64,000 nt of DNA from Paracoccus methylovorus (lineage in GTDB: Bacteria > Pseudomonadota > Alphaproteobacteria > Rhodobacterales > Rhodobacteraceae). Within the stretch, counting starts at the first letter, position 1, and each line of letters begins with the position of its first letter. Below the pieces are notes generated by a model. That model made no database searches. It was not told the DNA's origin and was given only the letters and a program-made list of their open reading frames with translations. The translations under genes were made by a program, and so were the position numbers. The stretch is taken from positions 496,001 to 560,000 of the forward strand of contig NZ_CP070368.1 of the NCBI RefSeq assembly GCF_016919705.1, in the 5' to 3' direction. Shown here one piece after another: positions 1 to 64,000 of the stretch.

Positions 1-953
1 CGGACATGGCCGCCTATAAGCCGGTCGAGCGCGAGCCGGTACGCGGCAGCTATCGCGGGCATGAGGTGGTCTCGATGCCGCCGCCTTCTTCGGGCGGGGT
101 GCATCTGATCCAGATCCTGAATGCGCTGGAGGGCTATCCGATAGGCGCGCTGGGGCAAAACTCGGGCGAGACCATTCACCTGATGGCCGAGGCGATGAAG
201 CTGGCCTATGCCGACCGTTCGGAATATCTGGGCGACCCGGATTTCGTCGATGTCCCTGTCGCGGCGCTGACCAGCAAGGACTATGCCATCGAGATGCGCC
301 GCAAGATCAGCGCCGATTTCGCCACCCCCTCGGTCATGATCCGGCCGGCGGATCTGGCGCCTTACGAATCCGACCAGACCACGCATTTTTCGGTGGTGGA
401 CAAGGATGGCAACGCGGTTTCGAACACCTATACGATCAACCTGAATTACGGTTCGGGATTGGTGGCCGAGGGCACCGGCGTCCTGATGAACAATGAGATG
501 GACGACTTTTCGGCCAAGCCGGGCGTGCCTAACGCTTTTGGCCTGGTCGGCGGGGATGCCAATGCGGTGGAGGCGGGCAAGCGGCCGCTGTCATCGATGA
601 CGCCCACGATGGTGCTGAAGGATGGCAAGGTCTGGCTGGTCACCGGCTCGCCCGGTGGGGCGCGGATCATCACCACCGTGCTGCAGGTGATCATGAACAT
701 GGTCGACCATGGCATGAACGTGGCCGAGGCCTCGACTGCCCCGCGCATCCATCATCAATGGCTGCCTGACGAGTTGCGCATGGAAGAGGGGATCAGCCTG
801 GACACCATCCGCATCTTGCAGGCCAAAGGGCATGACGTCACGGTCAAAGAGGCGATGGGTTCGACCCAGTCGATCATGCGCGACCCGCAGACGAGGACGC
901 TTTACGGCGCATCGGACCCGCGCCGGCCCGATGCGGCAACCCTGGGTTACTGA
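1..953 (+). CDS. ggt: Gamma-glutamyltransferase, C-terminal part (cut by left edge)
   Basis: The reading frame is open to the left edge, so only the last part of the gene is present. The enzyme cleaves gamma-glutamyl bonds of glutathione and transfers the glutamyl group; it normally matures by autocleavage in the periplasm. The visible part includes the autocleavage site: the motif DQTTHFSVVD, whose first threonine (codon at 378-380) is expected to become the N-terminal nucleophile of the small subunit. Further family signatures follow: the RPLSSMTPT stretch and the SPGG oxyanion motif near 649-660. The stop at 951-953 overlaps the end of the convergent DUF488 gene by 7 bases. Signal peptide and most of the large subunit lie outside the window. 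Confidence 0.93.
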   Translation, partial: DMAAYKPVEREPVRGSYRGHEVVSMPPPSSGGVHLIQILNALEGYPIGALGQNSGETIHLMAEAMKLAYADRSEYLGDPDFVDVPVAALTSKDYAIEMRRKISADFATPSVMIRPADLAPYESDQTTHFSVVDKDGNAVSNTYTINLNYGSGLVAEGTGVLMNNEMDDFSAKPGVPNAFGLVGGDANAVEAGKRPLSSMTPTMVLKDGKVWLVTGSPGGARIITTVLQVIMNMVDHGMNVAEASTAPRIHHQWLPDELRMEEGISLDTIRILQAKGHDVTVKEAMGSTQSIMRDPQTRTLYGASDPRRPDAATLGY

Positions 954-1294
954 GCCAGATAGTCGCGCAGGGCGACGGCGTTGTTATGCTCGCGGTCCCT
1001 GGCGCTATAAAGCAGCGTGACCGGCCCCTTGCCGATCATCTCGCGCAATTCGCGCAAGGGGCCGGGATTGCTGTCCAGTTCCGCACCGTAGCGGCGGCGG
1101 AACTCGGGCCACTTCTCGGGTTCGTGGTTGTACCAATGCCGCAATTCGTTCGACGGTGCGATCTCTTTGAGCCAAAGATCGGCCCCCAGATCCTCGCGTT
1201 TTATCCCACGGGGCCAGAGGCGGTCCACCAGCACCTTGCGGCCCTCTGAGGGAAGGGGCGGATCATAGGCACGTCGGATAAAGATGTCTGTCAT
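947..1294 (-). CDS. DUF488 family protein (YeaO-like)
   Basis: A 115-residue soluble protein of the DUF488 family. The family signature VLVDRLWPRGI is present near residue 25, and the tail contains LLYSARDREHNNA, also typical. The biochemical role of the family is not established. I chose the ATG at 1294 (protein begins MTDIFIRRAYDPP) because it has a GAGG ribosome site about 7 bases upstream and matches the usual N-terminus; an in-frame ATG at 1345 would add 17 unconserved residues. The gene is convergent with the gamma-glutamyltransferase gene and overlaps its stop. Confidence 0.85.
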   Translation of the reverse strand: MTDIFIRRAYDPPLPSEGRKVLVDRLWPRGIKREDLGADLWLKEIAPSNELRHWYNHEPEKWPEFRRRYGAELDSNPGPLRELREMIGKGPVTLLYSARDREHNNAVALRDYLAQ

Positions 1295-1462
1295 GGCATG
1301 CCTCATTTTACAGGGAAATTCCCAAGCGGGGCGTTGGGTTCCCATGGTGCCGTTTTCTCATGGGGGCAAGGTGACATTGTGCCGCCAGCCGCAGAGCAAG
1401 CAACGCCCCGCCCTGTTTGCGGGGTGCTTTTCTCTGCCCTTGGTGCGGGCTAAAGTCGCGCC

Positions 1463-2053
1463 ATGACGCAGACCCTTATGAACCCCGATACCATCGCCAG
1501 CCTGTTTACCCGCGAGGGGCGCTTTCTTTGCGCGCGCTGGGGGCGGCCGGTGGCGCCGGTCATCTTTGGCCTGGCCGACGAAAGCCTGGCGGTGTTTCGC
1601 GATGCCACGCGGGCGGTGCTGGCTCATGCCCGCCATCCGATCGCCGAAACGGACCCGGAGATGGGTGCGAATCTGATGACCTTCTTTCTGCGCGATTGGC
1701 AGGAGTTGGGGGATCTGCCCGATATTGAGGGTCTGACCGGGCAACCCGATCTCGCGGCGCGGCTGCAGGGCAGCGGTGCCGATCAGTACCGGCTGTTCCG
1801 CTTTGACGCCGATGGGACCATCCGGGCCTGCATCGGTTTCGTGAATATGGGCGGGCGGCTGGCCGATGCCCACCCCGGTCAGTTGGCCGAGACCGTGGCC
1901 GTGCGTGCCATGCTGAGCTTTGCCCGCGATGTCACGCCGACGCGCGAACTGGCGGCGCTGATCCGGGCTGCCTATGATCCGGTGATGCCTGCCGTGGCGA
2001 CCGATCCTGCGCATGCGCTGCGGCTGGCCGCACGTGTGAGCCGGCAGATTTGA
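1463..2053 (+). CDS. Conserved-looking hypothetical protein
   Basis: A 196-residue soluble protein that I do not recognise by function. It has no signal peptide or membrane segment. The coding potential looks real: codon use matches the neighbours, and no other frame is better. The middle contains a stretch reading FRFDADGTIRACIGFVNMGGRLADAHPGQ, split here only for description, with glycines typical of a turn-rich core. It sits alone between the divergent DUF488 gene and ybgC, which starts 71 bases downstream, so it could be cotranscribed with ybgC and the tol genes. No motif supports a catalytic assignment. Confidence 0.7.
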   Translation: MTQTLMNPDTIASLFTREGRFLCARWGRPVAPVIFGLADESLAVFRDATRAVLAHARHPIAETDPEMGANLMTFFLRDWQELGDLPDIEGLTGQPDLAARLQGSGADQYRLFRFDADGTIRACIGFVNMGGRLADAHPGQLAETVAVRAMLSFARDVTPTRELAALIRAAYDPVMPAVATDPAHALRLAARVSRQI

Positions 2054-2124
2054 CGGTTTCTGCACTTTCGTCCTGTAAGTCGGGGGCAGGGGGACCCGCC
2101 CTTTTCCAAGCTTTTTGAGGCATC

Positions 2125-2529
2125 ATGCACCGTTTCCCGATCCGCATCTATTATGAGGATACCGATCTGGCGGGGATCGTCTATTACGCGAACTACCTGA
2201 AGTTCATCGAGCGCGCGCGGTCGGAATGGCTGCGCGAACTGGGCGTGGATCAGTCGGCCTTGCAGCGCGAGGGGCTGGTCTTTGCCGTGCGTCGGGTCGA
2301 AGCTGACTACCTGTCGCCCGCCCGTTTCGATGATCTGCTGGATGTCCAATCCCGCCTGCATGGGTTGAGCCCGGCACGGATCGTGCTGGACCAGGCGATT
2401 GCGCGCGACGGTCAATTGCTGTTTCAGGCCCGCGTCACGCTGGCCTGCGTGGGCGGTGCCGGGCGTCCCGCACGCATTCCGGCGCGGGTGGCGTCGCTGC
2501 TGCGGGATGCCGATCTCGCGGGTATTTGA
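2125..2529 (+). CDS. ybgC: Tol-Pal-associated acyl-CoA thioesterase YbgC
   Basis: A 134-residue single hotdog-fold thioesterase. The family motif YYEDTDLAGIVYYANYLKF lies at residues 8-26, including the aspartate (D13 in DTD) expected to act in catalysis. YbgC homologues hydrolyse acyl-CoA thioesters and are nearly always encoded just ahead of tolQ, as here; the link to phospholipid or envelope metabolism is known only in outline. The start ATG follows a GAGG site. The intergenic space to tolQ is 101 bases and holds a perfect 9-base inverted repeat. Confidence 0.93.
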   Translation: MHRFPIRIYYEDTDLAGIVYYANYLKFIERARSEWLRELGVDQSALQREGLVFAVRRVEADYLSPARFDDLLDVQSRLHGLSPARIVLDQAIARDGQLLFQARVTLACVGGAGRPARIPARVASLLRDADLAGI

Positions 2530-2568
2530 CGCAGAATTGACGCGCGCCGGGCTTGTTCCCGTGGACGG

Positions 2569-2593
2569 TTCTGCTAACTGGCCTTTAGCAGAA
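2569..2593. repeat. Perfect 9-bp inverted repeat upstream of tolQ
   Basis: TTCTGCTAA at 2569-2577 is followed by a 7-base spacer and its exact reverse complement TTAGCAGAA at 2585-2593, ending 37 bases before the tolQ start. There is no T-run, so it does not look like an intrinsic terminator. It could be an operator for a dimeric regulator or an RNA hairpin in the ybgC-tolQ transcript. Function is unknown. Confidence 0.6.
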
Positions 2594-2630
2594 GCCGCAT
2601 GTCAGCGGCCCAAAGGACAGGCCGAATTCC

Positions 2631-3326
2631 ATGGAACAACTCGCCGGAGCCGGGCAGCCGGTCGATTTTTCACTTATCGCGCTTTTTGCGCGCGCCTCGC
2701 TGACCGTCCAGATCGTCATGGTGATCCTGATCCTGGCCTCGTTCTGGGCCTGGGCGATCATCATTCAGAAATTCATCGCCTACAACGCCGCTCGGCGTGA
2801 GGCGGACCGGTTCGACCGTGCCTTTTGGTCGGGCCAGCCGCTGGACGATCTTTATGATCGCATCGGCGAAACGCCTACGGGGCCGGCCGAACGTATCTTT
2901 TCCTCGGGCATGGCAGAGTGGCGGCGCAGTCACCGCGACGACGGCAACCTGATCGCCGGCGTCACCGCGCGGATCGACCGTGCGATGAACGTCACCATCA
3001 ATCGCGAAAACGACCGGCTGACACGCGGCCTGCCTTTCCTGGCCACGGTGGGTTCGACCGCGCCGTTTATCGGGCTGTTCGGCACCGTCTGGGGGATCAA
3101 GACCGCCTTCGAAGAGATTGCGATTTCGCAGAATACCTCGCTTGCCGTCGTTGCGCCCGGGATTGCCGAGGCGCTGGTGGCCACCGCACTGGGTCTGCTG
3201 GCGGCCATTCCGGCGGTGATCTTTTACAACAAGCTCAGCGCCGATGCCGACCGTCTGACCAGCGGATACGAGACCTTTGCCGATGAGTTCTCGACCATCC
3301 TCTCGCGCCAGTTGGACGACGAATAA
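2631..3326 (+). CDS. tolQ: Tol-Pal system proton channel subunit TolQ
   Basis: A 231-residue inner-membrane protein of the TolQ/ExbB/MotA family. A first transmembrane helix is visible around residues 20-42 (VQIVMVILILASFWAWAIII), and the two others lie in the conserved block around residues 135-205, which contains TVGSTAPFIGLFGTVWGI and IAEALVATALGLLAAIPAV. TolQ with TolR forms a proton channel that energises TolA during outer-membrane constriction at division. Its stop overlaps the tolR start (TAATG, 3324-3328), so translation is likely coupled. Confidence 0.97.
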   Translation: MEQLAGAGQPVDFSLIALFARASLTVQIVMVILILASFWAWAIIIQKFIAYNAARREADRFDRAFWSGQPLDDLYDRIGETPTGPAERIFSSGMAEWRRSHRDDGNLIAGVTARIDRAMNVTINRENDRLTRGLPFLATVGSTAPFIGLFGTVWGIKTAFEEIAISQNTSLAVVAPGIAEALVATALGLLAAIPAVIFYNKLSADADRLTSGYETFADEFSTILSRQLDDE

Positions 3327-3790
3327 TGGGTGCCGGGGTCGTCAAGCGCGCGCGCAACGGCAGGGGCCGCGCCCGCAGCCAGCCGATGGCCGAGATCAAC
3401 GTCACGCCCTTTGTGGACGTGATGCTGGTGCTGCTGATCATCTTTATGGTGGCGGCGCCGCTGTTGACCGTGGGCGTGCCGCTGGAACTGCCCAAGACCG
3501 CCGCTCAGGCCGTGCCCGCCGAGCCCGAAGAACCGCTGAGCATCTCGGTCACACCCGAGGGCCCGATCCTGGTCATGACCAGCGAAGTGCCCCAGGATGA
3601 ACTGGTCACCCGCCTGCGCGCGGTGGCCGCTGAACGGCAAAGCGACAAGATCTATCTGCGTGCCGATGGCTCGATCCCCTATGCCCGGATCATGGAGGTC
3701 ATGGGCGCGCTGAACGCGGCCGGTTTCAACAATATCGTCCTGGTAACCGAGGCCGGCGGGCCGCGGATGGACGCAGGCGTGGAAGGCTGA
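3326..3790 (+). CDS. tolR: Tol-Pal system protein TolR
   Basis: A 154-residue ExbD/TolR family protein. A basic cytoplasmic N-terminus is followed by the signature MAEINVTPFVDVMLVLLII at residues 26-44, in which the membrane aspartate (D36 in FVDVML) is the expected proton-carrying residue. A periplasmic domain follows. It works with TolQ as the motor of the Tol-Pal machine. The start codon overlaps the tolQ stop; tolA begins 4 bases after the tolR stop. Confidence 0.96.
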   Translation: MGAGVVKRARNGRGRARSQPMAEINVTPFVDVMLVLLIIFMVAAPLLTVGVPLELPKTAAQAVPAEPEEPLSISVTPEGPILVMTSEVPQDELVTRLRAVAAERQSDKIYLRADGSIPYARIMEVMGALNAAGFNNIVLVTEAGGPRMDAGVEG

Positions 3791-3794
3791 TCCC

Positions 3795-5324
3795 ATGGAT
3801 CGGGCGGAGCGCATCGGCTTTTGGGTTTCGGGGGTCGCCCACGCAGGGCTGCTGGGCGCGGCGCTGGTCGGCGGCGCGCTGTTTCGGCCGCAACCGCTGG
3901 AGGCCGTGCGCATGGCCGAGGTCGCGACCATGTCCGAGGCTGAATTCCAGTCGCTTGCCGCCGCCGCTGCGGGCCGTGGGCCCGTCTCCGATGCCGCTGC
4001 GACCACGCCGGCCCAGCCGCGCCCGCCTGCCGACGAGAATCGCTTGGGAGAGGTCGAGGCCGTCAGCCCGCCCGCCCCCGATGCACAGGCCGCCGAACTG
4101 ACCACGCCCTCGGCCCGGCCCGAAGCGCGACCCGATCTGTCGGATTTCCAGACGCCCAGCCGGCCGGTCGCTGTCGTGACCGATGCGCCGCGTCCCGAAG
4201 AGCCAGAAAATACGATTGAACTGGCGGCGCTGCCGCAAAGCAATGACCGGCCCGATCCGGCGCGCAACCCTGCGCAGTCGCAATCGCCCGCGCCGATCCC
4301 ACAACGTTCGGCGCAAGCTCCGGCTGAATCGGCGCGCCCGCGCGGTCGCCCGGAAGGGTTGGCCGAGGCCGTGCAGGCCCGTCGTCAGGCGGCCGAAGCG
4401 GCGCGTCAGCGTGACGAGTTGCTGGCCCGGCAAGAAGCCGAGGCTGCGGCCGAGCGTGCTGCCGCCGCGAATGCCGAAGAGGCCGCCGCCCGCCGTGCCG
4501 CCGAGGAACGCGACCAGGAAGAGCGCCGCGAGGCCGAACGCCGCCGTGCCGAAGCAGAAGCGGCCCGCCAGAGCAGCGATGCCGAAGAGCGCGCGCGCCG
4601 TCAGGCCGCGGCAGAAGCGGCCGATAAGGCTGCCGCCGACCAAGCCGCCGCCGAGAAACGCGCCGCTGAACGCAAAGCCGAGGCTGACCGTCGCGCCGCT
4701 GCCGAAAAAGCCGCCGCCGAAAAAGCGGCTGCGGAAAAGGCTGCGGCAGAAAAGGCTGAAGCCGAGAAAAAGGCCGCCGAGGCGAAAGCCCGCAAGGAGG
4801 CCGAGGAAAAAGCCGCCGCCGAGAAAGCTGCCGCCGAAAAGCAGGCAGCCGAGAAAGCCGCCGCCGAAGCCAAGGCCAAGGAACAGGCCGAGGCCGAGCG
4901 CAAGGCTGCCGAGGCCGCCAAGCAGGCCGCGCTGAAAGAGGCGATGGAGGATCAGGGCTCGGGCGGCTCGGGTGGCGGTGGGGCTGCGGCCAGCGGACCT
5001 CCGTTGAGCCAGGGCGAAAAGGACGGCTTCCGCGTTGCGGTCGAGCAATGCTGGAACCGGGGCTCGCTTTCGACGGAGGCGTCGCGGACCACGGTTTCGG
5101 TGCGCTTCTCGATGGCGCCGGACGGCACGGTGGAAAAAAGCTCGTTGCGCATGATCGGCCATGAAGGCGGCTCGGACGCGGCGGCGAAACAGGCATATGA
5201 GGCCGCGCGTCGCGCGATCCTGATGTGCGAGCGGGGCGGCTATGACTTGCCGGCCGAGAAATACAACCGCTGGAAAGACGTTATCATCGACTTCAACGCC
5301 AGCGGCGGGGCGCGGGTAAAGTGA
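3795..5324 (+). CDS. tolA: Cell envelope integrity protein TolA
   Basis: A 509-residue protein with three parts: a short cytoplasmic start and one membrane helix (about residues 10-30, [20 protein letters not shown]); a long Pro/Ala region and then an Ala/Lys/Glu-rich helical rod from about residue 190 to 385 with many AAAEK repeats; and a C-terminal globular domain after a Gly-rich linker (SGGSGGGG). The C-terminal domain contains a VRFSMAPDG motif and two cysteines, as in other alphaproteobacterial TolA/TonB C-terminal domains. TolA spans the periplasm and contacts Pal and TolB. The repetitive rod produces long spurious frames on the opposite strand. Confidence 0.93.
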
Positions 5325-5382
5325 CATGGTGTCCTGCCGCGCAACGCTTTATCCTGCAACCAAGACCTCCAGAGGGCGATTC

Positions 5383-6711
5383 ATGTTGCGTAAACTCATT
5401 CTGACCTCCGTCATGGCCCTTGCCGGCTTTGGTCTTGCCGCGCCGGTACTGGCTCAGGACGGCCCATTGCGGATCGAGATCACCGATGGGGTGATCGAGC
5501 CGATGCCTTTTGCCATCGCCCGGTTTCACGACGAGGGCGGTGCTGGCGAATATGTGACACAGGTGCAGGAACTGATCGCTGCCGATCTGACCGGCACGGG
5601 TCTGTTCCGCGAAATCCCGGCCAGCGCCCATATCGCCCGGCCGGAAAGCTTTGATGCGCCGGTCTCTTACGAGGATTGGAAGGCGATCAACGCACAGGCT
5701 CTGATCACCGGCGCGGTTCGGGTCGAGGGCGGCAAGGTCATCGTCAAGTTCCGGCTGTTCGACGTCTTTGCCGGGCAGCCGCTGGGCGACGGAATGCAGT
5801 TCGACGCGGGCACCGGCAATTGGCGCCGCGCCGCGCACAAGGCCGCCGATCAGGTCTATTCGCGGCTGACGGGCGAAGGGCCCTATTTCGACAGCCGTGT
5901 CGTCTTTGTGCAGGAAAACGGCCCCAAGGACGCCCGCCGCAAGCGCATCGGCATCATGGATTACGACGGTGCCAACGTGAAATGGCTAAGCGACGATTCC
6001 ACGCTGGTGTTGAAGCCGCGCTTTTCGCCTGATGGGTCGCGGCTGCTTTATACCAGCTATGCGACCGGCTTCCCGCAAGCCATGATGATGGACGTGAACT
6101 CGCTGGCCACCCGGCAGTTGGGCGCGGCCGAGCAAGGCACGATGAGCTTTTCGCCCCGCTTTTCGCCGGACGGGCGCTGGATCGTCTATTCGCTGGAGAA
6201 AAGCGGCAACTCCGACATCTACCAGATGGATGCTGCGACCGGGGCGCAGCGGGCGCTGACCAACGCGCCCTCGATCGAAACTTCGCCCAGCTATAGCCCG
6301 GACGGCAAGCAGATCGTCTTTGAAAGCGATCGCTCGGGCACGCCACAACTTTACATCATGGGTGCGAACGGCGGTGAGCCGAAGCGGATCAGCTTTGGCG
6401 AGGGGCGCTATGGCACCCCGGTCTGGTCGCCGCGTGGCGATATGATCGCCTTTACCCGGCAGGTGGGCGGCAAGTTCCACATCGGTGTCATGCGCACCGA
6501 TGGTTCGGAAGAGAAAATGCTGACGGAATCGTTCCTTGACGAGGGCCCGAGTTGGGCCCCCAATGGGCGCGTTGTGATGTTCACGCGGGTGACTCCGGGC
6601 GGCGACGGCCAGCCACGCCTGCATTCGGTGGATATCACGGGGCGCAACATGCGTCCGGTCAAGATCAATGGCGCCGCTTCGGATCCCGACTGGGGACCGC
6701 TGCTGCCCTGA
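5383..6711 (+). CDS. tolB: Tol-Pal system beta-propeller protein TolB
   Basis: A 442-residue periplasmic protein. A clear Sec signal peptide covers about residues 1-22 and ends in PVLAQDG. An N-terminal domain is followed by a beta-propeller with repeated SPDG/SPRG turns (for example [45 protein letters not shown]). TolB binds Pal and communicates with TolA. I chose the ATG at 5383 because an AGAGGG ribosome site lies about 6 bases upstream and the signal peptide begins there; an in-frame ATG at 5326 would add 19 residues before the signal sequence. Confidence 0.95.
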
Positions 6712-6721
6712 AGCGCGTGAG

Positions 6722-7243
6722 ATGGACAGGATTATGAAAACTTTCATGAAAATTGCCGCAATCGGCGCCGTTCTCGCGCTGGCGGCCTGTGCCCGGCCGG
6801 CGCAGGACATGCGGATTCAGGACCCCTATGCCGGGGCGGGCGGTCCCGGTGGGGTTGGCGTAAATGCGCTGCCCGGCACGGCCGAATATTTCAAGGCCGC
6901 CGTCGGCGACACCGTTCTTTTCCCGCTGGACCAGTCCACGCTGACGCCCGAGGCCCGGATGATCCTTGCCAATCAGGCCGGATGGCTGAACCAGAATCAG
7001 GGCTTCGCTGCCGTGATCGAGGGCCATGCGGATGAACAGGGCACCCGTGAATACAACCTCGCGCTGGGCGCGCGTCGGGCGAACTCGGTTCAGGAATACA
7101 TGATCTCGCAAGGTATCGCGCCGGGCCGGTTGCGCACCGTCAGCTATGGCAAGGAACGCCCGCTGGCCATTTGCTCGACCGAGGAATGCTTTACCAAGAA
7201 CCGCCGGGCCGTGACGGTGGTCAGTCCCGGGGCGGGCATGTGA
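6722..7243 (+). CDS. pal: Peptidoglycan-associated lipoprotein Pal
   Basis: A 173-residue outer-membrane lipoprotein. The signal peptide ends in a lipobox ALAAC (cysteine near residue 23), followed by an OmpA-type peptidoglycan-binding domain with the motifs IEGHADEQGTREYNLALGARRA and a final NRRAVTVV. It anchors the outer membrane to the cell wall and is the partner of TolA and TolB. An alternative ATG at 6734 would shorten the signal peptide by four residues; both keep the lipobox. The stop codon shares its last base with the start of the next gene. Confidence 0.95.
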   Translation: MDRIMKTFMKIAAIGAVLALAACARPAQDMRIQDPYAGAGGPGGVGVNALPGTAEYFKAAVGDTVLFPLDQSTLTPEARMILANQAGWLNQNQGFAAVIEGHADEQGTREYNLALGARRANSVQEYMISQGIAPGRLRTVSYGKERPLAICSTEECFTKNRRAVTVVSPGAGM

Positions 7244-8151
7244 TGCGCCGGCTGCTTCTAGCGGCGGGGTTCGTGCTGGCTGCGCTGCCGGTTGCGGCGC
7301 AGGATGCGCAGAGTCTGGCCGATATTCGAACCGAGCTGAACCAGCTTTCGGCCGATCTGCAATCGCTGCGGGCGCAACTGGTCGCCTCGGGTCCTGCCGG
7401 GTTCGCGGCGGCGGGCGGCGACAGTGCCATCGACCGCATGAACGCGATGGAGGCGCGGCTGGCGCAACTGACCGGCCAGACCGAGCAGTTGCAAAACCGC
7501 ATCGACCGGATCGTCAGGGACGGCACCACCCGCATCGGCGATATCGAGTTCCGCCTGTGCGAGATGGAGGAGGGCTGCGATCTGGGCAGCCTGACCACTC
7601 CGACCCTGGGTGAGCAGGGGGGGGCGAACGCCCTACCGTCCTCGAACCAACAGGGCGCCCTTCGGCAACCCGTGACCACCCCTTCTGCCGGGGCAGCCGT
7701 GACCGCGGCGGAAAAGGCTGATTTCGACCGGGCCCAGGAGGTGCTCGGTCAAGGTGACTTTCGTCTTGCTGCAGAGCTCTTTGCGGCCATTGCCGAAACC
7801 CATGCTGGTGGCCCACTGACCGCCCAGGCGCTGTTCCTGCGCGGCGCGGCGCTGGATTCCGCAGGCGATCTTGACGGCGCGGGCATCGCCTGGCTGGAAA
7901 GCTTTGCGGCCAATCCGGATGGGCCGCAGGCGGCGGACGCGCTTTTGGGCCTGTCGCGGGCTATGTCCGCCAAGGCTGGGCCGCAGGAAGCGTGCTTCTA
8001 TCTTCAGGAAATCATCACCCGCTTTCCCAACGCGCCGCAGGCCGCCGAGGCAGAGCGGCGCATAGCCGATACCGGCTGCGATGCGCCCGTCCAAGGATCG
8101 GCCGAGGATATGGATCCTGAGGCCGCGGCGGATCTGGCGGATGACGGCTGA
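7243..8151 (+). CDS. cpoB: Cell division coordinator CpoB (YbgF) homologue
   Basis: A 302-residue periplasmic protein. A signal peptide at residues 1-20 ends in LPVAAQDAQ. A predicted coiled coil follows (about residues 22-95, with regular leucines in LADIRTELNQLSADLQSLRAQL), then a linker, then a C-terminal TPR domain (about 160-285). In gamma-proteobacteria CpoB links Tol-Pal to cell wall synthesis at the septum; the same role is inferred from synteny here. The ATG at 7243 overlaps the pal stop. The 3' end overlaps the tilS start by 11 bases. Confidence 0.88.
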   Translation: MRRLLLAAGFVLAALPVAAQDAQSLADIRTELNQLSADLQSLRAQLVASGPAGFAAAGGDSAIDRMNAMEARLAQLTGQTEQLQNRIDRIVRDGTTRIGDIEFRLCEMEEGCDLGSLTTPTLGEQGGANALPSSNQQGALRQPVTTPSAGAAVTAAEKADFDRAQEVLGQGDFRLAAELFAAIAETHAGGPLTAQALFLRGAALDSAGDLDGAGIAWLESFAANPDGPQAADALLGLSRAMSAKAGPQEACFYLQEIITRFPNAPQAAEAERRIADTGCDAPVQGSAEDMDPEAAADLADDG

Positions 8152-9370
8152 CCCGGTCGAGGCGCGGGTTCATGCCGCGCTGGATGACTTGGCCGGCGCC
8201 TGTCCCACGCTTGGCATTGCCCTGTCGGGGGGCGGCGATTCCACCGCATTGATGCATCTCGCCCATGGCTGGGGCCGCGCACGCCTGTCGGCGGCGACGG
8301 TCGATCACGGTTTGCGCCCCGGTTCGACCCAAGAGGCGCGGGAGGCCGGGCTTGCCGCCGCCGCCTTGGGCATCCCCCATGAAATCCTGCAATGGACCCG
8401 CCGCGGCGACGGCAATCTGATGGCTGCCGCCCGCGAGGCCCGGTTGCAACTGCTGGCAGACTGGGCGCGGCGGAATGGCCTGTCCGCCGTGCTTTTGGGC
8501 CACACGCTGGACGATCAGGCCGAGACCTTGCTTATGCGCCTGAACCGGGGGGCCGGTGTGGATGGCCTGTCGGCCATGGCACCCGTGCGCGAGGCTTTCG
8601 GCATCACCTGGCTGCGCCCCCTGCTGGGGGTCGGACGCGCCGATCTGCGGCAATGGCTGATGGCGCGCGAACTGACTTGGGCAGACGACCCCTCGAACGA
8701 GAACCCGGATTATGAGCGTGTGCGGATGCGCAAGGCCATCGCCGTGCTGGGCTTGCCGATGCCGCAATTGGCGCAATCGGCGGAAAACCTTGCCATGGCA
8801 CGGGATGCACTGTGCGACTTTGCGGCAAAGGTAGCCGAGGGCGCCCAATCCCGCGCTGGATCGCTGGCGCTGCCGCTGGATGCCTTTCGCACGGCGCCCT
8901 TGGAGATTCGGCGGCGACTTCTTGTGGCGGGGCTTCGCTTTGTCGGCGGCGGCGATTATCCGCCTCGGCGCGGCCCGGTGCTGCATGCGCTGGCTGAACT
9001 GGAAGGGGATGCCCGGCTGACGCTGGACGGGGTGATCGTCGAGCCCCGCGACGGATTTCTGTGGCTGATCCGTGAACCCGCCGCCGCCCTGCGCAGCCCC
9101 GCAGGCGAGGGGGGGGCCATGATCTGGGACCGGCGCTGGAAAGTTCACGGTTTGCAGCCCGGCCAGCAGGTACGCGCTGTTGGCCATGAGCCGTTGCCCG
9201 GGTTGGACTGGCGCGCCGCGGGGCTGATGCGGGACGAGGCGGCGGCAAGCCCCGGTATTTGGGCGCGCGGGAAATTGATTGCCGCGCCGACCCTGCATCC
9301 CACCCCGGATTACGGCGCAAAGCCGCTGCGCGGGCTCAAGGAATTCCGCGCTTTGCTCTATACGCATTGA
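8141..9370 (+). CDS. tilS: tRNA(Ile)-lysidine synthase TilS
   Basis: A 409-residue enzyme that attaches lysine to C34 of the CAU-anticodon tRNA-Ile, changing its identity. The ATP-pyrophosphatase P-loop SGGGDS is at residues 29-34, followed by the family motifs VDHGLRPGS and LLGHTLDDQAETLLMRL. The C-terminal half is less conserved. The start at 8141 lies inside the cpoB end; an upstream ATG at 8081 would overlap cpoB by 71 bases and add 20 atypical residues. The tilS-ftsH pair after the tol genes is common in alphaproteobacteria. Confidence 0.93.
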   Translation: MTADPVEARVHAALDDLAGACPTLGIALSGGGDSTALMHLAHGWGRARLSAATVDHGLRPGSTQEAREAGLAAAALGIPHEILQWTRRGDGNLMAAAREARLQLLADWARRNGLSAVLLGHTLDDQAETLLMRLNRGAGVDGLSAMAPVREAFGITWLRPLLGVGRADLRQWLMARELTWADDPSNENPDYERVRMRKAIAVLGLPMPQLAQSAENLAMARDALCDFAAKVAEGAQSRAGSLALPLDAFRTAPLEIRRRLLVAGLRFVGGGDYPPRRGPVLHALAELEGDARLTLDGVIVEPRDGFLWLIREPAAALRSPAGEGGAMIWDRRWKVHGLQPGQQVRAVGHEPLPGLDWRAAGLMRDEAAASPGIWARGKLIAAPTLHPTPDYGAKPLRGLKEFRALLYTH

Positions 9371-9424
9371 ACCTGCCGCCGGAATCCCTATTTTCAAGCT
9401 GAAGCCAGTTTACCCGCGGAGGAC

Positions 9425-11329
9425 ATGCCTTTGGGCAATGCGCGCAATATCGCCTTCTGGGTGGTCCTGTTTCTGATGATCCTGGCGCTGTTCAATCTGT
9501 TCAGCGACGGATCGGCCCAGATGAACAGCCGCCAGATCAGCTATTCCGATTTCATCCAGCGGGTGGAAAAGGATGAGATCAGTGCCGTCATCATAGATGG
9601 GGAAAATGTCGCCATCACCACCAAGGACGGCAGCCAATACGCCACCGTCAGGCCACAGGGCGAGGAACTGGCAAGCCGCCTGATCGACCAGGGCGTCGAT
9701 GTTCGGGTCGAACGCCAGCAGCAATCGGGCTTTATGTCGCTGCTGGGCGTCTGGCTGCCCTTTATTCTGCTGATCGGTGTCTGGATATTCTTCATGAACC
9801 GGATGCAGGGCGGCGGCAAAGGCGGAGCCATGGGCTTTGGCAAGTCTCGCGCCAAGCTGCTGACCGAAAAGCACGGCCGCGTCACGTTCGATGATGTGGC
9901 CGGGATCGACGAAGCCAAGGAAGAGCTTGAGGAGATCGTGGAATTCCTGCGCAATCCGCAGAAATTCAGCCGGCTGGGCGGCAAGATCCCGAAAGGCGCG
10001 CTGCTCGTCGGCCCGCCCGGCACGGGCAAGACCCTGCTCGCCCGCGCCATCGCAGGCGAGGCCGGCGTGCCCTTCTTCACCATCTCGGGGTCGGATTTCG
10101 TCGAGATGTTCGTCGGCGTGGGCGCGTCGCGTGTCCGCGACATGTTCGAACAGGCCAAGAAATCTGCCCCCTGTATCGTCTTCATCGATGAAATCGACGC
10201 CGTGGGCCGTGCCCGTGGCGTGGGAATCGGCGGCGGCAACGACGAACGTGAGCAGACCCTGAACCAGTTGCTGGTCGAAATGGATGGTTTCGATGCCAAC
10301 GAGGGCGTCATCATCATCGCCGCCACTAACCGCAAGGACGTGCTGGACCCCGCACTTTTGCGCCCCGGCCGATTCGACCGCCAGATCTATGTCCCGAACC
10401 CCGACATCAAGGGCCGGGAAAAGATTCTGGGCGTGCATTCACGCAAGGTGCCGGTCGGACCCGACGTGGACCTGCGGATCATCGCCCGCGGCACCCCCGG
10501 CTTTTCGGGCGCGGATCTGATGAACCTTGTAAACGAGGCTGCGCTGACGGCCGCACGTATCGGTCGCCGCTTCGTGACCATGGAAGATTTCGAGAACGCC
10601 AAGGACAAGGTCATGCTGGGGGTCGAGCGCCGCAGCATGGTTCTGACGCCCGAGCAGAAGGAAAAGACCGCCTATCATGAGGCCGGCCATGCCATCGTGG
10701 GCCTGTCCATGCCGAAATGCGATCCGGTCTACAAGGCGACGATCATCCCGCGCGGCGGGGCACTTGGCATGGTGGTTTCGCTGCCCGAGATGGACCGGCT
10801 GAACTATCACAAGGATGAAGCCAAGCAAAAGCTTGCCATGACCATGGCGGGCAAGGCGGCCGAAATCATCAAATATGGCGAAGAGGGCGTCTCGAACGGC
10901 CCGGCTGGCGACATCCAGCAAGCCAGCCAGCTTGCTCGTGCCATGGTCATGCGCTGGGGCATGTCCGACAAGGTCGGCAATATCGACTATGCCGAGGCGC
11001 ACGAGGGCTATTCCGGCAATACCGGCGGCTTCTCGGTCTCGGCTGCGACCAAGGAGATGATCGAGCAAGAGGTCCGTGACCTGATCGAAGAGGGCTATCA
11101 GATCGCCTACCGCGTCCTGACGGAGAAAGAGGAAGAGTTCGAGCGTCTGGCCAAAGGTTTGCTGGAATATGAGACGCTGACTGGCGAAGATATCGGCCGG
11201 GTGATCCGGGGCGAGTCGCTGGGCGACGAACAGGAATCGCCGGCTTCCTCGATCCCCTCGGTCAGCGCGATCCCAAGGGCTGGCGGCACCAAACCCTCAC
11301 CGGACGCGTCACCCCAGCCGCAAGGCTGA
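9425..11329 (+). CDS. ftsH: ATP-dependent zinc metalloprotease FtsH
   Basis: A 634-residue membrane-bound AAA+ protease. Two N-terminal membrane helices (about residues 9-25 and 103-124) flank a periplasmic domain. Walker A GPPGTGKT is at 196-203, Walker B IVFIDEID follows, and the zinc-binding HEAGH is at 418-422. FtsH extracts and degrades misfolded membrane proteins and regulators. A GGAGG ribosome site precedes the ATG. The last 30 residues are a Pro/Ser-rich tail. A strong intrinsic terminator begins 19 bases after the stop. Confidence 0.98.
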
Positions 11330-11347
11330 ACCTCGACGGAAAACACG

Positions 11348-11378
11348 AAAACCCCCGGATAGCAGACCGGGGGTTTTT
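11348..11378. terminator. Bidirectional intrinsic terminator after ftsH
   Basis: An 11-bp perfect stem: AAAACCCCCGG (11348-11358), 8-base loop, CCGGGGGTTTT (11367-11377), followed by one more T. The T-run serves ftsH on the plus strand; the A-run on the left gives a T-run for transcripts coming from the right on the minus strand. It therefore fits a shared terminator for ftsH and the small convergent ORF at 11416-11496. Confidence 0.9.
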
Positions 11379-11415
11379 ACATAACTGCTTCAAAGCCGGA
11401 CGGACTAGGGCAAGG

Positions 11416-11496
11416 TCAGAAAAGCAAAAGCGCCACCGCGCCAAGCGCCAGGCCCAGACCGAAACCCACATTGATCACAAAGCTGACAGTCTTCAT
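11416..11496 (-). CDS. Putative 26-residue hydrophobic small protein
   Basis: The minus strand carries an ATG at 11496 with a good ribosome site (GAGAGG, 7 bases upstream) and an ORF of 26 codons ending at TGA 11418-11416. The product is MKTVSFVINVGFGLGLALGA followed by VALLLF: two charged or polar residues, then one uninterrupted hydrophobic, glycine-rich helix long enough to cross the membrane. It lies between ftsH and chorismate mutase and its transcript would end at the bidirectional terminator at 11348-11378. I do not recognise a family. It could be a small membrane peptide, or the signal-like remnant of a lost gene. Confidence 0.5.
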   Translation of the reverse strand: MKTVSFVINVGFGLGLALGAVALLLF

Positions 11497-11656
11497 CTGA
11501 TGACCTCTCGATCTTTCTGGAGTCCTTGGCTCCAGTCGGGATCAAAACGCCGATTCTCACGACGCTGTTCCGGACCTGGCGGAAATCCCAGCCTGATGCG
11601 ATATTTTCGTCACAGCCGGGCTTGCACCCACGACCGGGGCGGGGCATTGGACAGGT

Positions 11657-11974
11657 ATGAGCTGTCCCGAACCCGAATTGCCGCCCGACTCCGCCATGCC
11701 CGCATTACGCGCGCGCATCGACGCTCTCGACGCTCGGCTTGTGGCGCTTTTGGCAGAACGCTCGGCCTTGATCGACGAAGCGGCAAGGATCAAAACCCAG
11801 GAAAACCTGCCCGCCCGGATTGACAGCCGTGTCGAGGAAGTCGCCGCAAATGCCAGGCATTTGGCGGGAGAGGCGGGGCTGGATCCCGACCTGGCGGAAC
11901 AACTCTGGCGAATGATGATGGAACACTTCATCGCCCAGGAGGATCGGGTGCTTTCCGCCCCCCGACAGGACTAG
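11657..11974 (+). CDS. Chorismate mutase, AroQ type
   Basis: A 105-residue all-helical protein matching the free-standing AroQ/PchB-like chorismate mutase family. The first helix has the motif LRARIDALDARLVALLAERSAL (described in part), with the arginine expected in the active site; IKTQENLPARIDSRVEE follows, and the end helix carries WRMMMEHFIAQE. It converts chorismate to prephenate for phenylalanine and tyrosine synthesis. The ATG at 11657 is used; a shorter version from the internal MPALRARID (11696) is possible. Immediately downstream is copy 1 of a palindromic repeat. Confidence 0.85.
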   Translation: MSCPEPELPPDSAMPALRARIDALDARLVALLAERSALIDEAARIKTQENLPARIDSRVEEVAANARHLAGEAGLDPDLAEQLWRMMMEHFIAQEDRVLSAPRQD

Positions 11975-11988
11975 GCGGCAAGCCCCTT

Positions 11989-12123
11989 GGGGGCTTTGCC
12001 CCCGCGCGTTCCGCGCTCCCCCAGGATATTTTGGCACGAAAGAAGCGGAGGGGCCGGCCGTCGCCTGCCTTGTTCTTTTGTGTTCAAATATCCTGCGGGG
12101 GTCCGGGGGCGCAAAGCCCCCGG
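11989..12123. repeat. Dispersed palindromic intergenic repeat, copy 1
   Basis: A 135-base element with nearly symmetric arms: GGGGGCTTTGCCCCC at the left and GGGGGCGCAAAGCCCCC at the right, then inner arms CCCCCAGGATATTT and AAATATCCTGCGGGGG, then CACGAAAGAA and TTCTTTTGTG. The centre is variable. It fills the space between the convergent chorismate mutase and PaaI-like genes. Copy 2 is at 21703-21838. The arms could fold into one long hairpin, so a bidirectional terminator role is plausible. Confidence 0.85.
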
Positions 12124-12158
12124 TCGCGGCCGTAGAATCTAATGCGGAAGTGCGGCTG

Positions 12159-12569
12159 TCAGACCGGGATCATCGTTCCTTGAAGCATGGCGACGTGTTT
12201 ACGGTTTTCGCCGATCTCGGCCCAGACATCGGCTGCAACGACCATGATGCGTCGGCCGGGACGGATCACCCGCCCCTCGGCCACGAGCCGTTCGCCGGTT
12301 GCCGGGGACATCAGGTTGATTTTCATCTCGACCGTCATGACCTCGGCGCCTTCGGGCATGAGGGTCAACGCGGCATAGCCGGCTGCCGAATCGCCGATGC
12401 TGAAGGCCAGACCTGCATGACCCGCGCCATGTTGCTGTAATGAACTCGGCAGGATCGGAGCTGCTATGGTGATGCGCCCCGGCTCAATGGAAGCAAGTTG
12501 CGCGCCAAGCGTATGCATCATGCTCTGGCTGTCGAAACTGGTGCGGATGCGATTTTCAAGATCATTCAT
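12159..12569 (-). CDS. PaaI-family hotdog thioesterase
   Basis: A 136-residue protein of the PaaI/YbaW hotdog-fold thioesterase class. Visible motifs are [20 protein letters not shown] (residues about 45-64), where a thioesterase normally places its substrate-binding glycines and catalytic acidic residue, and [20 protein letters not shown], the standard central strand. The likely reaction is hydrolysis of an acyl-CoA; the substrate cannot be told. The ATG overlaps the ruvB stop by 8 bases, so it is probably the last gene of the ruvB-containing leftward operon. Confidence 0.85.
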
Positions 12570-13587
12570 CGAACAGGCTTTCTTGTGTGCGGGGGGGATC
12601 GACGCCCAGATGTCGCCAGCCCAGCCGCGCCAGCATGCGGCCGCGCGGAGTGCGGCTAACCAGCCCTTGCTGCATCAGATAAGGCTCGATCACCTCTTCG
12701 ATAGCGTCGCGGCTTTCGGACAGGGCGGCCGACAGCGTTTCGACCCCGACCGGCCCACCGCCATAGTGCTCGGCAAGCAGCGTCAGATAGCGGCGGTCGG
12801 CGCTGTCGAGACCGATATGGTCGACGCCCAATCGGGTCAGCGCCGAATCAGCGATGGCGCGGGTAAGCCGCCCGTCGCCTTCGACCAAGGCGAAGTCGAT
12901 CACACGGCGCAGAAGACGACCGGCGATGCGCGGAGTCCCCCGGGCGCGGCGGGCGATTTCGTAGGTGCCTGCAGACTCGGCGGGGATGCCCATCAGCCGC
13001 GCGCCACGGCTGACGATCAGGTCGAGCTCGTCGATGGTATAGAATTGCAGCCGCGTCGGGATGCCGAAACGGTCGCGTAACGGCGTGGTCAGCAGGCCCA
13101 GCCGGGTGGTGGCGCCGACCAGTGTAAAGGGTTGCAGCTCGATCCGCACCGTCCGGGCGGCAGGGCCTTCGCCGATCACCAGATCCAGTTCGAAATCCTC
13201 CAGCGCCGGATAAAGGATTTCCTCGACCGCCGGGTTCATACGGTGGATTTCGTCGATGAACAGCACATCGCGGGCTTCCAGATTGGTCAGGATCGCCGCA
13301 AGATCGCCCGCGCGGGCCAACACCGGGCCGGAGGTCATCTTGAAGTTCACGCCCAATTCGCGCGCGATGATCTGCGCCAGAGTGGTTTTGCCGAGGCCGG
13401 GGGGGCCGTAGAACAAGGTGTGATCCATGGCCTTGCCGCGCATGCGCGCGCTTTCGATAAAGACGCGCAGGTTTGCCCGCGCTTCGGCCTGACCGACGAA
13501 ATCCTCGAGCCGTTGGGGCCGCAGCGCGCGGTCTTCGCTGTCCGTTTCCAGCGGCTCGGGGCGCAGCATGGGATCGGGTTGGCTCAT
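12562..13587 (-). CDS. ruvB: Holliday junction branch migration ATPase RuvB
   Basis: A 341-residue AAA+ motor. Walker A GPPGLGKT is at residues 61-68, Walker [13 protein letters not shown] follows, and the C-terminal winged-helix part contains [12 protein letters not shown] and RTPRGRML. With RuvA it drives branch migration of Holliday junctions. I chose MSQPDPML at 13587: its ATG overlaps the htpX TGA as ATGA. An ATG four codons upstream (13599) is possible. The position of htpX between ruvA and ruvB is noteworthy, since ruvA and ruvB are usually adjacent. Confidence 0.97.
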
Positions 13588-14465
13588 CGGCCGCCCCATG
13601 GGCCGGCAGAGGGCGCGCCCGAGGCGGCCATGGCTTGCAGGCGGGCGATCCGCTCTTCAGTGGGCGGATGCGTCGAGAAAAGCCGATCCATGCGCATCGC
13701 ATGCAGCGGGTTTACGATGAACATCGATGCTGCTGCCGGGTTCTTCTCCGCCGGGATGTTCACCACCTGACCCGCCGCGCGCGAGATCTTGGCCAGCGCC
13801 GAGGCCAGCGCCATCGGCCGGCCGCAGATTTCAGCGCCGGTGCGGTCGGCTTCGTATTCCCGGGTACGCGAGATCGCCATCTGCACCATCCCCGCCGCCA
13901 TGGGCGCGAAGATCATCGCCAGAATCGCTGCCAGCCCACCGCCGCGATTGTCGCTGCGCCCGCCGAACATGGACGAAAACATCAGCATATTGCCCAGCAT
14001 CGCGATTGCGCCGGCCATGGTTGCGGTGACGGTCATGGTCAGCGTGTCGCGGTGCTTGATATGGGCCAGTTCGTGGGCGACCACGCCGGCGAGTTCGTCG
14101 CGATTCAAGGTTCGCATGATGCCCTGCGTGACCGCGACCGCGGCGTTTTCCGGGTTGCGGCCGGTGGCGAAGGCATTGGGCTGCTCGGTTTCCAGCACAT
14201 AGACCTTGGGCATGGGCATGCCCGCCCGTTGCGCCAGTGCCGCGACCATGTCGACCAGTTCGGGGGCCTGCTGGCGTGTGACCAGCATGGCACCCTGTTG
14301 GCGCAGCACCATCTTGTCGCTGTTCCACCATGCGAAGAGGTTGCCCGCGCCGGCGATCACCAGCGCGATCACCGCGCCGCCCTGACCGCCGATCAGCCAG
14401 CCCATGGCCATGACCAGCGCGGTCAGGGCGGCCATGAGGATAAAGGTGCGCAGGTTTCCGATCAT
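13584..14465 (-). CDS. htpX: Membrane zinc metalloprotease HtpX
   Basis: A 293-residue M48 family protease. Two N-terminal membrane helices (residues 5-25 and 30-46) precede the catalytic HELAH at 131-135. Two further hydrophobic segments lie around residues 148-200, followed by the third zinc-ligand region ([11 protein letters not shown]). HtpX degrades damaged membrane proteins alongside FtsH. The stop overlaps the ruvB start and the start is 4 bases from the ruvA stop, so it is embedded in the ruv operon. Confidence 0.95.
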
Positions 14466-14469
14466 GGTC

Positions 14470-15141
14470 TTACTCCTTTGGGGCCAGCAACCGCAGGGCC
14501 GCGCGGATCAGCGTCGCAGTTGGTGCGCCGGGTTCCCGACCGGCGGCTTCGGCCACGGCCGATGCGGCCTCTGACGGAGCATAGCCCAGATTTCCCAAGG
14601 CCGAGAGCGCGTCGGACGTCGTCTGGGCCGAAGAAGGCAGCGGTTTGATTGGCGCCGCCTGCGTCGCGGTTGCTTCGATCACTTCGACATCTGGCAGCGG
14701 GCCGGGATCGACGGTCAGCATGCCCCCCAACGCCATCACGGCGGGGGCCTTGTCCTTGAGCTCCATCACCACGCGTTGTGCCAGTTTCGGCCCGACGCCG
14801 GGGGCTTTTCTCAGCGCGGACCAATCGCCAAGCGCCAGGGCGCGGGACAGCCCGTCCGGTCCCAGCGTGCCCAGAACCGCCAGCGCCACCTTGGCGCCCA
14901 CACCCTGAACCGAGGTCAGCAGCCGGTGCCATTCCTTTTCCAGCAGCGTGGGAAAGCCGAAAAGCTGCAACAGATCCTCTCGCACCAGCAATTCGGTATA
15001 AAGTGCGGTGGCCTGCCCGGCAGGGGGCATGCTGGCGGCGGTGCGTTCGCTGACATGGACGATATAGCCCACGCCGCGCACGTCGATCAGCACATGGTCC
15101 TGCGCCCGGTGCAGGATCACCCCGGCAATACGTCCGATCAT
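14470..15141 (-). CDS. ruvA: Holliday junction DNA-binding subunit RuvA
   Basis: A 223-residue protein beginning MIGRIAGVI, the standard RuvA start. Domain I is an OB-like fold, domain II carries the helix-hairpin-helix motifs [17 protein letters not shown] and [16 protein letters not shown], and the C-terminal domain III ([17 protein letters not shown]) contacts RuvB. It binds four-way junctions as a tetramer. Longer in-frame starts exist upstream but overlap ruvC. Confidence 0.97.
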
Positions 15142-15151
15142 GATCTGTTCC

Positions 15152-15646
15152 TCATGCGGTTGCCTTGATGCGCAGGGCGCGGCCCTGCAGATGATGGGCA
15201 TGACAGATCGCCACGGCCAGCGCATCCGCCGCATCCGGTCCGGCGAATTCGACCCCCGGCAGCATGAAGCGGACCATGTGCTGGACCTGTTGCTTGGCGG
15301 CATGGCCCACGCCGACCACGGTCTTTTTGACGGCGTTCGGGGCGTATTCGCCGATCTCCAGACCTGCTTCGGCCGGGGCCAGCAGGGCGATGCCACGGGC
15401 CTGTCCCAGCTTCAACGTGCCAAGGGCGTCCTTGTTGACGAAGGTCTGCTCGACTGCCGCGGCATCGGGGGTGTGGCTGGCGATGACCGCGCAAAGCCCG
15501 CGATAAAGCGCGGCCAGCCGCGGACCCAGATCGCCCGCCTCGGAATGGACGACGCCGTTGCCCAGATGCCGCAGGCGCGGCCCATCCACCGCGATCACCC
15601 CCCAGCCCATATTCCGCAGACCGGGGTCTATGCCGATGATCTTCAT
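15152..15646 (-). CDS. ruvC: Holliday junction resolvase RuvC
   Basis: A 164-residue endonuclease. All four catalytic acidic residues are in the classical positions: D7 (GIDPG), E66 ([10 protein letters not shown]), D138 and D141 (GPDAADALA). It cuts Holliday junctions symmetrically after RuvAB migration. The start at [10 protein letters not shown] (15646) fits the family; an upstream frame to 15691 adds 15 residues without support. It is the first gene of the leftward ruvC-ruvA-htpX-ruvB run and is divergent from the Mrp operon. Confidence 0.97.
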
Positions 15647-15769
15647 ACCTGTTCCCATTTTTAGGCAAGCGTTAGCACGAAAGGCGAACATCGCCTAGCG
15701 GCTTTGTCATCTGCTTGACATCGCCGGCGCCCATCGGGAACAGAGGGGCACGAAAAGGAACGAGGGACC

Positions 15770-18610
15770 ATGTCGCCAGCACTGATCGCCGTGCTTCCGT
15801 TCATCGGGGCCCTGCTGCCCGGACTGCTGATCCGATCGGGACGCGATATCGCCGCGATGGCCAGCGCCACGGCGACCTTGATCGCCCTGCTGGGACTGTG
15901 CCTGCACATCCCGGCCATCATGGCGGGCGAGGTGGTGACGGCGCGTTTCGCATGGCTGCCCTCGCTGGGGCTGAACGCGCATTTCCGCATCGACGGGCTG
16001 GGCCTTTTGTTCGGCATCCTGATTCTGGGAATTGGTCTGCTGATCATTGCCTATGCGCGCTATTACCTGTCGAGCAAGGATCCGGCAGGTGTGTTCTATA
16101 CCTACCTGATGCTGTTCCAGGGCGCGATGCTGGGAATCGTACTGTCGGACAACATCCTGCTTTTGCTGGTGTTCTGGGAGCTGACCTCGCTAAGCTCGTT
16201 CCTGCTGATCGGCTATTGGAAGCATCTGCCCGAGGGGCGGCAGGGCGCGCGCATGGCGCTGACCGTGACCGGCATGGGCGGGCTTGCCATGATCGCGGGC
16301 ATGCTGATCCTGGGCAATATCGCCGGCAGCTTTGACATCGGCGACATTCTGACCGCGCGCGAGGCGGTGCAGGCCAGCCCTTATTATTTACCGGCGCTGA
16401 TCCTGATCCTGCTGGGGGCATTCACCAAATCGGCGCAGTTCCCGTTTCATTTCTGGCTGCCCCATGCGATGGCCGCGCCGACGCCCGTGTCGGCCTATCT
16501 GCATTCCGCGACCATGGTAAAGGCCGGGCTGTTCCTGATGGCGCGACTGTGGCCGGTGCTGTCGGGCACGCCCGAGTGGTTCTATATCGTCGCCACCACG
16601 GGACTTGTGACCATGGTGCTGGGGGCCTGGATCGCCATGTTCCGCGACGACCTGAAATCGCTGCTGGCCTTTTCCACCGTGTCGCATCTTGGCCTGATCA
16701 CCATGCTTTTGGGTTTTGGCACCGAGGCGGCGGCGGTGGCTGCGGTTTTTCACATCATCAACCACGCGGTGTTCAAGGCGGCGTTGTTCATGACCGCCGG
16801 CATCATCGACCACGAGGCCGGCACGCGTTCGATTGCCCGGCTGGGGGGCCTGCGCCGGCTGATGCCTGTGACATTCGCCATCGGCACCATTGCGGCGCTT
16901 TCCATGGCGGGCATCCCGCCGCTGAACGGTTTTCTGTCAAAGGAACTGATGCTGGAACAGGCGACCCAGGCTGTCTGGCAGGGCAATCCCAGCCTCATCT
17001 TCGTGATGGCGACGCTGGGGGCAGTGTTCTCGGTCTGTTATTCGCTGCGTTTCGTCGGGCAGGTGTTCCTTGGGCCGCAGCGCACGGATTATCCGGAAAA
17101 GCCGCATGATCCCGGCTTTGGCCTGTGGTCCGCCCCGGCGTTTCTGGTGGTGCTGGTGGTTCTGATCGGACTGTTTCCCGACACCATGGCCGGATGGCTG
17201 GTCGAGGTCTCGGCCAGTGCCGTCACCGGCGCGGCCCAGCATCCGCATCTGGCACTGTGGCATGGCGTGACGCCGGCGCTGATGTTGTCCATTGCCGCGC
17301 TGGTCGGTGGGGTGGTGCTGCTGGTGCTGAACCGCCGCCTGCTGGCGCTGCGTGCCGCCATTGCCTGGCCCGAGGCCAAGGTCATTTTCGACGCCATCAC
17401 CCGCGCCTGCACTTGCGCGGCGATGGTCTTTACCGACCGGCTCACCAACGGTTCGATGTCGCGGGCCTTTGCCGCCTTTTCGCTGACCGTGGTGCTTTGC
17501 GGGCTTTGGGCATTCTCGACCGGGGGCTATCAGGGTGCGACCCGGCCGATGCTGCCGGTTCAACCCGTGCCGTTCGTTGGTTGGATGGCATTGATGGTGG
17601 CGACCTGCTGCATGGTGGCATTTCACCGCCACCGCATCCTTGCGCTGGTTCTGGTCGGCATCATCGGGCTGATGGTGTCGGTCAGCTTTATCTATCTGTC
17701 CGCACCCGACCTTGCGCTGACCCAGATCTCGGTCGAGGTGGTTACGGTAGTCCTGCTGTTGCTGGCGCTGAACTTCCTGCCCAAGTTCACCAGAATCGAA
17801 AGCCGCGACCGCAAGCGCGGCGTTGATGCTTTTATCGCCACGGTGACGGGGCTGGGGTTCGGGGCGCTGGCCTATGCGGTCATGCGCAGCGATTTCGCCT
17901 TTCCGTCGATCTCGGACTATATGATCAAGAACAGCCACAAGCTGGGCGGCGGCGACAACGTGGTCAACGTCATTCTGGTCGATTTCCGCGGCTATGACAC
18001 TTTTGGCGAGATCACCGTGTTGGGGATTGCCGCGCTGACCATCTTTGCCCTGACCGAGACGCTGCTGGCGGGGACCAGCGGGATGCGGCTGCGCAACTGG
18101 CTGCACGACAGCCGCCGCGCCGGCGACCGTCATCCACTGATGCTGGTCGTCGTCACGCGGCTGATCCTGCCGGTGTCGCTGGTGGTCGGACTCTATATCT
18201 TCCTGCGCGGCCACAACATGCCGGGCGGGGGGTTTGTCGCCGGGCTGGTGATTTCCGTCGCGCTGGTGTCGCAATACATGGCCTCGGGCTATGCTTGGGC
18301 GCAAGAGCGGCAAAAGATCAACTATCACGCCCTGATCGGCGCCGGGGTCATGGCCGCCGGGCTGACCGGCATCGCGGCATGGTTCGCCGGGCTGCCGTTC
18401 CTGACATCGACCTATGGCTATGTGAAGCTGCCCGGGATCGAGGAATTCGAGCTGGCCTCGGCCATGGGCTTTGATCTGGGCGTGTTCCTGTGCGTGGTCG
18501 GCGCGGTGATGCTGGCGCTGAACTCGCTGTCGCGGATCGCAAGGGTTGCGGGCGAGACGGTGAACCTGCACCCGATGGATATCGACCCCAGCAAGGAGGC
18601 CCGGCCCTGA
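15770..18610 (+). CDS. mrpA: Mrp/Pha Na+(K+)/H+ antiporter subunit A-B fusion
   Basis: A 946-residue polytopic membrane protein. The first 500 residues are NuoL/MrpA-like with the proton-antiporter core, including LLLLVFWELTSLSSFLLIGYW and the block around FPFHFWLPHAMAAPTPVSAYLHSATMVKAG. The C-terminal third carries the MrpA-specific tail and, from about residue 780, a complete MrpB-type domain (VTRLILPVSLVVGLYIFLRGHNMPGGGF). A and B are therefore fused, as in the Pha systems of rhizobia. The complex exchanges cytoplasmic Na+ or K+ for protons. A GAGGGA ribosome site precedes the ATG. Confidence 0.94.
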   Translation: MSPALIAVLPFIGALLPGLLIRSGRDIAAMASATATLIALLGLCLHIPAIMAGEVVTARFAWLPSLGLNAHFRIDGLGLLFGILILGIGLLIIAYARYYLSSKDPAGVFYTYLMLFQGAMLGIVLSDNILLLLVFWELTSLSSFLLIGYWKHLPEGRQGARMALTVTGMGGLAMIAGMLILGNIAGSFDIGDILTAREAVQASPYYLPALILILLGAFTKSAQFPFHFWLPHAMAAPTPVSAYLHSATMVKAGLFLMARLWPVLSGTPEWFYIVATTGLVTMVLGAWIAMFRDDLKSLLAFSTVSHLGLITMLLGFGTEAAAVAAVFHIINHAVFKAALFMTAGIIDHEAGTRSIARLGGLRRLMPVTFAIGTIAALSMAGIPPLNGFLSKELMLEQATQAVWQGNPSLIFVMATLGAVFSVCYSLRFVGQVFLGPQRTDYPEKPHDPGFGLWSAPAFLVVLVVLIGLFPDTMAGWLVEVSASAVTGAAQHPHLALWHGVTPALMLSIAALVGGVVLLVLNRRLLALRAAIAWPEAKVIFDAITRACTCAAMVFTDRLTNGSMSRAFAAFSLTVVLCGLWAFSTGGYQGATRPMLPVQPVPFVGWMALMVATCCMVAFHRHRILALVLVGIIGLMVSVSFIYLSAPDLALTQISVEVVTVVLLLLALNFLPKFTRIESRDRKRGVDAFIATVTGLGFGALAYAVMRSDFAFPSISDYMIKNSHKLGGGDNVVNVILVDFRGYDTFGEITVLGIAALTIFALTETLLAGTSGMRLRNWLHDSRRAGDRHPLMLVVVTRLILPVSLVVGLYIFLRGHNMPGGGFVAGLVISVALVSQYMASGYAWAQERQKINYHALIGAGVMAAGLTGIAAWFAGLPFLTSTYGYVKLPGIEEFELASAMGFDLGVFLCVVGAVMLALNSLSRIARVAGETVNLHPMDIDPSKEARP

Positions 18611-18981
18611 TGGAACTTCTGCTGTCGAGTGCGATCGGAATGCTGACTGCGGCGGGGACTTATCTGATCCTGCGCAAGCGCAGCTTTGCCGTTGTTCTGG
18701 GCACCACCATGCTCAGCTATGCCATCAATCTGTTCCTGTTCTCTACCGGGCGGCTGGTGGTGAACGCGCCGCCGGTTCTGCACGATGGCGGTGTCTATAC
18801 CGACCCGCTGCCGCAGGCGCTGGTGCTGACCGCCATCGTGATTTCCTTCGGGATGACGGCCGTGGTGCTGATGATGGCGCTGGGGGCCTTTCTGGAAGGC
18901 GGCGACGACCGCGTCGACATGCCGCGCGGCGACCGCGTGCCCCCAAATCACCCACCCGCCGCAGAGGACAAGGGCGCATGA
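18610..18981 (+). CDS. mrpC: Mrp/Pha antiporter subunit C
   Basis: A 123-residue NuoK-like membrane protein with three hydrophobic helices (about residues 3-20, 28-47 and 69-95) and the MrpC signature LPQALVLTAIVISFGMTAV. The charged tail is cytoplasmic. The ATG overlaps the stop of the A-B fusion (TGATG), and the stop overlaps mrpD (ATGA), showing translational coupling. Confidence 0.94.
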   Translation: MELLLSSAIGMLTAAGTYLILRKRSFAVVLGTTMLSYAINLFLFSTGRLVVNAPPVLHDGGVYTDPLPQALVLTAIVISFGMTAVVLMMALGAFLEGGDDRVDMPRGDRVPPNHPPAAEDKGA

Positions 18982-20537
18982 GCCACCTGATCATTGCCCC
19001 CGTCGTTCTGCCTGCCGTCATGGGCGCGTTGATTATCCTGTGGATGCGTCAGGACCTGCTGCTGCAGCGGGTTTTCTCGATTACCGGGACCACGCTTCTG
19101 ATGGCGGTCGCGCTTTACCTCAACGTCCTGGCGGGCAGCGGAGAGGTGCAGGTCTATCGCCTCGGCAACTGGGCGGCGCCCTTCGGTATCGTGCTGATGC
19201 TGGACCGGCTGGCGGCGCTGATGCTGCTGTTGACGGCGGTGCTGGCGCTGGCGGTGCAGCTTTATGCCGTGGGTTCGGGCTGGGACGGCAAGGGTCGGCA
19301 TTTCCACGCCCTTTGGCAGTTCCAGTTGATGGGGGTCTGCGGGGCCTTCCTGACCGGAGACGCCTTCAACCTGTTCGTCTTTTTCGAGATACTGCTGATC
19401 GCCAGCTATGGGTTGATGATCCATGGCGGAGGAGAGATGCGGCTGCGCGCCGGCGTCCAGTATATCGCCTATAACCTTGCCGGCTCGACCCTGTTTCTGG
19501 TGGCGCTGGGGGTGCTTTATTCGGTTACCGGCACGCTGAACATGGCCGATATGGCGGTGCGCGTGGCGGCGATGCCCGCACAGGACACGGCGCTGTTGCG
19601 CGTGGGCGCGGTGTTGTTGATGCTGGTCTTTGCGATCAAGGCCGCCTTGGTGCCGCTGCATTTCTGGCTGCCTTCGACCTATGCCAATGCGCCGGGGCCG
19701 GTGGCGGCGCTGTTTGCCATCATGACCAAGGTCGGGGTCTATGGCATCATCCGCTTTTTCACGCTGGTCTTTCCGCAGGACACGGCAATCGAAAGCGTTG
19801 TGGCCGACCTGCTGCTGCCGGCGGCCCTGTTCACGCTGGCCATCGGCCAGATCGGCATCCTTGGCACGCGCCATCTGGGACGGCTCGCCGGTTTTGCCGC
19901 CATCGGTTCTATCGGCACGCTGATGATCGCGGTGGCGCAGTTTACGCCGCAGGGGACCTCGGCGGCGGTCTATTACCTGATCCATTCGACGCTGGCGGCG
20001 GGTGCGCTGTTTCTGATCGTGGACATGATCGGTGTGCGCCGGGGCGATCTGTGGCTGCGGCTGGGCGGGGTGATGCCCGGCAATGGGTTGATCGCGGCGC
20101 TTTATTTCGTCGTGGCCATAGCCGTGGTGGGCATGCCACCGTTTTCGGGCTTTATCGGCAAGCTGCTGGTGATGCAGGCAACGGGCACGGCGCCGGCGAT
20201 GTTGTGGATATGGGCGACGATCCTGACCACCTCGCTGATCGCGATCTATGCCATGTCGCGCGCCGGCACGATCGTTTTCTGGAAAAGCTCCGAGCTTGGA
20301 CAGGCCGGACCTTCTGGCGATTTCAGGGAGAGGGGGGACGAGCACACTCCCAACCTCGCCCATGCGCCGGCGAATTGGCTGGCCGTGGCCGCGGTCGTGC
20401 TGTTGTTGTCGGGGATCGTGGCCCTGACCGCCTTTGCCGGGCCGGTCATGCGCTTTGCCGAGGCGACGGCCGCTCAACTGCATAACCCCGACGCCTATGT
20501 CTCTGCGGTGCTGGAAGGGCAGGAGGGCACGAAATGA
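18978..20537 (+). CDS. mrpD: Mrp/Pha antiporter subunit D
   Basis: A 519-residue NuoN/NuoM-like membrane protein with about 14 hydrophobic helices. The antiporter core is visible in TGDAFNLFVFFEILLIASYGL and LKAALVPLHFWLPSTYANAPGPVAAL-type sequence, here reading AIKAALVPLHFWLPSTYANA. Together with subunit A it is thought to form the ion-translocating part of the complex. It overlaps mrpC and mrpE by 4 bases each. Confidence 0.94.
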   Translation: MSHLIIAPVVLPAVMGALIILWMRQDLLLQRVFSITGTTLLMAVALYLNVLAGSGEVQVYRLGNWAAPFGIVLMLDRLAALMLLLTAVLALAVQLYAVGSGWDGKGRHFHALWQFQLMGVCGAFLTGDAFNLFVFFEILLIASYGLMIHGGGEMRLRAGVQYIAYNLAGSTLFLVALGVLYSVTGTLNMADMAVRVAAMPAQDTALLRVGAVLLMLVFAIKAALVPLHFWLPSTYANAPGPVAALFAIMTKVGVYGIIRFFTLVFPQDTAIESVVADLLLPAALFTLAIGQIGILGTRHLGRLAGFAAIGSIGTLMIAVAQFTPQGTSAAVYYLIHSTLAAGALFLIVDMIGVRRGDLWLRLGGVMPGNGLIAALYFVVAIAVVGMPPFSGFIGKLLVMQATGTAPAMLWIWATILTTSLIAIYAMSRAGTIVFWKSSELGQAGPSGDFRERGDEHTPNLAHAPANWLAVAAVVLLLSGIVALTAFAGPVMRFAEATAAQLHNPDAYVSAVLEGQEGTK

Positions 20538-21025
20538 TCCGCCGCCTGCTGCCCCATCCCTGGCTTTCCGTGACCCTGGTTCTGGTCTGGATGGCGCTGG
20601 TCAATCGCTGGGCCGTCGGCTCGCTGGTCTTTGCCGCGATCATCGGCGTGGTGGTGCCGCTGATCACTGCGCCCTATTGGCCGGGTGCAAAGGGCTTTCG
20701 TGCCCCCGGCAGGATTCCTGCCTATCTGGCCATCGTGCTATGGGACATAGCCAAGGCGAACTTCGCTGTCGCGCGGATCGTGCTGTTCATGCCGCGCCGC
20801 GCGCTTCAACCGGCATGGATCGTCGTGCCGCTGGACCTGCGCCAGCCCGAGGCGATCACGGCCCTGGCCGCGACCATCACCTTGACCCCGGGGACCGTCA
20901 GTTGCGACCTGTCCGAGGACGGCCGTGCGCTGCTGGTCCACGCCATGCACGCCCCCGACCCGGATGCGGTGCTGGACGAGATCAAGACCCGCTACGAGGC
21001 CCGGCTGAAGGAGATCTTCGAATGA
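20534..21025 (+). CDS. mrpE: Mrp/Pha antiporter subunit E
   Basis: A 163-residue protein with an N-terminal pair of membrane helices (residues 12-48) and a soluble C-terminal domain. Family motifs include YLAIVLWDIAKANFAVARIVL and ALAATITLTPGTVSCDLSEDG. It starts inside the mrpD stop and its own stop overlaps mrpF. E, F and G are small subunits required for complex assembly. Confidence 0.93.
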   Translation: MIRRLLPHPWLSVTLVLVWMALVNRWAVGSLVFAAIIGVVVPLITAPYWPGAKGFRAPGRIPAYLAIVLWDIAKANFAVARIVLFMPRRALQPAWIVVPLDLRQPEAITALAATITLTPGTVSCDLSEDGRALLVHAMHAPDPDAVLDEIKTRYEARLKEIFE

Positions 21026-21291
21026 TCGGATACGCGCTGTTTTTCGCTTATGGCTGCTTCGGTCTGGCGCTGCTGTTCTGCCTTTATCGCGTGGTCTTTG
21101 CGCCGGGCCTGTCGGATCGGGTGCTGGCGCTGGACACCATGGCGATCAACATGATCGCGCTTCTGACGCTGTTTGGCATCGACAAGGGCACCACGATGTA
21201 TTTCGAGGCCTCGCTGCTGTTCGCCATGGTCGGCTTTATCTCGACCGTGGCCTATGCGAAATTCGTCCTGCGCGGCGACATCATCGAATAG
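21022..21291 (+). CDS. mrpF: Mrp/Pha antiporter subunit F
   Basis: An 89-residue protein with three membrane helices. The family motif PGLSDRVLALDTMAINMIAL is at residues 28-47, with the conserved aspartates between helices 1 and 2. The start ATG overlaps the mrpE stop (ATGA at 21022-21025). Longer frames upstream are out-of-context extensions inside mrpE. Confidence 0.93.
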   Translation: MIGYALFFAYGCFGLALLFCLYRVVFAPGLSDRVLALDTMAINMIALLTLFGIDKGTTMYFEASLLFAMVGFISTVAYAKFVLRGDIIE

Positions 21292-21300
21292 GGGGCGGGT

Positions 21301-21696
21301 ATGATCGCGGAAATCGTCGTCTCGGTTCTGCTGGTGGTGGGCGGGTTTTTCGGGCTTGTCGGCTCTTATGGGTTGGTCAAGCTGCCCGATCCCATGACCC
21401 GGCTGCATGCGCCGACGAAATCGGCAACGCTGGGAGTGGGCGCAGTACTGATCGCCTCGTTGATCTGGTTTCCGGCACGGCATGGCCATCTGACCTGGCA
21501 TGAACTGCTGATTACGCTGTTTCTGTTCCTGACTGCCCCAGTCACCGGCTATTTTATTGCCAAGGCGCATATGCACCTGGGATGGAGCCGCGATGAACTG
21601 CCCCGCCCGTCGCCGGGCAAAGACTGGGCAACCTTCTGCGACCCGGACAAGGAAAGTCTGGTGGATCGCCGCGCAGGGGATCGGCCGAACGGCTAG
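21301..21696 (+). CDS. mrpG: Mrp/Pha antiporter subunit G
   Basis: A 131-residue protein with three membrane helices and the family motif GLVKLPDPMTRLHAPTKSATLG at about residues 28-49, recorded here only in description. It closes the operon. The charged C-terminus is longer than in many MrpG. The 9-base gap to mrpF holds a GGGGGCGGG ribosome-like stretch. Seven bases after the stop begins copy 2 of the palindromic repeat, which may end transcription. Confidence 0.93.
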   Translation: MIAEIVVSVLLVVGGFFGLVGSYGLVKLPDPMTRLHAPTKSATLGVGAVLIASLIWFPARHGHLTWHELLITLFLFLTAPVTGYFIAKAHMHLGWSRDELPRPSPGKDWATFCDPDKESLVDRRAGDRPNG

Positions 21697-21702
21697 TCTG
21701 CA

Positions 21703-21838
21703 GGGGGCTTTGCCCCCGCGCGTTCCGCGCTCCCCCAGGATATTTAAGCACGAAAGAAGCGGAGGGACTGGTCGTTATCTCGTCATGTTCTTTTGTGTTT
21801 AAATATCCTGCGGGGGTCCGGGGGCGCAAAGCCCCCGG
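21703..21838. repeat. Dispersed palindromic intergenic repeat, copy 2
   Basis: A 136-base element almost identical to the one at 11989-12123 in both arms, with a divergent centre of about 30 bases. Outer arms GGGGGCTTTGCCCCC and GGGGGCGCAAAGCCCCC and inner arms AGGATATTTAAGCAC and TGTTTAAATATCCT are complementary, allowing G-U pairs. It lies between the convergent mrpG and dapA genes. Confidence 0.85.
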
Positions 21839-21867
21839 CTGCGGCTGCCGGGCTGGGTCATGATATG

Positions 21868-21890
21868 AAAAGGGGCGGATAACCGCCCCC
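21868..21890 (-). terminator. Intrinsic terminator of dapA
   Basis: On the minus strand a GGGGCGG stem, 4-base loop TTAT and CCGCCCC (21889-21872) is followed by TTTTC. It lies about 31 bases beyond the dapA stop and ends leftward transcription before the repeat element. Confidence 0.85.
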
Positions 21891-21920
21891 TCGTCTTTAG
21901 ATTTGTTTGTCGTGATGCGC

Positions 21921-22796
21921 TCAGATCAGCTTGGCATGAGCGAGTGCTTCGTCGATGCGGGCCTTGGTCGCATCAGTCAGTTCGACCAGTGGCAGGCGCA
22001 CACGTTCGTTGCACAGTCCCAGCCGCGACATGGCGTATTTTGCCCCGGCAACCCCGGGCTCCAGGAAGATCGCCACATGCAGCGGCATCAGCCTGTCCTG
22101 ATAATCCAGGGCTTTTGCGAAATCGCCGGCCAGAGTCGCCTCCTGGAACTCGGCGCAGAGTTTTGGTGCGACGTTTGCCGTCACCGAGATACAGCCCGTG
22201 CCGCCATGTGCGTTGAAGCCAAGCGCGGTCGCATCCTCGCCCGAAAGCTGGACGAAATCCGTGCCGCAGGCGGCACGCTGCATCGAAACGCGTTCGAGCT
22301 TTCCGGTCGCGTCCTTGACGCCGATGATGCGCGGCAGTTTGGCCAGTTCGCCCATGGTCTCGGGCAGCATGTCGACGACCGAGCGGCCGGGAATGTTGTA
22401 GATGATGATCGGCAGGTCGCTGGCATCGTGCAACGCGGTGTAATGCGCGATCATCCCGGCCTGGGTCGGCTTGTTGTAATAGGGGGTCACAACCAGTGCC
22501 GCATCTGCGCCTGCAGCCTGCGCATGCTGTACCAGACCGATTCCCTCGCGCGTCGAGTTCGAACCGGCGCCGGCGATGACCGGAATGCGGCCTGCCGCCA
22601 TGCGCACGACCTCTTCGATGATCAGACGGTGCTCTTCATGGCTCAGCGTCGGGCTTTCGCCGGTGGTGCCGACTGGCACCAGCCCGTGGCTGCCCTGCTC
22701 GACATGCCACTCGACAAGCTTTTCCAGCACGGGGAGATCCAGCTCCCCATCCGGGGTGAATGGCGTGACCAGCGCGGGCAACGAGCCTCTGAACAT
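21921..22796 (-). CDS. dapA: 4-hydroxy-tetrahydrodipicolinate synthase DapA
   Basis: A 291-residue TIM-barrel enzyme that condenses pyruvate with aspartate semialdehyde in lysine and diaminopimelate synthesis. The Schiff-base lysine K161 ([10 protein letters not shown]), Y133 (IIYNIPGR), T44/T45 (GTTGES) and Y107 (TPYYNKPTQ) are all present at the classical positions. I chose [13 protein letters not shown] at 22796; an upstream in-frame ATG at 22901 would add 35 basic residues and overlap the divergent gene. It is divergent from the lytic transglycosylase gene. Confidence 0.97.
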
Positions 22797-22899
22797 GGGG
22801 GTATCCTGAATTTGCCTCTTACGGCGGCTTACATGCGGGCGCGGCGATTGCCAAGGATGTGAGTTGCGCCGCCCGGCGGAACCTCGCAGAAATGCAGCC

Positions 22900-25053
22900 A
22901 TGATGTATCCTTTGCGCGACAGGATTCTGGGGCCGGTGCTGGCCCTTGCCGTAACCTTGGCCCTTCCGGCCGGGGCCGAGGATGGGGGTCACTTGTCCCG
23001 CGCGCTGCAGGCGGCGGCAGCGCGCGACTGGCCGGCGGCTGCGGCCGAGGCCGAGGCCTCGGGCCCCATCGCGCGCGACCTGATCCTGTGGCAGCGGCTG
23101 CGGGCTGGGCAGGGCAGTTGGGCGGAGTATCGCGACTTTGCCGCCCGCAACCGTGATTGGCCGGGGATGGCGCTGTTTTGGAAGCGCGGCGATGCGGTGC
23201 TGCGCGCAGATCTGCCGCCTGCCGAGGTGATCACGTGGTTTGGCGAACGCCGCCCAGATACGCTGAACGGCGCCATGGCGCTGATCGCGGCGCTGGAGGT
23301 GACCGACCTGCAGGCCGCGAAGATCGAGATCGCCCGCTTTTGGACCCAGCAGGCGTTAACAAAGCCCGAGGCCGATAGCTTTTTGGCTGCCCATGGTGCT
23401 GCCGTTGCCGATCTGCACGATGCGCGGCTGATGCGGCTTTTGGATCTGGGCGAATGGCAGGCGGCGCAGGTCGTGCTACCCATGGCTTCGGCTTCGGCGC
23501 AGGCTTTGGGCCGCGCCCGGCTGGCGCTGCAATCGGGGCAGGCGGGGGTGGATGCGCTGATCCTCGCCTTACCCGACGACCAGCGGAATGATGCAGGGTT
23601 GGCGCTTGACCGCTTTCGCTGGCGGGTCTGGGCCAAGATGCCCGAACTGGCGCGCGACCTGATGCTGGAACGCTCGACCAGCGCCGAGGCGCTGCGTGAC
23701 CCGGCCGCCTGGGCCGGCAAGCGCGCGGATTATGCGCGGCTCGCCTTGCGGCAGGGGGATTGGGCGCTGGCCGAAAAACTGGCGGCTGGGCATTTCCTGC
23801 CTGCGGGCAGCGACGCCTATTCGGATCTGGAGTGGCTTGCGGGCTATGCTGCCCTGCGTGGGGGTGCGCCTGACCGGGCGCTGGACCATTTCCGAACGCT
23901 GGAAAAGGCGGTGGCCAGCCCCATCTCGCTTTCCCGCGCGCATTACTGGCAGGGCAGGGCGCTGGAAAGCAAGGGCGACGGCACCGGGGCCGAGGCCGCC
24001 TATGGCCGCGCAGCCGAATATCAATCGGCCTGGTATGGTCAGCTTGCCGCGGAACGGTTGGGCTTGCCGATGCAGCCGACGCTTGCCTTGGCCGGGCGAG
24101 GCGAGGACAGCCTGCCGGATTGGCGCGGCTCGTCCCTGCGTTCCAATGTGGTCTGGCAGGCGGGCGTCTGGCTGATGGCTGCGGGGCAGCCGGATCAGGC
24201 CCAGCGGTTCTTTCTGCATCTTGCCGAAACCGCCGAGCCCGAGGATATCGGCCGCATGGCGCGCATGATGCTGGAGATACGCCAGCCATGGCATGCGCTG
24301 CGGCTGGCCAAGGCCGCCGCTGCCAAGGGCGCGGTTTATCCGGCGGCGTATTTCCCGCTGACCGGGTTGGAGCAGACCGAACTGGGCCTGCCGCCCGAGC
24401 TGGTCATGGCCATTGCCCGGCGCGAAAGCGAATTCAATCATACCGTATCCTCGCATGCCGGGGCGCTGGGGCTGATGCAGGTCATGCCCGACACCGCGCG
24501 TTCGATGGCGCGGCGCATCGGCGAGCCGTTCGAACAGGCGCGGCTGACCCGCGATGCCGCCTATAACGCGCGGTTGGGGGCGGCCTATCTGGCTGGGTTG
24601 CGGGAACGCTTTGGTCCCTCGGTCGCGCTGGTCGCGGCGGGCTATAACGCCGGACCCGGACGCTCGGCGCGCTGGCTTACCGAATTCGGCGATCTGCGCG
24701 GGCAGGTCGATCCCGTGGATTGGGTCGAGATGATCCCCTTTGACGAGACGCGCAACTATGTCATGCGCGTGGCCGAGGCGCTGCCGATCTATCGCGCGCG
24801 TATCAAGGGCCAGCCAGTGCCGCTGGTGCCAAGCTGGGACCTAACCGGGGGCGGCATGAAGCCCGCGCCCGCGCCGCCGCCGATCCGTCTGGCCAACTCG
24901 GCCCGGCCGGTGATGGCTCTGCGCACGCTGGCGGGCTATGCTGCGGGCGGCGTGTTGGCCGAGGTGTTGGGTCCGGTGCCGATCACCGAGGCCAGCGCCG
25001 CGCCGGTCAACTCGGCCCGGCCCGCTCGCGCTGGCGAGAGCGCCACCAGGTGA
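22900..25053 (+). CDS. slt: Soluble lytic murein transglycosylase
   Basis: A 717-residue periplasmic protein with a signal peptide (about residues 1-27, ending LPAGAEDGG). The middle is an alpha-helical superhelix like that of Slt70, and the C-terminal SLT domain (about residues 495-640) has the catalytic glutamate in [11 protein letters not shown], then [10 protein letters not shown] and [10 protein letters not shown]. It cleaves peptidoglycan glycan strands to 1,6-anhydro products. The start [10 protein letters not shown] is chosen because the signal peptide begins there. The 3' end overlaps the convergent transporter gene by 47 bases. Confidence 0.93.
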
Positions 25054-25972
25054 ACATACCCGCGCCGACGACGATAAGCCCGCCGACGGCGACGTTTGGT
25101 GCAAGGGTTTCGCCAAAGATCACCACGCCGAAGATGCTGACCCAGACCAGTTGCGTGTAGGAGAAGGGCTGCAAGGCCGAGGCCTCTGCCAGTTCATAGG
25201 CCTTGATCAGCATGAAATGCGCGATCACCGCGGTCAGGCATAGCAGCAAGAGCCAGGGGATGTCGGGCCCGGCGATGGGCTCCCAATGCCAGATGCCGAT
25301 CAGGGTGATGGCAACAGCCCCGGAGATGCCGGTCCAGAAAAAGCTGACGATGGCCGAATCATCGCGTCCGACCAACCGGGTCAGCAGCCCATAGACCGCG
25401 AACATGGCCGCGCCGACAAAGGGCAGCACAGCATCGGTGCTCAGTGCGCCGCTGCCGGGCTTCAGAACGATCAGGATGCCGGTAAAGCCCACCCCGACCG
25501 CCGCCCAGCGGCGCCAGCCGACCTTTTCGCCCAAGAAAGGTCCCGACAAAGCCGAGATCAACAGCGGATAGCAGGAAAAGATCGCATGGGTGTTGATCAG
25601 CCCCAGCCGCACGAAGGCCTCGACCGTGACCACCACTTCGGCCACCAACAGCACGCCGCGAAACACCTGCGTCCATGGCCGTTTGGAGCGCACGGCGCGG
25701 GCAAGGCCCCCCGGCGCCCGGGCGCAAAGCAGGATCACGAATGCCGCGAAGAACCAAAAGCGCAGCATGATGATGAAAATCGGCGAATAGGCCGCGCCCA
25801 GATAGCGCGAGATGCCGTCCTGCGCGGCAAAGATCAGCGCCGAGGCGCAAATCATCAGGACCGCTGTGCCCTGCCTGTCCTTGCTTTGCGGGGGCGTGGC
25901 AAGCGGTGGGGGAACGGCAGGCGGGCGGGCTGCCGGGGCCATAAGCGGCCCCGTCTGGCGGTTGTTGGGCAT
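25007..25972 (-). CDS. DMT-superfamily (EamA) transporter
   Basis: A 321-residue membrane protein with ten predicted helices in two EamA repeats. The first begins near residue 36 (TAVLMICASALIFAAQDGISRY) and the second near residue 182. Conserved signs are GLINTHAIFSCYPLLISALSGPFLGE and LAEASALQPFSYTQLVW, the usual proline- and glycine-marked helices. It probably exports a small metabolite; the substrate is unknown. The proline-rich N-terminus of 35 residues is unusual and the true start could be further in. It overlaps the 3' end of slt. Confidence 0.85.
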   Translation of the reverse strand: MPNNRQTGPLMAPAARPPAVPPPLATPPQSKDRQGTAVLMICASALIFAAQDGISRYLGAAYSPIFIIMLRFWFFAAFVILLCARAPGGLARAVRSKRPWTQVFRGVLLVAEVVVTVEAFVRLGLINTHAIFSCYPLLISALSGPFLGEKVGWRRWAAVGVGFTGILIVLKPGSGALSTDAVLPFVGAAMFAVYGLLTRLVGRDDSAIVSFFWTGISGAVAITLIGIWHWEPIAGPDIPWLLLLCLTAVIAHFMLIKAYELAEASALQPFSYTQLVWVSIFGVVIFGETLAPNVAVGGLIVVGAGMFTWWRSRQRERAGPS

Positions 25973-26035
25973 GGCGCGAATCCCGGGGGTGAAGTCCCGG
26001 CCATGCCCTTGCCCGCGGCAAAGGTCAAGCGGGGC

Positions 26036-26824
26036 TCAGTCCCGCTGACGCACTATTGCTGCGAACTCGTCGAAAAGCTGCGTGTTTGCGGCAACGATCG
26101 AGCCCGATTCGACCGGGCTTTCTTCAGAGCGGATCGATTCGACAAAGCCGCCCGCCTCTTTCACCAGCAAGATGCCGGCGGCCACGTCCCAGGACTTGAT
26201 GCCCCGTTCCCAATAGCCCTCGTACCGGCCGGTCGCGACATAGGCCAGGTCCAGCGAAGCCGCGCCCCAGCGTCGCACGCCCGCAGTCAGCGGCATCAGC
26301 CGGGACAGGTCGCGCAGGGTCGCGGGCAGTGTGCCCCGTCCGGCAAAGGGCACGCCGGTCGCGAAGATCGATTCGATCATCTGACGGCGGCCCGAGACGC
26401 GGATACGGCGGTCGTTCAGAAACGCGCCGTCGCCCTTCTCGGCGGTGAACAGCTCGTCCTTGGCCGCGTCAAAGACCACGGCGGCGACGATTTCGCCCTT
26501 GTGCTCCAGCGCGATGCTGACGGCCCAATGCGGCAGGCCGTGCAGGAAGTTGGTGGTGCCGTCCAGCGGATCGACGATCCAGCGCCGGGTCGGGTCCTCG
26601 CCGGCCTCTTCGCCGGTTTCCTCGCCGATCCAGCCGTAATTCGGGCGGGCGGTGCGCAGTTCTTCCTTGATGATGCGCTCGGCCTCGCGGTCGGCGCGGG
26701 TGACGAAATCGCCGGCCCCCTTGACGGAGACCTGCAGGTTCTCGACCTCGCGGAAGTCCTTGACGAGGCTGCGGCCCGCCTTGCGCGCGGCCTTGATCAT
26801 GATGTTGAGATTGGCGCTGGCCAT
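26036..26824 (-). CDS. suhB: Inositol-1-monophosphatase family protein (SuhB-like)
   Basis: A 262-residue Mg-dependent phosphatase. The metal-binding motifs are GEETGE (residues about 68-73), WIVDPLDGTTNFLHGLPHWA (88-107) and, at the C-terminal side, IKSWDVAAGILLVKEAGG. It hydrolyses inositol phosphates or related phosphoesters; SuhB homologues also act in rRNA transcription complexes, which cannot be inferred from sequence alone. An AAGGA ribosome site precedes the ATG. It follows hutC on the same strand 69 bases away but is probably not part of the hut pathway. Confidence 0.9.
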   Translation of the reverse strand: MASANLNIMIKAARKAGRSLVKDFREVENLQVSVKGAGDFVTRADREAERIIKEELRTARPNYGWIGEETGEEAGEDPTRRWIVDPLDGTTNFLHGLPHWAVSIALEHKGEIVAAVVFDAAKDELFTAEKGDGAFLNDRRIRVSGRRQMIESIFATGVPFAGRGTLPATLRDLSRLMPLTAGVRRWGAASLDLAYVATGRYEGYWERGIKSWDVAAGILLVKEAGGFVESIRSEESPVESGSIVAANTQLFDEFAAIVRQRD

Positions 26825-26893
26825 GGAATTTCCTTATTGGGATTGGCCGCTGTCTTAGGCCAAGGGCCGCACAAAGTGAAGCGGGCGCAACCC

Positions 26894-27595
26894 TTAGTGC
26901 GTTGCGATCATGGCATAGCCGGGATGAAAGGCCACCCGGACCGAGGTGATGGCGCCCAGATCGTTGAACGTGGTGCGCTGCAGGATCAGCAGCGCGGTGC
27001 CTTGCCGGGTCTCCAGCAGGCGCGCGTCGCTGGCGCTGGCGTTCTCGGCCGAGAAGGCCATGTCCGCATGACGCCAGGGAAAATTCCTGACCAGCCACTC
27101 GTTGGCGGTGATGCGCTGAAAGTCCACCGTCTCGGCGCCGGGTGCGGCGGCGGGGTTGAGCCAGCGATCCTCGGCCTGAAAGGGCTTGTCGTCGCCGTAA
27201 TGGACGGTGCGCAGGTGGATCAGCTCTGCGTCCTCGGGCAGGGCCATGCGCGCGGCGATCTCGGCCGGCGGCGGGCCACGCCTTTGTGCGATGACGCGGT
27301 GGCTGTATTCCATCCCCGCCTGCTCGATCTGTTCGCGCACGATGGGGATGGTCAGGGTCGCCTTGCGCGCCGGGTTCACCGTCACATGGGTCCCGGCGCG
27401 GCGTTTGCGGTCCAGAAGCCCCTCTTCGGCCAGCAGTTGCAGGGCCTTGTTCACCGTCGCGCGGGCGACGCCGAACTCGACGGCCAGGGCCGCTTCGTCC
27501 GGGATGCGGTCGCCCTGCCGCCATTCGCGATCCAGAATGCGGCGGCGCACTTCGCTGGCGATGATCTGCGCTTTGGAGGAGCTTCTTTCGGTCAC
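26894..27595 (-). CDS. hutC: Histidine utilisation repressor HutC (GntR family)
   Basis: A 233-residue transcription factor. The N-terminal winged helix (residues 1-75) contains the GntR signature DEAALAVEFGVARATVNKALQ, and the C-terminal UTRA domain is expected to bind urocanate. HutC represses hut genes until urocanate accumulates. The start is GTG at 27595, overlapping the hutF stop (GTGA); a ribosome site lies within the end of hutF. Twin operator-like repeats in the divergent hutF/hutI space are its probable targets. Confidence 0.93.
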   Translation of the reverse strand: MTERSSSKAQIIASEVRRRILDREWRQGDRIPDEAALAVEFGVARATVNKALQLLAEEGLLDRKRRAGTHVTVNPARKATLTIPIVREQIEQAGMEYSHRVIAQRRGPPPAEIAARMALPEDAELIHLRTVHYGDDKPFQAEDRWLNPAAAPGAETVDFQRITANEWLVRNFPWRHADMAFSAENASASDARLLETRQGTALLILQRTTFNDLGAITSVRVAFHPGYAMIATH

Positions 27596-28953
27596 ATGCG
27601 GTCCTGAAGTCGGGCGATGGTCGCCAGGTAATCGCCTATGATGGCGTCATGGTCCATATGCCTGCCCTCGGTCACGACATGACGGCCGGCGGTCCAGACA
27701 TCGCGCACCAGCCCATCATGGCCGGCAAAGATCAGGCTGTCGATAAGCTGGTCGTCCTTGCGGCCGGCCATGACCGGGTTGCGCAGATCGACCGCAGCCA
27801 GATCGGCCCAAAGACCCGGACGGATCGCCCCGGTTTCGCGCCCCGCCGCCGTGGCGCCCCCGTCAAGCCCGGCCTCGTACAGCACCCGCCCGGTCGAGCG
27901 TCCGGGTTCCGCCAGAATCGCCCGTCCGTTGTCGCGCAGGCGCTGGCTGTATTCCAGCGTGCGAAGCTCTTCGACCAGCGAGATGCGGATGTTGCTGTCC
28001 GAGCCAAAGCCAAGACGGCCCTTGTCCTCGGCCCAGATCGTGCCGTTGAAGGTGCCGTCGCCCAAGGACGATTCGGTGATCGGGCAAAGCCCTGCCACGG
28101 CTCCGGTGGCGGCAAGGCGGCGGGTTTCGTCCTCGGTCATGTGGGTCAGGTGGATCAGTGTCCAGCGTTGGTCGGGGGCAAAGTTCTCAAGCAGCCATTC
28201 CACCGGGCGGCGGCCATAGGCGGCGCTGATTTCCTCGATCTCGGGGATCTGCTCGGCCAGATGCATGTGCAGCGGCCGGCCGGGACGCAGTTCCACGCAG
28301 GCTTGCAGCGCCTCGGGGCTGACGGCGCGCAACGAATGCGGCGCGACACCGATGCCGGCATCGGCCGGCAGGTTGCGCAACGCGGTTTCAGAGGCGTCCA
28401 GCAGGCGCTGGAATTCCTCGGGCGTGGTGCCGAAGCGGTTCTGGCCGGGGGCGAGCGCCCGGCGATCCACGCCGCCGAACTGGTAATGGACGGGCAAAAG
28501 CGTCAGGCCGATGCCGGTGCGGCCGGCGGCGGCCGCGATACGTTCGGCCATCTCGGCGATATTGTCGTAATGCGCGCCGCCGGGGCGGTGGTGCAGATAG
28601 TGGAATTCGACATTGGTGGCATAGCCGGCCTCCAGCATCTCCATCTGCACCAGGGCCGCGATGGATTCGACATCCTCGGGCGTCAGGTGGTCCAGAAAGC
28701 GATACATGATCTGCCGCCAGGTCCAGAATGTATCGCGCGGCTCGGGTCCCTTGGCTTCGGACAGGCCGGCCATCGCGCGCTGAAAGGCATGGCTGTGCAG
28801 GTTCGCCATGGCAGGCAGCAGCAGCCCGACGCGATGGCCCTGCGGCGCGGCACCTTTCTCGACCGTCGCGATTCGGCCCTGATCGACCGTCACGAGCACA
28901 TTTTCTGCCCATCCATCGGGCAACAAGGCCCGCTCTGCCCAGATCACAGTCAT
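27592..28953 (-). CDS. hutF: Formimidoylglutamate deiminase HutF
   Basis: A 453-residue amidohydrolase-fold enzyme that converts N-formimino-L-glutamate to N-formyl-L-glutamate and ammonia. Metal and substrate motifs are LPAMANLHSHAFQRAMAG (about residues 46-63), LHMHLAEQIPEIEE and FGSDSNIRISLVEELR. Its presence, with HutG, shows the five-step histidine pathway rather than the direct formiminoglutamase route. It is the first gene of the leftward hutF-hutC arm and is divergent from hutI. Confidence 0.95.
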   Translation of the reverse strand: MTVIWAERALLPDGWAENVLVTVDQGRIATVEKGAAPQGHRVGLLLPAMANLHSHAFQRAMAGLSEAKGPEPRDTFWTWRQIMYRFLDHLTPEDVESIAALVQMEMLEAGYATNVEFHYLHHRPGGAHYDNIAEMAERIAAAAGRTGIGLTLLPVHYQFGGVDRRALAPGQNRFGTTPEEFQRLLDASETALRNLPADAGIGVAPHSLRAVSPEALQACVELRPGRPLHMHLAEQIPEIEEISAAYGRRPVEWLLENFAPDQRWTLIHLTHMTEDETRRLAATGAVAGLCPITESSLGDGTFNGTIWAEDKGRLGFGSDSNIRISLVEELRTLEYSQRLRDNGRAILAEPGRSTGRVLYEAGLDGGATAAGRETGAIRPGLWADLAAVDLRNPVMAGRKDDQLIDSLIFAGHDGLVRDVWTAGRHVVTEGRHMDHDAIIGDYLATIARLQDRM

Positions 28954-28979
28954 CCTGTCGCCCTTCTTTGCGTCAAAAT

Positions 28980-28994
28980 AAGTTTAGACATAGA
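28980..28994. promoter_or_regulatory. Putative HutC operator, copy 1
   Basis: AAGTTTAGACATAGA, an exact 15-base direct repeat of 29003-29017. Each copy holds an imperfect palindrome GTTTAGAC (6 of 8 positions symmetric), as expected of a GntR dimer site. It lies in an AT-rich patch between the divergent hutF and hutI starts. Confidence 0.7.
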
Positions 28995-29002
28995 GATTAA
29001 TT

Positions 29003-29017
29003 AAGTTTAGACATAGA
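29003..29017. promoter_or_regulatory. Putative HutC operator, copy 2
   Basis: The second exact copy of the 15-base repeat, starting 23 bases (about two helical turns) after the first, so both sites face the same side of the DNA. It ends 32 bases before the hutI start and could control both arms at once. Confidence 0.7.
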
Positions 29018-29049
29018 ACGACCGAGAAATCAATCCGGGATGCGATCCG

Positions 29050-30252
29050 ATGCAGCTTCTTCGCAATGCGCGATTTGTGACGATGAACGAAGAATCAGGT
29101 GGTTATGACCTGATCGAGCAAGGGGCGCTGGTAATCGAAGATGGGCGAATCGCTTGGGTCGGCTCAGAATCGGATCTGCCCACGCGTTACGGAGATGCGA
29201 CGCATCGCGATCTTGGCGGGCGGCTGGTGACGCCGGGCCTGATCGATTGCCATACCCATATCGTCTTTGGCGGTGATCGTGCCCGCGAGTTCGAGATGCG
29301 GCTGGAAGGCGCCTCTTACGAAGAGATCGCGCGGGCGGGTGGCGGCATTCTGTCCAGCGTCCGTGCCACGCGCGAGGCCGATGAAGAGACCTTGCTGGCG
29401 CGCGCCCTGCCACGCGTCGATACGCTGCTGGCCGAGGGCGTGACCACGCTGGAGATCAAGTCGGGCTACGGGCTGGATATCGACAGCGAGTTGAAGATGC
29501 TGCGCGTTGCCCGCCGTATCGGACAGGTTCGCAAGGTTACGGTGCGCACCACCTGGCTGGCCGCCCATGCACTGCCCCCGGAATACAAGGACAACCGCGC
29601 GGGATATATCCGCGAGGTGGTGATTGCCGGAATGGATCGCGGCCATGCCGAGGGGCTGATCGACGCCGTCGACGGTTTCTGCGAAGGCATCGCCTTCTCG
29701 CGCGAGGAAATGGCCGGCATCTTTGATCACGCCGCCGGGCTGGGCCTGCCGGTCAAGCTGCATGCCGAACAGCTTTCCGATCTGGGCGGCGCGGCGATGG
29801 CGGCGCAGCACGGTGCGCTGTCGGCGGACCATTTGGAATATCTGGGGCAGGATGGCGTGGATGCCATGGCTGCCGCCGGCACCGTGGCAGTGCTGCTGCC
29901 GGGTGCCTTTTACACCCTGCGCGAGACGCAATACCCGCCGATGCAGGCGCTGCGCGCGGCCGGCGTGCCGATCGCGCTTGCGACGGACTGCAACCCCGGC
30001 ACCTCGCCGCTGACCTCGCTGCTGTTGACCATGAACATGGGTGCGACGCTGTTTCGCATGACGCCGGCCGAGTGTCTGGCGGGGGTGACCTGCCATGCCG
30101 CCCGAGCGCTGGGACTTGCGGATCGGGGTCGGCTTGCACCCGGAATGCGCGCCGATCTGGCGGTCTGGGACATCCAGCATCCGGCCGAACTGACCTATCG
30201 CATTGGCTTTAATCCTCTTCATGCCCGCATCGTCGGAGGCGACCATGTCTGA
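29050..30252 (+). CDS. hutI: Imidazolonepropionase HutI
   Basis: A 400-residue amidohydrolase that opens the ring of 4-imidazolone-5-propionate to give N-formimino-L-glutamate. Metal-binding signatures are [16 protein letters not shown] (residues about 64-79), [12 protein letters not shown] and [12 protein letters not shown]. It is the first gene of the long rightward hut operon. Its last 8 bases overlap the hutH start. Confidence 0.96.
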
Positions 30253-31786
30253 ACTGATCCTTACCCCCGGAGAAACCACGCTCGCGCAGCTTGAGCGGGT
30301 CTGGCGCGAGGGGCTGGCCGTGCGGCTGGCCGATTCCGCCCGTCCCGGCATCGCCGCATCCGCCGCGCGGATCGAGGCTGCCGCCAATGGCGATGTGCCT
30401 GTCTATGGCGTGAATACCGGGTTTGGCAAACTCGCCTCGATCAAGATCAGGACCGAGGATACGGCGACCCTGCAGCGCAACCTGATCCTGTCGCATTGCT
30501 GCGGCGTGGGTGAGGCGGTCGAGCCCGAGACGGTGCGCCTGATCATGGTGCTGAAGCTGTTGTCTCTGGGGCGCGGTGCCTCGGGCGTGCGTCCCGAAGT
30601 GATTGCGCTGATCGAGGCCATGCTGGCCAAGGGTGTCCTGCCGGTAATCCCCGCGCAGGGTTCTGTGGGCGCGTCCGGCGACCTTGCGCCGCTGGCGCAT
30701 ATGGCCGCCACCATGCTGGGCGAGGGCCGTGCCACCTATGAGGGGCGCGAGATGCCCTCGGCCGAGGCGCTGGCCGCCGCTGGCCTTTCGCCCGTAGTGC
30801 TGGCCGCCAAAGAGGGACTGGCGCTGATCAACGGCACGCAAGTCTCGACCGCTTTTGCGCTGGCGGGGCTGTTCGACGGCTTTGCCTCCGCCCGGGCGGC
30901 GCTGGTCACCTCGTCGCTTTCGACCGACGCCATCATGGGCTCGACTGCGCCCTTCCTTGACGAAATCCATACCCTGCGCGGTCATCGTGGCCAGATCGTG
31001 GCTGCCCGCACCATCCGTGCCTTGATGGATGGCAGCGAAATCCGCGAAAGCCATCGCGAGGGCGATACCCGCGTGCAGGACCCTTATTGCATCCGCTGCC
31101 AGCCTCAGGTGACCGGCGCCTGCATCGACCTGCTGTGGCAGGCCGCCCGCACGCTGGAAATTGAAGCCAATGCCGCCACCGACAACCCGCTGGTGCTGGT
31201 CGGCGCGGACCTCATCGTCTCGGGCGGCAATTTCCATGCCGAGCCGGTGGCCTTTGCTGCCGACCAGATCGCGTTGGCGCTTGCCGAAATGGGCGCGATT
31301 TCCCAGCGCCGCATCGCGCTGATGGTCGATCCGGCGCTGAGCCATGACCTGCCGCCCTTCCTGACCCCCGATCCGGGGTTGAACTCGGGCCTGATGATCG
31401 CCGAGGTCACCAGCGCCGCGCTGATGAGCGAGAACAAGCATCTCGCGACGCCCTGTTCGACCGATTCGACGCCGACCTCGGCCAATCAGGAGGACCACGT
31501 CAGCATGGCCGCCCATGGCGCGCGGCGGCTGAAGCGCATGAACGCCAACCTTGCGCAGATCCTGGGCATCGAGGCGCTTTGCGCCAGCGCCGGGGTCGAG
31601 TTCCGCGCACCCCTGGCGACCTCGGAGCCTTTGCAGGCGGTGATCGCCACGCTGCGCCAGACGGTGCCGGCGCTGGAGCAGGACCGCTATCTTGCCCCCG
31701 ATCTTGTCGAATCGGCCCGGCTGATCCGCGAAGGTGTGCTGGTGGGGGTTGTCGCCGGGCATCTTCTGGACGAGGTGCGCGCGTGA
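30245..31786 (+). CDS. hutH: Histidine ammonia-lyase HutH
   Basis: A 513-residue enzyme that removes ammonia from histidine to form urocanate. The residues A143-S144-G145 ([14 protein letters not shown]) form the MIO electrophilic cofactor. Other family motifs are [11 protein letters not shown] and [17 protein letters not shown]. The start [10 protein letters not shown] at 30245 lies inside the hutI end; an earlier in-frame start at 30203 would overlap hutI by 50 bases. Its stop overlaps the GTG start of hutG. Confidence 0.97.
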
Positions 31787-32574
31787 GTGCTGTCGAAGTT
31801 CACAGTGGCGACAGCCCGGTCATCCTTGGCCTGCCGCACACAGGGACGTATCTGCCTGACGGGATCCGCGCCCGGCTGAACGAGCGTGGCCGGACGCTGG
31901 CCGATACCGACTGGCACATCCATCGGCTTTATGACGGGCTGTTGCCCGGCGCGACCACGGTGCGGGCCACGTTTCACCGCTATGTCATCGACGCCAATCG
32001 CGGGCCCGAGGACGAAAGCCTTTATCCCGGCCAAAACACCACCGGCCTTGTCCCCGTCACCGATTTCGACGGCCAGCCGATCTGGACCAGCGAGCCGACG
32101 GCAGATGAGATCGCCGACCGCAAGGCCCGCTTTCACGCTCCCTATCACGCGGCGCTGGCGGCCGAAATCCAGCGGGTGCGGGCGCGTCATGGCGTGGCGA
32201 TTCTTTACGACTGCCACTCGATCCGCTCAGCGATCCCGTTTCTGTTCGAGGGGGTGTTGCCGGATTTCAATATAGGCACCAACAGCGGCGCCAGTTGCGA
32301 TCCCCGGATCGAGGCGGCGACATTCGAACTTTGCGCCGCTACGGGTCGCAGCCACGTGTTGAACGGACGCTTCAAGGGCGGCTGGACAACGCGGCATTAC
32401 GGCCAGCCCGAACAGGGCGTCCATGCGATCCAGATGGAGCTGGCGCAATCCACCCATCTGGTCAGCGAGGCGCTGCCCTTTGCCTATGACGACGAAAAGG
32501 CCGGACCGCTGCGTCAGACACTTGCGGCGATCCTTGATCGTCTGGCCACCTTGGCACCGGAGTTGCGCGCATGA
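31783..32574 (+). CDS. hutG: N-formylglutamate deformylase HutG
   Basis: A 263-residue amidohydrolase of the FGase family that releases formate and glutamate from N-formyl-L-glutamate, the last hut step. Motifs are [13 protein letters not shown] near the start, [16 protein letters not shown] and [17 protein letters not shown], which hold the likely metal ligands. The GTG at 31783 overlaps the hutH stop (GTGA). Its own stop overlaps the CoA-transferase start as ATGA (32571-32574). Confidence 0.94.
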
Positions 32575-33719
32575 AGCCGCTTTCGGGTATCAAGGTGCTG
32601 GACCTGTCCCGCGTGCTGGCGGGCCCGTATTGCACCGCGCTTCTGGCCGATCTGGGTGCCGAGATCATCAAGCTGGAGCCGCCCTCGGGTGACGATTACC
32701 GCCATATCGGCCCGTTCAAGGATGGCGAAAGCGCGCTTTTCACGCTGAACAACCGCGGCAAGCAAAGTCTTGCGCTGGATCTGAAGGTCCCCGAGGATCT
32801 GGCGCTGGCGAAAGCCATTGCCGCGCGCGTCGATGTTGTGGTCGAGAACTTTCGCCCGGGCGTTGCCGCCCGTCTGGGACTGGGCGCCGAGACATTGCGG
32901 GCGGAAAACCCGCGGCTGATCTATTGCTCGATCTCGGGCTTTGGCCAGCAGGGACCGTTCCGCGACCTGCCCGCCTATGATCTGGTGGTGCAGGCTATGT
33001 CGGGCCTGATGGCCGGCACCGGAGAAGAGGGCGGCGCACCGCTGAAGACCGGCGAGAGCATCGCCGATCTGATCGCGGGCCTGTTTGCAAGCTGGTCGAT
33101 CATGGCCGCGCTGGTGCAAAGAGGCGCAAGCGGCGAGGGCGCCACGCTGGACGTGGCCATGTATGATGCGCTGTTTTCCATGCTGACGACCAGCCACGCG
33201 CTGCATTTCTATGCCGGTCAGTTGCCGCAGCGGGTGGGGAACCGCCATCCGCTTTCGACACCCTTCGGCTGCTTTGCCACGACCGACGGACAGGTGGTGA
33301 TCGCGGTGTTGAACGGCAAGCAATTCGCCGCGCTGGCCACGCTGATCGGCGCGCCCGAGGCTGCCGACGACCCGCGCTTTGCCAGTGACGAAAGCCGCAC
33401 CACGCATGAACCGGCGTTGAAGGCGCTGATCGAGGCGTGGTCGCAACGGCTGACCACCGAGGAAGCCGTTGCGGGGCTTGCCTCGGTCGGGCTGCCCGCT
33501 GCGCCGATCTGGGACATCGCTCAGGCTGCCGGCAACGAGCATGCCGTGATGCGCGGTCTGGTCAGCCGCCTGCCGCATCCGGTGCTGGGTCAGGCCCCGA
33601 CCATTGGTCAGCCGGTGCGCTTTGACGGAGAGAAACCGGTGGCCGAGACCTCGGCCCCGCGCCTTGGCGGCGACCGCGCCGCGATCTTGCGCGAATTTGG
33701 ATTGGAGGAACCCGCATGA
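32571..33719 (+). CDS. Family III CoA-transferase (CaiB/BaiF type) in the hut operon
   Basis: A 382-residue CoA-transferase of the CaiB/BaiF/Frc family. The opening SGIKVLDLSRVLAGPYCTALLADLGAE-type start is typical (residues 5-31), followed by NRGKQSLALDLK and the active-site region PAYDLVVQAMSGLM with the expected catalytic aspartate D137. Such enzymes move CoA between carboxylic acids without ATP. The gene is locked into the hut operon by ATGA overlaps with hutG upstream and the acyl-CoA dehydrogenase downstream. The substrate is unknown; an imidazole carboxylic acid such as imidazolepropionate is my inference. Glutarate or another dicarboxylate is an alternative. Confidence 0.9.
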   Translation: MKPLSGIKVLDLSRVLAGPYCTALLADLGAEIIKLEPPSGDDYRHIGPFKDGESALFTLNNRGKQSLALDLKVPEDLALAKAIAARVDVVVENFRPGVAARLGLGAETLRAENPRLIYCSISGFGQQGPFRDLPAYDLVVQAMSGLMAGTGEEGGAPLKTGESIADLIAGLFASWSIMAALVQRGASGEGATLDVAMYDALFSMLTTSHALHFYAGQLPQRVGNRHPLSTPFGCFATTDGQVVIAVLNGKQFAALATLIGAPEAADDPRFASDESRTTHEPALKALIEAWSQRLTTEEAVAGLASVGLPAAPIWDIAQAAGNEHAVMRGLVSRLPHPVLGQAPTIGQPVRFDGEKPVAETSAPRLGGDRAAILREFGLEEPA

Positions 33720-34870
33720 GCGACGACTGGCACATGCTGGCCGAAGAGGAACGGCTGTTCTGCGACGTGCTCGAACGCATCTGCGCCGAACGGATCGCCC
33801 CGAAGGCGGCTGAGACCGACGAGACCTCGGCCTTTGTTCACGACCAGCTTGCCCTGTTGGGCGAGGCGGGAATGATGGGCGCGAACCTGCCCGAGGAATA
33901 TGGCGGCAGCGGTATTTCGGCGCCGGCGCTTTTGCGGGCGGTGGCGATCGTGGCGGGGGCCTGCGGCTCGACCGGCTCGGCGCTGACGGCGCATTATCTG
34001 GCGACCGACTCGATCCTGCTGGGCGGGTCAGAAGCGCAAAAACAGGAATGGCTGCCCAAGGCGGCCAGTGGCGAGGCGCTGGGGGCTTTTGCCCTGACCG
34101 AGCCGACTGCCGGCTCGGACCCTGCCGATATGAAGACCCGCGCCCGTCGCACCGACAGCGGCTGGCACCTCAAGGGCACGAAATGCTTCATCTCGAATGG
34201 TGGGGTGGCGGATTTCATCGTGGTCTATGCCGTGACCGACCCAGAAAAGGCGCATCGCGGCATCTCGGCCTTTATCCTGCCCAAGGGCACGGCGGGACTG
34301 GAGCCAGGCGCCCCGGAAAAAACCATGGGGCTGAAGGGTGGGCATGTCTTTACCCTGAACCTCGACTGCCACCTGCCGCAAGACGCGCTGCTGGGCGAAG
34401 AGGGCAGGGGCTTCCGCACCGCCATGCAGGTTCTGGACAACGGCCGTATCGAGGTCGCGGCGCAATGCCTGGGCCTTGCCGAGGCGGCGATGACGGCGGC
34501 CATCGCCTATGCCAAGGATCGGGTGATCGGCGGCGAAGCCCTGACCGACCGGCAGGGCATCCGCTGGATGATCGCCGATATGGGTCTGGCTTATCGTCAG
34601 GCGCTGCTTCTGTCGCAGGATGCGGCCCGTCAGCGGCAGGCGGCGCATCATGGCGGCGGGCGTTTCTCGCTTGCCTCCAGCATGGCGAAACTGGCTGCCA
34701 GCGAGGCCGCTGGCCGCATCGCCGACACCGCGCTGCAACTGCACGGTGGCTATGGCTATACCCGCGACTTCCCCATCGAGAGGATCGCCCGCGACCTGCG
34801 CATCATGCGCATCTATGAGGGCTCCTCGGAAATTCAACGCATCATCATTTCCGGCAACATGCTGGCCTGA
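33716..34870 (+). CDS. Acyl-CoA dehydrogenase in the hut operon
   Basis: A 384-residue flavin enzyme of the acyl-CoA dehydrogenase family. Signatures are ALTEPTAGSDPADMKTRA (FAD/substrate region, about residues 126-143), KCFISNGGVADF, and the C-terminal QLHGGYGYTRDFPIER followed by IYEGSSEIQR, where E368 is the expected catalytic base. It would introduce a trans double bond alpha-beta to a thioester. It overlaps the CoA-transferase gene by 4 bases and is followed 12 bases later by hutU, so it is cotranscribed with the histidine pathway. The CaiA/CaiB pair of carnitine metabolism is a precedent for this combination. The true substrate is not known. Confidence 0.92.
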   Translation: MSDDWHMLAEEERLFCDVLERICAERIAPKAAETDETSAFVHDQLALLGEAGMMGANLPEEYGGSGISAPALLRAVAIVAGACGSTGSALTAHYLATDSILLGGSEAQKQEWLPKAASGEALGAFALTEPTAGSDPADMKTRARRTDSGWHLKGTKCFISNGGVADFIVVYAVTDPEKAHRGISAFILPKGTAGLEPGAPEKTMGLKGGHVFTLNLDCHLPQDALLGEEGRGFRTAMQVLDNGRIEVAAQCLGLAEAAMTAAIAYAKDRVIGGEALTDRQGIRWMIADMGLAYRQALLLSQDAARQRQAAHHGGGRFSLASSMAKLAASEAAGRIADTALQLHGGYGYTRDFPIERIARDLRIMRIYEGSSEIQRIIISGNMLA

Positions 34871-34882
34871 ACGGAGAGAGAC

Positions 34883-36547
34883 ATGGACAATCCCCGTCAC
34901 AATACCCGCGACATCTATCCGCCGACCGGCACCGAGATCACCGCGAAAAGCTGGCTGACCGAGGCACCGATGCGGATGCTGATGAACAACCTGCATCCCG
35001 ATGTGGCCGAGAACCCGCATGAGCTGGTGGTCTATGGCGGTATCGGCCGCGCCGCGCGGACCTGGAAGGATTTCGACCTGATCGTCGACAGCCTCAAGAA
35101 GCTGGAAGCGGACGAAACCCTGCTGGTGCAATCGGGCAAGCCGGTGGGCGTCTTCAAGACCCATAAGGACGCACCCCGCGTGCTGATCGCCAACTCGAAC
35201 CTCGTGCCGCATTGGGCGAACTGGGACCATTTCAACGAATTGGATAAGAAGGGTCTGGCGATGTATGGCCAGATGACCGCCGGTTCGTGGATCTATATCG
35301 GCGCTCAGGGCATCGTTCAGGGCACTTATGAAACCTTTGTCGAGGCGGGCCGTCAGCACTATAACGGCGACCTCACGGGCAAATGGGTTCTGACCGGCGG
35401 TCTTGGCGGCATGGGCGGCGCGCAGCCGTTGGCGGCGGTCATGGCCGGCGCCTGCTGCCTTGCCGTTGAATGCGACGAGACCCGCGCCGATTTCCGCATC
35501 CGCACGCGTTATGTCGATGAAAAGACCCATTCGCTGGACGAGGCGCTGGCGATGATCGACCGCTGGACCAAGAATGGCGAAGTGAAATCGGTCGCGCTGA
35601 TCGGCAATGCCGCCGAGGTCTTCCCCGAGCTTTACAAGCGCGGCGTGCGTCCCGATATCGTCACCGACCAGACCTCGGCCCATGACCCGGTCCACGGCTA
35701 TCTGCCGATTGGCTGGACGGTTGCGGAATGGCGTGCGCGTCAGGAAACCGATCCGAAAGCCGTCGAGAAAGCTGCCCGCGCCTCCATGCGCAAGCAGGTC
35801 GAAGCCATGGTCGCCTATTATAATGACGGCGTGCCGACGGTCGATTACGGCAACAACATCCGCCAGATGGCGCTGGAAGAGGGGCTTGAAGACGCCTTTG
35901 CCTTCCCCGGCTTCGTTCCGGCCTATATCCGCCCGCTTTTCTGCCGCGGCATCGGTCCCTTCCGTTGGGCGGCGCTGTCGGGCGACCCGGAGGATATCTA
36001 CAAGACCGACCAGAAGGTGAAAGAGATCGTCAACGATCCGCATCTGCACAACTGGCTGGACATGGCGCGCGAGCGTATCAGTTTCCAGGGTCTGCCGGCG
36101 CGGATCTGCTGGGTCGGGCTGGGCCTTCGTCACAAGCTGGGCCTTGCCTTCAACGAGATGGTGCGCAATGGCGAGCTGAAGGCGCCCATCGTCATCGGCC
36201 GCGACCACCTCGATTCGGGTTCGGTCGCAAGCCCCAACCGCGAGACCGAGGCAATGCAGGACGGATCGGACGCCGTTTCCGACTGGCCGTTGCTGAACGC
36301 GCTGCTCAACACCGCCTCGGGTGCGACCTGGGTGTCGCTGCACCATGGCGGCGGTGTGGGCATGGGCTTTTCGCAGCATTCCGGCATGGTTATCTGCTGT
36401 GACGGGTCCGAGGAGGCCGATGCGCGTCTTGCCCGTGTCCTGTGGAACGATCCGGCAACCGGTGTCATGCGCCATGCTGACGCGGGCTATAAGATCGCAC
36501 TGGACTGCGCGCAGGAGCACGGGTTGAATCTGCCCGGGATTCTCTGA
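34883..36547 (+). CDS. hutU: Urocanate hydratase HutU
   Basis: A 554-residue NAD-dependent enzyme that converts urocanate to 4-imidazolone-5-propionate. The Rossmann-type NAD site [13 protein letters not shown] is near residues 172-184, and other family motifs include [31 protein letters not shown] and [17 protein letters not shown]. The length matches the family. A GGAGAG ribosome site precedes the ATG. It is placed after the CoA-transferase/dehydrogenase pair rather than next to hutH. Confidence 0.98.
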
Positions 36548-36614
36548 TCCAAGGGGCGTGGATCGCGCAACGCTCCGTGGCCGCGCCCATCACTGTCCAA
36601 CTAGGAGAAAAGAC

Positions 36615-37433
36615 ATGACTTTCCAGACCACTCTCAAGGCCGCCCTGTTCGGGTTGTCCGCGCTTGCGCTGGGTTCGGCGGCTTCGGCCGATCAACTCGC
36701 CGACGTCAAGGCGGCCGGCAAGATCGTTACCGCGACCGACATGCACTATGCCCCCTTCGACATGCTGAACAACGGCACCTATGAGGGCATGACCAAGGAC
36801 CTGTTCGACGAAGTCAGCAAGGAAATCGGGGTCGAGCCGCTTTATCAGGACATTCCCTGGACCGCCGAACTGCCGGGCCTTGAGGTCAAGAAGTTCGACA
36901 TCGTGATCGCGCCGGTGACCGTCACCCCCGAGCGGCTGGAGCGTTACACCTTCACCCTGCCGATCGCCGATGCCACCGTCTCGCTGGTCAAGGCGGCGGC
37001 GAATGCCGATCTGAACAAGCCCGAGGATATCAAGGGCAAGACCGTCGGCGTGCAGCAAGGGACCGCGCAGTTCCGCCAGCTTCAAGCCTATGGTGAAAGC
37101 CTGGGCGGCGTGAACGTCAAGGAATACGGCACCACCGACGAAGCCTATGCCGATCTGGCGGCCGGCCGTCTGGATGCGGTGGCGGGCTCGCTGCCGAACC
37201 TGACCTATCTGGTGAAGAACCGTCCCGAAACCTTCGCGCTCTTCGAGCCGGCCCAATTCGGTGAGCCGACCTATTTCGCCTGGGTGCTGCGCAAGGATGC
37301 CGACAGTGACAGCTTTGCCCAAGCGATCAACGATGCGCTGCTGAAGATGACCGATGACGGTCGCGTTCAGGCCATCCAAGAAAAATGGCTGGGCAGCTAT
37401 ACCGAACTGCCGCGCGAAGTCCCGGCCAACTAA
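36615..37433 (+). CDS. Polar amino acid ABC transporter, substrate-binding protein
   Basis: A 272-residue family 3 solute-binding protein with a signal peptide (about residues 1-25, ending SAASADQ). Recognisable segments are GKIVTATDMHYAPFDMLNNG, VKKFDIVIAPVTVTPERLE and GKTVGVQQGTAQFRQL. Its position directly after hutU makes histidine, urocanate or a related imidazole compound the likely ligand, which is inference. An AGGAG site precedes the ATG. A very stable hairpin follows the stop. Confidence 0.92.
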   Translation: MTFQTTLKAALFGLSALALGSAASADQLADVKAAGKIVTATDMHYAPFDMLNNGTYEGMTKDLFDEVSKEIGVEPLYQDIPWTAELPGLEVKKFDIVIAPVTVTPERLERYTFTLPIADATVSLVKAAANADLNKPEDIKGKTVGVQQGTAQFRQLQAYGESLGGVNVKEYGTTDEAYADLAAGRLDAVAGSLPNLTYLVKNRPETFALFEPAQFGEPTYFAWVLRKDADSDSFAQAINDALLKMTDDGRVQAIQEKWLGSYTELPREVPAN

Positions 37434-37441
37434 ATCGCTGG

Positions 37442-37463
37442 CGGGCGGGATCTTTCCCGCCCG
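37442..37463 (+). promoter_or_regulatory. Intercistronic hairpin after the binding-protein gene
   Basis: A perfect 9-bp stem, CGGGCGGGA (37442-37450) with loop TCTT and TCCCGCCCG (37455-37463), starting 9 bases after the binding-protein stop. There is no T-run. Hairpins at this place in other ABC operons protect the upstream mRNA from 3' decay, giving more binding protein than permease. Confidence 0.75.
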
Positions 37464-37490
37464 TTCCCCAAGGGCCAAGGCGAGGCGTGC

Positions 37491-38138
37491 ATGTTCTCAA
37501 TCCCGGTCTTCCTACAAAGTTTCGAACCGCTGTTCTGGGCGGCGCGTTATACGCTTCTGATCTCGGTTCTGGGCATTGGGCTGGGGCTGGTGATCGGCAC
37601 GCTGATTTGTGCCGCGCGCATGTCGCCTTATGCGCCCCTGCGCGCCTTTGGCGCGATCTGGGTCAGCTTCCTGCGTGGCGTTCCACTGCTGGTGCAGCTT
37701 TTGGTGTTCTATTACACGCTGCCGGTCATCGGCATCAACGTGCCCGCCATCGTTGCGGCGGTCGTCACGGTGGGCATCTGCGCCAGCGCCTATATCTCGG
37801 AAATCTGGCGCGGGGCGATTGCCGCACTGCCCCGGGGGCAGGCCGAGGCCGCCGTTGCCATCGGCATGACCCCACGCCACGTCTGGACCCGGGTGATCCT
37901 GCCGCAAGCCTTTACCATGTCGCTGCCGGCGCTGGTCAACGAGCTGATCTTGCTGGTGAAAGCCAGCTCTCTGGTCTCGGTCGTGGGCATTCTTGAACTG
38001 ACCCGCGCCAGTCAGGCGCAGGCCGCGACCACCTTCCGCCCGCTGGAAGTCTATATCGCAGCCGCCTGCATCTATCTTGCGATCAACCTCTGCCTTGCGG
38101 CGCTGGGGCGCTATCTTGAACACAGGACGGCCGTCTGA
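37491..38138 (+). CDS. Polar amino acid ABC transporter permease 1
   Basis: A 215-residue permease of the HisM/HisQ family with about five membrane helices. The family EAA-type loop is visible as ALPRGQAEAAVAIGMTPRHVWTRVILPQAF (residues about 119-148). It pairs with the next gene product to form the membrane channel. The stop shares a base with the start of the second permease (TGATG). Confidence 0.93.
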   Translation: MFSIPVFLQSFEPLFWAARYTLLISVLGIGLGLVIGTLICAARMSPYAPLRAFGAIWVSFLRGVPLLVQLLVFYYTLPVIGINVPAIVAAVVTVGICASAYISEIWRGAIAALPRGQAEAAVAIGMTPRHVWTRVILPQAFTMSLPALVNELILLVKASSLVSVVGILELTRASQAQAATTFRPLEVYIAAACIYLAINLCLAALGRYLEHRTAV

Positions 38139-38800
38139 TGGAATGGAGCATCATCGAGCAATACGGCCCCGCCCTGCTGAGGGGCTTTGGCATCACCGTG
38201 CTGTGCTGGATTTTGGGCACAATCTTTGGCATGGCGCTGGGTCTGGTGATCGCGCTGATCCAGCGTTACGGGCCGCGCTGGCTGGGCTGGATCGTCCAAG
38301 CCTATATCGAGATCATCCGCGGCACGCCCTTTCTGGTGCAACTGTTCGTGCTTTACTATGGCGGACCGCTGATCGGGCTAAGGCTGGACGCGCTGCCGGC
38401 GGGGCTTTTGGGCCTGACCATCTATGGCAGCCCCTATTTCGCCGAGATCTTCCGCTCGGGCTTTCGTGCGGTGCCGCATGGCCAGATCGAAGCTGCCCGC
38501 GCCATCGGCATGGCCGAACCCACCATCGTGCGCCGCATCCTGCTGCCCTTGGGCTTGGTTTCGTCGCTGCCCGCGCTGGTCAACTTCTCGATCATCCTGA
38601 CCAAGGAAACGGTGATCCTGTCCATCATCACCGTGCCGGAACTGATGTACCAGGTCAGCCGCATGTCCACCGAGACCTTCCGCTATCTGGAGGCCAATCT
38701 GGTGCTGGCGCTGTTCTTCTGGGCACTGGTCGAGACCATATCGCGCGTCGGCCGCCGGCTTGAGACGCGCATCACCAAACACCTGATCGAAAGGAGCTGA
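38138..38800 (+). CDS. Polar amino acid ABC transporter permease 2
   Basis: A 220-residue HisQ/HisM-family permease. The EAA loop reads [30 protein letters not shown] in the family pattern (residues about 112-141), preceded by [21 protein letters not shown]. It starts at the stop of permease 1 and ends 4 bases before the ATPase start. Confidence 0.93.
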
Positions 38801-38804
38801 GCCG

Positions 38805-39575
38805 ATGCAGGCTTCCGCCGTCGATATTCGCAAGGTCAACAAGTACTACGGCCCCTTTCATGCGTTGAAGGACGTGGATCTGGCGATCCCGCCGGGCAAG
38901 GTGACCTGCCTGATCGGGCCCTCCGGCTCGGGCAAGTCCACGCTTTTGCGCTGCATCAACTTTCTCGAGGAATACGATTCCGGCGAGATCCGCATCGACG
39001 GGCAACTCATCGGCTATGAGACGCCCGGCAAGAAGATGTCGGGACGCAAGCTGCGCGAGATGCGGCGCAGCATCGGCATGGTGTTCCAGCAGTTCAACCT
39101 GTGGCCGCACATGACGGCCCGGGAAAACGTGGCCGAAGGGTTGATCCGCGTACGCGGCCTGTCCAAGCCCGAGGCCGACAGCCGTGCGGTCGAGGCGCTG
39201 ACCAAGGTTGGGTTGGCCGACAAGATGGCCAACCACCCTTCGCGCCTGTCGGGCGGCCAGCAGCAGCGCGTCGCCATCGCCCGGGCCATCGCCATGGAAC
39301 CGCGGCTGATGCTGTTCGACGAACCGACCTCTGCCCTTGATCCTGAACTGGTGGGCGAGGTGCTGAACGTGATGAAGGCGCTGGCCAGCGAAGGCATGAC
39401 CATGGTCGTGGTCACGCATGAGATGGGTTTTGCCGCCCATGTCGCCGATCAGGTCGCTTTCATGGAAAAGGGTGAACTGGTGGGCGTGGATACCCCCGAC
39501 CGTATCCTGCACCACCCCGAGGATGCGCGGATCCAGGGCTTCCTGCGCACCTATCACGAACGCAATATTTTCTAA
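38805..39575 (+). CDS. Polar amino acid ABC transporter ATP-binding protein
   Basis: A 256-residue ATPase. Walker [10 protein letters not shown] lies near residues 39-47, the signature [14 protein letters not shown] follows, then Walker [17 protein letters not shown] and the H-loop VVTHEMGFA. It powers the importer made with the two permeases and the binding protein. An AAGGAG ribosome site precedes the ATG. It closes the hut operon. Confidence 0.95.
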
Positions 39576-39674
39576 GGCGTCCATGCATTTCAGGCGGCCG
39601 CCGGCTTACGCGACCGTCTGTCCAAGCCCATCCAGCAGGGGCTGGGCCCCAGTTGTTCTGCGCGGTTCCGGATT

Positions 39675-40829
39675 TCAGACCGCGTTTGCCTGCTGCCGAT
39701 GCGGGTCGTTGATGTCAAAGATCATCAGCCCGTCTTCGGGCACCTGCCGCCCGGTCCAGCGCGGATCGTTCAGGGATCGTTCGGCGTCTTGCAGCCCGTC
39801 GCGCCAATGGTCCAGCATCGACAGGCGTGAGAATTCATAATCCTTGGACGCGCTTTCGTAATCGGCATGACGATAGATCAAGTGCATCAGGCTGACCGGA
39901 TGGGTGGGACCGGAATCGATCAGCCTGGCCAGGTCGGGGTCGTTGCGAAACTCGGCCGGCAGGCGTGCGTGCAGCCGGCGCGCGGCGCTGGCCAGCGCGT
40001 GGCGGATGCGGAATTCATCAGTATTCAGCCGGGTTCGGCTGGAAAAGCGGATTTCGCGTTCGCGCTGTTCCACCTCGGCCATGGTGCGGGGCAGGATGTC
40101 GCGCGACGGATAAAGGTCCACCTGATAGATGCAAAGAGGCTGCTGGCTGGGGACCGCCAGCACGAATTGCAAGGGCGAGTTGGAGACCAGCCCACCATCC
40201 CAATATTGCCGCCCTTCGATCTCGACTGCTGGAAAGCCCGGTGGCAGCGCGCCCGAGGCCATGATGTGATCGACGGTGATGCGCATTTCCAGACTGTCGA
40301 AGCAGGTGAAATTGCCGGTTTCGACGTCCACCGCGCCGACAGAAAGCCTTGGCCCGTGGTCGTTGAGATAGTCGAAGTCGATCAGCCCTAGCAGCGTGTT
40401 GCGTAGTGGCGTGGTGTCGTACCAACTGGTTTGCCGCATCAGCCCCGGCAGGAATGAAAACAGGTCGGGGACGCGCGGCCGGAAAAAGCCGGGCGCACCC
40501 AGCATCGTGCTCATGGCGGCGCGGCTTTCGTTGCAGACAGAACGCATCTGCTCGTAAAGCGGCCCGCCATCGAAACATGACCCCATAAGCCAGGGGGCGC
40601 CTGTCACCCCCTCCCAAAAGCGGCGCAGCGCGGCGAGTCGGTCGGCGGGGCGGTTGCCGGCGATAAGTGCTGCGTTGATCGACCCGATCGAGATTCCCGC
40701 CAGCCAATCCGGTTCCTGCCGTGCGCGACAAAGTGCCTCATACGCGCCGGCCTGAAAGGCCCCCAGCGCGCCGCCGCCTTGAAGGACAAAGGCGATTTTT
40801 TCGGACGTTTCCCCCGCGCTGTCTTTCAT
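39675..40829 (-). CDS. Patatin-like phospholipase family protein
   Basis: A 384-residue protein with the complete patatin catalytic set: oxyanion loop QGGGALGAF (residues 17-25), nucleophile S47 in GISIG, and the dyad aspartate D211 in DGG. Patatins hydrolyse acyl chains of phospholipids or other lipids. There is no signal peptide. The charged C-terminal part after residue 235 is not conserved enough to assign. A GGGGGA ribosome site precedes the ATG. It is convergent with the hut operon. Confidence 0.9.
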   Translation of the reverse strand: MKDSAGETSEKIAFVLQGGGALGAFQAGAYEALCRARQEPDWLAGISIGSINAALIAGNRPADRLAALRRFWEGVTGAPWLMGSCFDGGPLYEQMRSVCNESRAAMSTMLGAPGFFRPRVPDLFSFLPGLMRQTSWYDTTPLRNTLLGLIDFDYLNDHGPRLSVGAVDVETGNFTCFDSLEMRITVDHIMASGALPPGFPAVEIEGRQYWDGGLVSNSPLQFVLAVPSQQPLCIYQVDLYPSRDILPRTMAEVEQREREIRFSSRTRLNTDEFRIRHALASAARRLHARLPAEFRNDPDLARLIDSGPTHPVSLMHLIYRHADYESASKDYEFSRLSMLDHWRDGLQDAERSLNDPRWTGRQVPEDGLMIFDINDPHRQQANAV

Positions 40830-40981
40830 CTGTCCCCCGGATTTCGTTGTGTGATTCCTGTCACGCTATGCCTGAGGAGGGAAGATTTCCATAACAGCCT
40901 GCAAAACAACCGATAAATTTTTTCAAATGCGGGAATACGGCGGTCAGCGTTCGGGGCGAGCGTCGATTTTTCCTTCGGAGA

Positions 40982-41009
40982 TTGCCACGGCAGCCTCAGG
41001 CGATATACT
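40982..41009 (+). promoter_or_regulatory. Putative sigma70 promoter of the CNNM gene
   Basis: TTGCCA (40982-40987), a 16-base spacer, and TATACT (41004-41009) are close to the -35 and -10 consensus. Transcription would start near 41016, upstream of a short ORF at 41043-41126 that ends in the start codon of the next gene. Confidence 0.55.
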
Positions 41010-41042
41010 GGGGCATGACACAGCCGGAGCGCCGACGAGCGT

Positions 41043-41126
41043 ATGATCGACGACCCTTCCGACGGACGCAGCCTGCTGCGCCGCGCTGCTTTCCCAAATT
41101 TCCCTGACCCTAGCGAGTCCCTTTGA
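41043..41126 (+). CDS. Possible 27-residue leader ORF coupled to the CNNM gene
   Basis: An ATG at 41043 opens a 27-codon frame whose TGA (41124-41126) overlaps the ATG of the downstream membrane protein gene (TGATG). The peptide MIDDPSDGRSLLRRAAFPNF plus PDPSESL has no recognisable domain. No strong ribosome site precedes it. The overlap is the pattern of translational coupling, but the ORF could be accidental. Confidence 0.3.
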   Translation: MIDDPSDGRSLLRRAAFPNFPDPSESL

Positions 41127-42403
41127 TGTGGATCGAAATCCTTGTCGTCCTTGTCCTGACCTTGGTGAATGGTCTTTTGGCCATGTCCGAACTGGCAATC
41201 GTCTCGGCCCGTCCGGCGCGGTTGAAAGTGCTGGCCGAGCGCGGCGACCGGGGGGCTGTCACGGCGCTGAAACTGGCTGACGATCCGGGGCGGTTCCTGT
41301 CCTCGGTCCAGATCGGGATCACGCTGGTGGGCGTGCTGTCCGGTGCGTTTTCCGGCGCGACGCTGGGCGCGCGTCTGGCGGCGGCGCTGCCGGGCTGGGG
41401 GGTGCCGCCCTCGCTGGCGCAACCTTTGGGCATGGGTGGCGTGGTCGTGGCCATCACCTATCTGTCGCTGATCGTGGGCGAGTTGGTGCCCAAGCAACTG
41501 GCGCTGAAGGCGCCAGAGCGGGTTGCGACGCGGGTTGCGCCCTTGATGCGGGCCATTTCGCGGGGTGCGGCTCCGCTGGTCTGGCTGCTCGACCGTTCTG
41601 GCAAGCTGGTGCTGGCCGCGCTGGGGCAATCGGGTCAGGACCGGCAATTGATCAGCGATGAAGAGATCAAGCTGGTCATCTCGGAGGCCGAGACGGCCGG
41701 GGTCATGCACCGCGCCGAGACCGAGATGATCGCCGGCGTCATGCGCATTGCCGACCGCAGTGCCCGCGGCCTGATGACGCCCCGGCGCGAGATCGAGGCG
41801 GTCGATGTGGCCGATAGCTGGGACGAGATGGCGCGCAAGTTCCGCGACAGCCGCCGCACCCGCCTGCCGGTCAGCGACGGCGATCCGAACAACCTGATCG
41901 GCGTGATCGCCAGCGTGGACCTGATGTCGCAAAGCCGGGCCGAGGCGGTGGACCTGCGCGAGGTGATGCACCCCGCACCGATCATTCCCGAAACGATGGA
42001 CGCGCCAGAGGTGATCAGCCGGCTTCGCAGTGCACCCGGACAGATGCTGCTGGTCTATGACGAATACGGCCATTTCGAAGGCGTGGTGACGCCGATGGAC
42101 GTGCTGGAGGCGATCACCGGCGAATTCGTCGGTCTCGTGGATGATGAGCCGAAGGTGGTCGTGCGCGAGGACGGCAGCCTGCTGGTCGCCGGCTGGATGC
42201 CGGTCGATGAATTCGCCGACCGGCTTTCGGCCCCGCTGGACGATGATCGGGATTATTCAACGGTCGCCGGGCTGGTGCTGGATCTTGCCGGCCGGTTACC
42301 GCAGGCGGGTGATCGGGTGGACTGGAAAGGCTGGCGTATCGAGGTCGTGGACATGGACGACCGCCGCATCGACAAGCTGCTGGTCCAGCGCCTGCCCGTT
42401 TAG
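41126..42403 (+). CDS. CNNM/HlyC-CorC family membrane protein
   Basis: A 425-residue protein with an N-terminal CNNM (DUF21) domain of about four membrane helices (residues 1-180; motif LSSVQIGITLVGVLSGAFSGA and VGELVPKQLALKAPE), two CBS domains (about residues 205-330; GLMTPRREIEAVDV and YGHFEGVVTPMDVLEAITGE) and a C-terminal CorC_HlyC domain (from 345). Although often annotated as haemolysin, related proteins act in magnesium or cobalt transport. The ATG at 41126 is preferred over the TTG one codon upstream. Confidence 0.92.
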   Translation: MWIEILVVLVLTLVNGLLAMSELAIVSARPARLKVLAERGDRGAVTALKLADDPGRFLSSVQIGITLVGVLSGAFSGATLGARLAAALPGWGVPPSLAQPLGMGGVVVAITYLSLIVGELVPKQLALKAPERVATRVAPLMRAISRGAAPLVWLLDRSGKLVLAALGQSGQDRQLISDEEIKLVISEAETAGVMHRAETEMIAGVMRIADRSARGLMTPRREIEAVDVADSWDEMARKFRDSRRTRLPVSDGDPNNLIGVIASVDLMSQSRAEAVDLREVMHPAPIIPETMDAPEVISRLRSAPGQMLLVYDEYGHFEGVVTPMDVLEAITGEFVGLVDDEPKVVVREDGSLLVAGWMPVDEFADRLSAPLDDDRDYSTVAGLVLDLAGRLPQAGDRVDWKGWRIEVVDMDDRRIDKLLVQRLPV

Positions 42404-42488
42404 ACCGCCGCTGGTTTCGGTCTGCGACCGAAAGGCGCATTTCACAATGGAAAGTTGTGTTTTTCGTCCTTTGCGATAATCTGAGATT

Positions 42489-43472
42489 ATGAATTTCACA
42501 TTACGCCAGATCACTTATTTCCTTGCCGTCGCCCGGCTGGGCAACTTTGGCCGCGCGGCCGAGGTTGTGCATGTTTCGCAGCCGGGCCTGTCCAGCCAGA
42601 TCGCCCAGCTAGAGGCGCGGCTGGGCGGGGTGCTGTTCGAACGCGGGGCCGGTGCCGGCCCGGTGCGGCTGACCGCATTGGGCGAGCGACTTTTGCCTGT
42701 GGCGCAAGAGCTGATGGACACGGCCAAACGGCTGGACGCGCTGGCGCGGGCCGGGCGCTCCCCTCTGTCGGGACGGCTGCGGCTGGCGATCATTCCGACG
42801 GTCGCGCCCTATCTGATTCCGCATCTGGTGCCGGCCTTGCGCGCCATCCATCCGGCGCTGGATCTGGAATTGCACGAGGTTGCGACCGACGATCTGGTGT
42901 CCGGGGTTCTCAGCCATCGCTTTGATGCCGGGATCATGGCTTCCTTGGGCGAGCAGGCCGGGATCGAGGCCGAGCGGGTGCTGCGGGATCCCTTTCTGAT
43001 CGCACTGTCGGGCGACGACACCACCTTTCTGTCCGGGCCCGCCCGTCCTGAAAGCATCGAAGCCGAGCGTCTGTTGCTACTGGCCGACGGCCACTGCCTG
43101 CGCGATCAGGCGCTGGAGGTCTGCGGCATGCGCAGTCTGCGCCGCAAGCTGAACCTTGAAGCGGCGTCGATGGCGACGTTGATGCGGATGGTTGCCAGCG
43201 GCATGGGGATGACCCTGATCCCCAAGCTGGCGCTGGCGGATGAGAACCGCGATGGGCGGCTGCGCATCGTGCCTTTTGCCGAGCCGACCCCTTCGCGCGA
43301 TCTGGCGGTGGTCTGGCGCCGCAATGCCGAGGTGGCGGCGGATGCGCGGGCCTTGGCCGGGATGGTGCGTGACCTTGCCCCGATGCTGGGCGTCGAGCCG
43401 ATCCCGCGTTCCGTGCCGGATGGGTGTCCCGAAGTCCCGGCGCGGCGTAGGATCAGCGCAAAAGGATCTTGA
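42489..43472 (+). CDS. oxyR: Hydrogen peroxide-sensing regulator OxyR
   Basis: A 327-residue LysR-type regulator. The N-terminal helix-turn-helix lies at residues about 18-37 (GNFGRAAEVVHVSQPGLSSQ). The redox switch of OxyR is intact: C203 and C212 in ADGHCLRDQALEVCG, with the same 9-residue spacing as C199 and C208 of the E. coli protein. It activates peroxide defence genes; no catalase gene is adjacent. The upstream 85 bases are AT-rich for this genome and may hold its own site. The 3' end overlaps the convergent tonB gene by 20 bases. Confidence 0.9.
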   Translation: MNFTLRQITYFLAVARLGNFGRAAEVVHVSQPGLSSQIAQLEARLGGVLFERGAGAGPVRLTALGERLLPVAQELMDTAKRLDALARAGRSPLSGRLRLAIIPTVAPYLIPHLVPALRAIHPALDLELHEVATDDLVSGVLSHRFDAGIMASLGEQAGIEAERVLRDPFLIALSGDDTTFLSGPARPESIEAERLLLLADGHCLRDQALEVCGMRSLRRKLNLEAASMATLMRMVASGMGMTLIPKLALADENRDGRLRIVPFAEPTPSRDLAVVWRRNAEVAADARALAGMVRDLAPMLGVEPIPRSVPDGCPEVPARRRISAKGS

Positions 43473-44301
43473 CCGGCAGGACCATAGAGGTGGTCTTGCC
43501 CGAGGGCGGTGCCGGCAGGCGAGGCATGCGCGAGGCCTGGTTGTTCAGTGCCATGTCGATCTTGGGGTCCCCGGTCGAGTTTGCCAGCGTTGCCCCCGCC
43601 ACGCGGCCGCTGGGATCGATGCTGAAACGCACGGTTACGGTCATGGAGCCACCACGTCCGGAAAACCGCGTGCGTTGCATGTGGCGTGCAACTGCGGCCT
43701 GCACCTTGGACTGCCAGCTTGCCACCTGCCGGGGGCTGGGGCTGCCGACTTGGCCCTGCGGTGCGGCGGTGCGGTCCGATTGCGGGGCGCGGATCTGGGT
43801 TGTGGCCTGACGGGCGGGTTGCTCCTCGGGGGCGCGCTCTTTTCTCTCGCGCTTTTTCGGCTCGTGCCGCTTTTCAACCACCTTCGGTTCGGGCTCGGGC
43901 TCTGGTTCGGGCCGTTCCGGGGGGCGTTCGGATTTTTGCAGCACCACGGCATCCGGTGGCGGCGGGAACAGCGAGTTCATGTCGGCCAGCGGCTCAAGTT
44001 CCTCCAGCGGCGGCATGGCGACTTCCGGCTCCGGTTCGGGTTCCGGCTCGGGCTCTGGTTCCGGCTCTGGTTCCGGCGCGGCTTCGGTCAATTCGGGTGC
44101 TTCGGCTTCGTCCGGTGGCGCGGCTGCTTCGGGCATCGGCGCTAGCTCGACAAAGACCGGATCGGGCAGGCCGGGGGGCGCTGCGGCCTCGGCGCGTTGC
44201 ATGATCCACAGCGCACCGCCCATATGCGCGACCAGGGCCACCGCCGCCGCAGTGCCCCATAAAGCGCTATCGCCCAGGGTCGAGGAACCTTTCCAACTCA
44301 T
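43453..44301 (-). CDS. tonB: Energy transducer TonB
   Basis: A 282-residue protein with a single N-terminal membrane helix (about residues 13-34), a long Pro/Glu-rich periplasmic rod including an uninterrupted (EP) run near residues 75-93 and a second near 132-139, then a basic KKRERKE stretch, and a C-terminal TonB domain (from about residue 190; MTVTVRFSIDPSGRVAGA). It transmits the proton motive force to outer-membrane receptors. It starts at the exbD stop (ATGA) and is convergent with oxyR. Confidence 0.93.
   Translation of the reverse strand: MSWKGSSTLGDSALWGTAAAVALVAHMGGALWIMQRAEAAAPPGLPDPVFVELAPMPEAAAPPDEAEAPELTEAAPEPEPEPEPEPEPEPEPEVAMPPLEELEPLADMNSLFPPPPDAVVLQKSERPPERPEPEPEPEPKVVEKRHEPKKRERKERAPEEQPARQATTQIRAPQSDRTAAPQGQVGSPSPRQVASWQSKVQAAVARHMQRTRFSGRGGSMTVTVRFSIDPSGRVAGATLANSTGDPKIDMALNNQASRMPRLPAPPSGKTTSMVLPVKILLR
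44022..44076 (-). repeat. Hexanucleotide tandem repeats coding for the TonB (EP) rod
   Basis: Nine or so degenerate copies of a six-base unit (GGTTCC/GGCTCC/GGCTCT on the plus strand) encode alternating Glu-Pro. Such runs can change in length by slippage without shifting the frame. Confidence 0.7.
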
Positions 44302-44813
44302 GGCGTGCTTGCTCCGTTTGTTGGGGTCGGGCCGGTCGGGACCGCTGCCGGCGCGATGTCGGTCGCGGGTGCTGCGGCCGAGACATCGCCGGCCCCCGTC
44401 GTCTCCAGGCCCACCAAGGCGATCTTCAGATAACCGGTTTCGCGCAGGGTGTTCATGACGCCCATCAGGTCGCCATAGGATACGTCCTTGTCGGCGCGCA
44501 AAAAGATGCGCTCTTCGCGGTTGTTATCCGTGGCCGTTGCCAGTGCCGCGCCGAGATCGCCGGGGATCACATCTTCGTTGCCGATGGCAAGCGTCAGGTC
44601 GGGCTTGACCGTAATGTAGACCGGTTGGTCGGGGCGCTGTGCCGGCGTTGCGTTGGACACTGGCAGGTCGACGTTGACATCCACCGTGGCCAGCGGTGCT
44701 GCCACCATGAAGATGATCAGCAGCACCAGCATCACGTCGATAAACGGAGTGACGTTGATCTCGTGGTTTTCGACCAGATCGTCGCCTTGGGTTTCACGGA
44801 TGCCGCCAGCCAT
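44298..44813 (-). CDS. exbD: Biopolymer transport protein ExbD
   Basis: A 171-residue ExbD/TolR family protein. The signature HEINVTPFIDVMLVLLIIF near residues 18-36 holds the membrane aspartate expected to carry protons. After a periplasmic domain the C-terminus is a disordered Ala/Pro/Thr-rich tail (about residues 140-171), longer than usual. It lies 3 bases after exbB and overlaps tonB by 4. Confidence 0.94.
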   Translation of the reverse strand: MAGGIRETQGDDLVENHEINVTPFIDVMLVLLIIFMVAAPLATVDVNVDLPVSNATPAQRPDQPVYITVKPDLTLAIGNEDVIPGDLGAALATATDNNREERIFLRADKDVSYGDLMGVMNTLRETGYLKIALVGLETTGAGDVSAAAPATDIAPAAVPTGPTPTNGASTP

Positions 44814-44816
44814 GGT

Positions 44817-46097
44817 TCAGACCTCCGTGCGCGAAATGGTGCCGCGGAAGTCCAGATCGCGGCTGACAAGGCGCTTGACCCCTGCGGCGGCCTCGGCCAG
44901 CCGCAGACGGTAGCCGGTGATGGCGCGGGCAAAGACGTTATAGATCACCACGGCAGGGATGGCGGCGATAAGGCCGACCGCGGTGGCCAGCAGTGCCTCG
45001 GCGATGCCCGGCGCCACGACGGCAAGGTTGGTGGTCTGTGCCTGCGAAATGCCGATAAAGCTGTTCATAATCCCCCAGACGGTCCCGAACAGGCCAACGA
45101 AGGGCGCGGTCGAACCGATGGTGGCCAGAACGCCCGTGCCCCGGCTCATGCGACGGCCAGCGACGGCCTCGATGCGGTCCAGATGCGAATCGACGCGCTC
45201 TTTGACGCCAGAGTCGCCGGCTTGGTCCAGTGCGGGGGCCGAGCGGTCGTATTCCGTGGCGGCGGCGCGGATCATCCGAGAGACCGGGTCGCGGCGGCTG
45301 CCGGCCGATGCCAGCGCCGAGGGCAGGTTCGAGGCACATTCGATGCGGCGGATGCCGGATTGCGCGCGCCGCATCGCGCCCATCAGTTCCAGCACCTTGG
45401 CGACCAGAACCGTCCAGGTCACGACCGAGGCGAAGGCCAGGCCGAGCATCACCCCCTTAACTACCCAGTCGGCGGCCCAGAACATGCCCATGGGGGACAA
45501 GTCGTGGGGCAGGTTGGGATCGCGCGCGGGCGGAGGGGTCAGGACCGGCGCCAGCACGTCCTGCACCATCTGCGGCAGGATGCCCGAACCGATGGGTTCG
45601 GCTGCTTCGGGTTCAGGCGTTGCCGGGGCAGGGGTTTCGGGCGACGCGGGCATTTGCGCGGCCGGGGTCTCGGCAGTTGTTTCGGCGGGTACTTCGGTTG
45701 TCGGGGCGGTGCCGGCCGGAGCGTCTGCTACAGGAATATCTGCCGAAGGTGCATCCGCGGTTGGGGCGGTGGTTGCTGCGGCGGTTTCCGGCGCGGTCGT
45801 CGTGGTTTCGGGCGCCGAAGTTGCCGGATCGGTTGTTTCAGGCGCTGTGGTGGTCTCCGGCGCGGTCGTGGGTGCGGGTGTTGCCGGTGCCGCTGAACCG
45901 GGTGTCGCGGCTTCAGGCGCGTCGGTTTGCGCCGCCGGGGTTTCGGCGGCGGGGCTGGCCGGCTGGGTCTGGACCTCGGGCGCAGTGCTGGGTTGACCGC
46001 CCGTGGTTTCCTGCGCCGAAAGGGGTGCGGCAAACAGCAGGCAGGTCAATGCAACGGCGGTCCCCGCGCGGTAGCGCGGCAGCGACATCTGGGTCAT
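44817..46097 (-). CDS. exbB: ExbB proton channel protein with long periplasmic N-terminal extension
   Basis: A 426-residue protein. A signal peptide (about residues 8-29, ending AAPLSAQE) is followed by some 150 residues of low-complexity Thr/Pro/Ala/Glu sequence with repeated TAPET units. The conserved ExbB/TolQ region starts near residue 205 and contains LATIGSTAPFVGLFGTVWGIM and IAEALLATAVGLIAAIPAVVIYN. With ExbD it drives TonB. The ATG at 46097 has an AAGGA site; a start three codons later is possible. The extension is typical of one alphaproteobacterial ExbB type, but its role is not known. Confidence 0.92.
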   Translation of the reverse strand: MTQMSLPRYRAGTAVALTCLLFAAPLSAQETTGGQPSTAPEVQTQPASPAAETPAAQTDAPEAATPGSAAPATPAPTTAPETTTAPETTDPATSAPETTTTAPETAAATTAPTADAPSADIPVADAPAGTAPTTEVPAETTAETPAAQMPASPETPAPATPEPEAAEPIGSGILPQMVQDVLAPVLTPPPARDPNLPHDLSPMGMFWAADWVVKGVMLGLAFASVVTWTVLVAKVLELMGAMRRAQSGIRRIECASNLPSALASAGSRRDPVSRMIRAAATEYDRSAPALDQAGDSGVKERVDSHLDRIEAVAGRRMSRGTGVLATIGSTAPFVGLFGTVWGIMNSFIGISQAQTTNLAVVAPGIAEALLATAVGLIAAIPAVVIYNVFARAITGYRLRLAEAAAGVKRLVSRDLDFRGTISRTEV

Positions 46098-46622
46098 GGC
46101 GATCCTTATAGTTCCGGCATTCGGTCAGTCCGCATCTTGCTGGGCGCGGCACATAAGAGTTGCACGCCGCCGACCCTTTGGCCGCGGTTCGGGTTCGTAT
46201 CAATCACCAAGGTAAAATTGTCAACTATTCAGCGACACCTCTGCCGAGCCTTTATCATTGCCGAAAAGCTGCAACACGGTGGTGTTTTGTCGCGCGTGAT
46301 ATTTCTATGTGCATAACGAAACGAGGCAGGGTTGCTCTGCCGTTACATGAATATGCAAAGCACGGCAGCGCCAGTGGGCAAGCCGATTTTCGTCTGACGG
46401 CACGCGATTCGAAATTCCGTAGCGACCGGCAGGCTTGCCTGCTTATGGCAAGAAACCGATCCGATCGGCGGGATGCCGCCGTCGGAAAGATACATGACAA
46501 GCAATTTTCTCCGCCCGCCGCCGAAAGCGCCGCCCTCGTGCAAGACTGATCGGGATGCGGCAGCGGGTTGCTCCGGGACGGCTTGCGGCTTATCCCTTGG
46601 GACCGAACCGAATTCCGGGGAC
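46098..46622. other. 525-bp intergenic region between exbB and the ABC exporter
   Basis: No convincing gene was found here. The part next to exbB is less GC-rich and contains a candidate exbB promoter. A 7-bp inverted repeat (CTGCCGT at 46336, ACGGCAG at 46361) and a 6-bp GATG-loop hairpin (CGGCGG/CCGCCG, 46466-46481) are present without T-runs. No clear Fur, Irr or RirA box was recognised by eye. Confidence 0.5.
46196..46224 (-). promoter_or_regulatory. Candidate promoter of exbB-exbD-tonB
   Basis: On the minus strand a perfect TTGACA (46224-46219) is followed after 17 bases by GATACG (46201-46196), which matches three of six -10 positions. The start point would be near 46189, leaving a leader of about 90 bases before exbB. 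Confidence 0.45.
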
Positions 46623-48365
46623 ATGATGGCGGACAGACTCAACAAGACGGCCAATCTGTTCGCCCGCATGTGGCGAGACTATCTGAACCCCTATTGGGCG
46701 CGCATCCTGCTGGCGTTGCTGTTCCTGATCATCGAGGGTTCGACGCTGGGCATGCTCAGCTGGATGCTGAAGCCATTGTTCGATCGGGTTTTCGTGGGCG
46801 GCGATACCGATGCGATCTGGTGGGTCGGTGGTGTGATCTTTGCGCTGTTCCTGATCCGCGCCACGACTTTCGTGATCAACCGCAGCCTGATGACCTCGGT
46901 TTCGCTTGCGGTCTCGACCACGATGCAGACCGACATGCTGCGCCATATCATGGTGCTGGACAGCAGCTTTTTTCAGCAGAACGCGCCCGGTGCGTTGATC
47001 GAGCGGGTGCAGGGCGATTCCATCGCCGTGCAAGGGGTTTGGTCCACCTTCATCTCGGGTGCGGGGCGGGACATGGTTTCGCTGCTGTCGTTGTTCGGCG
47101 TGGCGTTGGCCGTCGATCCGTGGTGGACGATGGCGGCGCTGGTCGGCGCACCGTTGCTGATCCTGCCCACGCTGGTCGTGCAACGATATATCCGGCGCAA
47201 GATGCGGCAGAACCGCGTCAACGCCAGCCAGCGCGCCACCCGGCTGGATGAGGTGCTGCACGGCATCAACGCGGTCAAGCTGAACCGAATGGAGGATTAT
47301 CAGACCAGCCGTTTCGAGCAGATAGTTACCCGCATCCGCAAGGCCGAAGTCAAGATGTCCGGCATCGGCGCCACGGTGCCGGCGCTGGTCGATGTCGTCA
47401 CAGGTTTGGGCTTTGTCGGTGTGCTGGCGCTTGGCGGGGCCGAAGTCACGCGGGGCGAGCGCACGGTCGGCGATTTCATGTCGTTTTTCACCGCCATGGC
47501 GCTGGCCTTCCAGCCGTTGCGCCGGCTGGGTGCGCTGACCGGAACATGGCAGATCGCGGCTGCGAGTCTGGAACGCATCTATGGCGTGCTGGACATGCAG
47601 CCTACTATCGCCTCGGGTCCGCGGCGCGAACCGCCCCCCGATACCACGATCCGCTTTCAGGACGTTCGCCTGTCCTATGACAACAATGCGGTGCTGAATG
47701 GGCTGAGCTTTACCGCCGAGGCGGGACGGACCACGGCGCTGGTCGGGCCCTCGGGGGCAGGGAAGTCAACGGTTTTCAATCTTTTGACGAGGCTTGTTGA
47801 TCCCGAATCTGGACAGATTACGTTGGGCGGGGTTCCGTTGCGAGAATTCGATCTGGGCATGCTGCGCGACCAGTTCTCGACCGTCAGTCAGGACGCGGCG
47901 CTGTTCGACGAGACCTTGCGCGAAAATATCCTGCTGGGTCGCCAGCAGGACGACGAGGCGCTGCGCCGCGCCATCGTCGCCGCCCATGTTGCCGATTTCA
48001 CCGATGTGTTGCCCATGGGGCTGGACACGCCGGCCGGGCCGCGCGGATCGGCGCTGTCGGGTGGTCAGCGCCAGCGCGTAGCGATTGCCCGCGCGGTGCT
48101 GCGCAATGCGCCGATCCTGCTGCTGGACGAGGCGACCTCGGCGTTGGATGCCCAAAGCGAGCGGCTGGTGCAGCAGGCGCTGGACGAACTGTCGGCCGGG
48201 CGCACAACGCTGGTCATCGCGCATCGGCTTTCGACCGTGCGGCAGGCCGACAAGATCGTCGTGGTTGAAGCGGGAAGGGTTGTCGAAGAGGGCAGCCACG
48301 ACCAGCTTATGGCACGGGGCGGTGCTTATGCCGCGCTGGTCAGATTGCAATTCGGAGATCAGTGA
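46623..48365 (+). CDS. ABC exporter, fused permease and ATPase (MsbA-like)
   Basis: A 580-residue half-transporter with six N-terminal membrane helices (about residues 20-320) and a C-terminal nucleotide-binding domain: Walker A GPSGAGKST, signature [14 protein letters not shown], Walker B ILLLDEATSALD. It resembles lipid or drug exporters of the MsbA type; the substrate cannot be read from sequence. The start MMADRLNK at 46623 or 46626 is chosen; a frame running further upstream to 46473 has no conserved sequence. ygfZ starts at its stop codon. Confidence 0.88.
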   Translation: MMADRLNKTANLFARMWRDYLNPYWARILLALLFLIIEGSTLGMLSWMLKPLFDRVFVGGDTDAIWWVGGVIFALFLIRATTFVINRSLMTSVSLAVSTTMQTDMLRHIMVLDSSFFQQNAPGALIERVQGDSIAVQGVWSTFISGAGRDMVSLLSLFGVALAVDPWWTMAALVGAPLLILPTLVVQRYIRRKMRQNRVNASQRATRLDEVLHGINAVKLNRMEDYQTSRFEQIVTRIRKAEVKMSGIGATVPALVDVVTGLGFVGVLALGGAEVTRGERTVGDFMSFFTAMALAFQPLRRLGALTGTWQIAAASLERIYGVLDMQPTIASGPRREPPPDTTIRFQDVRLSYDNNAVLNGLSFTAEAGRTTALVGPSGAGKSTVFNLLTRLVDPESGQITLGGVPLREFDLGMLRDQFSTVSQDAALFDETLRENILLGRQQDDEALRRAIVAAHVADFTDVLPMGLDTPAGPRGSALSGGQRQRVAIARAVLRNAPILLLDEATSALDAQSERLVQQALDELSAGRTTLVIAHRLSTVRQADKIVVVEAGRVVEEGSHDQLMARGGAYAALVRLQFGDQ

Positions 48366-49081
48366 TGTGGCGAATTCTGGCGGTTTCGGGCGAGGATCGG
48401 GTCGAGTTCCTGCAAGGGCTGGTGACGAACAAGGTCGGACCGGCCCCCTGTTGGGCTGCGCTGCTGACGCCGCAGGGCAAATATCTGGCCGATTTCCTGA
48501 TCGTGCCGGATGGTGAGCGGCTGTTGATCGACGTGGACGCCCGGCTGGCGGATGACCTGACGCGGCGGCTGTCGATGTACAAACTGCGCTCCAAAGTGAC
48601 GCTGGAGCCGACCGACATAGCCGTGGCGCGCGGCACCGGACCTGCACCCGGTGGCGCGATCATCGACCCCCGGCATCCGGCGCTTGGCTGGCGGCTTTAC
48701 GGGGCGTCCGGTGACGACGGTACCGACTGGGACGCCATCCGGGTCGAGCATTGCATCCCCGAAAGCATGATCGAACTGATCCCGAACGAGACCTTTATCC
48801 TTGAAGCCGGGTTCGAGCGCCTGCATGGCGTCGATTTCCGCAAGGGCTGTTATGTGGGGCAAGAGGTCACGGCGCGGATGAAACACAAGACCGAATTGCG
48901 CAAGGGCCTCGTCACCGTGGGCATCGAAGGTGCGGCACCCCTGGGCACGCCGATCCTGATGGCGGATGGGCGCGAGGCCGGTACGCTTTTCACCCAGTCC
49001 GGCGCCCGCGCCATCGCGTATATGCGCTTTGACCGGATGGGCGACGGCCTTTCGGCGGGGGATGCCCGCATCCTGCCATGA
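48365..49081 (+). CDS. ygfZ: Folate-binding YgfZ family protein
   Basis: A 238-residue GcvT-like protein. The family signature KGCYVGQEVTARM with its conserved cysteine lies near residues 160-172. YgfZ/IBA57 proteins bind tetrahydrofolate and help assemble or repair iron-sulfur clusters. The ATG shares a base with the exporter stop (TGATG), and the stop overlaps dinB (ATGA). Confidence 0.92.
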   Translation: MWRILAVSGEDRVEFLQGLVTNKVGPAPCWAALLTPQGKYLADFLIVPDGERLLIDVDARLADDLTRRLSMYKLRSKVTLEPTDIAVARGTGPAPGGAIIDPRHPALGWRLYGASGDDGTDWDAIRVEHCIPESMIELIPNETFILEAGFERLHGVDFRKGCYVGQEVTARMKHKTELRKGLVTVGIEGAAPLGTPILMADGREAGTLFTQSGARAIAYMRFDRMGDGLSAGDARILP

Positions 49082-50172
49082 CCTCTGGGTCGACCGAGGA
49101 GCGGGTCCGCCGCATCGTGCATGTGGATATGGACGCCTTCTTTGCCTCGGTCGAGCAGCGCGACAATCCGGACCTGCGTGGCAAGCCTGTCGCCGTGGGC
49201 GGCATTCAGCGCGGTGTGGTGGCGGCGGCCAGCTATGAGGCGCGGCGCTTTGGCGTGCGATCGGCCATGCCCTCGATGCGGGCCATGCGGCTGTGCCCGG
49301 ACCTGATCTTTGTGAAACCGCGCTTTGACGTCTATCGTGCCGTCAGCCAGCAGATCCGCGCGATATTTGCCGAATATACGCCGCTGGTCGAGCCGCTGTC
49401 GCTGGACGAGGCCTATCTGGACCTGACCGACTATCTGCAGGGCAGCACCGCCACGCGCATCGCCAAAGAGATCCGGGCGCGCATCCACGAGGCGACGGGG
49501 CTGACCGCCTCGGCCGGGGTCAGCTATAACAAGTTCCTGGCAAAACTGGCCTCGGACCAGCGCAAGCCTGACGGGCTGTTCGTGATCCCGCCCGAGGCGG
49601 GGATGGAATTCGTGCAAGGCCTGCCCATCGGCCGTTTTCATGGCATCGGCCCGGCGACCGCCGCGCGGATGGAGGCGCATGGCATCCTGACCGGGGCCGA
49701 CCTTGCCCGGCAGAGCCTGGAGTTCCTGACCGTGCGTTTCGGCAAGTCGGGCGCCTATTACTGGCACATCTCTCGCGGTATCGACATGCGCGAGGTCAAG
49801 CCGAACCGCATCCGCAAAAGCATCGGCGCCGAGAATACGTATTTCGAGGACCTGCGCGACATCAAGGCGGCGCATGAGGCGCTGGCGGTGCTGGCCGACA
49901 AGGTCTGGCGCCATGCGACGGGGTCCGCACGTCGGGGGCGGACGGTGACCTTGAAAGTGAAATACGGCGATTTCCGACAGATTACCCGGGCGCGATCCCT
50001 GTCGCGTTTCGTGGGCGGTCGCGACGAGATGCTGGAGATGGCCTGCGAACTGCTGACCCCCGTCTTTGCCGATCCGCACGGGGTCCGGTTATTGGGCATC
50101 ACGCTGTCGGGACTGGAAGAGGCGCGGCAGGATGAGCCGCCGCGCCAATTGGGCCTGTTCGATCAGGCATAA
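49078..50172 (+). CDS. dinB: DNA polymerase IV DinB
   Basis: A 364-residue Y-family translesion polymerase. Catalytic motifs are HVDMDAFFASVEQRDNP (residues about 14-30) and LSLDEAYLDLTDY (about 107-119), holding the metal-binding acidic residues. The little-finger domain follows, and the end GLFDQA resembles a clamp-binding motif (QLGLFD). It overlaps ygfZ by 4 bases and the convergent DUF533 gene by 10. No LexA box was identified upstream, since the start is inside ygfZ. Confidence 0.95.
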   Translation: MTSGSTEERVRRIVHVDMDAFFASVEQRDNPDLRGKPVAVGGIQRGVVAAASYEARRFGVRSAMPSMRAMRLCPDLIFVKPRFDVYRAVSQQIRAIFAEYTPLVEPLSLDEAYLDLTDYLQGSTATRIAKEIRARIHEATGLTASAGVSYNKFLAKLASDQRKPDGLFVIPPEAGMEFVQGLPIGRFHGIGPATAARMEAHGILTGADLARQSLEFLTVRFGKSGAYYWHISRGIDMREVKPNRIRKSIGAENTYFEDLRDIKAAHEALAVLADKVWRHATGSARRGRTVTLKVKYGDFRQITRARSLSRFVGGRDEMLEMACELLTPVFADPHGVRLLGITLSGLEEARQDEPPRQLGLFDQA

Positions 50173-51053
50173 AGGTTGATGACCCCGACCTTCTGATGGA
50201 TTCCATTCACGGTCTCCTTATCGAGTCCAAGACCTTGCGCCAGCGTGTGCAGGTATTCGGCCTCTTTGCGGTTGTCGAACTCGATCGCCATCAGCGACAT
50301 CAGATAGACCTGCGGGCCGAAACCCTGCGGCACCTCGCGGGCCAGCGCGGCGGCATCCACCGGGGCGGCCATCTGTTCGCGGATAAAGGTCCGTTCGTCG
50401 TCGTCGAGATCGCCCAGCTTGGCCATCAGCTTGGCCTTTTCGCCCTCGTCGATTTCGCCATCCGACTTCGCGGCATGGATCATCGCCTTCAACATCAGCC
50501 CGGCAAGCGCATTCTGTTCCGGGGTAGGGGCGGTCGAAAGTTCGCCCTCGCTGGCCAGAGCCTCGTTGAACAGCTCGCCGAAGCTGGCGTCGTTTTGCGG
50601 CTGCGAGCCTTTTTGCGCAAGGCCTTCATGGGGCTGACCGCCCCGCCCGCCCAACAGATCGCCCAACATACCACCAAGGCTTCCGGCAGCAGCGCCGCCC
50701 AAAATGCCGCCAGCCGCGGCGCCGCCTTTCCCGCCGGTCAGTTGATCCAGTATTCCACCAAGCCCGCCTTGCGCCGTTCCGGCGGTTCTGGGCGAATTCG
50801 GACCACCATAGGCCGTCCCGCCCCCCGTGCGTCCGCCCAGCACCTGGCCAAGCATGTCGCCCAGCCCGCCAGACCCGCTGCGGCGTTCGCCGGCCTGTGC
50901 GGTATTGTTGCCGAACAGCTCGTCCAGCAGCCCGCCCGAACCGCGCCCCTCCCCGCCGCTTTGGCGGGTCTGGTTGTTTTTCATCATGGTTCCGATCCCC
51001 TTGGCCAACATGACGCCGGCCGCGACCTTAGCGAGGGATTTCATCAGGCTCAT
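50163..51053 (-). CDS. DUF533 / TerB-like domain protein
   Basis: A 296-residue protein. The first 20 residues (MSLMKSLAKVAAGVMLAKGIG) form an amphipathic or membrane-associated helix. Residues about 30-175 are very Gly-rich and low in complexity (GGLGDMLGQVLGG, GGILGGAAAGSLGGML). The C-terminal domain (about 190-296) is helical and DUF533/TerB-like (HAAKSDGEIDEGEKAKLMAKL). Its function is unknown. GAGGAACGAG precedes the ATG. A longer frame to 51167 has no support. Convergent with dinB. Confidence 0.85.
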   Translation of the reverse strand: MSLMKSLAKVAAGVMLAKGIGTMMKNNQTRQSGGEGRGSGGLLDELFGNNTAQAGERRSGSGGLGDMLGQVLGGRTGGGTAYGGPNSPRTAGTAQGGLGGILDQLTGGKGGAAAGGILGGAAAGSLGGMLGDLLGGRGGQPHEGLAQKGSQPQNDASFGELFNEALASEGELSTAPTPEQNALAGLMLKAMIHAAKSDGEIDEGEKAKLMAKLGDLDDDERTFIREQMAAPVDAAALAREVPQGFGPQVYLMSLMAIEFDNRKEAEYLHTLAQGLGLDKETVNGIHQKVGVINLYA

Positions 51054-51174
51054 CTCGTTCCTCCGAAAGCATTGTCGGGCCGCTGGGCCGGCCGGTCTTG
51101 ACTGCGGGTTTCCAACGCTTCGCCCCGGTGTCGGTTCCACGGCCACACGACCCAAGGCGAAGGCCATGGCGCCC

Positions 51175-51202
51175 TTGATTTTTCCCCACCGCGATTATAA
51201 GT
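51175..51202 (+). promoter_or_regulatory. Putative sigma70 promoter of tuf
   Basis: TTGATT (51175-51180), 16-base spacer, TATAAG (51197-51202; five of six consensus bases). The -10 is framed by a perfect 6-bp inverted repeat, CCGCGA at 51190 and TCGCGG at 51203. The start point would be near 51209, about 55 bases before the gene. Confidence 0.6.
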
Positions 51203-51264
51203 CGCGGCGGATGTTTTCACGACGGGGGCTGTCGCGCGGGTGGCCCCCCCGATAGGAGGCCATG

Positions 51265-52440
<1,176 letters not shown>

Positions 52441-52477
52441 TCTGTCGGGATCACGGAAGGGTCGCGAGACGCGCCAC

Positions 52478-52509
52478 GCGGGCGGTGTCGAAGATGCTGA
52501 AGTGATCTG
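52478..52509 (+). repeat. tuf 3'-end repeat, downstream partial copy
   Basis: A near copy of the tuf end about 67 bases downstream, with one C-to-G change, still reading VSKMLK and a TGA stop. It looks like a scar of unequal recombination or gene conversion between tuf copies. Confidence 0.75.
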
Positions 52510-52592
52510 CGTGCCGGGCGGCGGCCTCGCGCCCCGCCTGTGCCACGTGCCGCGAAACTCGTCGGGTGATCCCAAGCGGATATCATGACGAC

Positions 52593-52620
52593 AAAAGGCC
52601 GCCCAAAATGGGCGGCCTTT
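52593..52620 (+). terminator. Intrinsic terminator downstream of tuf
   Basis: AAAGGCCGCCC (52594-52604), loop AAAAT, GGGCGGCCTTT (52610-52620): an 11-bp perfect stem ending in a short T-run. It lies about 150 bases beyond the tuf stop, after the duplicated tail. Confidence 0.85.
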
Positions 52621-52693
52621 GACTTTTGACAGCGTTTTGAAAGGCTGGCCCCTTGGTCTGTGTTAGCTTTGGGCATCATAGGAGGGCACGATC

Positions 52694-53587
52694 ATGACCG
52701 AACGCAGGAAGGCTTCCGAGTTTCACCCCCGCATCCTGGAAATTTTTGACGGCTATGTGCATGGCCGGATCAGCAAGCGCGACTTCATGGTGCAGGCGGC
52801 GCAATTCGCCACTGCGGGCATGAGTGCCGCCGCGATTTTTGAGGCTTTAAGGCCGAATTACGCGCTGGCTCAGCAGGTGCCGGCCGATGACCCTGCCATT
52901 GCCACGCAGACCGCCAGCTATGACAGCCCGCAGGGCAACGGTCGGATAAGCGGCTTGATGGCGCAGCCGGCCGGAGGGGCAGGGGGCAAGCTGCCTGCCG
53001 TTCTGGTGGTGCATGAGAATCGCGGCCTCAATCCCTATATCGAGGATGTGGTGCGCCGGCTTGGCAAAGCCGGCTATCTGGCCTTTGGGCCGGACGGGCT
53101 TAGCCCGCTGGGCGGTTATCCCGGCAATGACGAGCAGGGCCGCGAGATGCAGGCCAGTCTGGACCCGGCCAAGCTCATGGAGGATTTTTTCGCGGCCTAC
53201 GAGTTTCTCCGCGACCATCCCGATTCCACCGGCAAGGTCGGCGCGGTCGGATTTTGTTATGGCGGCGGGGTATGCAACGCGCTGGCGGTGGCCTATTCCG
53301 AACTGGCCGCTTCGGTGCCCTTTTACGGTCGCCAACCCCGCCCCGAGGAAGTCGCGCAGATTCAGGCGCCGCTGATGCTGCATTACGCTGAAACCGACCA
53401 GAATGTGAACGCGGGCTGGCCGGCATACGAGGCGGCGCTGAAAGAAAATGGCAAGGAATATCAGGCGTTTTTCTATCCCGGCACCCAGCACGGTTTTCAT
53501 AACGACACCACCCCGCGCTATGACGAGGCGGCGGCGGAACTTGCCTGGCAGCGGACGCTGGATTTCTTTGCCGAAAAGCTTTCCTGA
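52694..53587 (+). CDS. Dienelactone hydrolase family protein, probably Tat-exported
   Basis: A 297-residue alpha/beta hydrolase with the dienelactone hydrolase triad: C188 in GFCYGGG, D235 in YAETDQNV and H266 in TQHGFHN. Residues 27-60 (SKRDFMVQAAQFATAG...) resemble a Tat signal with a KR pair after a 26-residue N-region, as in YghX-like homologues. The substrate is unknown; lactone or ester hydrolysis is expected. A GGAGGG ribosome site precedes the ATG. It may start the group VOC-GFA that follows. Confidence 0.87.
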   Translation: MTERRKASEFHPRILEIFDGYVHGRISKRDFMVQAAQFATAGMSAAAIFEALRPNYALAQQVPADDPAIATQTASYDSPQGNGRISGLMAQPAGGAGGKLPAVLVVHENRGLNPYIEDVVRRLGKAGYLAFGPDGLSPLGGYPGNDEQGREMQASLDPAKLMEDFFAAYEFLRDHPDSTGKVGAVGFCYGGGVCNALAVAYSELAASVPFYGRQPRPEEVAQIQAPLMLHYAETDQNVNAGWPAYEAALKENGKEYQAFFYPGTQHGFHNDTTPRYDEAAAELAWQRTLDFFAEKLS

Positions 53588-53638
53588 CACGAACTGTCAG
53601 CAGGGCAGGGCGATGATGACCGGGAAAGGAGATTTCGC

Positions 53639-54031
53639 ATGATCGACCATATTGGATTTCCCGTCTTGGATCTGAACCGCGCACGCACCTTTTACGACCG
53701 GGCGCTGGCGAGTTTGGGCATTGGCCTGGTGATGGAGGTGACCGAAGAAATGACCGGCGGCCACGGCGCGCATCTGGGCTATGGCCGGGAGGGCAAGCCG
53801 TTCTTCTGGATCGGCAGTGGCAGGGCGGCCGTTGCCGCCACCCATGTCGCCCTGAGCGCGCCGGATCGCGCGACCGTTGATGCCTTTCATGCTGCCGCGC
53901 TGGCGGCGGGCGGGCGCGACAACGGCGCTCCGGGGCTGCGGCCGGATTATCATCCGGGCTATTACGCGGCCTTCGTGCTTGACCCCGATGGCAATAATAT
54001 CGAGGCCGTCCATCACGGAGAACCGGCATGA
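53639..54031 (+). CDS. VOC (glyoxalase/bleomycin resistance) family protein
   Basis: A 130-residue single-VOC protein: MIDHIGFPVLDLNRARTFYD starts the first beta-alpha-beta-beta-beta unit and YYAAFVLDPDGNNIEAVHH ends the second, with H4 and E123 as plausible metal ligands. Substrate is unknown. An AAAGGAGA site precedes the ATG. It overlaps the GFA gene (ATGA). Confidence 0.88.
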   Translation: MIDHIGFPVLDLNRARTFYDRALASLGIGLVMEVTEEMTGGHGAHLGYGREGKPFFWIGSGRAAVAATHVALSAPDRATVDAFHAAALAAGGRDNGAPGLRPDYHPGYYAAFVLDPDGNNIEAVHHGEPA

Positions 54032-54441
54032 CCACCTATCACGGATCATGCTTTTGCGGCGCCATCCGCTTTGAGGCCGAGGGCGACCTGTCCCAAGGCA
54101 CCATGCGCTGCAACTGCAGCTTTTGCCGCAAGATGCGCTATTGGGAGATGCGCCTGCCCGATCCCGAACAGTTCCGCCTCACTCACGGCGCCGAACTGCT
54201 GGCCGAAACCCCTCGCCGCCAGGATGATGGCATGAACATGCATCACCTGTTTTGTTCACGCTGCGGCACGCGGCTGTGGACCGAAGGCCAGATGGAGGAG
54301 CTTGGCGGGCGTTTCGTCATGGTCTGCGTCAACGCGCTGGACGACGTTCCCGAGGCCGAACTGATCGCCGCCCCGGTCTTTTACGCGGACGGGGCGCATG
54401 ACAATTGGTGGAACCCGGCCCCCGAGACCCGGCATTTGTAA
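54028..54441 (+). CDS. GFA-family zinc protein
   Basis: A 137-residue protein of the glutathione-dependent formaldehyde-activating (GFA/CENP-V) fold. Zinc-binding cysteines are in GSCFCGAIRF (residues about 5-14), RCNCSFCRK (29-37) and FCSRCGTRLW (about 72-81). The family name comes from one member; most have no proven activity. It overlaps the VOC gene by 4 bases, so the two probably act together. Confidence 0.88.
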   Translation: MTTYHGSCFCGAIRFEAEGDLSQGTMRCNCSFCRKMRYWEMRLPDPEQFRLTHGAELLAETPRRQDDGMNMHHLFCSRCGTRLWTEGQMEELGGRFVMVCVNALDDVPEAELIAAPVFYADGAHDNWWNPAPETRHL

Positions 54442-54462
54442 CGCAGCGCCTGAGGTTGCCTT

Positions 54463-54491
54463 GGCGGTGAAATCCGGCTATGGTCACCGCC
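54463..54491 (+). promoter_or_regulatory. 8-bp inverted repeat after the GFA gene
   Basis: GGCGGTGA (54463-54470) and its exact complement TCACCGCC (54484-54491) with a 13-base loop. No T-run follows. It lies 22 bases after the GFA stop and 72 bases before the acetyltransferase gene. Confidence 0.45.
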
Positions 54492-54563
54492 GCAACACAG
54501 GGGAATGGTGTCATGGATAACTCGCAGATCTGACCTTTCACGGACGGATTTAAGAGGATTCCC

Positions 54564-55217
54564 ATGACGACTGCTTTCCTTGACGCGGCTTCAGCCCATC
54601 CCATGCGCTTTCCGGACGGCACCCTGAACCGGGGGCTTGTGCATCTGAACAGGGTGATCGACCATCCGAATATCGAGATCGGCGATTACACCTATGCCAG
54701 TGCGTTCGAGCCACCCGAGGATTGGGCTGCACGGCTGGCGCCCTATACCTATGCCGGCGCGCCCGAGCGGCTGGTGATCGGGCGCTTCGGGCAGTTTGCC
54801 GACCGGGTGCGGATCATCACCGCCTCGGCCAATCATCCGATGGCCGGTATCTCGACCTATCCCTTTGCGATTTTCGATCACGGGCGGGTGGGCGATTACA
54901 TCGATCAGATCAGCGGCTTGCCGGATACGCTGATCGGCCATGACGTCTGGATCGGGGACGGCGCCACCATCCTGCCCGGTGCGCGGATTGGCAGCGGCGT
55001 CATCATCGGCGCAGGTGCGGTGGTGGGCGGACAGGTGCCCGATTATGCCGTGGTTGCTGGCAATCCCGGCCGTGTCATACGCATGCGTTTTGACGATGCG
55101 ACCATCGCCCGGCTGCTGGCGTTGCAGTGGTGGCATTGGCCGGTGGAACTGATTTCCCGTGCTACGGGCGCGCTGGCCCGGGCCGATGTCACGGCACTTG
55201 AGCGACTGGTCCCCTGA
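54564..55217 (+). CDS. CatB-related O-acetyltransferase (left-handed beta-helix)
   Basis: A 217-residue hexapeptide-repeat acyltransferase. The beta-helix repeats are visible in HPNIEIGDYTYAS, LIGHDVWIGDGATILPGARI and GAGAVVGGQVPDYAVVAGNPGRVIRMRF, and the catalytic histidine is expected in ASANHPM. It resembles the xenobiotic/streptogramin acetyltransferase group; the natural acceptor is unknown. A GAGG ribosome site 6 bases upstream supports the ATG at 54564. A short in-frame ORF ends in TGA upstream at 54531. Confidence 0.88.
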   Translation: MTTAFLDAASAHPMRFPDGTLNRGLVHLNRVIDHPNIEIGDYTYASAFEPPEDWAARLAPYTYAGAPERLVIGRFGQFADRVRIITASANHPMAGISTYPFAIFDHGRVGDYIDQISGLPDTLIGHDVWIGDGATILPGARIGSGVIIGAGAVVGGQVPDYAVVAGNPGRVIRMRFDDATIARLLALQWWHWPVELISRATGALARADVTALERLVP

Positions 55218-55273
55218 GGCGGCCATACGAAACGGACCGGGCAGGGGCCCGGACAGATATGATGAGGTCAGAC

Positions 55274-57115
55274 ATGTTCAGCTGGTTCGAGCGCCGGCTT
55301 GATCCCTATCCCGCCGATCCGCCGCGGATGCCGCCGCAGGGGCTGTGGCGGTTCATCCTGCATTTCTCGCGCGGGACCGAGGGCTATATGCTGTCTATGG
55401 CCGCCTGCTCGGCGTTGATCGCCGTGGCTGAGGTGGTGCTGTTCGGCTATCTGGGCGAGCTGGTGAACCGGCTGGCCGGGGCAGATCGCCAGAACTTCTG
55501 GGCGCATGAAGGCAACCGGCTGATCCTGATGGGTGCGATCCTGATGATCGGCCTTCCCGCCTTGCAGGTGATGTTTTCGCTTTTGATGCATCAGACGCTG
55601 ATGGGAAATTTCCCGCAGCGCATTCGCTGGCAGGCGCATCGCTATCTGCTGCGCCAGTCGATGAGCTATTTTCAGGACGAGTTCGCCGGCCGCATCGCCA
55701 CCAAGCTGATGCAGACCGCGCTGGCGGTGCGCGAAGTCGCGATGAAGTTCATGGACGTGCTGGTCTATGTCGGGGTCTATTTCATCGGTGCGCTGGTGCT
55801 GGCGGCATCGACCGACGGTTGGCTGGCGCTGCCTTTCGTCGGTTGGGGCGCGCTTTACGGGCTGCTTCTATGGTGGCTGATTCCGCGCATCGGCCGCATC
55901 AGCGAGGCGCAGGCCGATGCCCGCGCGGTGATGACCGGCCGGGTGGTGGACAGCTATACCAATATCTCGACGGTCAAGCTGTTCTCGCATTCCTCGCGAG
56001 AGGAGGCCTATGTGCGCGAAAGCATGGACGGGTTTTTGCAGACGGTGCATGGACAGATGCGGCTGGCTTCGATCCAGAACATCGCGCTGTCCACGTTGAA
56101 CTCGCTTTTGACGCTTTCGGTCACGGTGCTGGGGTTGTGGCTGTGGACCCATGGTCAGATCGATGTCGGTGCGGTTGCCGTGGCCATTCCGCTGGCCCTG
56201 CGGCTGGGTAACATGTCGCATTGGATCATGTGGGAATTCGCCGGGCTCTTTGAAAATATTGGCACCGTGCGCGATGGCATCGGCTCGCTTTCGCTGCCGC
56301 GCATGGTGACGGATGCCAAGGGCGCGCTGCCGCTTGCGGTGCCCGAAGGACGGGTCGAGTTCAACCATGTCACCTTCCGCTATGGCGAGGTCGCGCGGCC
56401 CGGTCGCGGCGCGGTGCTGGACGATCTGAGCCTGGCCATCGCGCCGGGAGAGCGGATCGGTCTGGTCGGGCGCTCGGGCGCAGGGAAATCGACGCTGGTG
56501 AACCTGATGCTGCGGTTTCACGACCTCGAATCAGGTGCCATCCTGATCGACGGGCGCAATATCGCGCAGGTCACGCAGGAATCCCTGCGTGCCGCCATCG
56601 GCGTGGTGACGCAGGACACCTCGCTTCTGCACCGCTCGATCCGCGACAATATCGCCTATGGCCGGCCCGACGCCTCCGAGGCTGAAATCCTGCGCGCCGC
56701 CGAACTGGCCGAGGCGGATTTCATCTTCGGGCTGACCGATTCTCAGGGGCGCCGGGGGCTGGAGGCCCATGTGGGCGAACGCGGGGTCAAGCTGTCGGGC
56801 GGCCAGCGCCAGCGCATCGCCATCGCGCGGGTCTTGCTGAAGGATGCGCCGATTCTGGTGCTGGACGAGGCGACCAGCGCGCTGGACAGCGAGGTCGAGG
56901 CGGCAATCCAGTCGCAGCTCGACATGCTGATGCAGGGCAAGACGGTGATCGCCATCGCGCATCGGCTGTCCACCATCGCGCGTATGGATCGGCTGGTGGT
57001 GATGGAGCAGGGCCGCATCGTCGAACAGGGCACGCACGAGGCGCTTTTGGCGCGCGGCGGTATCTATGCGGGGCTTTGGGCGCGGCAGTCGGGCGGTTTC
57101 CTGGAGGCGGAGTGA
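55274..57115 (+). CDS. ABC exporter, fused permease and ATPase
   Basis: A 613-residue half-transporter with about six membrane helices (residues 35-320) and a nucleotide-binding domain: Walker A GRSGAGKST, signature LSGGQRQRIAIARV, Walker B ILVLDEATSALD and the H-loop AIAHRLSTIARM. The substrate is unknown. I chose ATG 55274 (MFSWFERRLD) because GAGG lies 6 bases upstream; ATGs at 55259 and 55262 are in frame. It is not closely similar to the other exporter at 46623. tRNA-Trp follows 50 bases after the stop. Confidence 0.88.
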   Translation: MFSWFERRLDPYPADPPRMPPQGLWRFILHFSRGTEGYMLSMAACSALIAVAEVVLFGYLGELVNRLAGADRQNFWAHEGNRLILMGAILMIGLPALQVMFSLLMHQTLMGNFPQRIRWQAHRYLLRQSMSYFQDEFAGRIATKLMQTALAVREVAMKFMDVLVYVGVYFIGALVLAASTDGWLALPFVGWGALYGLLLWWLIPRIGRISEAQADARAVMTGRVVDSYTNISTVKLFSHSSREEAYVRESMDGFLQTVHGQMRLASIQNIALSTLNSLLTLSVTVLGLWLWTHGQIDVGAVAVAIPLALRLGNMSHWIMWEFAGLFENIGTVRDGIGSLSLPRMVTDAKGALPLAVPEGRVEFNHVTFRYGEVARPGRGAVLDDLSLAIAPGERIGLVGRSGAGKSTLVNLMLRFHDLESGAILIDGRNIAQVTQESLRAAIGVVTQDTSLLHRSIRDNIAYGRPDASEAEILRAAELAEADFIFGLTDSQGRRGLEAHVGERGVKLSGGQRQRIAIARVLLKDAPILVLDEATSALDSEVEAAIQSQLDMLMQGKTVIAIAHRLSTIARMDRLVVMEQGRIVEQGTHEALLARGGIYAGLWARQSGGFLEAE

Positions 57116-57165
57116 TCTTCCCTCTTGAACCGCGCCCGGACCTGCCGTAAGCAGCAGCGCGGCTT

Positions 57166-57241
57166 AGGGGTATAGCTCAGTTGGTAGAGCATCGGTCTCC
57201 AAAACCGAGGGTCGTGGGTTCGAGTCCCTCTGCCCCTGCCA
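57166..57241 (+). tRNA. tRNA-Trp (anticodon CCA)
   Basis: A 76-base cloverleaf. The acceptor stem AGGGGTA pairs with TGCCCCT, the D-arm is TAGCTCAGTTGGTAGAGCA, the anticodon loop is CTCCAAA with anticodon CCA, and the T-arm holds GGTTCGAGTCC. The discriminator is G and CCA is encoded. tRNA-Trp upstream of secE is a common arrangement. Confidence 0.97.
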
Positions 57242-57287
57242 GCCGCTTTCGCACCATGCCGCCTGCCCTGATTCCTGCCGAGACATC

Positions 57288-58163
57288 ATGGCCCTGAGCA
57301 TACATCTGGGGGCGCACAAGACCGCCTCGACCCATCTGCAATATTCTCTGCGTCAGATACGGGACAGGCTGCACGAAGCCGGCCTGGCTTATATCGATCC
57401 ATCCCGGCTGCGTGGCGAGCCGCTGTCGCTGTCGTGGATTTTGGCGCAAGGTATTGGCGGGTCAAATGACGTCGCTGCCGGTCAGGTGTTGCGGGATTTG
57501 CGTCAGGGCTGCCCCGATGTGCTGATCTCGGAAGAGAACATTCTGGGCCTGACCCAGCGCAACCGGCTGTTTTCCCGCCGCGGTGAGTTTTATCCCCGAG
57601 CTGCGGAGCGAGTGCGGCATGTCATCGCATTGGCGGGCGGTGACCCCGCGGTGCTGTATCTGTCGCTGCGGGATCCGGCATCCTTTATCGTTTCGGCCTT
57701 TGCGCTGCAGGTCGCGAGCGGCAAGGAAACCGATATCGAACCCTATCTGTGTGGCAGGGACCCGGCCCACGTCGACTGGGCGGGGCTTGTCAGGCGGCTG
57801 AGGGCGGTCGAGGGCGTATCGCGCATCGTCCTGTGGCGCTATGAGGATTATCCCGCGCTGCGCCCGCGGCTTCTGGAGCGGTTGCTGCCTGCCGGTCTGG
57901 CACCCGAGGTTCCCGATCCGCCGCCGTCCAACGTCGGCCTGACCCAGGCCGGCTATGAGTGGCTGTTACGCCGCACCCGGTCCGGCGCGGATATTGACCT
58001 GCGGATACTGGCGCAACGCGCCCGCCAGCGATTCCGGCCCGACGACGGCCATGCGCCTCTGCGTCTGTTTGACGAGAGGACCTATGCCCGGTCCGCGCAG
58101 AACTATGCCCGCGATATCGCCGCCCTTCGCACCATGCCGGCGGTGGAATTTCTGGAGCCCTGA
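57288..58163 (+). CDS. Sulfotransferase-like P-loop protein between tRNA-Trp and secE
   Basis: A 291-residue soluble protein. The N-terminus LGAHKTASTHLQYSL (residues 7-21) looks like the PAPS-binding P-loop of sulfotransferases (HxxKTxTTxLQ), and LYLSLRDPASFIVSAFA may be the second, 3'-phosphate-binding motif (R and S). Otherwise similarity is low, so this is a fold-level call. No acceptor can be proposed. No strong ribosome site precedes the ATG. The gene interrupts the usual tRNA-Trp to secE neighbourhood. Confidence 0.65.
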   Translation: MALSIHLGAHKTASTHLQYSLRQIRDRLHEAGLAYIDPSRLRGEPLSLSWILAQGIGGSNDVAAGQVLRDLRQGCPDVLISEENILGLTQRNRLFSRRGEFYPRAAERVRHVIALAGGDPAVLYLSLRDPASFIVSAFALQVASGKETDIEPYLCGRDPAHVDWAGLVRRLRAVEGVSRIVLWRYEDYPALRPRLLERLLPAGLAPEVPDPPPSNVGLTQAGYEWLLRRTRSGADIDLRILAQRARQRFRPDDGHAPLRLFDERTYARSAQNYARDIAALRTMPAVEFLEP

Positions 58164-58241
58164 TCGCCCACGTTCAGATCGGTGCTTGAAATGGCGGTCG
58201 GTGCAGGCTATCTGACCCGCTGCAAGACCAAAGGGAAACTC

Positions 58242-58436
58242 ATGGCCAACCCCGTCCAGTTCATCAGCCAGGTCCGTTCAGAGCTTGGCAAGATCACCTG
58301 GCCTAACCGCCGCGAGGTGATGACGACCACGATCATGGTCTTCATCATGGCGACGCTGGCATCGATCTTTTTCTTCCTCGTCGACCTGCTGATCAGGACG
58401 GGTCTTTCGACCGTGATCAACCTCATCGGCAGCTGA
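58242..58436 (+). CDS. secE: Preprotein translocase subunit SecE
   Basis: A 64-residue single-helix form of SecE. The family signature VRSELGKITWPNRREVMTTT is at residues 10-29 and the membrane helix follows (about 33-55). It clamps SecY in the translocon. The MANPVQFISQV start at 58242 has an AAAGGGA site; an upstream ATG at 58182 adds 20 unconserved residues. Confidence 0.96.
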   Translation: MANPVQFISQVRSELGKITWPNRREVMTTTIMVFIMATLASIFFFLVDLLIRTGLSTVINLIGS

Positions 58437-58630
58437 GGGCTTGCATTGAGGGGCAGGGGGCGTTATGCCCGCCCGACCTGCCCGTGATACGGCGTGCATC
58501 GATTCGGTCGTGCGCGCCGATTTCAATTTGGCCGGCGTTTGCGAAGATTGCGTGACGTTGGCGGGGGCGGGCAAGGAATTCAATGGGTAGGCCTTGGCTT
58601 ACCCGGAAGGAAACAGGGGTCGATCGAGAC

Positions 58631-59170
58631 ATGGCAAAGCGTTGGTATTCGGTCAGCGTCCTGTCGAACTTTGAGAAAAAGGTCGCCGAGGCGATTCGCC
58701 AGGCAGTGGTCGAAAAGAATCTTGAGGATCAGATCGACGAGGTTCTGGTTCCCACCGAGGAAGTGATCGAGATCCGCCGCGGCAAGAAGGTCACTTCGGA
58801 ACGCCGCTTCATGCCCGGTTATGTGCTGGTGCGCATGGAATTGACGGATCTGACCTACCATCTGGTGAACTCGATCAACCGCGTCACCGGTTTTCTGGGT
58901 GCCCAGGGCAAGCCGATGCCGATGCGTGACGACGAGGTGAATTCGATCCTGCATCGCACCGGCGAGGGTGGGGCCGAGGTCGCGCCGCGCAACCTGATCC
59001 GGTTCGACGTGGGCGAAAAAGTGAATGTAACCGACGGGCCTTTCGAGGGCTTCTCGGGCATGGTCGAGGAAGTGGACGAGATCTCGAACCGCATCAAGGT
59101 GACGGTTTCGATCTTTGGCCGTCCGACGCCGGTCGAGTTGGAATTCACGCAGGTCGCCAAGACCGCGTGA
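58631..59170 (+). CDS. nusG: Transcription antitermination factor NusG
   Basis: A 179-residue protein with the NGN domain (MAKRWYSVSVLSNFEKKVAE onwards; FMPGYVLVRMELT) and the C-terminal KOW domain (FDVGEKVNVTDGPFEGFSGMVEEVD). It binds RNA polymerase and Rho or ribosomal S10. ATG 58631 is the family start; the in-frame ATG at 58583 is unlikely. A hairpin with a 9-base arm (GGGTAGGCC/GGCTTACCC, 58585-58604) lies just upstream. Confidence 0.97.
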   Translation: MAKRWYSVSVLSNFEKKVAEAIRQAVVEKNLEDQIDEVLVPTEEVIEIRRGKKVTSERRFMPGYVLVRMELTDLTYHLVNSINRVTGFLGAQGKPMPMRDDEVNSILHRTGEGGAEVAPRNLIRFDVGEKVNVTDGPFEGFSGMVEEVDEISNRIKVTVSIFGRPTPVELEFTQVAKTA

Positions 59171-59244
59171 TTGTCTGCGGGAGGCGCGAGCCGCACCGCT
59201 AAGTCGGCCCGCAATCGCGGGTGTGATGATAAGGAGAAGGCCAG

Positions 59245-59697
59245 ATGGCCAAGAAAGTTGTCGGCAGCCTCAAGCTGCAAATCAAGGCGGGTCAGGCGAA
59301 CCCGTCCCCGCCCGTCGGCCCGGCCTTGGGTCAGCGCGGCATCAACATTATGGAATTCTGCAAGGCGTTCAACGCCAAGACGCAGGAGATGGAACAGGGC
59401 GCCCCTGTTCCGGTCGTAATCACCTATTACGCCGACAAGTCCTTTACCTTCGAGACCAAGACGCCTCCGGCCGCGTTCCTGCTGAAGAAGGCCGCCGGCC
59501 TGAAGCCGCAGGGCAAACGCAACCGCGCCCGCGGTTCGGAAAAACCCGGTCGTCTGGTTGCTGGCACCGTGACCGTCAAGCAGGTCCGCGAGATCGCCGA
59601 AACCAAGATGAAGGACCTGTCCGCGAACGACGTCGAAGCCGCGATGCAAATCATCCTGGGCTCGGCACGTTCGATCGGCATCGAGGTGAAAGGCTAA
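59245..59697 (+). CDS. rplK: 50S ribosomal protein L11
   Basis: A 150-residue ribosomal protein of the GTPase-associated centre. Family signatures: [20 protein letters not shown] near the start and the C-terminal RNA-binding domain with [20 protein letters not shown]. An AAGGAGAAGG ribosome site precedes the ATG. It forms an operon with rplA, 3 bases downstream. Confidence 0.98.
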
Positions 59698-59700
59698 GCC

Positions 59701-60399
59701 ATGGCTAAACTGTCGAAAAAGCAAGCCGCGGCACGCGCCGCCTTCGCCGGCAAGTCGAATCTGCCGATCGAAGAAGCCGTCAAGCTGATCAAGGAAAACG
59801 CCACCGCGAAATTTGACGAAACCGTCGAGATCGCGATGAATCTGGGCGTCGATCCGCGTCATGCCGACCAGATGGTCCGCGGCGTCGTTACCCTGCCGAA
59901 CGGCACGGGCAAGGATGTGCGCGTCGCCGTTTTCGCTCGCGGCCCCAAGGCTGACGAAGCGAAAGCCGCCGGTGCCGAGATCGTCGGTGCGGAAGACCTG
60001 ATGGAGACGATCCAGTCGGGCAAGATCGAATTCGATCGCTGCATCGCCACCCCGGACATGATGCCGCTGGTCGGCCGTCTGGGCAAGATCCTGGGTCCGC
60101 GCAATCTGATGCCGAACCCCAAGGTCGGCACGGTGACGATGGATGTGAAAGCCGCCGTCGAAGCCGCCAAGGGCGGTGAGGTCCAGTTCAAGGCCGAGAA
60201 GGCCGGCGTGGTTCATGCCGGTGTCGGCAAGGCCTCGTTCGACGCTGAGAAGCTGGCCGAAAACATCCGCGCCTTTGTGGATGCGGTGAACCGGGCCAAA
60301 CCCTCGGGCGCCAAAGGCACCTATATGAAGAAGGTCTCGATCAGCTCGACCATGGGTCCGGGCGTGTCGCTGGACCTGGCTTCGACCGCCGCACAGTAA
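59701..60399 (+). CDS. rplA: 50S ribosomal protein L1
   Basis: A 232-residue L1 stalk protein. The signature [20 protein letters not shown] is at residues about 124-143. In many bacteria L1 represses translation of the rplK-rplA mRNA by binding its leader; the 74-base space upstream of rplK has a CCCGC/GCGGG hairpin (59208-59221), but an L1 site cannot be confirmed by eye. Confidence 0.98.
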
Positions 60400-60634
60400 G
60401 CGGCAAGAATTTCGCCGGAGTGATCCGGCGAATGGCGGGGCGCCTGCGCCCCGTCCTGTCCGAGACGGAGGGTGCGGGGGAAACCTTGCTTAATTTTCCT
60501 TCCTGAGATGGGATCAAGACCATTTTCCGGGCTCGCTCCGGGTGATCTTGGGACCGTCACGGACCCGCCCCGGTGCCGCTTGCGGCGCTGGGAAAATGAG
60601 AGCCGGGGGGAAACCCCCAACTTGGAGTGAAACC
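60400..60634 (+). promoter_or_regulatory. Structured leader of rplJ-rplL (L10 leader candidate)
   Basis: A 235-base untranslated stretch with several GC-rich hairpins: GGGGCGC/GCGCCCC (60437-60452), GTGCCGC/GCGGCGC (60573-60588 with one G-T pair), and GGGGG-GAAA-CCCCC (60605-60618) just 5 bases before the GGAG ribosome site. L10 (with L12) usually represses its own mRNA by binding such a leader. Promoter elements inside it could not be fixed. Confidence 0.6.
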
Positions 60635-61150
60635 GTGGATAGAGCGCAAAAAGAACAGGTGGTCGATGAACTCGGCCAGATCTTTGAAGCCTCTGGCGTC
60701 GTGGTGGTTGCCCGCTACGAGGGAATGACGGTTGCCGAAATGCAGGGCCTGCGCGCGCAAATGCGCGAAGCTGGTGGGTCCGTTCGCGTTGCCAAGAACA
60801 GGCTCGCCAAGATCGCCCTGGATGGGAAGCCTTGCGCAAGCATCGCCGACTATCTGACGGGAATGACCGTGCTCGCCTATTCCGAGGACCCGGTGGCTGC
60901 TGCCAAGGTCGCGGATAAATACGCCAAGGGGAACGACAAGTTCGTGATCCTGGGCGGTGCCATGGGCGACACGGCGCTTGACCCGGCCGGTGTGAAAGCC
61001 GTGGCCCAGATGCCGTCGCGCGAGGAGCTTATCGCTTCGATCGTGGCCTGCATCGGTGCCCCTGCTTCCAACATCGCGGGCGCGATCGGCGCACCTGCCA
61101 GCAACATCGCGGGCATCCTCACGACTCTGGAAGAGCGTGAGGCCGCCTGA
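60635..61150 (+). CDS. rplJ: 50S ribosomal protein L10
   Basis: A 171-residue stalk-base protein. [20 protein letters not shown] begins the conserved N-terminal domain. The start is GTG at 60635 with GGAG 7 bases upstream; an in-frame ATG at 60542 lies within the structured leader. The C-terminal helix binds L7/L12 dimers and carries a duplicated [10 protein letters not shown] unit (residues about 137-158). Confidence 0.97.
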
Positions 61151-61164
61151 GGCAATCCCAATTC

Positions 61165-61188
61165 CGTCGTGGGGTTGAAACCCCGACG
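61165..61188 (+). promoter_or_regulatory. Hairpin between rplJ and rplL
   Basis: CGTC and GGGGT on the left pair with ACCCC and GACG on the right, with a 2-base bulge and a TGAA loop. It lies 29 bases before the rplL start and may help set the higher synthesis of L7/L12. Confidence 0.55.
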
Positions 61189-61217
61189 TTGGAACACTTA
61201 ATGGAAAGAACGGAAAA

Positions 61218-61592
61218 ATGGCTGATCTGAAAAAACTCGCCGAAGAAATCGTGGGCCTGACCCTGCTGGAAGCTCAGGAACTGAAAAACATCCTGAAAGA
61301 CGAATACGGTATCGAGCCCGCCGCCGGTGGCGCGGTCATGGTTGCTGGCCCGGCCGCTGGCCCGGCTGAAGCCGCCGAAGAAAAAACCGAATTCGACGTC
61401 GTTCTGCTGGACGCCGGCGCCAACAAGATCAACGTGATCAAAGAAGTGCGCGGCATCACCGGTCTGGGCCTGAAAGAAGCCAAGGACCTGGTGGAAGCTG
61501 GCGGCAAAGTGAAAGAAGGCGCCTCGAAAGCCGACGCCGAAGAGATGAAGAAGAAACTCGAAGCGGCTGGTGCCAAGGTCGAGCTGAAGTAA
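61218..61592 (+). CDS. rplL: 50S ribosomal protein L7/L12
   Basis: A 124-residue acidic stalk protein. The N-terminal dimerisation domain ([20 protein letters not shown]), an Ala/Pro/Gly hinge (about residues 35-55) and the C-terminal factor-binding domain ([20 protein letters not shown]) are all present. Confidence 0.98.
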
Positions 61593-61627
61593 TTGGCCGC
61601 TTTGGCCGATTGAATTCGGAAGAATTG

Positions 61628-61659
61628 GGCAGGGTCCGGGAGCATTTCCGGTCCCTGCC
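61628..61659 (+). promoter_or_regulatory. Long hairpin between rplL and rpoB
   Basis: GGCAGGGTCCGG (61628-61639), 8-base loop and CCGGTCCCTGCC (61648-61659) pair at 11 of 12 positions. No T-run follows. In E. coli the rplL-rpoB space holds an attenuator and an RNase III site; an equivalent role is inferred. Confidence 0.6.
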
Positions 61660-61834
61660 GAACCTGTCTTGAAGGGCGGTTTCGCGAAAAGACCTTCCTT
61701 CAGGGCATGTTCGGGGTTCGGGAGCTTCGCGGTGGGACGCGGGGCACGAATGGGACCCCGCCCCTCATTCGCCGCCTTGCGTCGCCCGGGCCCCGACGGT
61801 CTGCGCAAGCGAAAGACGAAAGGTAAGACCCTCT

Positions 61835-64000
<2,166 letters not shown>

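Follow-up and report, generated by a model that had tools for sequence, protein, structure and literature searches.

A CoA-transferase and acyl-CoA dehydrogenase pair in hut loci as a candidate entry branch for imidazolepropionate

The histidine utilisation (hut) operon of Paracoccus methylovorus contains genes for a family III CoA-transferase and an acyl-CoA dehydrogenase, and the question raised by this locus is what a pair of CoA enzymes might do there. The analysis covers a stretch of 64,000 nucleotides, called the window below, along with related loci from other genomes. Judging from sequence comparison, the pair probably forms a branch by which imidazolepropionate (dihydrourocanate) enters the hut pathway.

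The locus in Paracoccus methylovorus

The pair consists of two ORFs of 382 and 384 amino acids (Table 1). ORF coordinates confirm the original observation of their placement between hutG and hutU: ATGA overlaps occur at both the hutG/CoA-transferase and the CoA-transferase/dehydrogenase junctions, and 12 bases separate the dehydrogenase gene from hutU. The classical pathway is, as had also been claimed, complete without the pair, because hutI, hutG, hutU, hutC, hutF and hutH all score above their NCBIfam cut-offs. No enzyme gene beyond these and the pair was found among the window ORFs from hutI to the ABC transporter genes. The annotation of Paracoccus aminophilus pAMI6 shows an identical order, hutG and hutU flanking a 'CoA transferase' and an 'acyl-CoA dehydrogenase family protein'.

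Table 1. Features of the hut locus, in window coordinates
Feature	Position	Strand	Basis
hutC, GntR/UTRA repressor	26894..27595	-	TIGR02018 251 bits, cut-off 220
hutF, formimidoylglutamate deiminase	27592..28953	-	TIGR02022 542 bits, cut-off 413
Putative HutC operator copy 1, TAAGTTTAGACATA	28979..28992	+	motif match
Putative HutC operator copy 2	29002..29015	+	motif match, 23 bp downstream of copy 1
hutI, imidazolonepropionase	29050..30252	+	TIGR01224 466 bits, cut-off 298
hutH, histidine ammonia-lyase	30245..31786	+	TIGR01225 689 bits, cut-off 539; start picked in this analysis
hutG, N-formylglutamate deformylase	31795..32574	+	TIGR02017 373 bits, cut-off 279; start uncertain
Family III (CaiB/BaiF-type) CoA-transferase; proposed urocanoyl-CoA:imidazolepropionate CoA-transferase	32571..33719	+	PF02515
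Codon of CoA-transferase Asp166, proposed catalytic Asp	33066..33068	+	near-invariant, 87 pair members
Acyl-CoA dehydrogenase; proposed imidazolepropionyl-CoA dehydrogenase	33716..34870	+	Pfam domains, predicted fold
Codon of dehydrogenase Asp98, proposed imidazole contact	34007..34009	+	Asp in 87/87 pair members
Codon of dehydrogenase Glu246, proposed imidazole contact	34451..34453	+	Glu 85/87, Asp 2/87 pair members
Codon of dehydrogenase Glu368, catalytic base	34817..34819	+	Glu in 87/87 pair members
hutU, canonical urocanate hydratase	34883..36547	+	TIGR01228 945 bits, cut-off 375; under both thiourocanate-type cut-offs
ABC substrate-binding protein, polar amino acid type	36615..37433	+	TIGR01096 142 bits, under cut-off 256
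ABC permease 1	37491..38138	+	ORF; annotated homolog in P. aminophilus
ABC permease 2	38138..38800	+	ORF; annotated homolog in P. aminophilus
ABC ATPase	38805..39575	+	ORF; annotated homolog in P. aminophilus

The operator motif has two matches in the whole window, against an expectation of 0.01 for each single-base shuffle of it, and with these putative sites before its transcription unit the hut unit would fit a HutC regulon. All 10 Hyphomicrobiales mini-operons (see below) also carry the motif, ahead of their CoA-transferase gene. It marks hut-type control rather than the pair, since L146 and L150, native hut loci that lack the pair, match it too. The strict operator was scanned in 34 loci, and it was not found in the scanned Pseudomonas, Acinetobacter, Brevibacterium and clade C loci, nor in the hut-linked loci L009 and L029.

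Distribution and gene neighbourhoods of the pair

The dehydrogenase was found in 39 of the 125 Paracoccus-genus genomes searched. HutU is encoded within 100 bp of it in 27 of these, within 6 kb in 6, and elsewhere in 6 (one cut by a contig end). The laboratory species Paracoccus denitrificans has the locus too, L001 being its strain DSM 413. The placement of the pair beside hutU in Paracoccus is not due to chance. A second lineage occurs at the opposite end of Paracoccus hut loci of this kind (6 genomes). A class-wide sample gave only 5 matches in 385 genomes, too few to inform on linkage. The pair lineage adjoins hutU in Paracoccus, Roseovarius, Mesorhizobium-type genomes, Pseudomonas and Acinetobacter, and in Brevibacterium 6 of 11 loci have hutU no more than 12 kb away from it; conservation with hut genes thus extends, as expected from the original proposal, to several lineages among the alpha- and gammaproteobacteria and Brevibacterium. 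In the retrieved surroundings (up to 12 kb), a hut gene is present at 59 of 87 pair loci versus none of 21 related dehydrogenases that lack the transferase. Ten of the 28 remaining pair loci are the stripped Hyphomicrobiales loci and five are from Brevibacterium; several others have LysR regulators, and their neighbours include an aldehyde dehydrogenase, a xanthine-type permease, a PhoD-like protein and a glutamate symporter. Every pair-bearing genome searched encodes HutU (39/39, 9/9, 22/22 and 8/8, in overlapping sets), a co-occurrence that is inflated by shared ancestry. Transferase and dehydrogenase distances agree closely (r 0.90 over 38 thinned loci), an agreement also favoured by shared species history.

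Three groups of loci are particularly informative. In Pseudomonas arcuscaelestis (L045) and another genome (L197), the pair lies in a separate GntR-hutU-transferase-dehydrogenase-NCS1 permease cluster, and each genome encodes another HutU elsewhere. In two Acinetobacter draft genomes (L046 and L047), the order is transferase-dehydrogenase-hutU-hutI-arginase-type hutG, and the hut operon has no histidase gene. A genome search of one of these drafts found no aromatic-lyase family protein; the other encodes one, far from hut, which reaches 386 of 539 bits to hutH and scores best, below cut-off, with tyrosine ammonia-lyase. The ten Hyphomicrobiales mini-operons consist of a HutC-like repressor, the hut operator, the pair and an ABC transporter, with no hut enzymes adjoining and HutU encoded elsewhere in all ten genomes. 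HutU remnants were sought in these mini-operons and none was convincing, the one weak match being in L015 (E 6e-6). Clear scars of lost hut genes are present only in P. alkanivorans, where hutI, hutG and hutU fragments surround the pair. The substrate-binding ABC protein stays beside the pair in the mini-operons. A pair-specific ABC transporter in Paracoccus was considered and rejected, because 10 of 16 retrieved Paracoccus hut loci without the pair also carry the transporter.

The second hutU in Pseudomonas, the absence of histidase from the two Acinetobacter operons and the retention of repressor and operator favour the conversion originally suggested, namely that the pair would turn imidazolepropionate into urocanate. 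The substrate might instead be a modified imidazole acid (N-methyl or 2-thio imidazolepropionate, or cis-urocanate), whose product would become urocanate only later. Some relatives have Rieske oxygenase genes as neighbours; in Gemmobacter fulvus, genes for a HisC-like aminotransferase and a GlcD-like oxidase are there as well. Such neighbours would suit other imidazole compounds. However, the HutU beside the pair is canonical: in the window, Pseudomonas and Acinetobacter alike, it scores below the cut-offs for thiourocanate hydratase and for S-methyl thiourocanate hydratase. The window also has no further enzyme gene from hutI to the ABC genes; this alternative is unlikely.

The two enzymes and their probable substrate

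The CoA-transferase carries a full-length CoA_transf_3 domain (PF02515, 416 bits, residues 4-368). Its Asp166 aligns with Asp in the four PDB relatives compared, at what we take to be the catalytic Asp position of family III CoA-transferases. The dehydrogenase has all three Pfam acyl-CoA dehydrogenase domains (N, M and C), and its structure model has a mean pLDDT of 96. The closest fold in a Foldseek search is short-chain acyl-CoA dehydrogenase (rat SCAD 1jqi, TM 0.94, 40% identity), a result that supports the dehydrogenase fold and is silent on substrate. Glu368 occupies the catalytic Glu site of short- and medium-chain acyl-CoA dehydrogenases. In isovaleryl-CoA dehydrogenases the catalytic Glu is in helix G rather than at the C-terminal position; the hut enzyme has Gly243 at the helix G site, which sets it apart from that group. 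Identity with the carnitine enzymes was rejected on NCBIfam equivalog scores, for CaiB (carnitine CoA-transferase, 113 of 413 bits) as for CaiA (crotonobetainyl-CoA dehydrogenase, 152 of 540 bits).

A role with glutarate or another acid of glutamate metabolism, which would make the pair a glutaryl-CoA dehydrogenase (GCDH) with its CoA-transferase, had been named earlier as an alternative. Known glutarate loci place a CoA-transferase and a dehydrogenase under a LysR regulator, some distant relatives have LysR genes, and the best match of the transferase, below threshold, is succinate-glutarate CoA-transferase (302 of 750 bits). On the other hand, the genome encodes two GCDH homologs elsewhere (E 1e-150 or better to GCDH structures), and the hut dehydrogenase falls outside them in the tree. 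It scores 273 bits to the rat short-chain enzyme versus 154-188 to PDB chains named glutaryl-CoA dehydrogenase, and with 209 of 470 bits it falls short of the Desulfococcus-type GCDH model. The Arg that binds the gamma-carboxylate of glutaryl-CoA is kept in both GCDH homologs and replaced by a small residue in the 87 pair members (Ala 74, Val 10, Ser 2, Gly 1). Clade, Arg site and the existing homologs lead us to reject GCDH identity, and the glutarate reading is extremely improbable.

Two acidic residues provide a candidate for substrate recognition. Among 30 other dehydrogenases compared, position 98 is never Asp and is Glu in three, and position 246 is never acidic. In the structure model, Asp98 lies within helix 84-103 and Glu246 within helix 232-268, two helices expected to frame the acyl pocket; we propose that these residues contact the imidazole in pair dehydrogenases. 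Their rarity or absence among the other dehydrogenases compared argues against the pair being a passenger whose general short-chain acyl-CoA function is unconnected with imidazole acids, as do the separate hutU associations and the retained operator. Such a role would agree with the short-chain fold and with the 28 loci without a nearby hut gene, but it is very unlikely.

The best NCBIfam match of the dehydrogenase is acryloyl-CoA reductase AcrC, an identity rejected because the equivalog cut-off is missed (355 of 640 bits). AcrC is also the best match for several ordinary paralogs of the same genome. This sub-threshold match, shared as it is with the paralogs, might point to a pair working in reverse, reducing urocanoyl-CoA to imidazolepropionyl-CoA as an electron sink in the manner of caffeyl-CoA reductase. 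Paracoccus respires nitrate, which also counts for electron disposal, whereas Brevibacterium and Acinetobacter live aerobically, the pair keeps company with hutU and transport genes, and it is present where histidase is missing (Acinetobacter). Moreover, the potentials given in an excerpt of PMC5861303 (caffeyl-CoA -30 mV, ubiquinone +90 mV) make quinone-driven oxidation of such an aryl couple the favoured direction. Reversal is accordingly quite unlikely.

The proposed route and its closest known relatives

To our knowledge, urocanate is the sole alpha,beta-unsaturated acid among hut intermediates. In the route favoured here, imported imidazolepropionate would be converted by the CoA-transferase to imidazolepropionyl-CoA, from which the dehydrogenase would take two hydrogens (electrons passing to ETF and quinone) to give urocanoyl-CoA. 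The transferase would then move CoA to the next imidazolepropionate, freeing urocanate for HutU. The loop would be primed, for example from succinyl-CoA, and because CoA would cycle within it, no ATP would be spent per turn thereafter. Urocanate would relieve HutC, so the pair would be controlled jointly with hut. Both the direction of the reaction and the CoA loop are what we infer from the genes. The enzyme families were known already; the role of the pair in the pathway appears to be new.

A broader model also seems reasonably likely, in which the pair acts as a mobile module, selectable on its own, for making urocanate from imidazolepropionate through the CoA loop, with Asp98 and Glu246 as its imidazole-recognition signature. 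The module would have joined hut loci more than once and repeatedly shed redundant hut enzymes with HutC control retained, and in some Acinetobacter it would have replaced histidase to leave an imidazolepropionate/urocanate pathway.

Imidazolepropionate is a microbial product linked to type 2 diabetes, and UrdA accounts for its formation. Coote and Hassall (1973) reportedly described imidazolylpropionate degradation by Pseudomonas (now Comamonas) testosteroni. No genes for imidazolepropionate breakdown surfaced in the available portions of open-licence literature on its breakdown or on hut regulons. If correct, the assignment would supply genes for aerobic degradation of this metabolite, a two-gene marker of its bacterial consumers, an enzyme pair usable for its assay or removal, and a case of an old pathway gaining a new entrance.

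Several known systems resemble parts of this one. Urocanate reductase UrdA likewise interconverts urocanate and imidazolepropionate, with no CoA step and from a family unrelated to the pair enzymes. It is a flavoenzyme that reduces urocanate, as stated in an excerpt of PMC10882135. The NCS1 permease gene beside the pair may be likened to hut transporter genes of Pseudomonas; excerpts describe the urocanate uptake gene HutTu within Pseudomonas hut (PMC8871633) and COG1457 permeases in HutC regulons (PMC5343134).

CaiA/CaiB of carnitine metabolism share both superfamilies and the idea of CoA cycling, but the pair is far below both equivalog cut-offs. The glutarate system, whose dehydrogenase and CoA-transferase genes are paired similarly, has the two superfamilies in common with the pair; the pair dehydrogenase differs in clade, in lacking the carboxylate-binding Arg and in its hut context. 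Short-chain acyl-CoA (butyryl-CoA) dehydrogenase has the closest fold and its catalytic Glu at the same place. Unlike it, the hut enzyme has Asp98 and Glu246, where most of the 30 dehydrogenases compared have Gly, along with a partner transferase and a hut setting.

Caffeyl-CoA reductase CarC of Acetobacterium woodii belongs, like the pair dehydrogenase, to the acyl-CoA dehydrogenase family; its substrates form a 3-arylpropionyl/arylacryloyl-CoA couple, as is proposed for the pair, and in the caffeyl system CoA is recycled by a transferase. CarC is reductive and electron-bifurcating and has its own ETF (PMC5861303, in excerpt), whereas the pair would be oxidative and its operon has no ETF gene. 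Compared at the level of genes, the pairing in hut is consistent with a CoA-loop aryl-acid system of the CarA/CarC type.

The pair and its place in the hut locus

Within the hut locus of this 4.38 Mb genome, the coordinates and gene overlaps originally predicted for the two genes between hutG and hutU proved exact when the open reading frames were checked (see table). The same gene order is found, independently annotated, on the Paracoccus aminophilus plasmid pAMI6. The first protein is a family III CoA-transferase, which reached no equivalog cut-off against NCBIfam and scored highest with succinate-glutarate, oxalate and mesaconate transferases. Its partner is an acyl-CoA dehydrogenase in which Glu368 is the catalytic Glu of the short- and medium-chain enzymes; its AlphaFold model (mean pLDDT 96) matches solved short-chain enzymes with a TM of 0.94.

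Locations of the features discussed (window features in window coordinates, others in those of the fetched locus)
Feature	Locus	Coordinates	Strand
hutC-hutF, divergent from the hutI side	window		-
hutI-hutH-hutG-CoA-transferase-dehydrogenase-hutU, then ABC transporter	window		
Family III CoA-transferase	window	32571-33719	+
Acyl-CoA dehydrogenase	window	33716-34870	+
Acinetobacter tianfuensis hut operon	L047	8833-18011	
P. alkanivorans remnant	L011	8310-11606	
Sinorhizobium mexicanum megaplasmid module	L217	3967-10270	
Paracoccus cavernae locus	L034	3165-15874	
Gemmobacter fulvus plasmid p2 cluster	L218	887-8143	
hutH to hutU interval with Rieske oxygenase	L142	2968-15911	
HutU paralog, thiourocanate type	L104	1501-3108	
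Divergent HutU homolog	L109	539-4467	

The original prediction had allowed glutarate as an alternative substrate, and this fared poorly, as the dehydrogenase was ruled out as a glutaryl-CoA dehydrogenase (GCDH) by tree, residue and score. In a tree of 94 rows, the pair-associated dehydrogenases form one 75-row clade (support 95/94), and two GCDH homologs encoded elsewhere in the same genome fall outside it; only this clade is used, because some paralog branches are very long and the exact placement of those paralogs is unsure. The GCDH arginine position holds a small residue in the pair dehydrogenases, and the window's enzyme scores 154-188 bits to chains named glutaryl-CoA dehydrogenase versus 273 to rat short-chain acyl-CoA dehydrogenase.

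Two acidic positions are proposed as putative contacts for an imidazole ring. Asp98 is present in all 87 pair dehydrogenases; among 30 others (21 of the deltaproteobacterial type and nine own paralogs) the position is never Asp and three times Glu, which slightly weakens the point. Position 246 is Glu in 85 of the 87 and Asp in two, and is acidic in none of the 30. In the predicted model these residues lie in two long helices (84-103 and 232-268), which we take, from known acyl-CoA dehydrogenase structures, to frame the acyl pocket.

Locus organization and apparent hut-type control

Four ARRANGEMENTS of pair-bearing loci point to one product, urocanate. In the first, the pair sits in hut directly upstream of hutU (the window, Paracoccus, Roseovarius, some Hyphomicrobiales and others). 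The second is a unit of GntR-hutU-transferase-dehydrogenase-NCS1 permease in Pseudomonas arcuscaelestis (L045) and in a second genome (L197); both genomes have another HutU elsewhere, in a full hut locus and near hutH homologs, respectively. The third, in two Acinetobacter draft genomes (L046 and A. tianfuensis), consists of transferase, dehydrogenase, hutU, hutI, hutG of the arginase type and glutamate dehydrogenase; a HutC-like gene lies close by. No histidase gene was found in this operon, and a whole-genome search of the A. tianfuensis draft gave zero Lyase_aromatic (PF00221) matches; the same histidase query matched in the remaining six genomes of that search. The L046 draft has one PF00221 member, whose neighbours are not hut-like and which scores 386 bits against a hutH cut-off of 539; its best score, also below cut-off, is for tyrosine ammonia-lyase, and this family result strengthens the apparent lack of histidase.

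The fourth organization comprises ten Hyphomicrobiales loci with only a HutC-like repressor (62-69% identity to the window's HutC), the pair and an ABC transporter, and in all ten genomes hutU is located elsewhere. The native hut loci of these genomes were fetched at 18 kb in nine cases (the tenth is on a 7 kb contig), and in these nine the transporter's binding protein and permeases have no close homolog, the best being 31% (L149). These stripped loci are scattered at several tree positions within the hut-linked clade. A Sinorhizobium mexicanum megaplasmid also carries a module of this form. An apparent intermediate occurs in P. alkanivorans, where the operator, hutI and hutG fragments, an intact pair and a hutU of which just the two ends are left look like the deletion scar of a hut operon; an intact hut locus, with neither pair nor transporter, is on another contig. 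In Brevibacterium, hutU lies within 12 kb in 6 of 11 loci, and an NCS1 permease follows the dehydrogenase in the three loci checked. Paracoccus hut loci without the pair carry the ABC transporter too, so it is not tied to the pair there.

The window holds two copies of the motif TAWGTNTAKACWTA and no more, both in the interval from hutF to hutI and spaced 23 bp apart, against an expectation of 0.01 per single-base shuffle of the window. The motif also lies upstream of the transferase gene in all ten Hyphomicrobiales mini-operons and upstream of the P. alkanivorans remnant. Since Pseudomonas HutC is described as repressing when urocanate is absent (PMC8871633), the stripped modules appear to retain hut-type control through a putative HutC operator. 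The motif is also upstream of two pairless native hut loci (L146, L150), and in its strict form was not found in the gammaproteobacterial and actinobacterial loci scanned.

Distribution and co-occurrence with HutU

A single scan of a species-level genome collection gave 275 relatives, of which the best 80 were analysed as loci. Among these, 59 (at least 53% identity) have the transferase adjoining the dehydrogenase and come from alphaproteobacteria, Pseudomonas, Acinetobacter, Brevibacterium and one unclassified proteobacterial MAG; 21, at 44-48% identity and nearly all labelled deltaproteobacterial, lack the transferase. Over all loci analysed, the transferase accompanies 87 of 108 dehydrogenases. 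A hut gene lies within 12 kb in 59 of the 87 pair loci (hutU in 57 of the 59) versus none of the 21 dehydrogenases without transferase, these counts being lower bounds because the flanks retrieved measured 7-10 kb in most cases and less in some. The fetched surroundings of the other 28 pair loci hold no hut gene, and some have unrelated neighbours.

With the dehydrogenase as proxy for the pair in all genome counts, the pair is uncommon at the E limits used (genus 39/125, family 9/248, class 5/385 and phylum 9/398 genomes). Conservation of the pair with hut genes, a check named in the original prediction, was borne out in several lineages. HutU is present in 39/39 pair-bearing genomes of the genus Paracoccus versus 79/125 overall, and in 9/9 of the family versus 127/248 (hypergeometric 1.4e-10 and 0.002, relatedness ignored). 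It is also present in 22/22 genomes picked for an off-hut pair, incomplete hut genes around the pair or distant taxa, and in 8/8 other pair-bearing genomes; these sets overlap.

Ten genomes of the genus carry a more distant dehydrogenase, with only 58-60% identity to that of the window. Six of them (L131-L136) have it, with its transferase, at the far end of a hut-ABC locus with no pair between hutG and hutU; in four it is elsewhere, with a LysR-type regulator adjoining in the three tested. This lineage is separate on the tree and is read as a second acquisition in the genus.

Several loci deserve separate mention. Plasmid records matching the dehydrogenase at E 1e-110 number 6 of 72,556, and plasmid NC_022044 (L219) carries a whole hut operon including the pair. 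In Paracoccus cavernae, four genes (hutC, hutF and those of the dehydrogenase and the binding protein) are each matched as two or more fragments, probably through sequencing errors. The Gemmobacter fulvus cluster, in which the pair accompanies a Rieske oxygenase, a 2Fe-2S protein, a HisC-like aminotransferase and a GlcD-like FAD oxidase, may serve imidazolelactate or other imidazole acids. In locus L142, hutH and hutU enclose genes for a Rieske oxygenase and two monooxygenases of the NtaA/DmoA type together with the pair, perhaps a larger imidazole-compound cluster. A HutU paralog in one Hyphomicrobiales genome (L104) exceeds the thiourocanate hydratase cut-off (1036 versus 930 bits), which suggests ergothioneine breakdown there. 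The divergent HutU homolog of L109 has its own GntR and HutI homologs and reaches the hutU cut-off and neither thiourocanate-type cut-off.

The proposed substrate and known systems

Urocanate is the sole alpha,beta-unsaturated acid among the hut intermediates. If hut enzymes are dispensable next to a retained repressor, pair and importer, the product should be usable by the resident hut pathway. The two enzymes together would give an alpha,beta-unsaturated acid, of which urocanate alone fits in hut, so the substrate would be imidazolepropionate. The original reading, in which imidazolepropionate is joined to hut via urocanate, is favoured by the pair-hutU arrangements, co-occurrence and operator retention, and we consider it quite probable that the pair is a CoA-dependent entry of imidazolepropionate into hut. 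Against this reading count the 28 pair loci whose surroundings lack hut genes, the ABC transporter shared with pairless Paracoccus loci, and the Gemmobacter fulvus cluster, which could point to other imidazole acids. Pseudomonas testosteroni reportedly degrades imidazolylpropionate (Coote and Hassall, 1973, by title), and the degradation is said to run through urocanate; we know of no genes for it. The enzyme families are known, and the pathway role is provisionally new, since the literature covered was open-licence papers.

A survey of HutC regulons in 196 proteobacterial genomes adds transporters and a few other genes to the hut enzymes, and its HutC passage names no CoA-transferase or acyl-CoA dehydrogenase (PMC5343134). 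A 2026 preprint on imidazolepropionate, as far as its available portion goes, concerns its production (PMC13320830), and the available portions of a 2025 review yielded no passage on bacterial imidazolepropionate degradation (PMC11872695). The proposed chemistry has precedents: MCAD is reported to oxidise phenylpropionyl-CoA (PMC9889317), and caffeyl-CoA reductase acts on an aryl-acryloyl couple, given as near -30 mV versus +90 mV for ubiquinone (PMC5861303).
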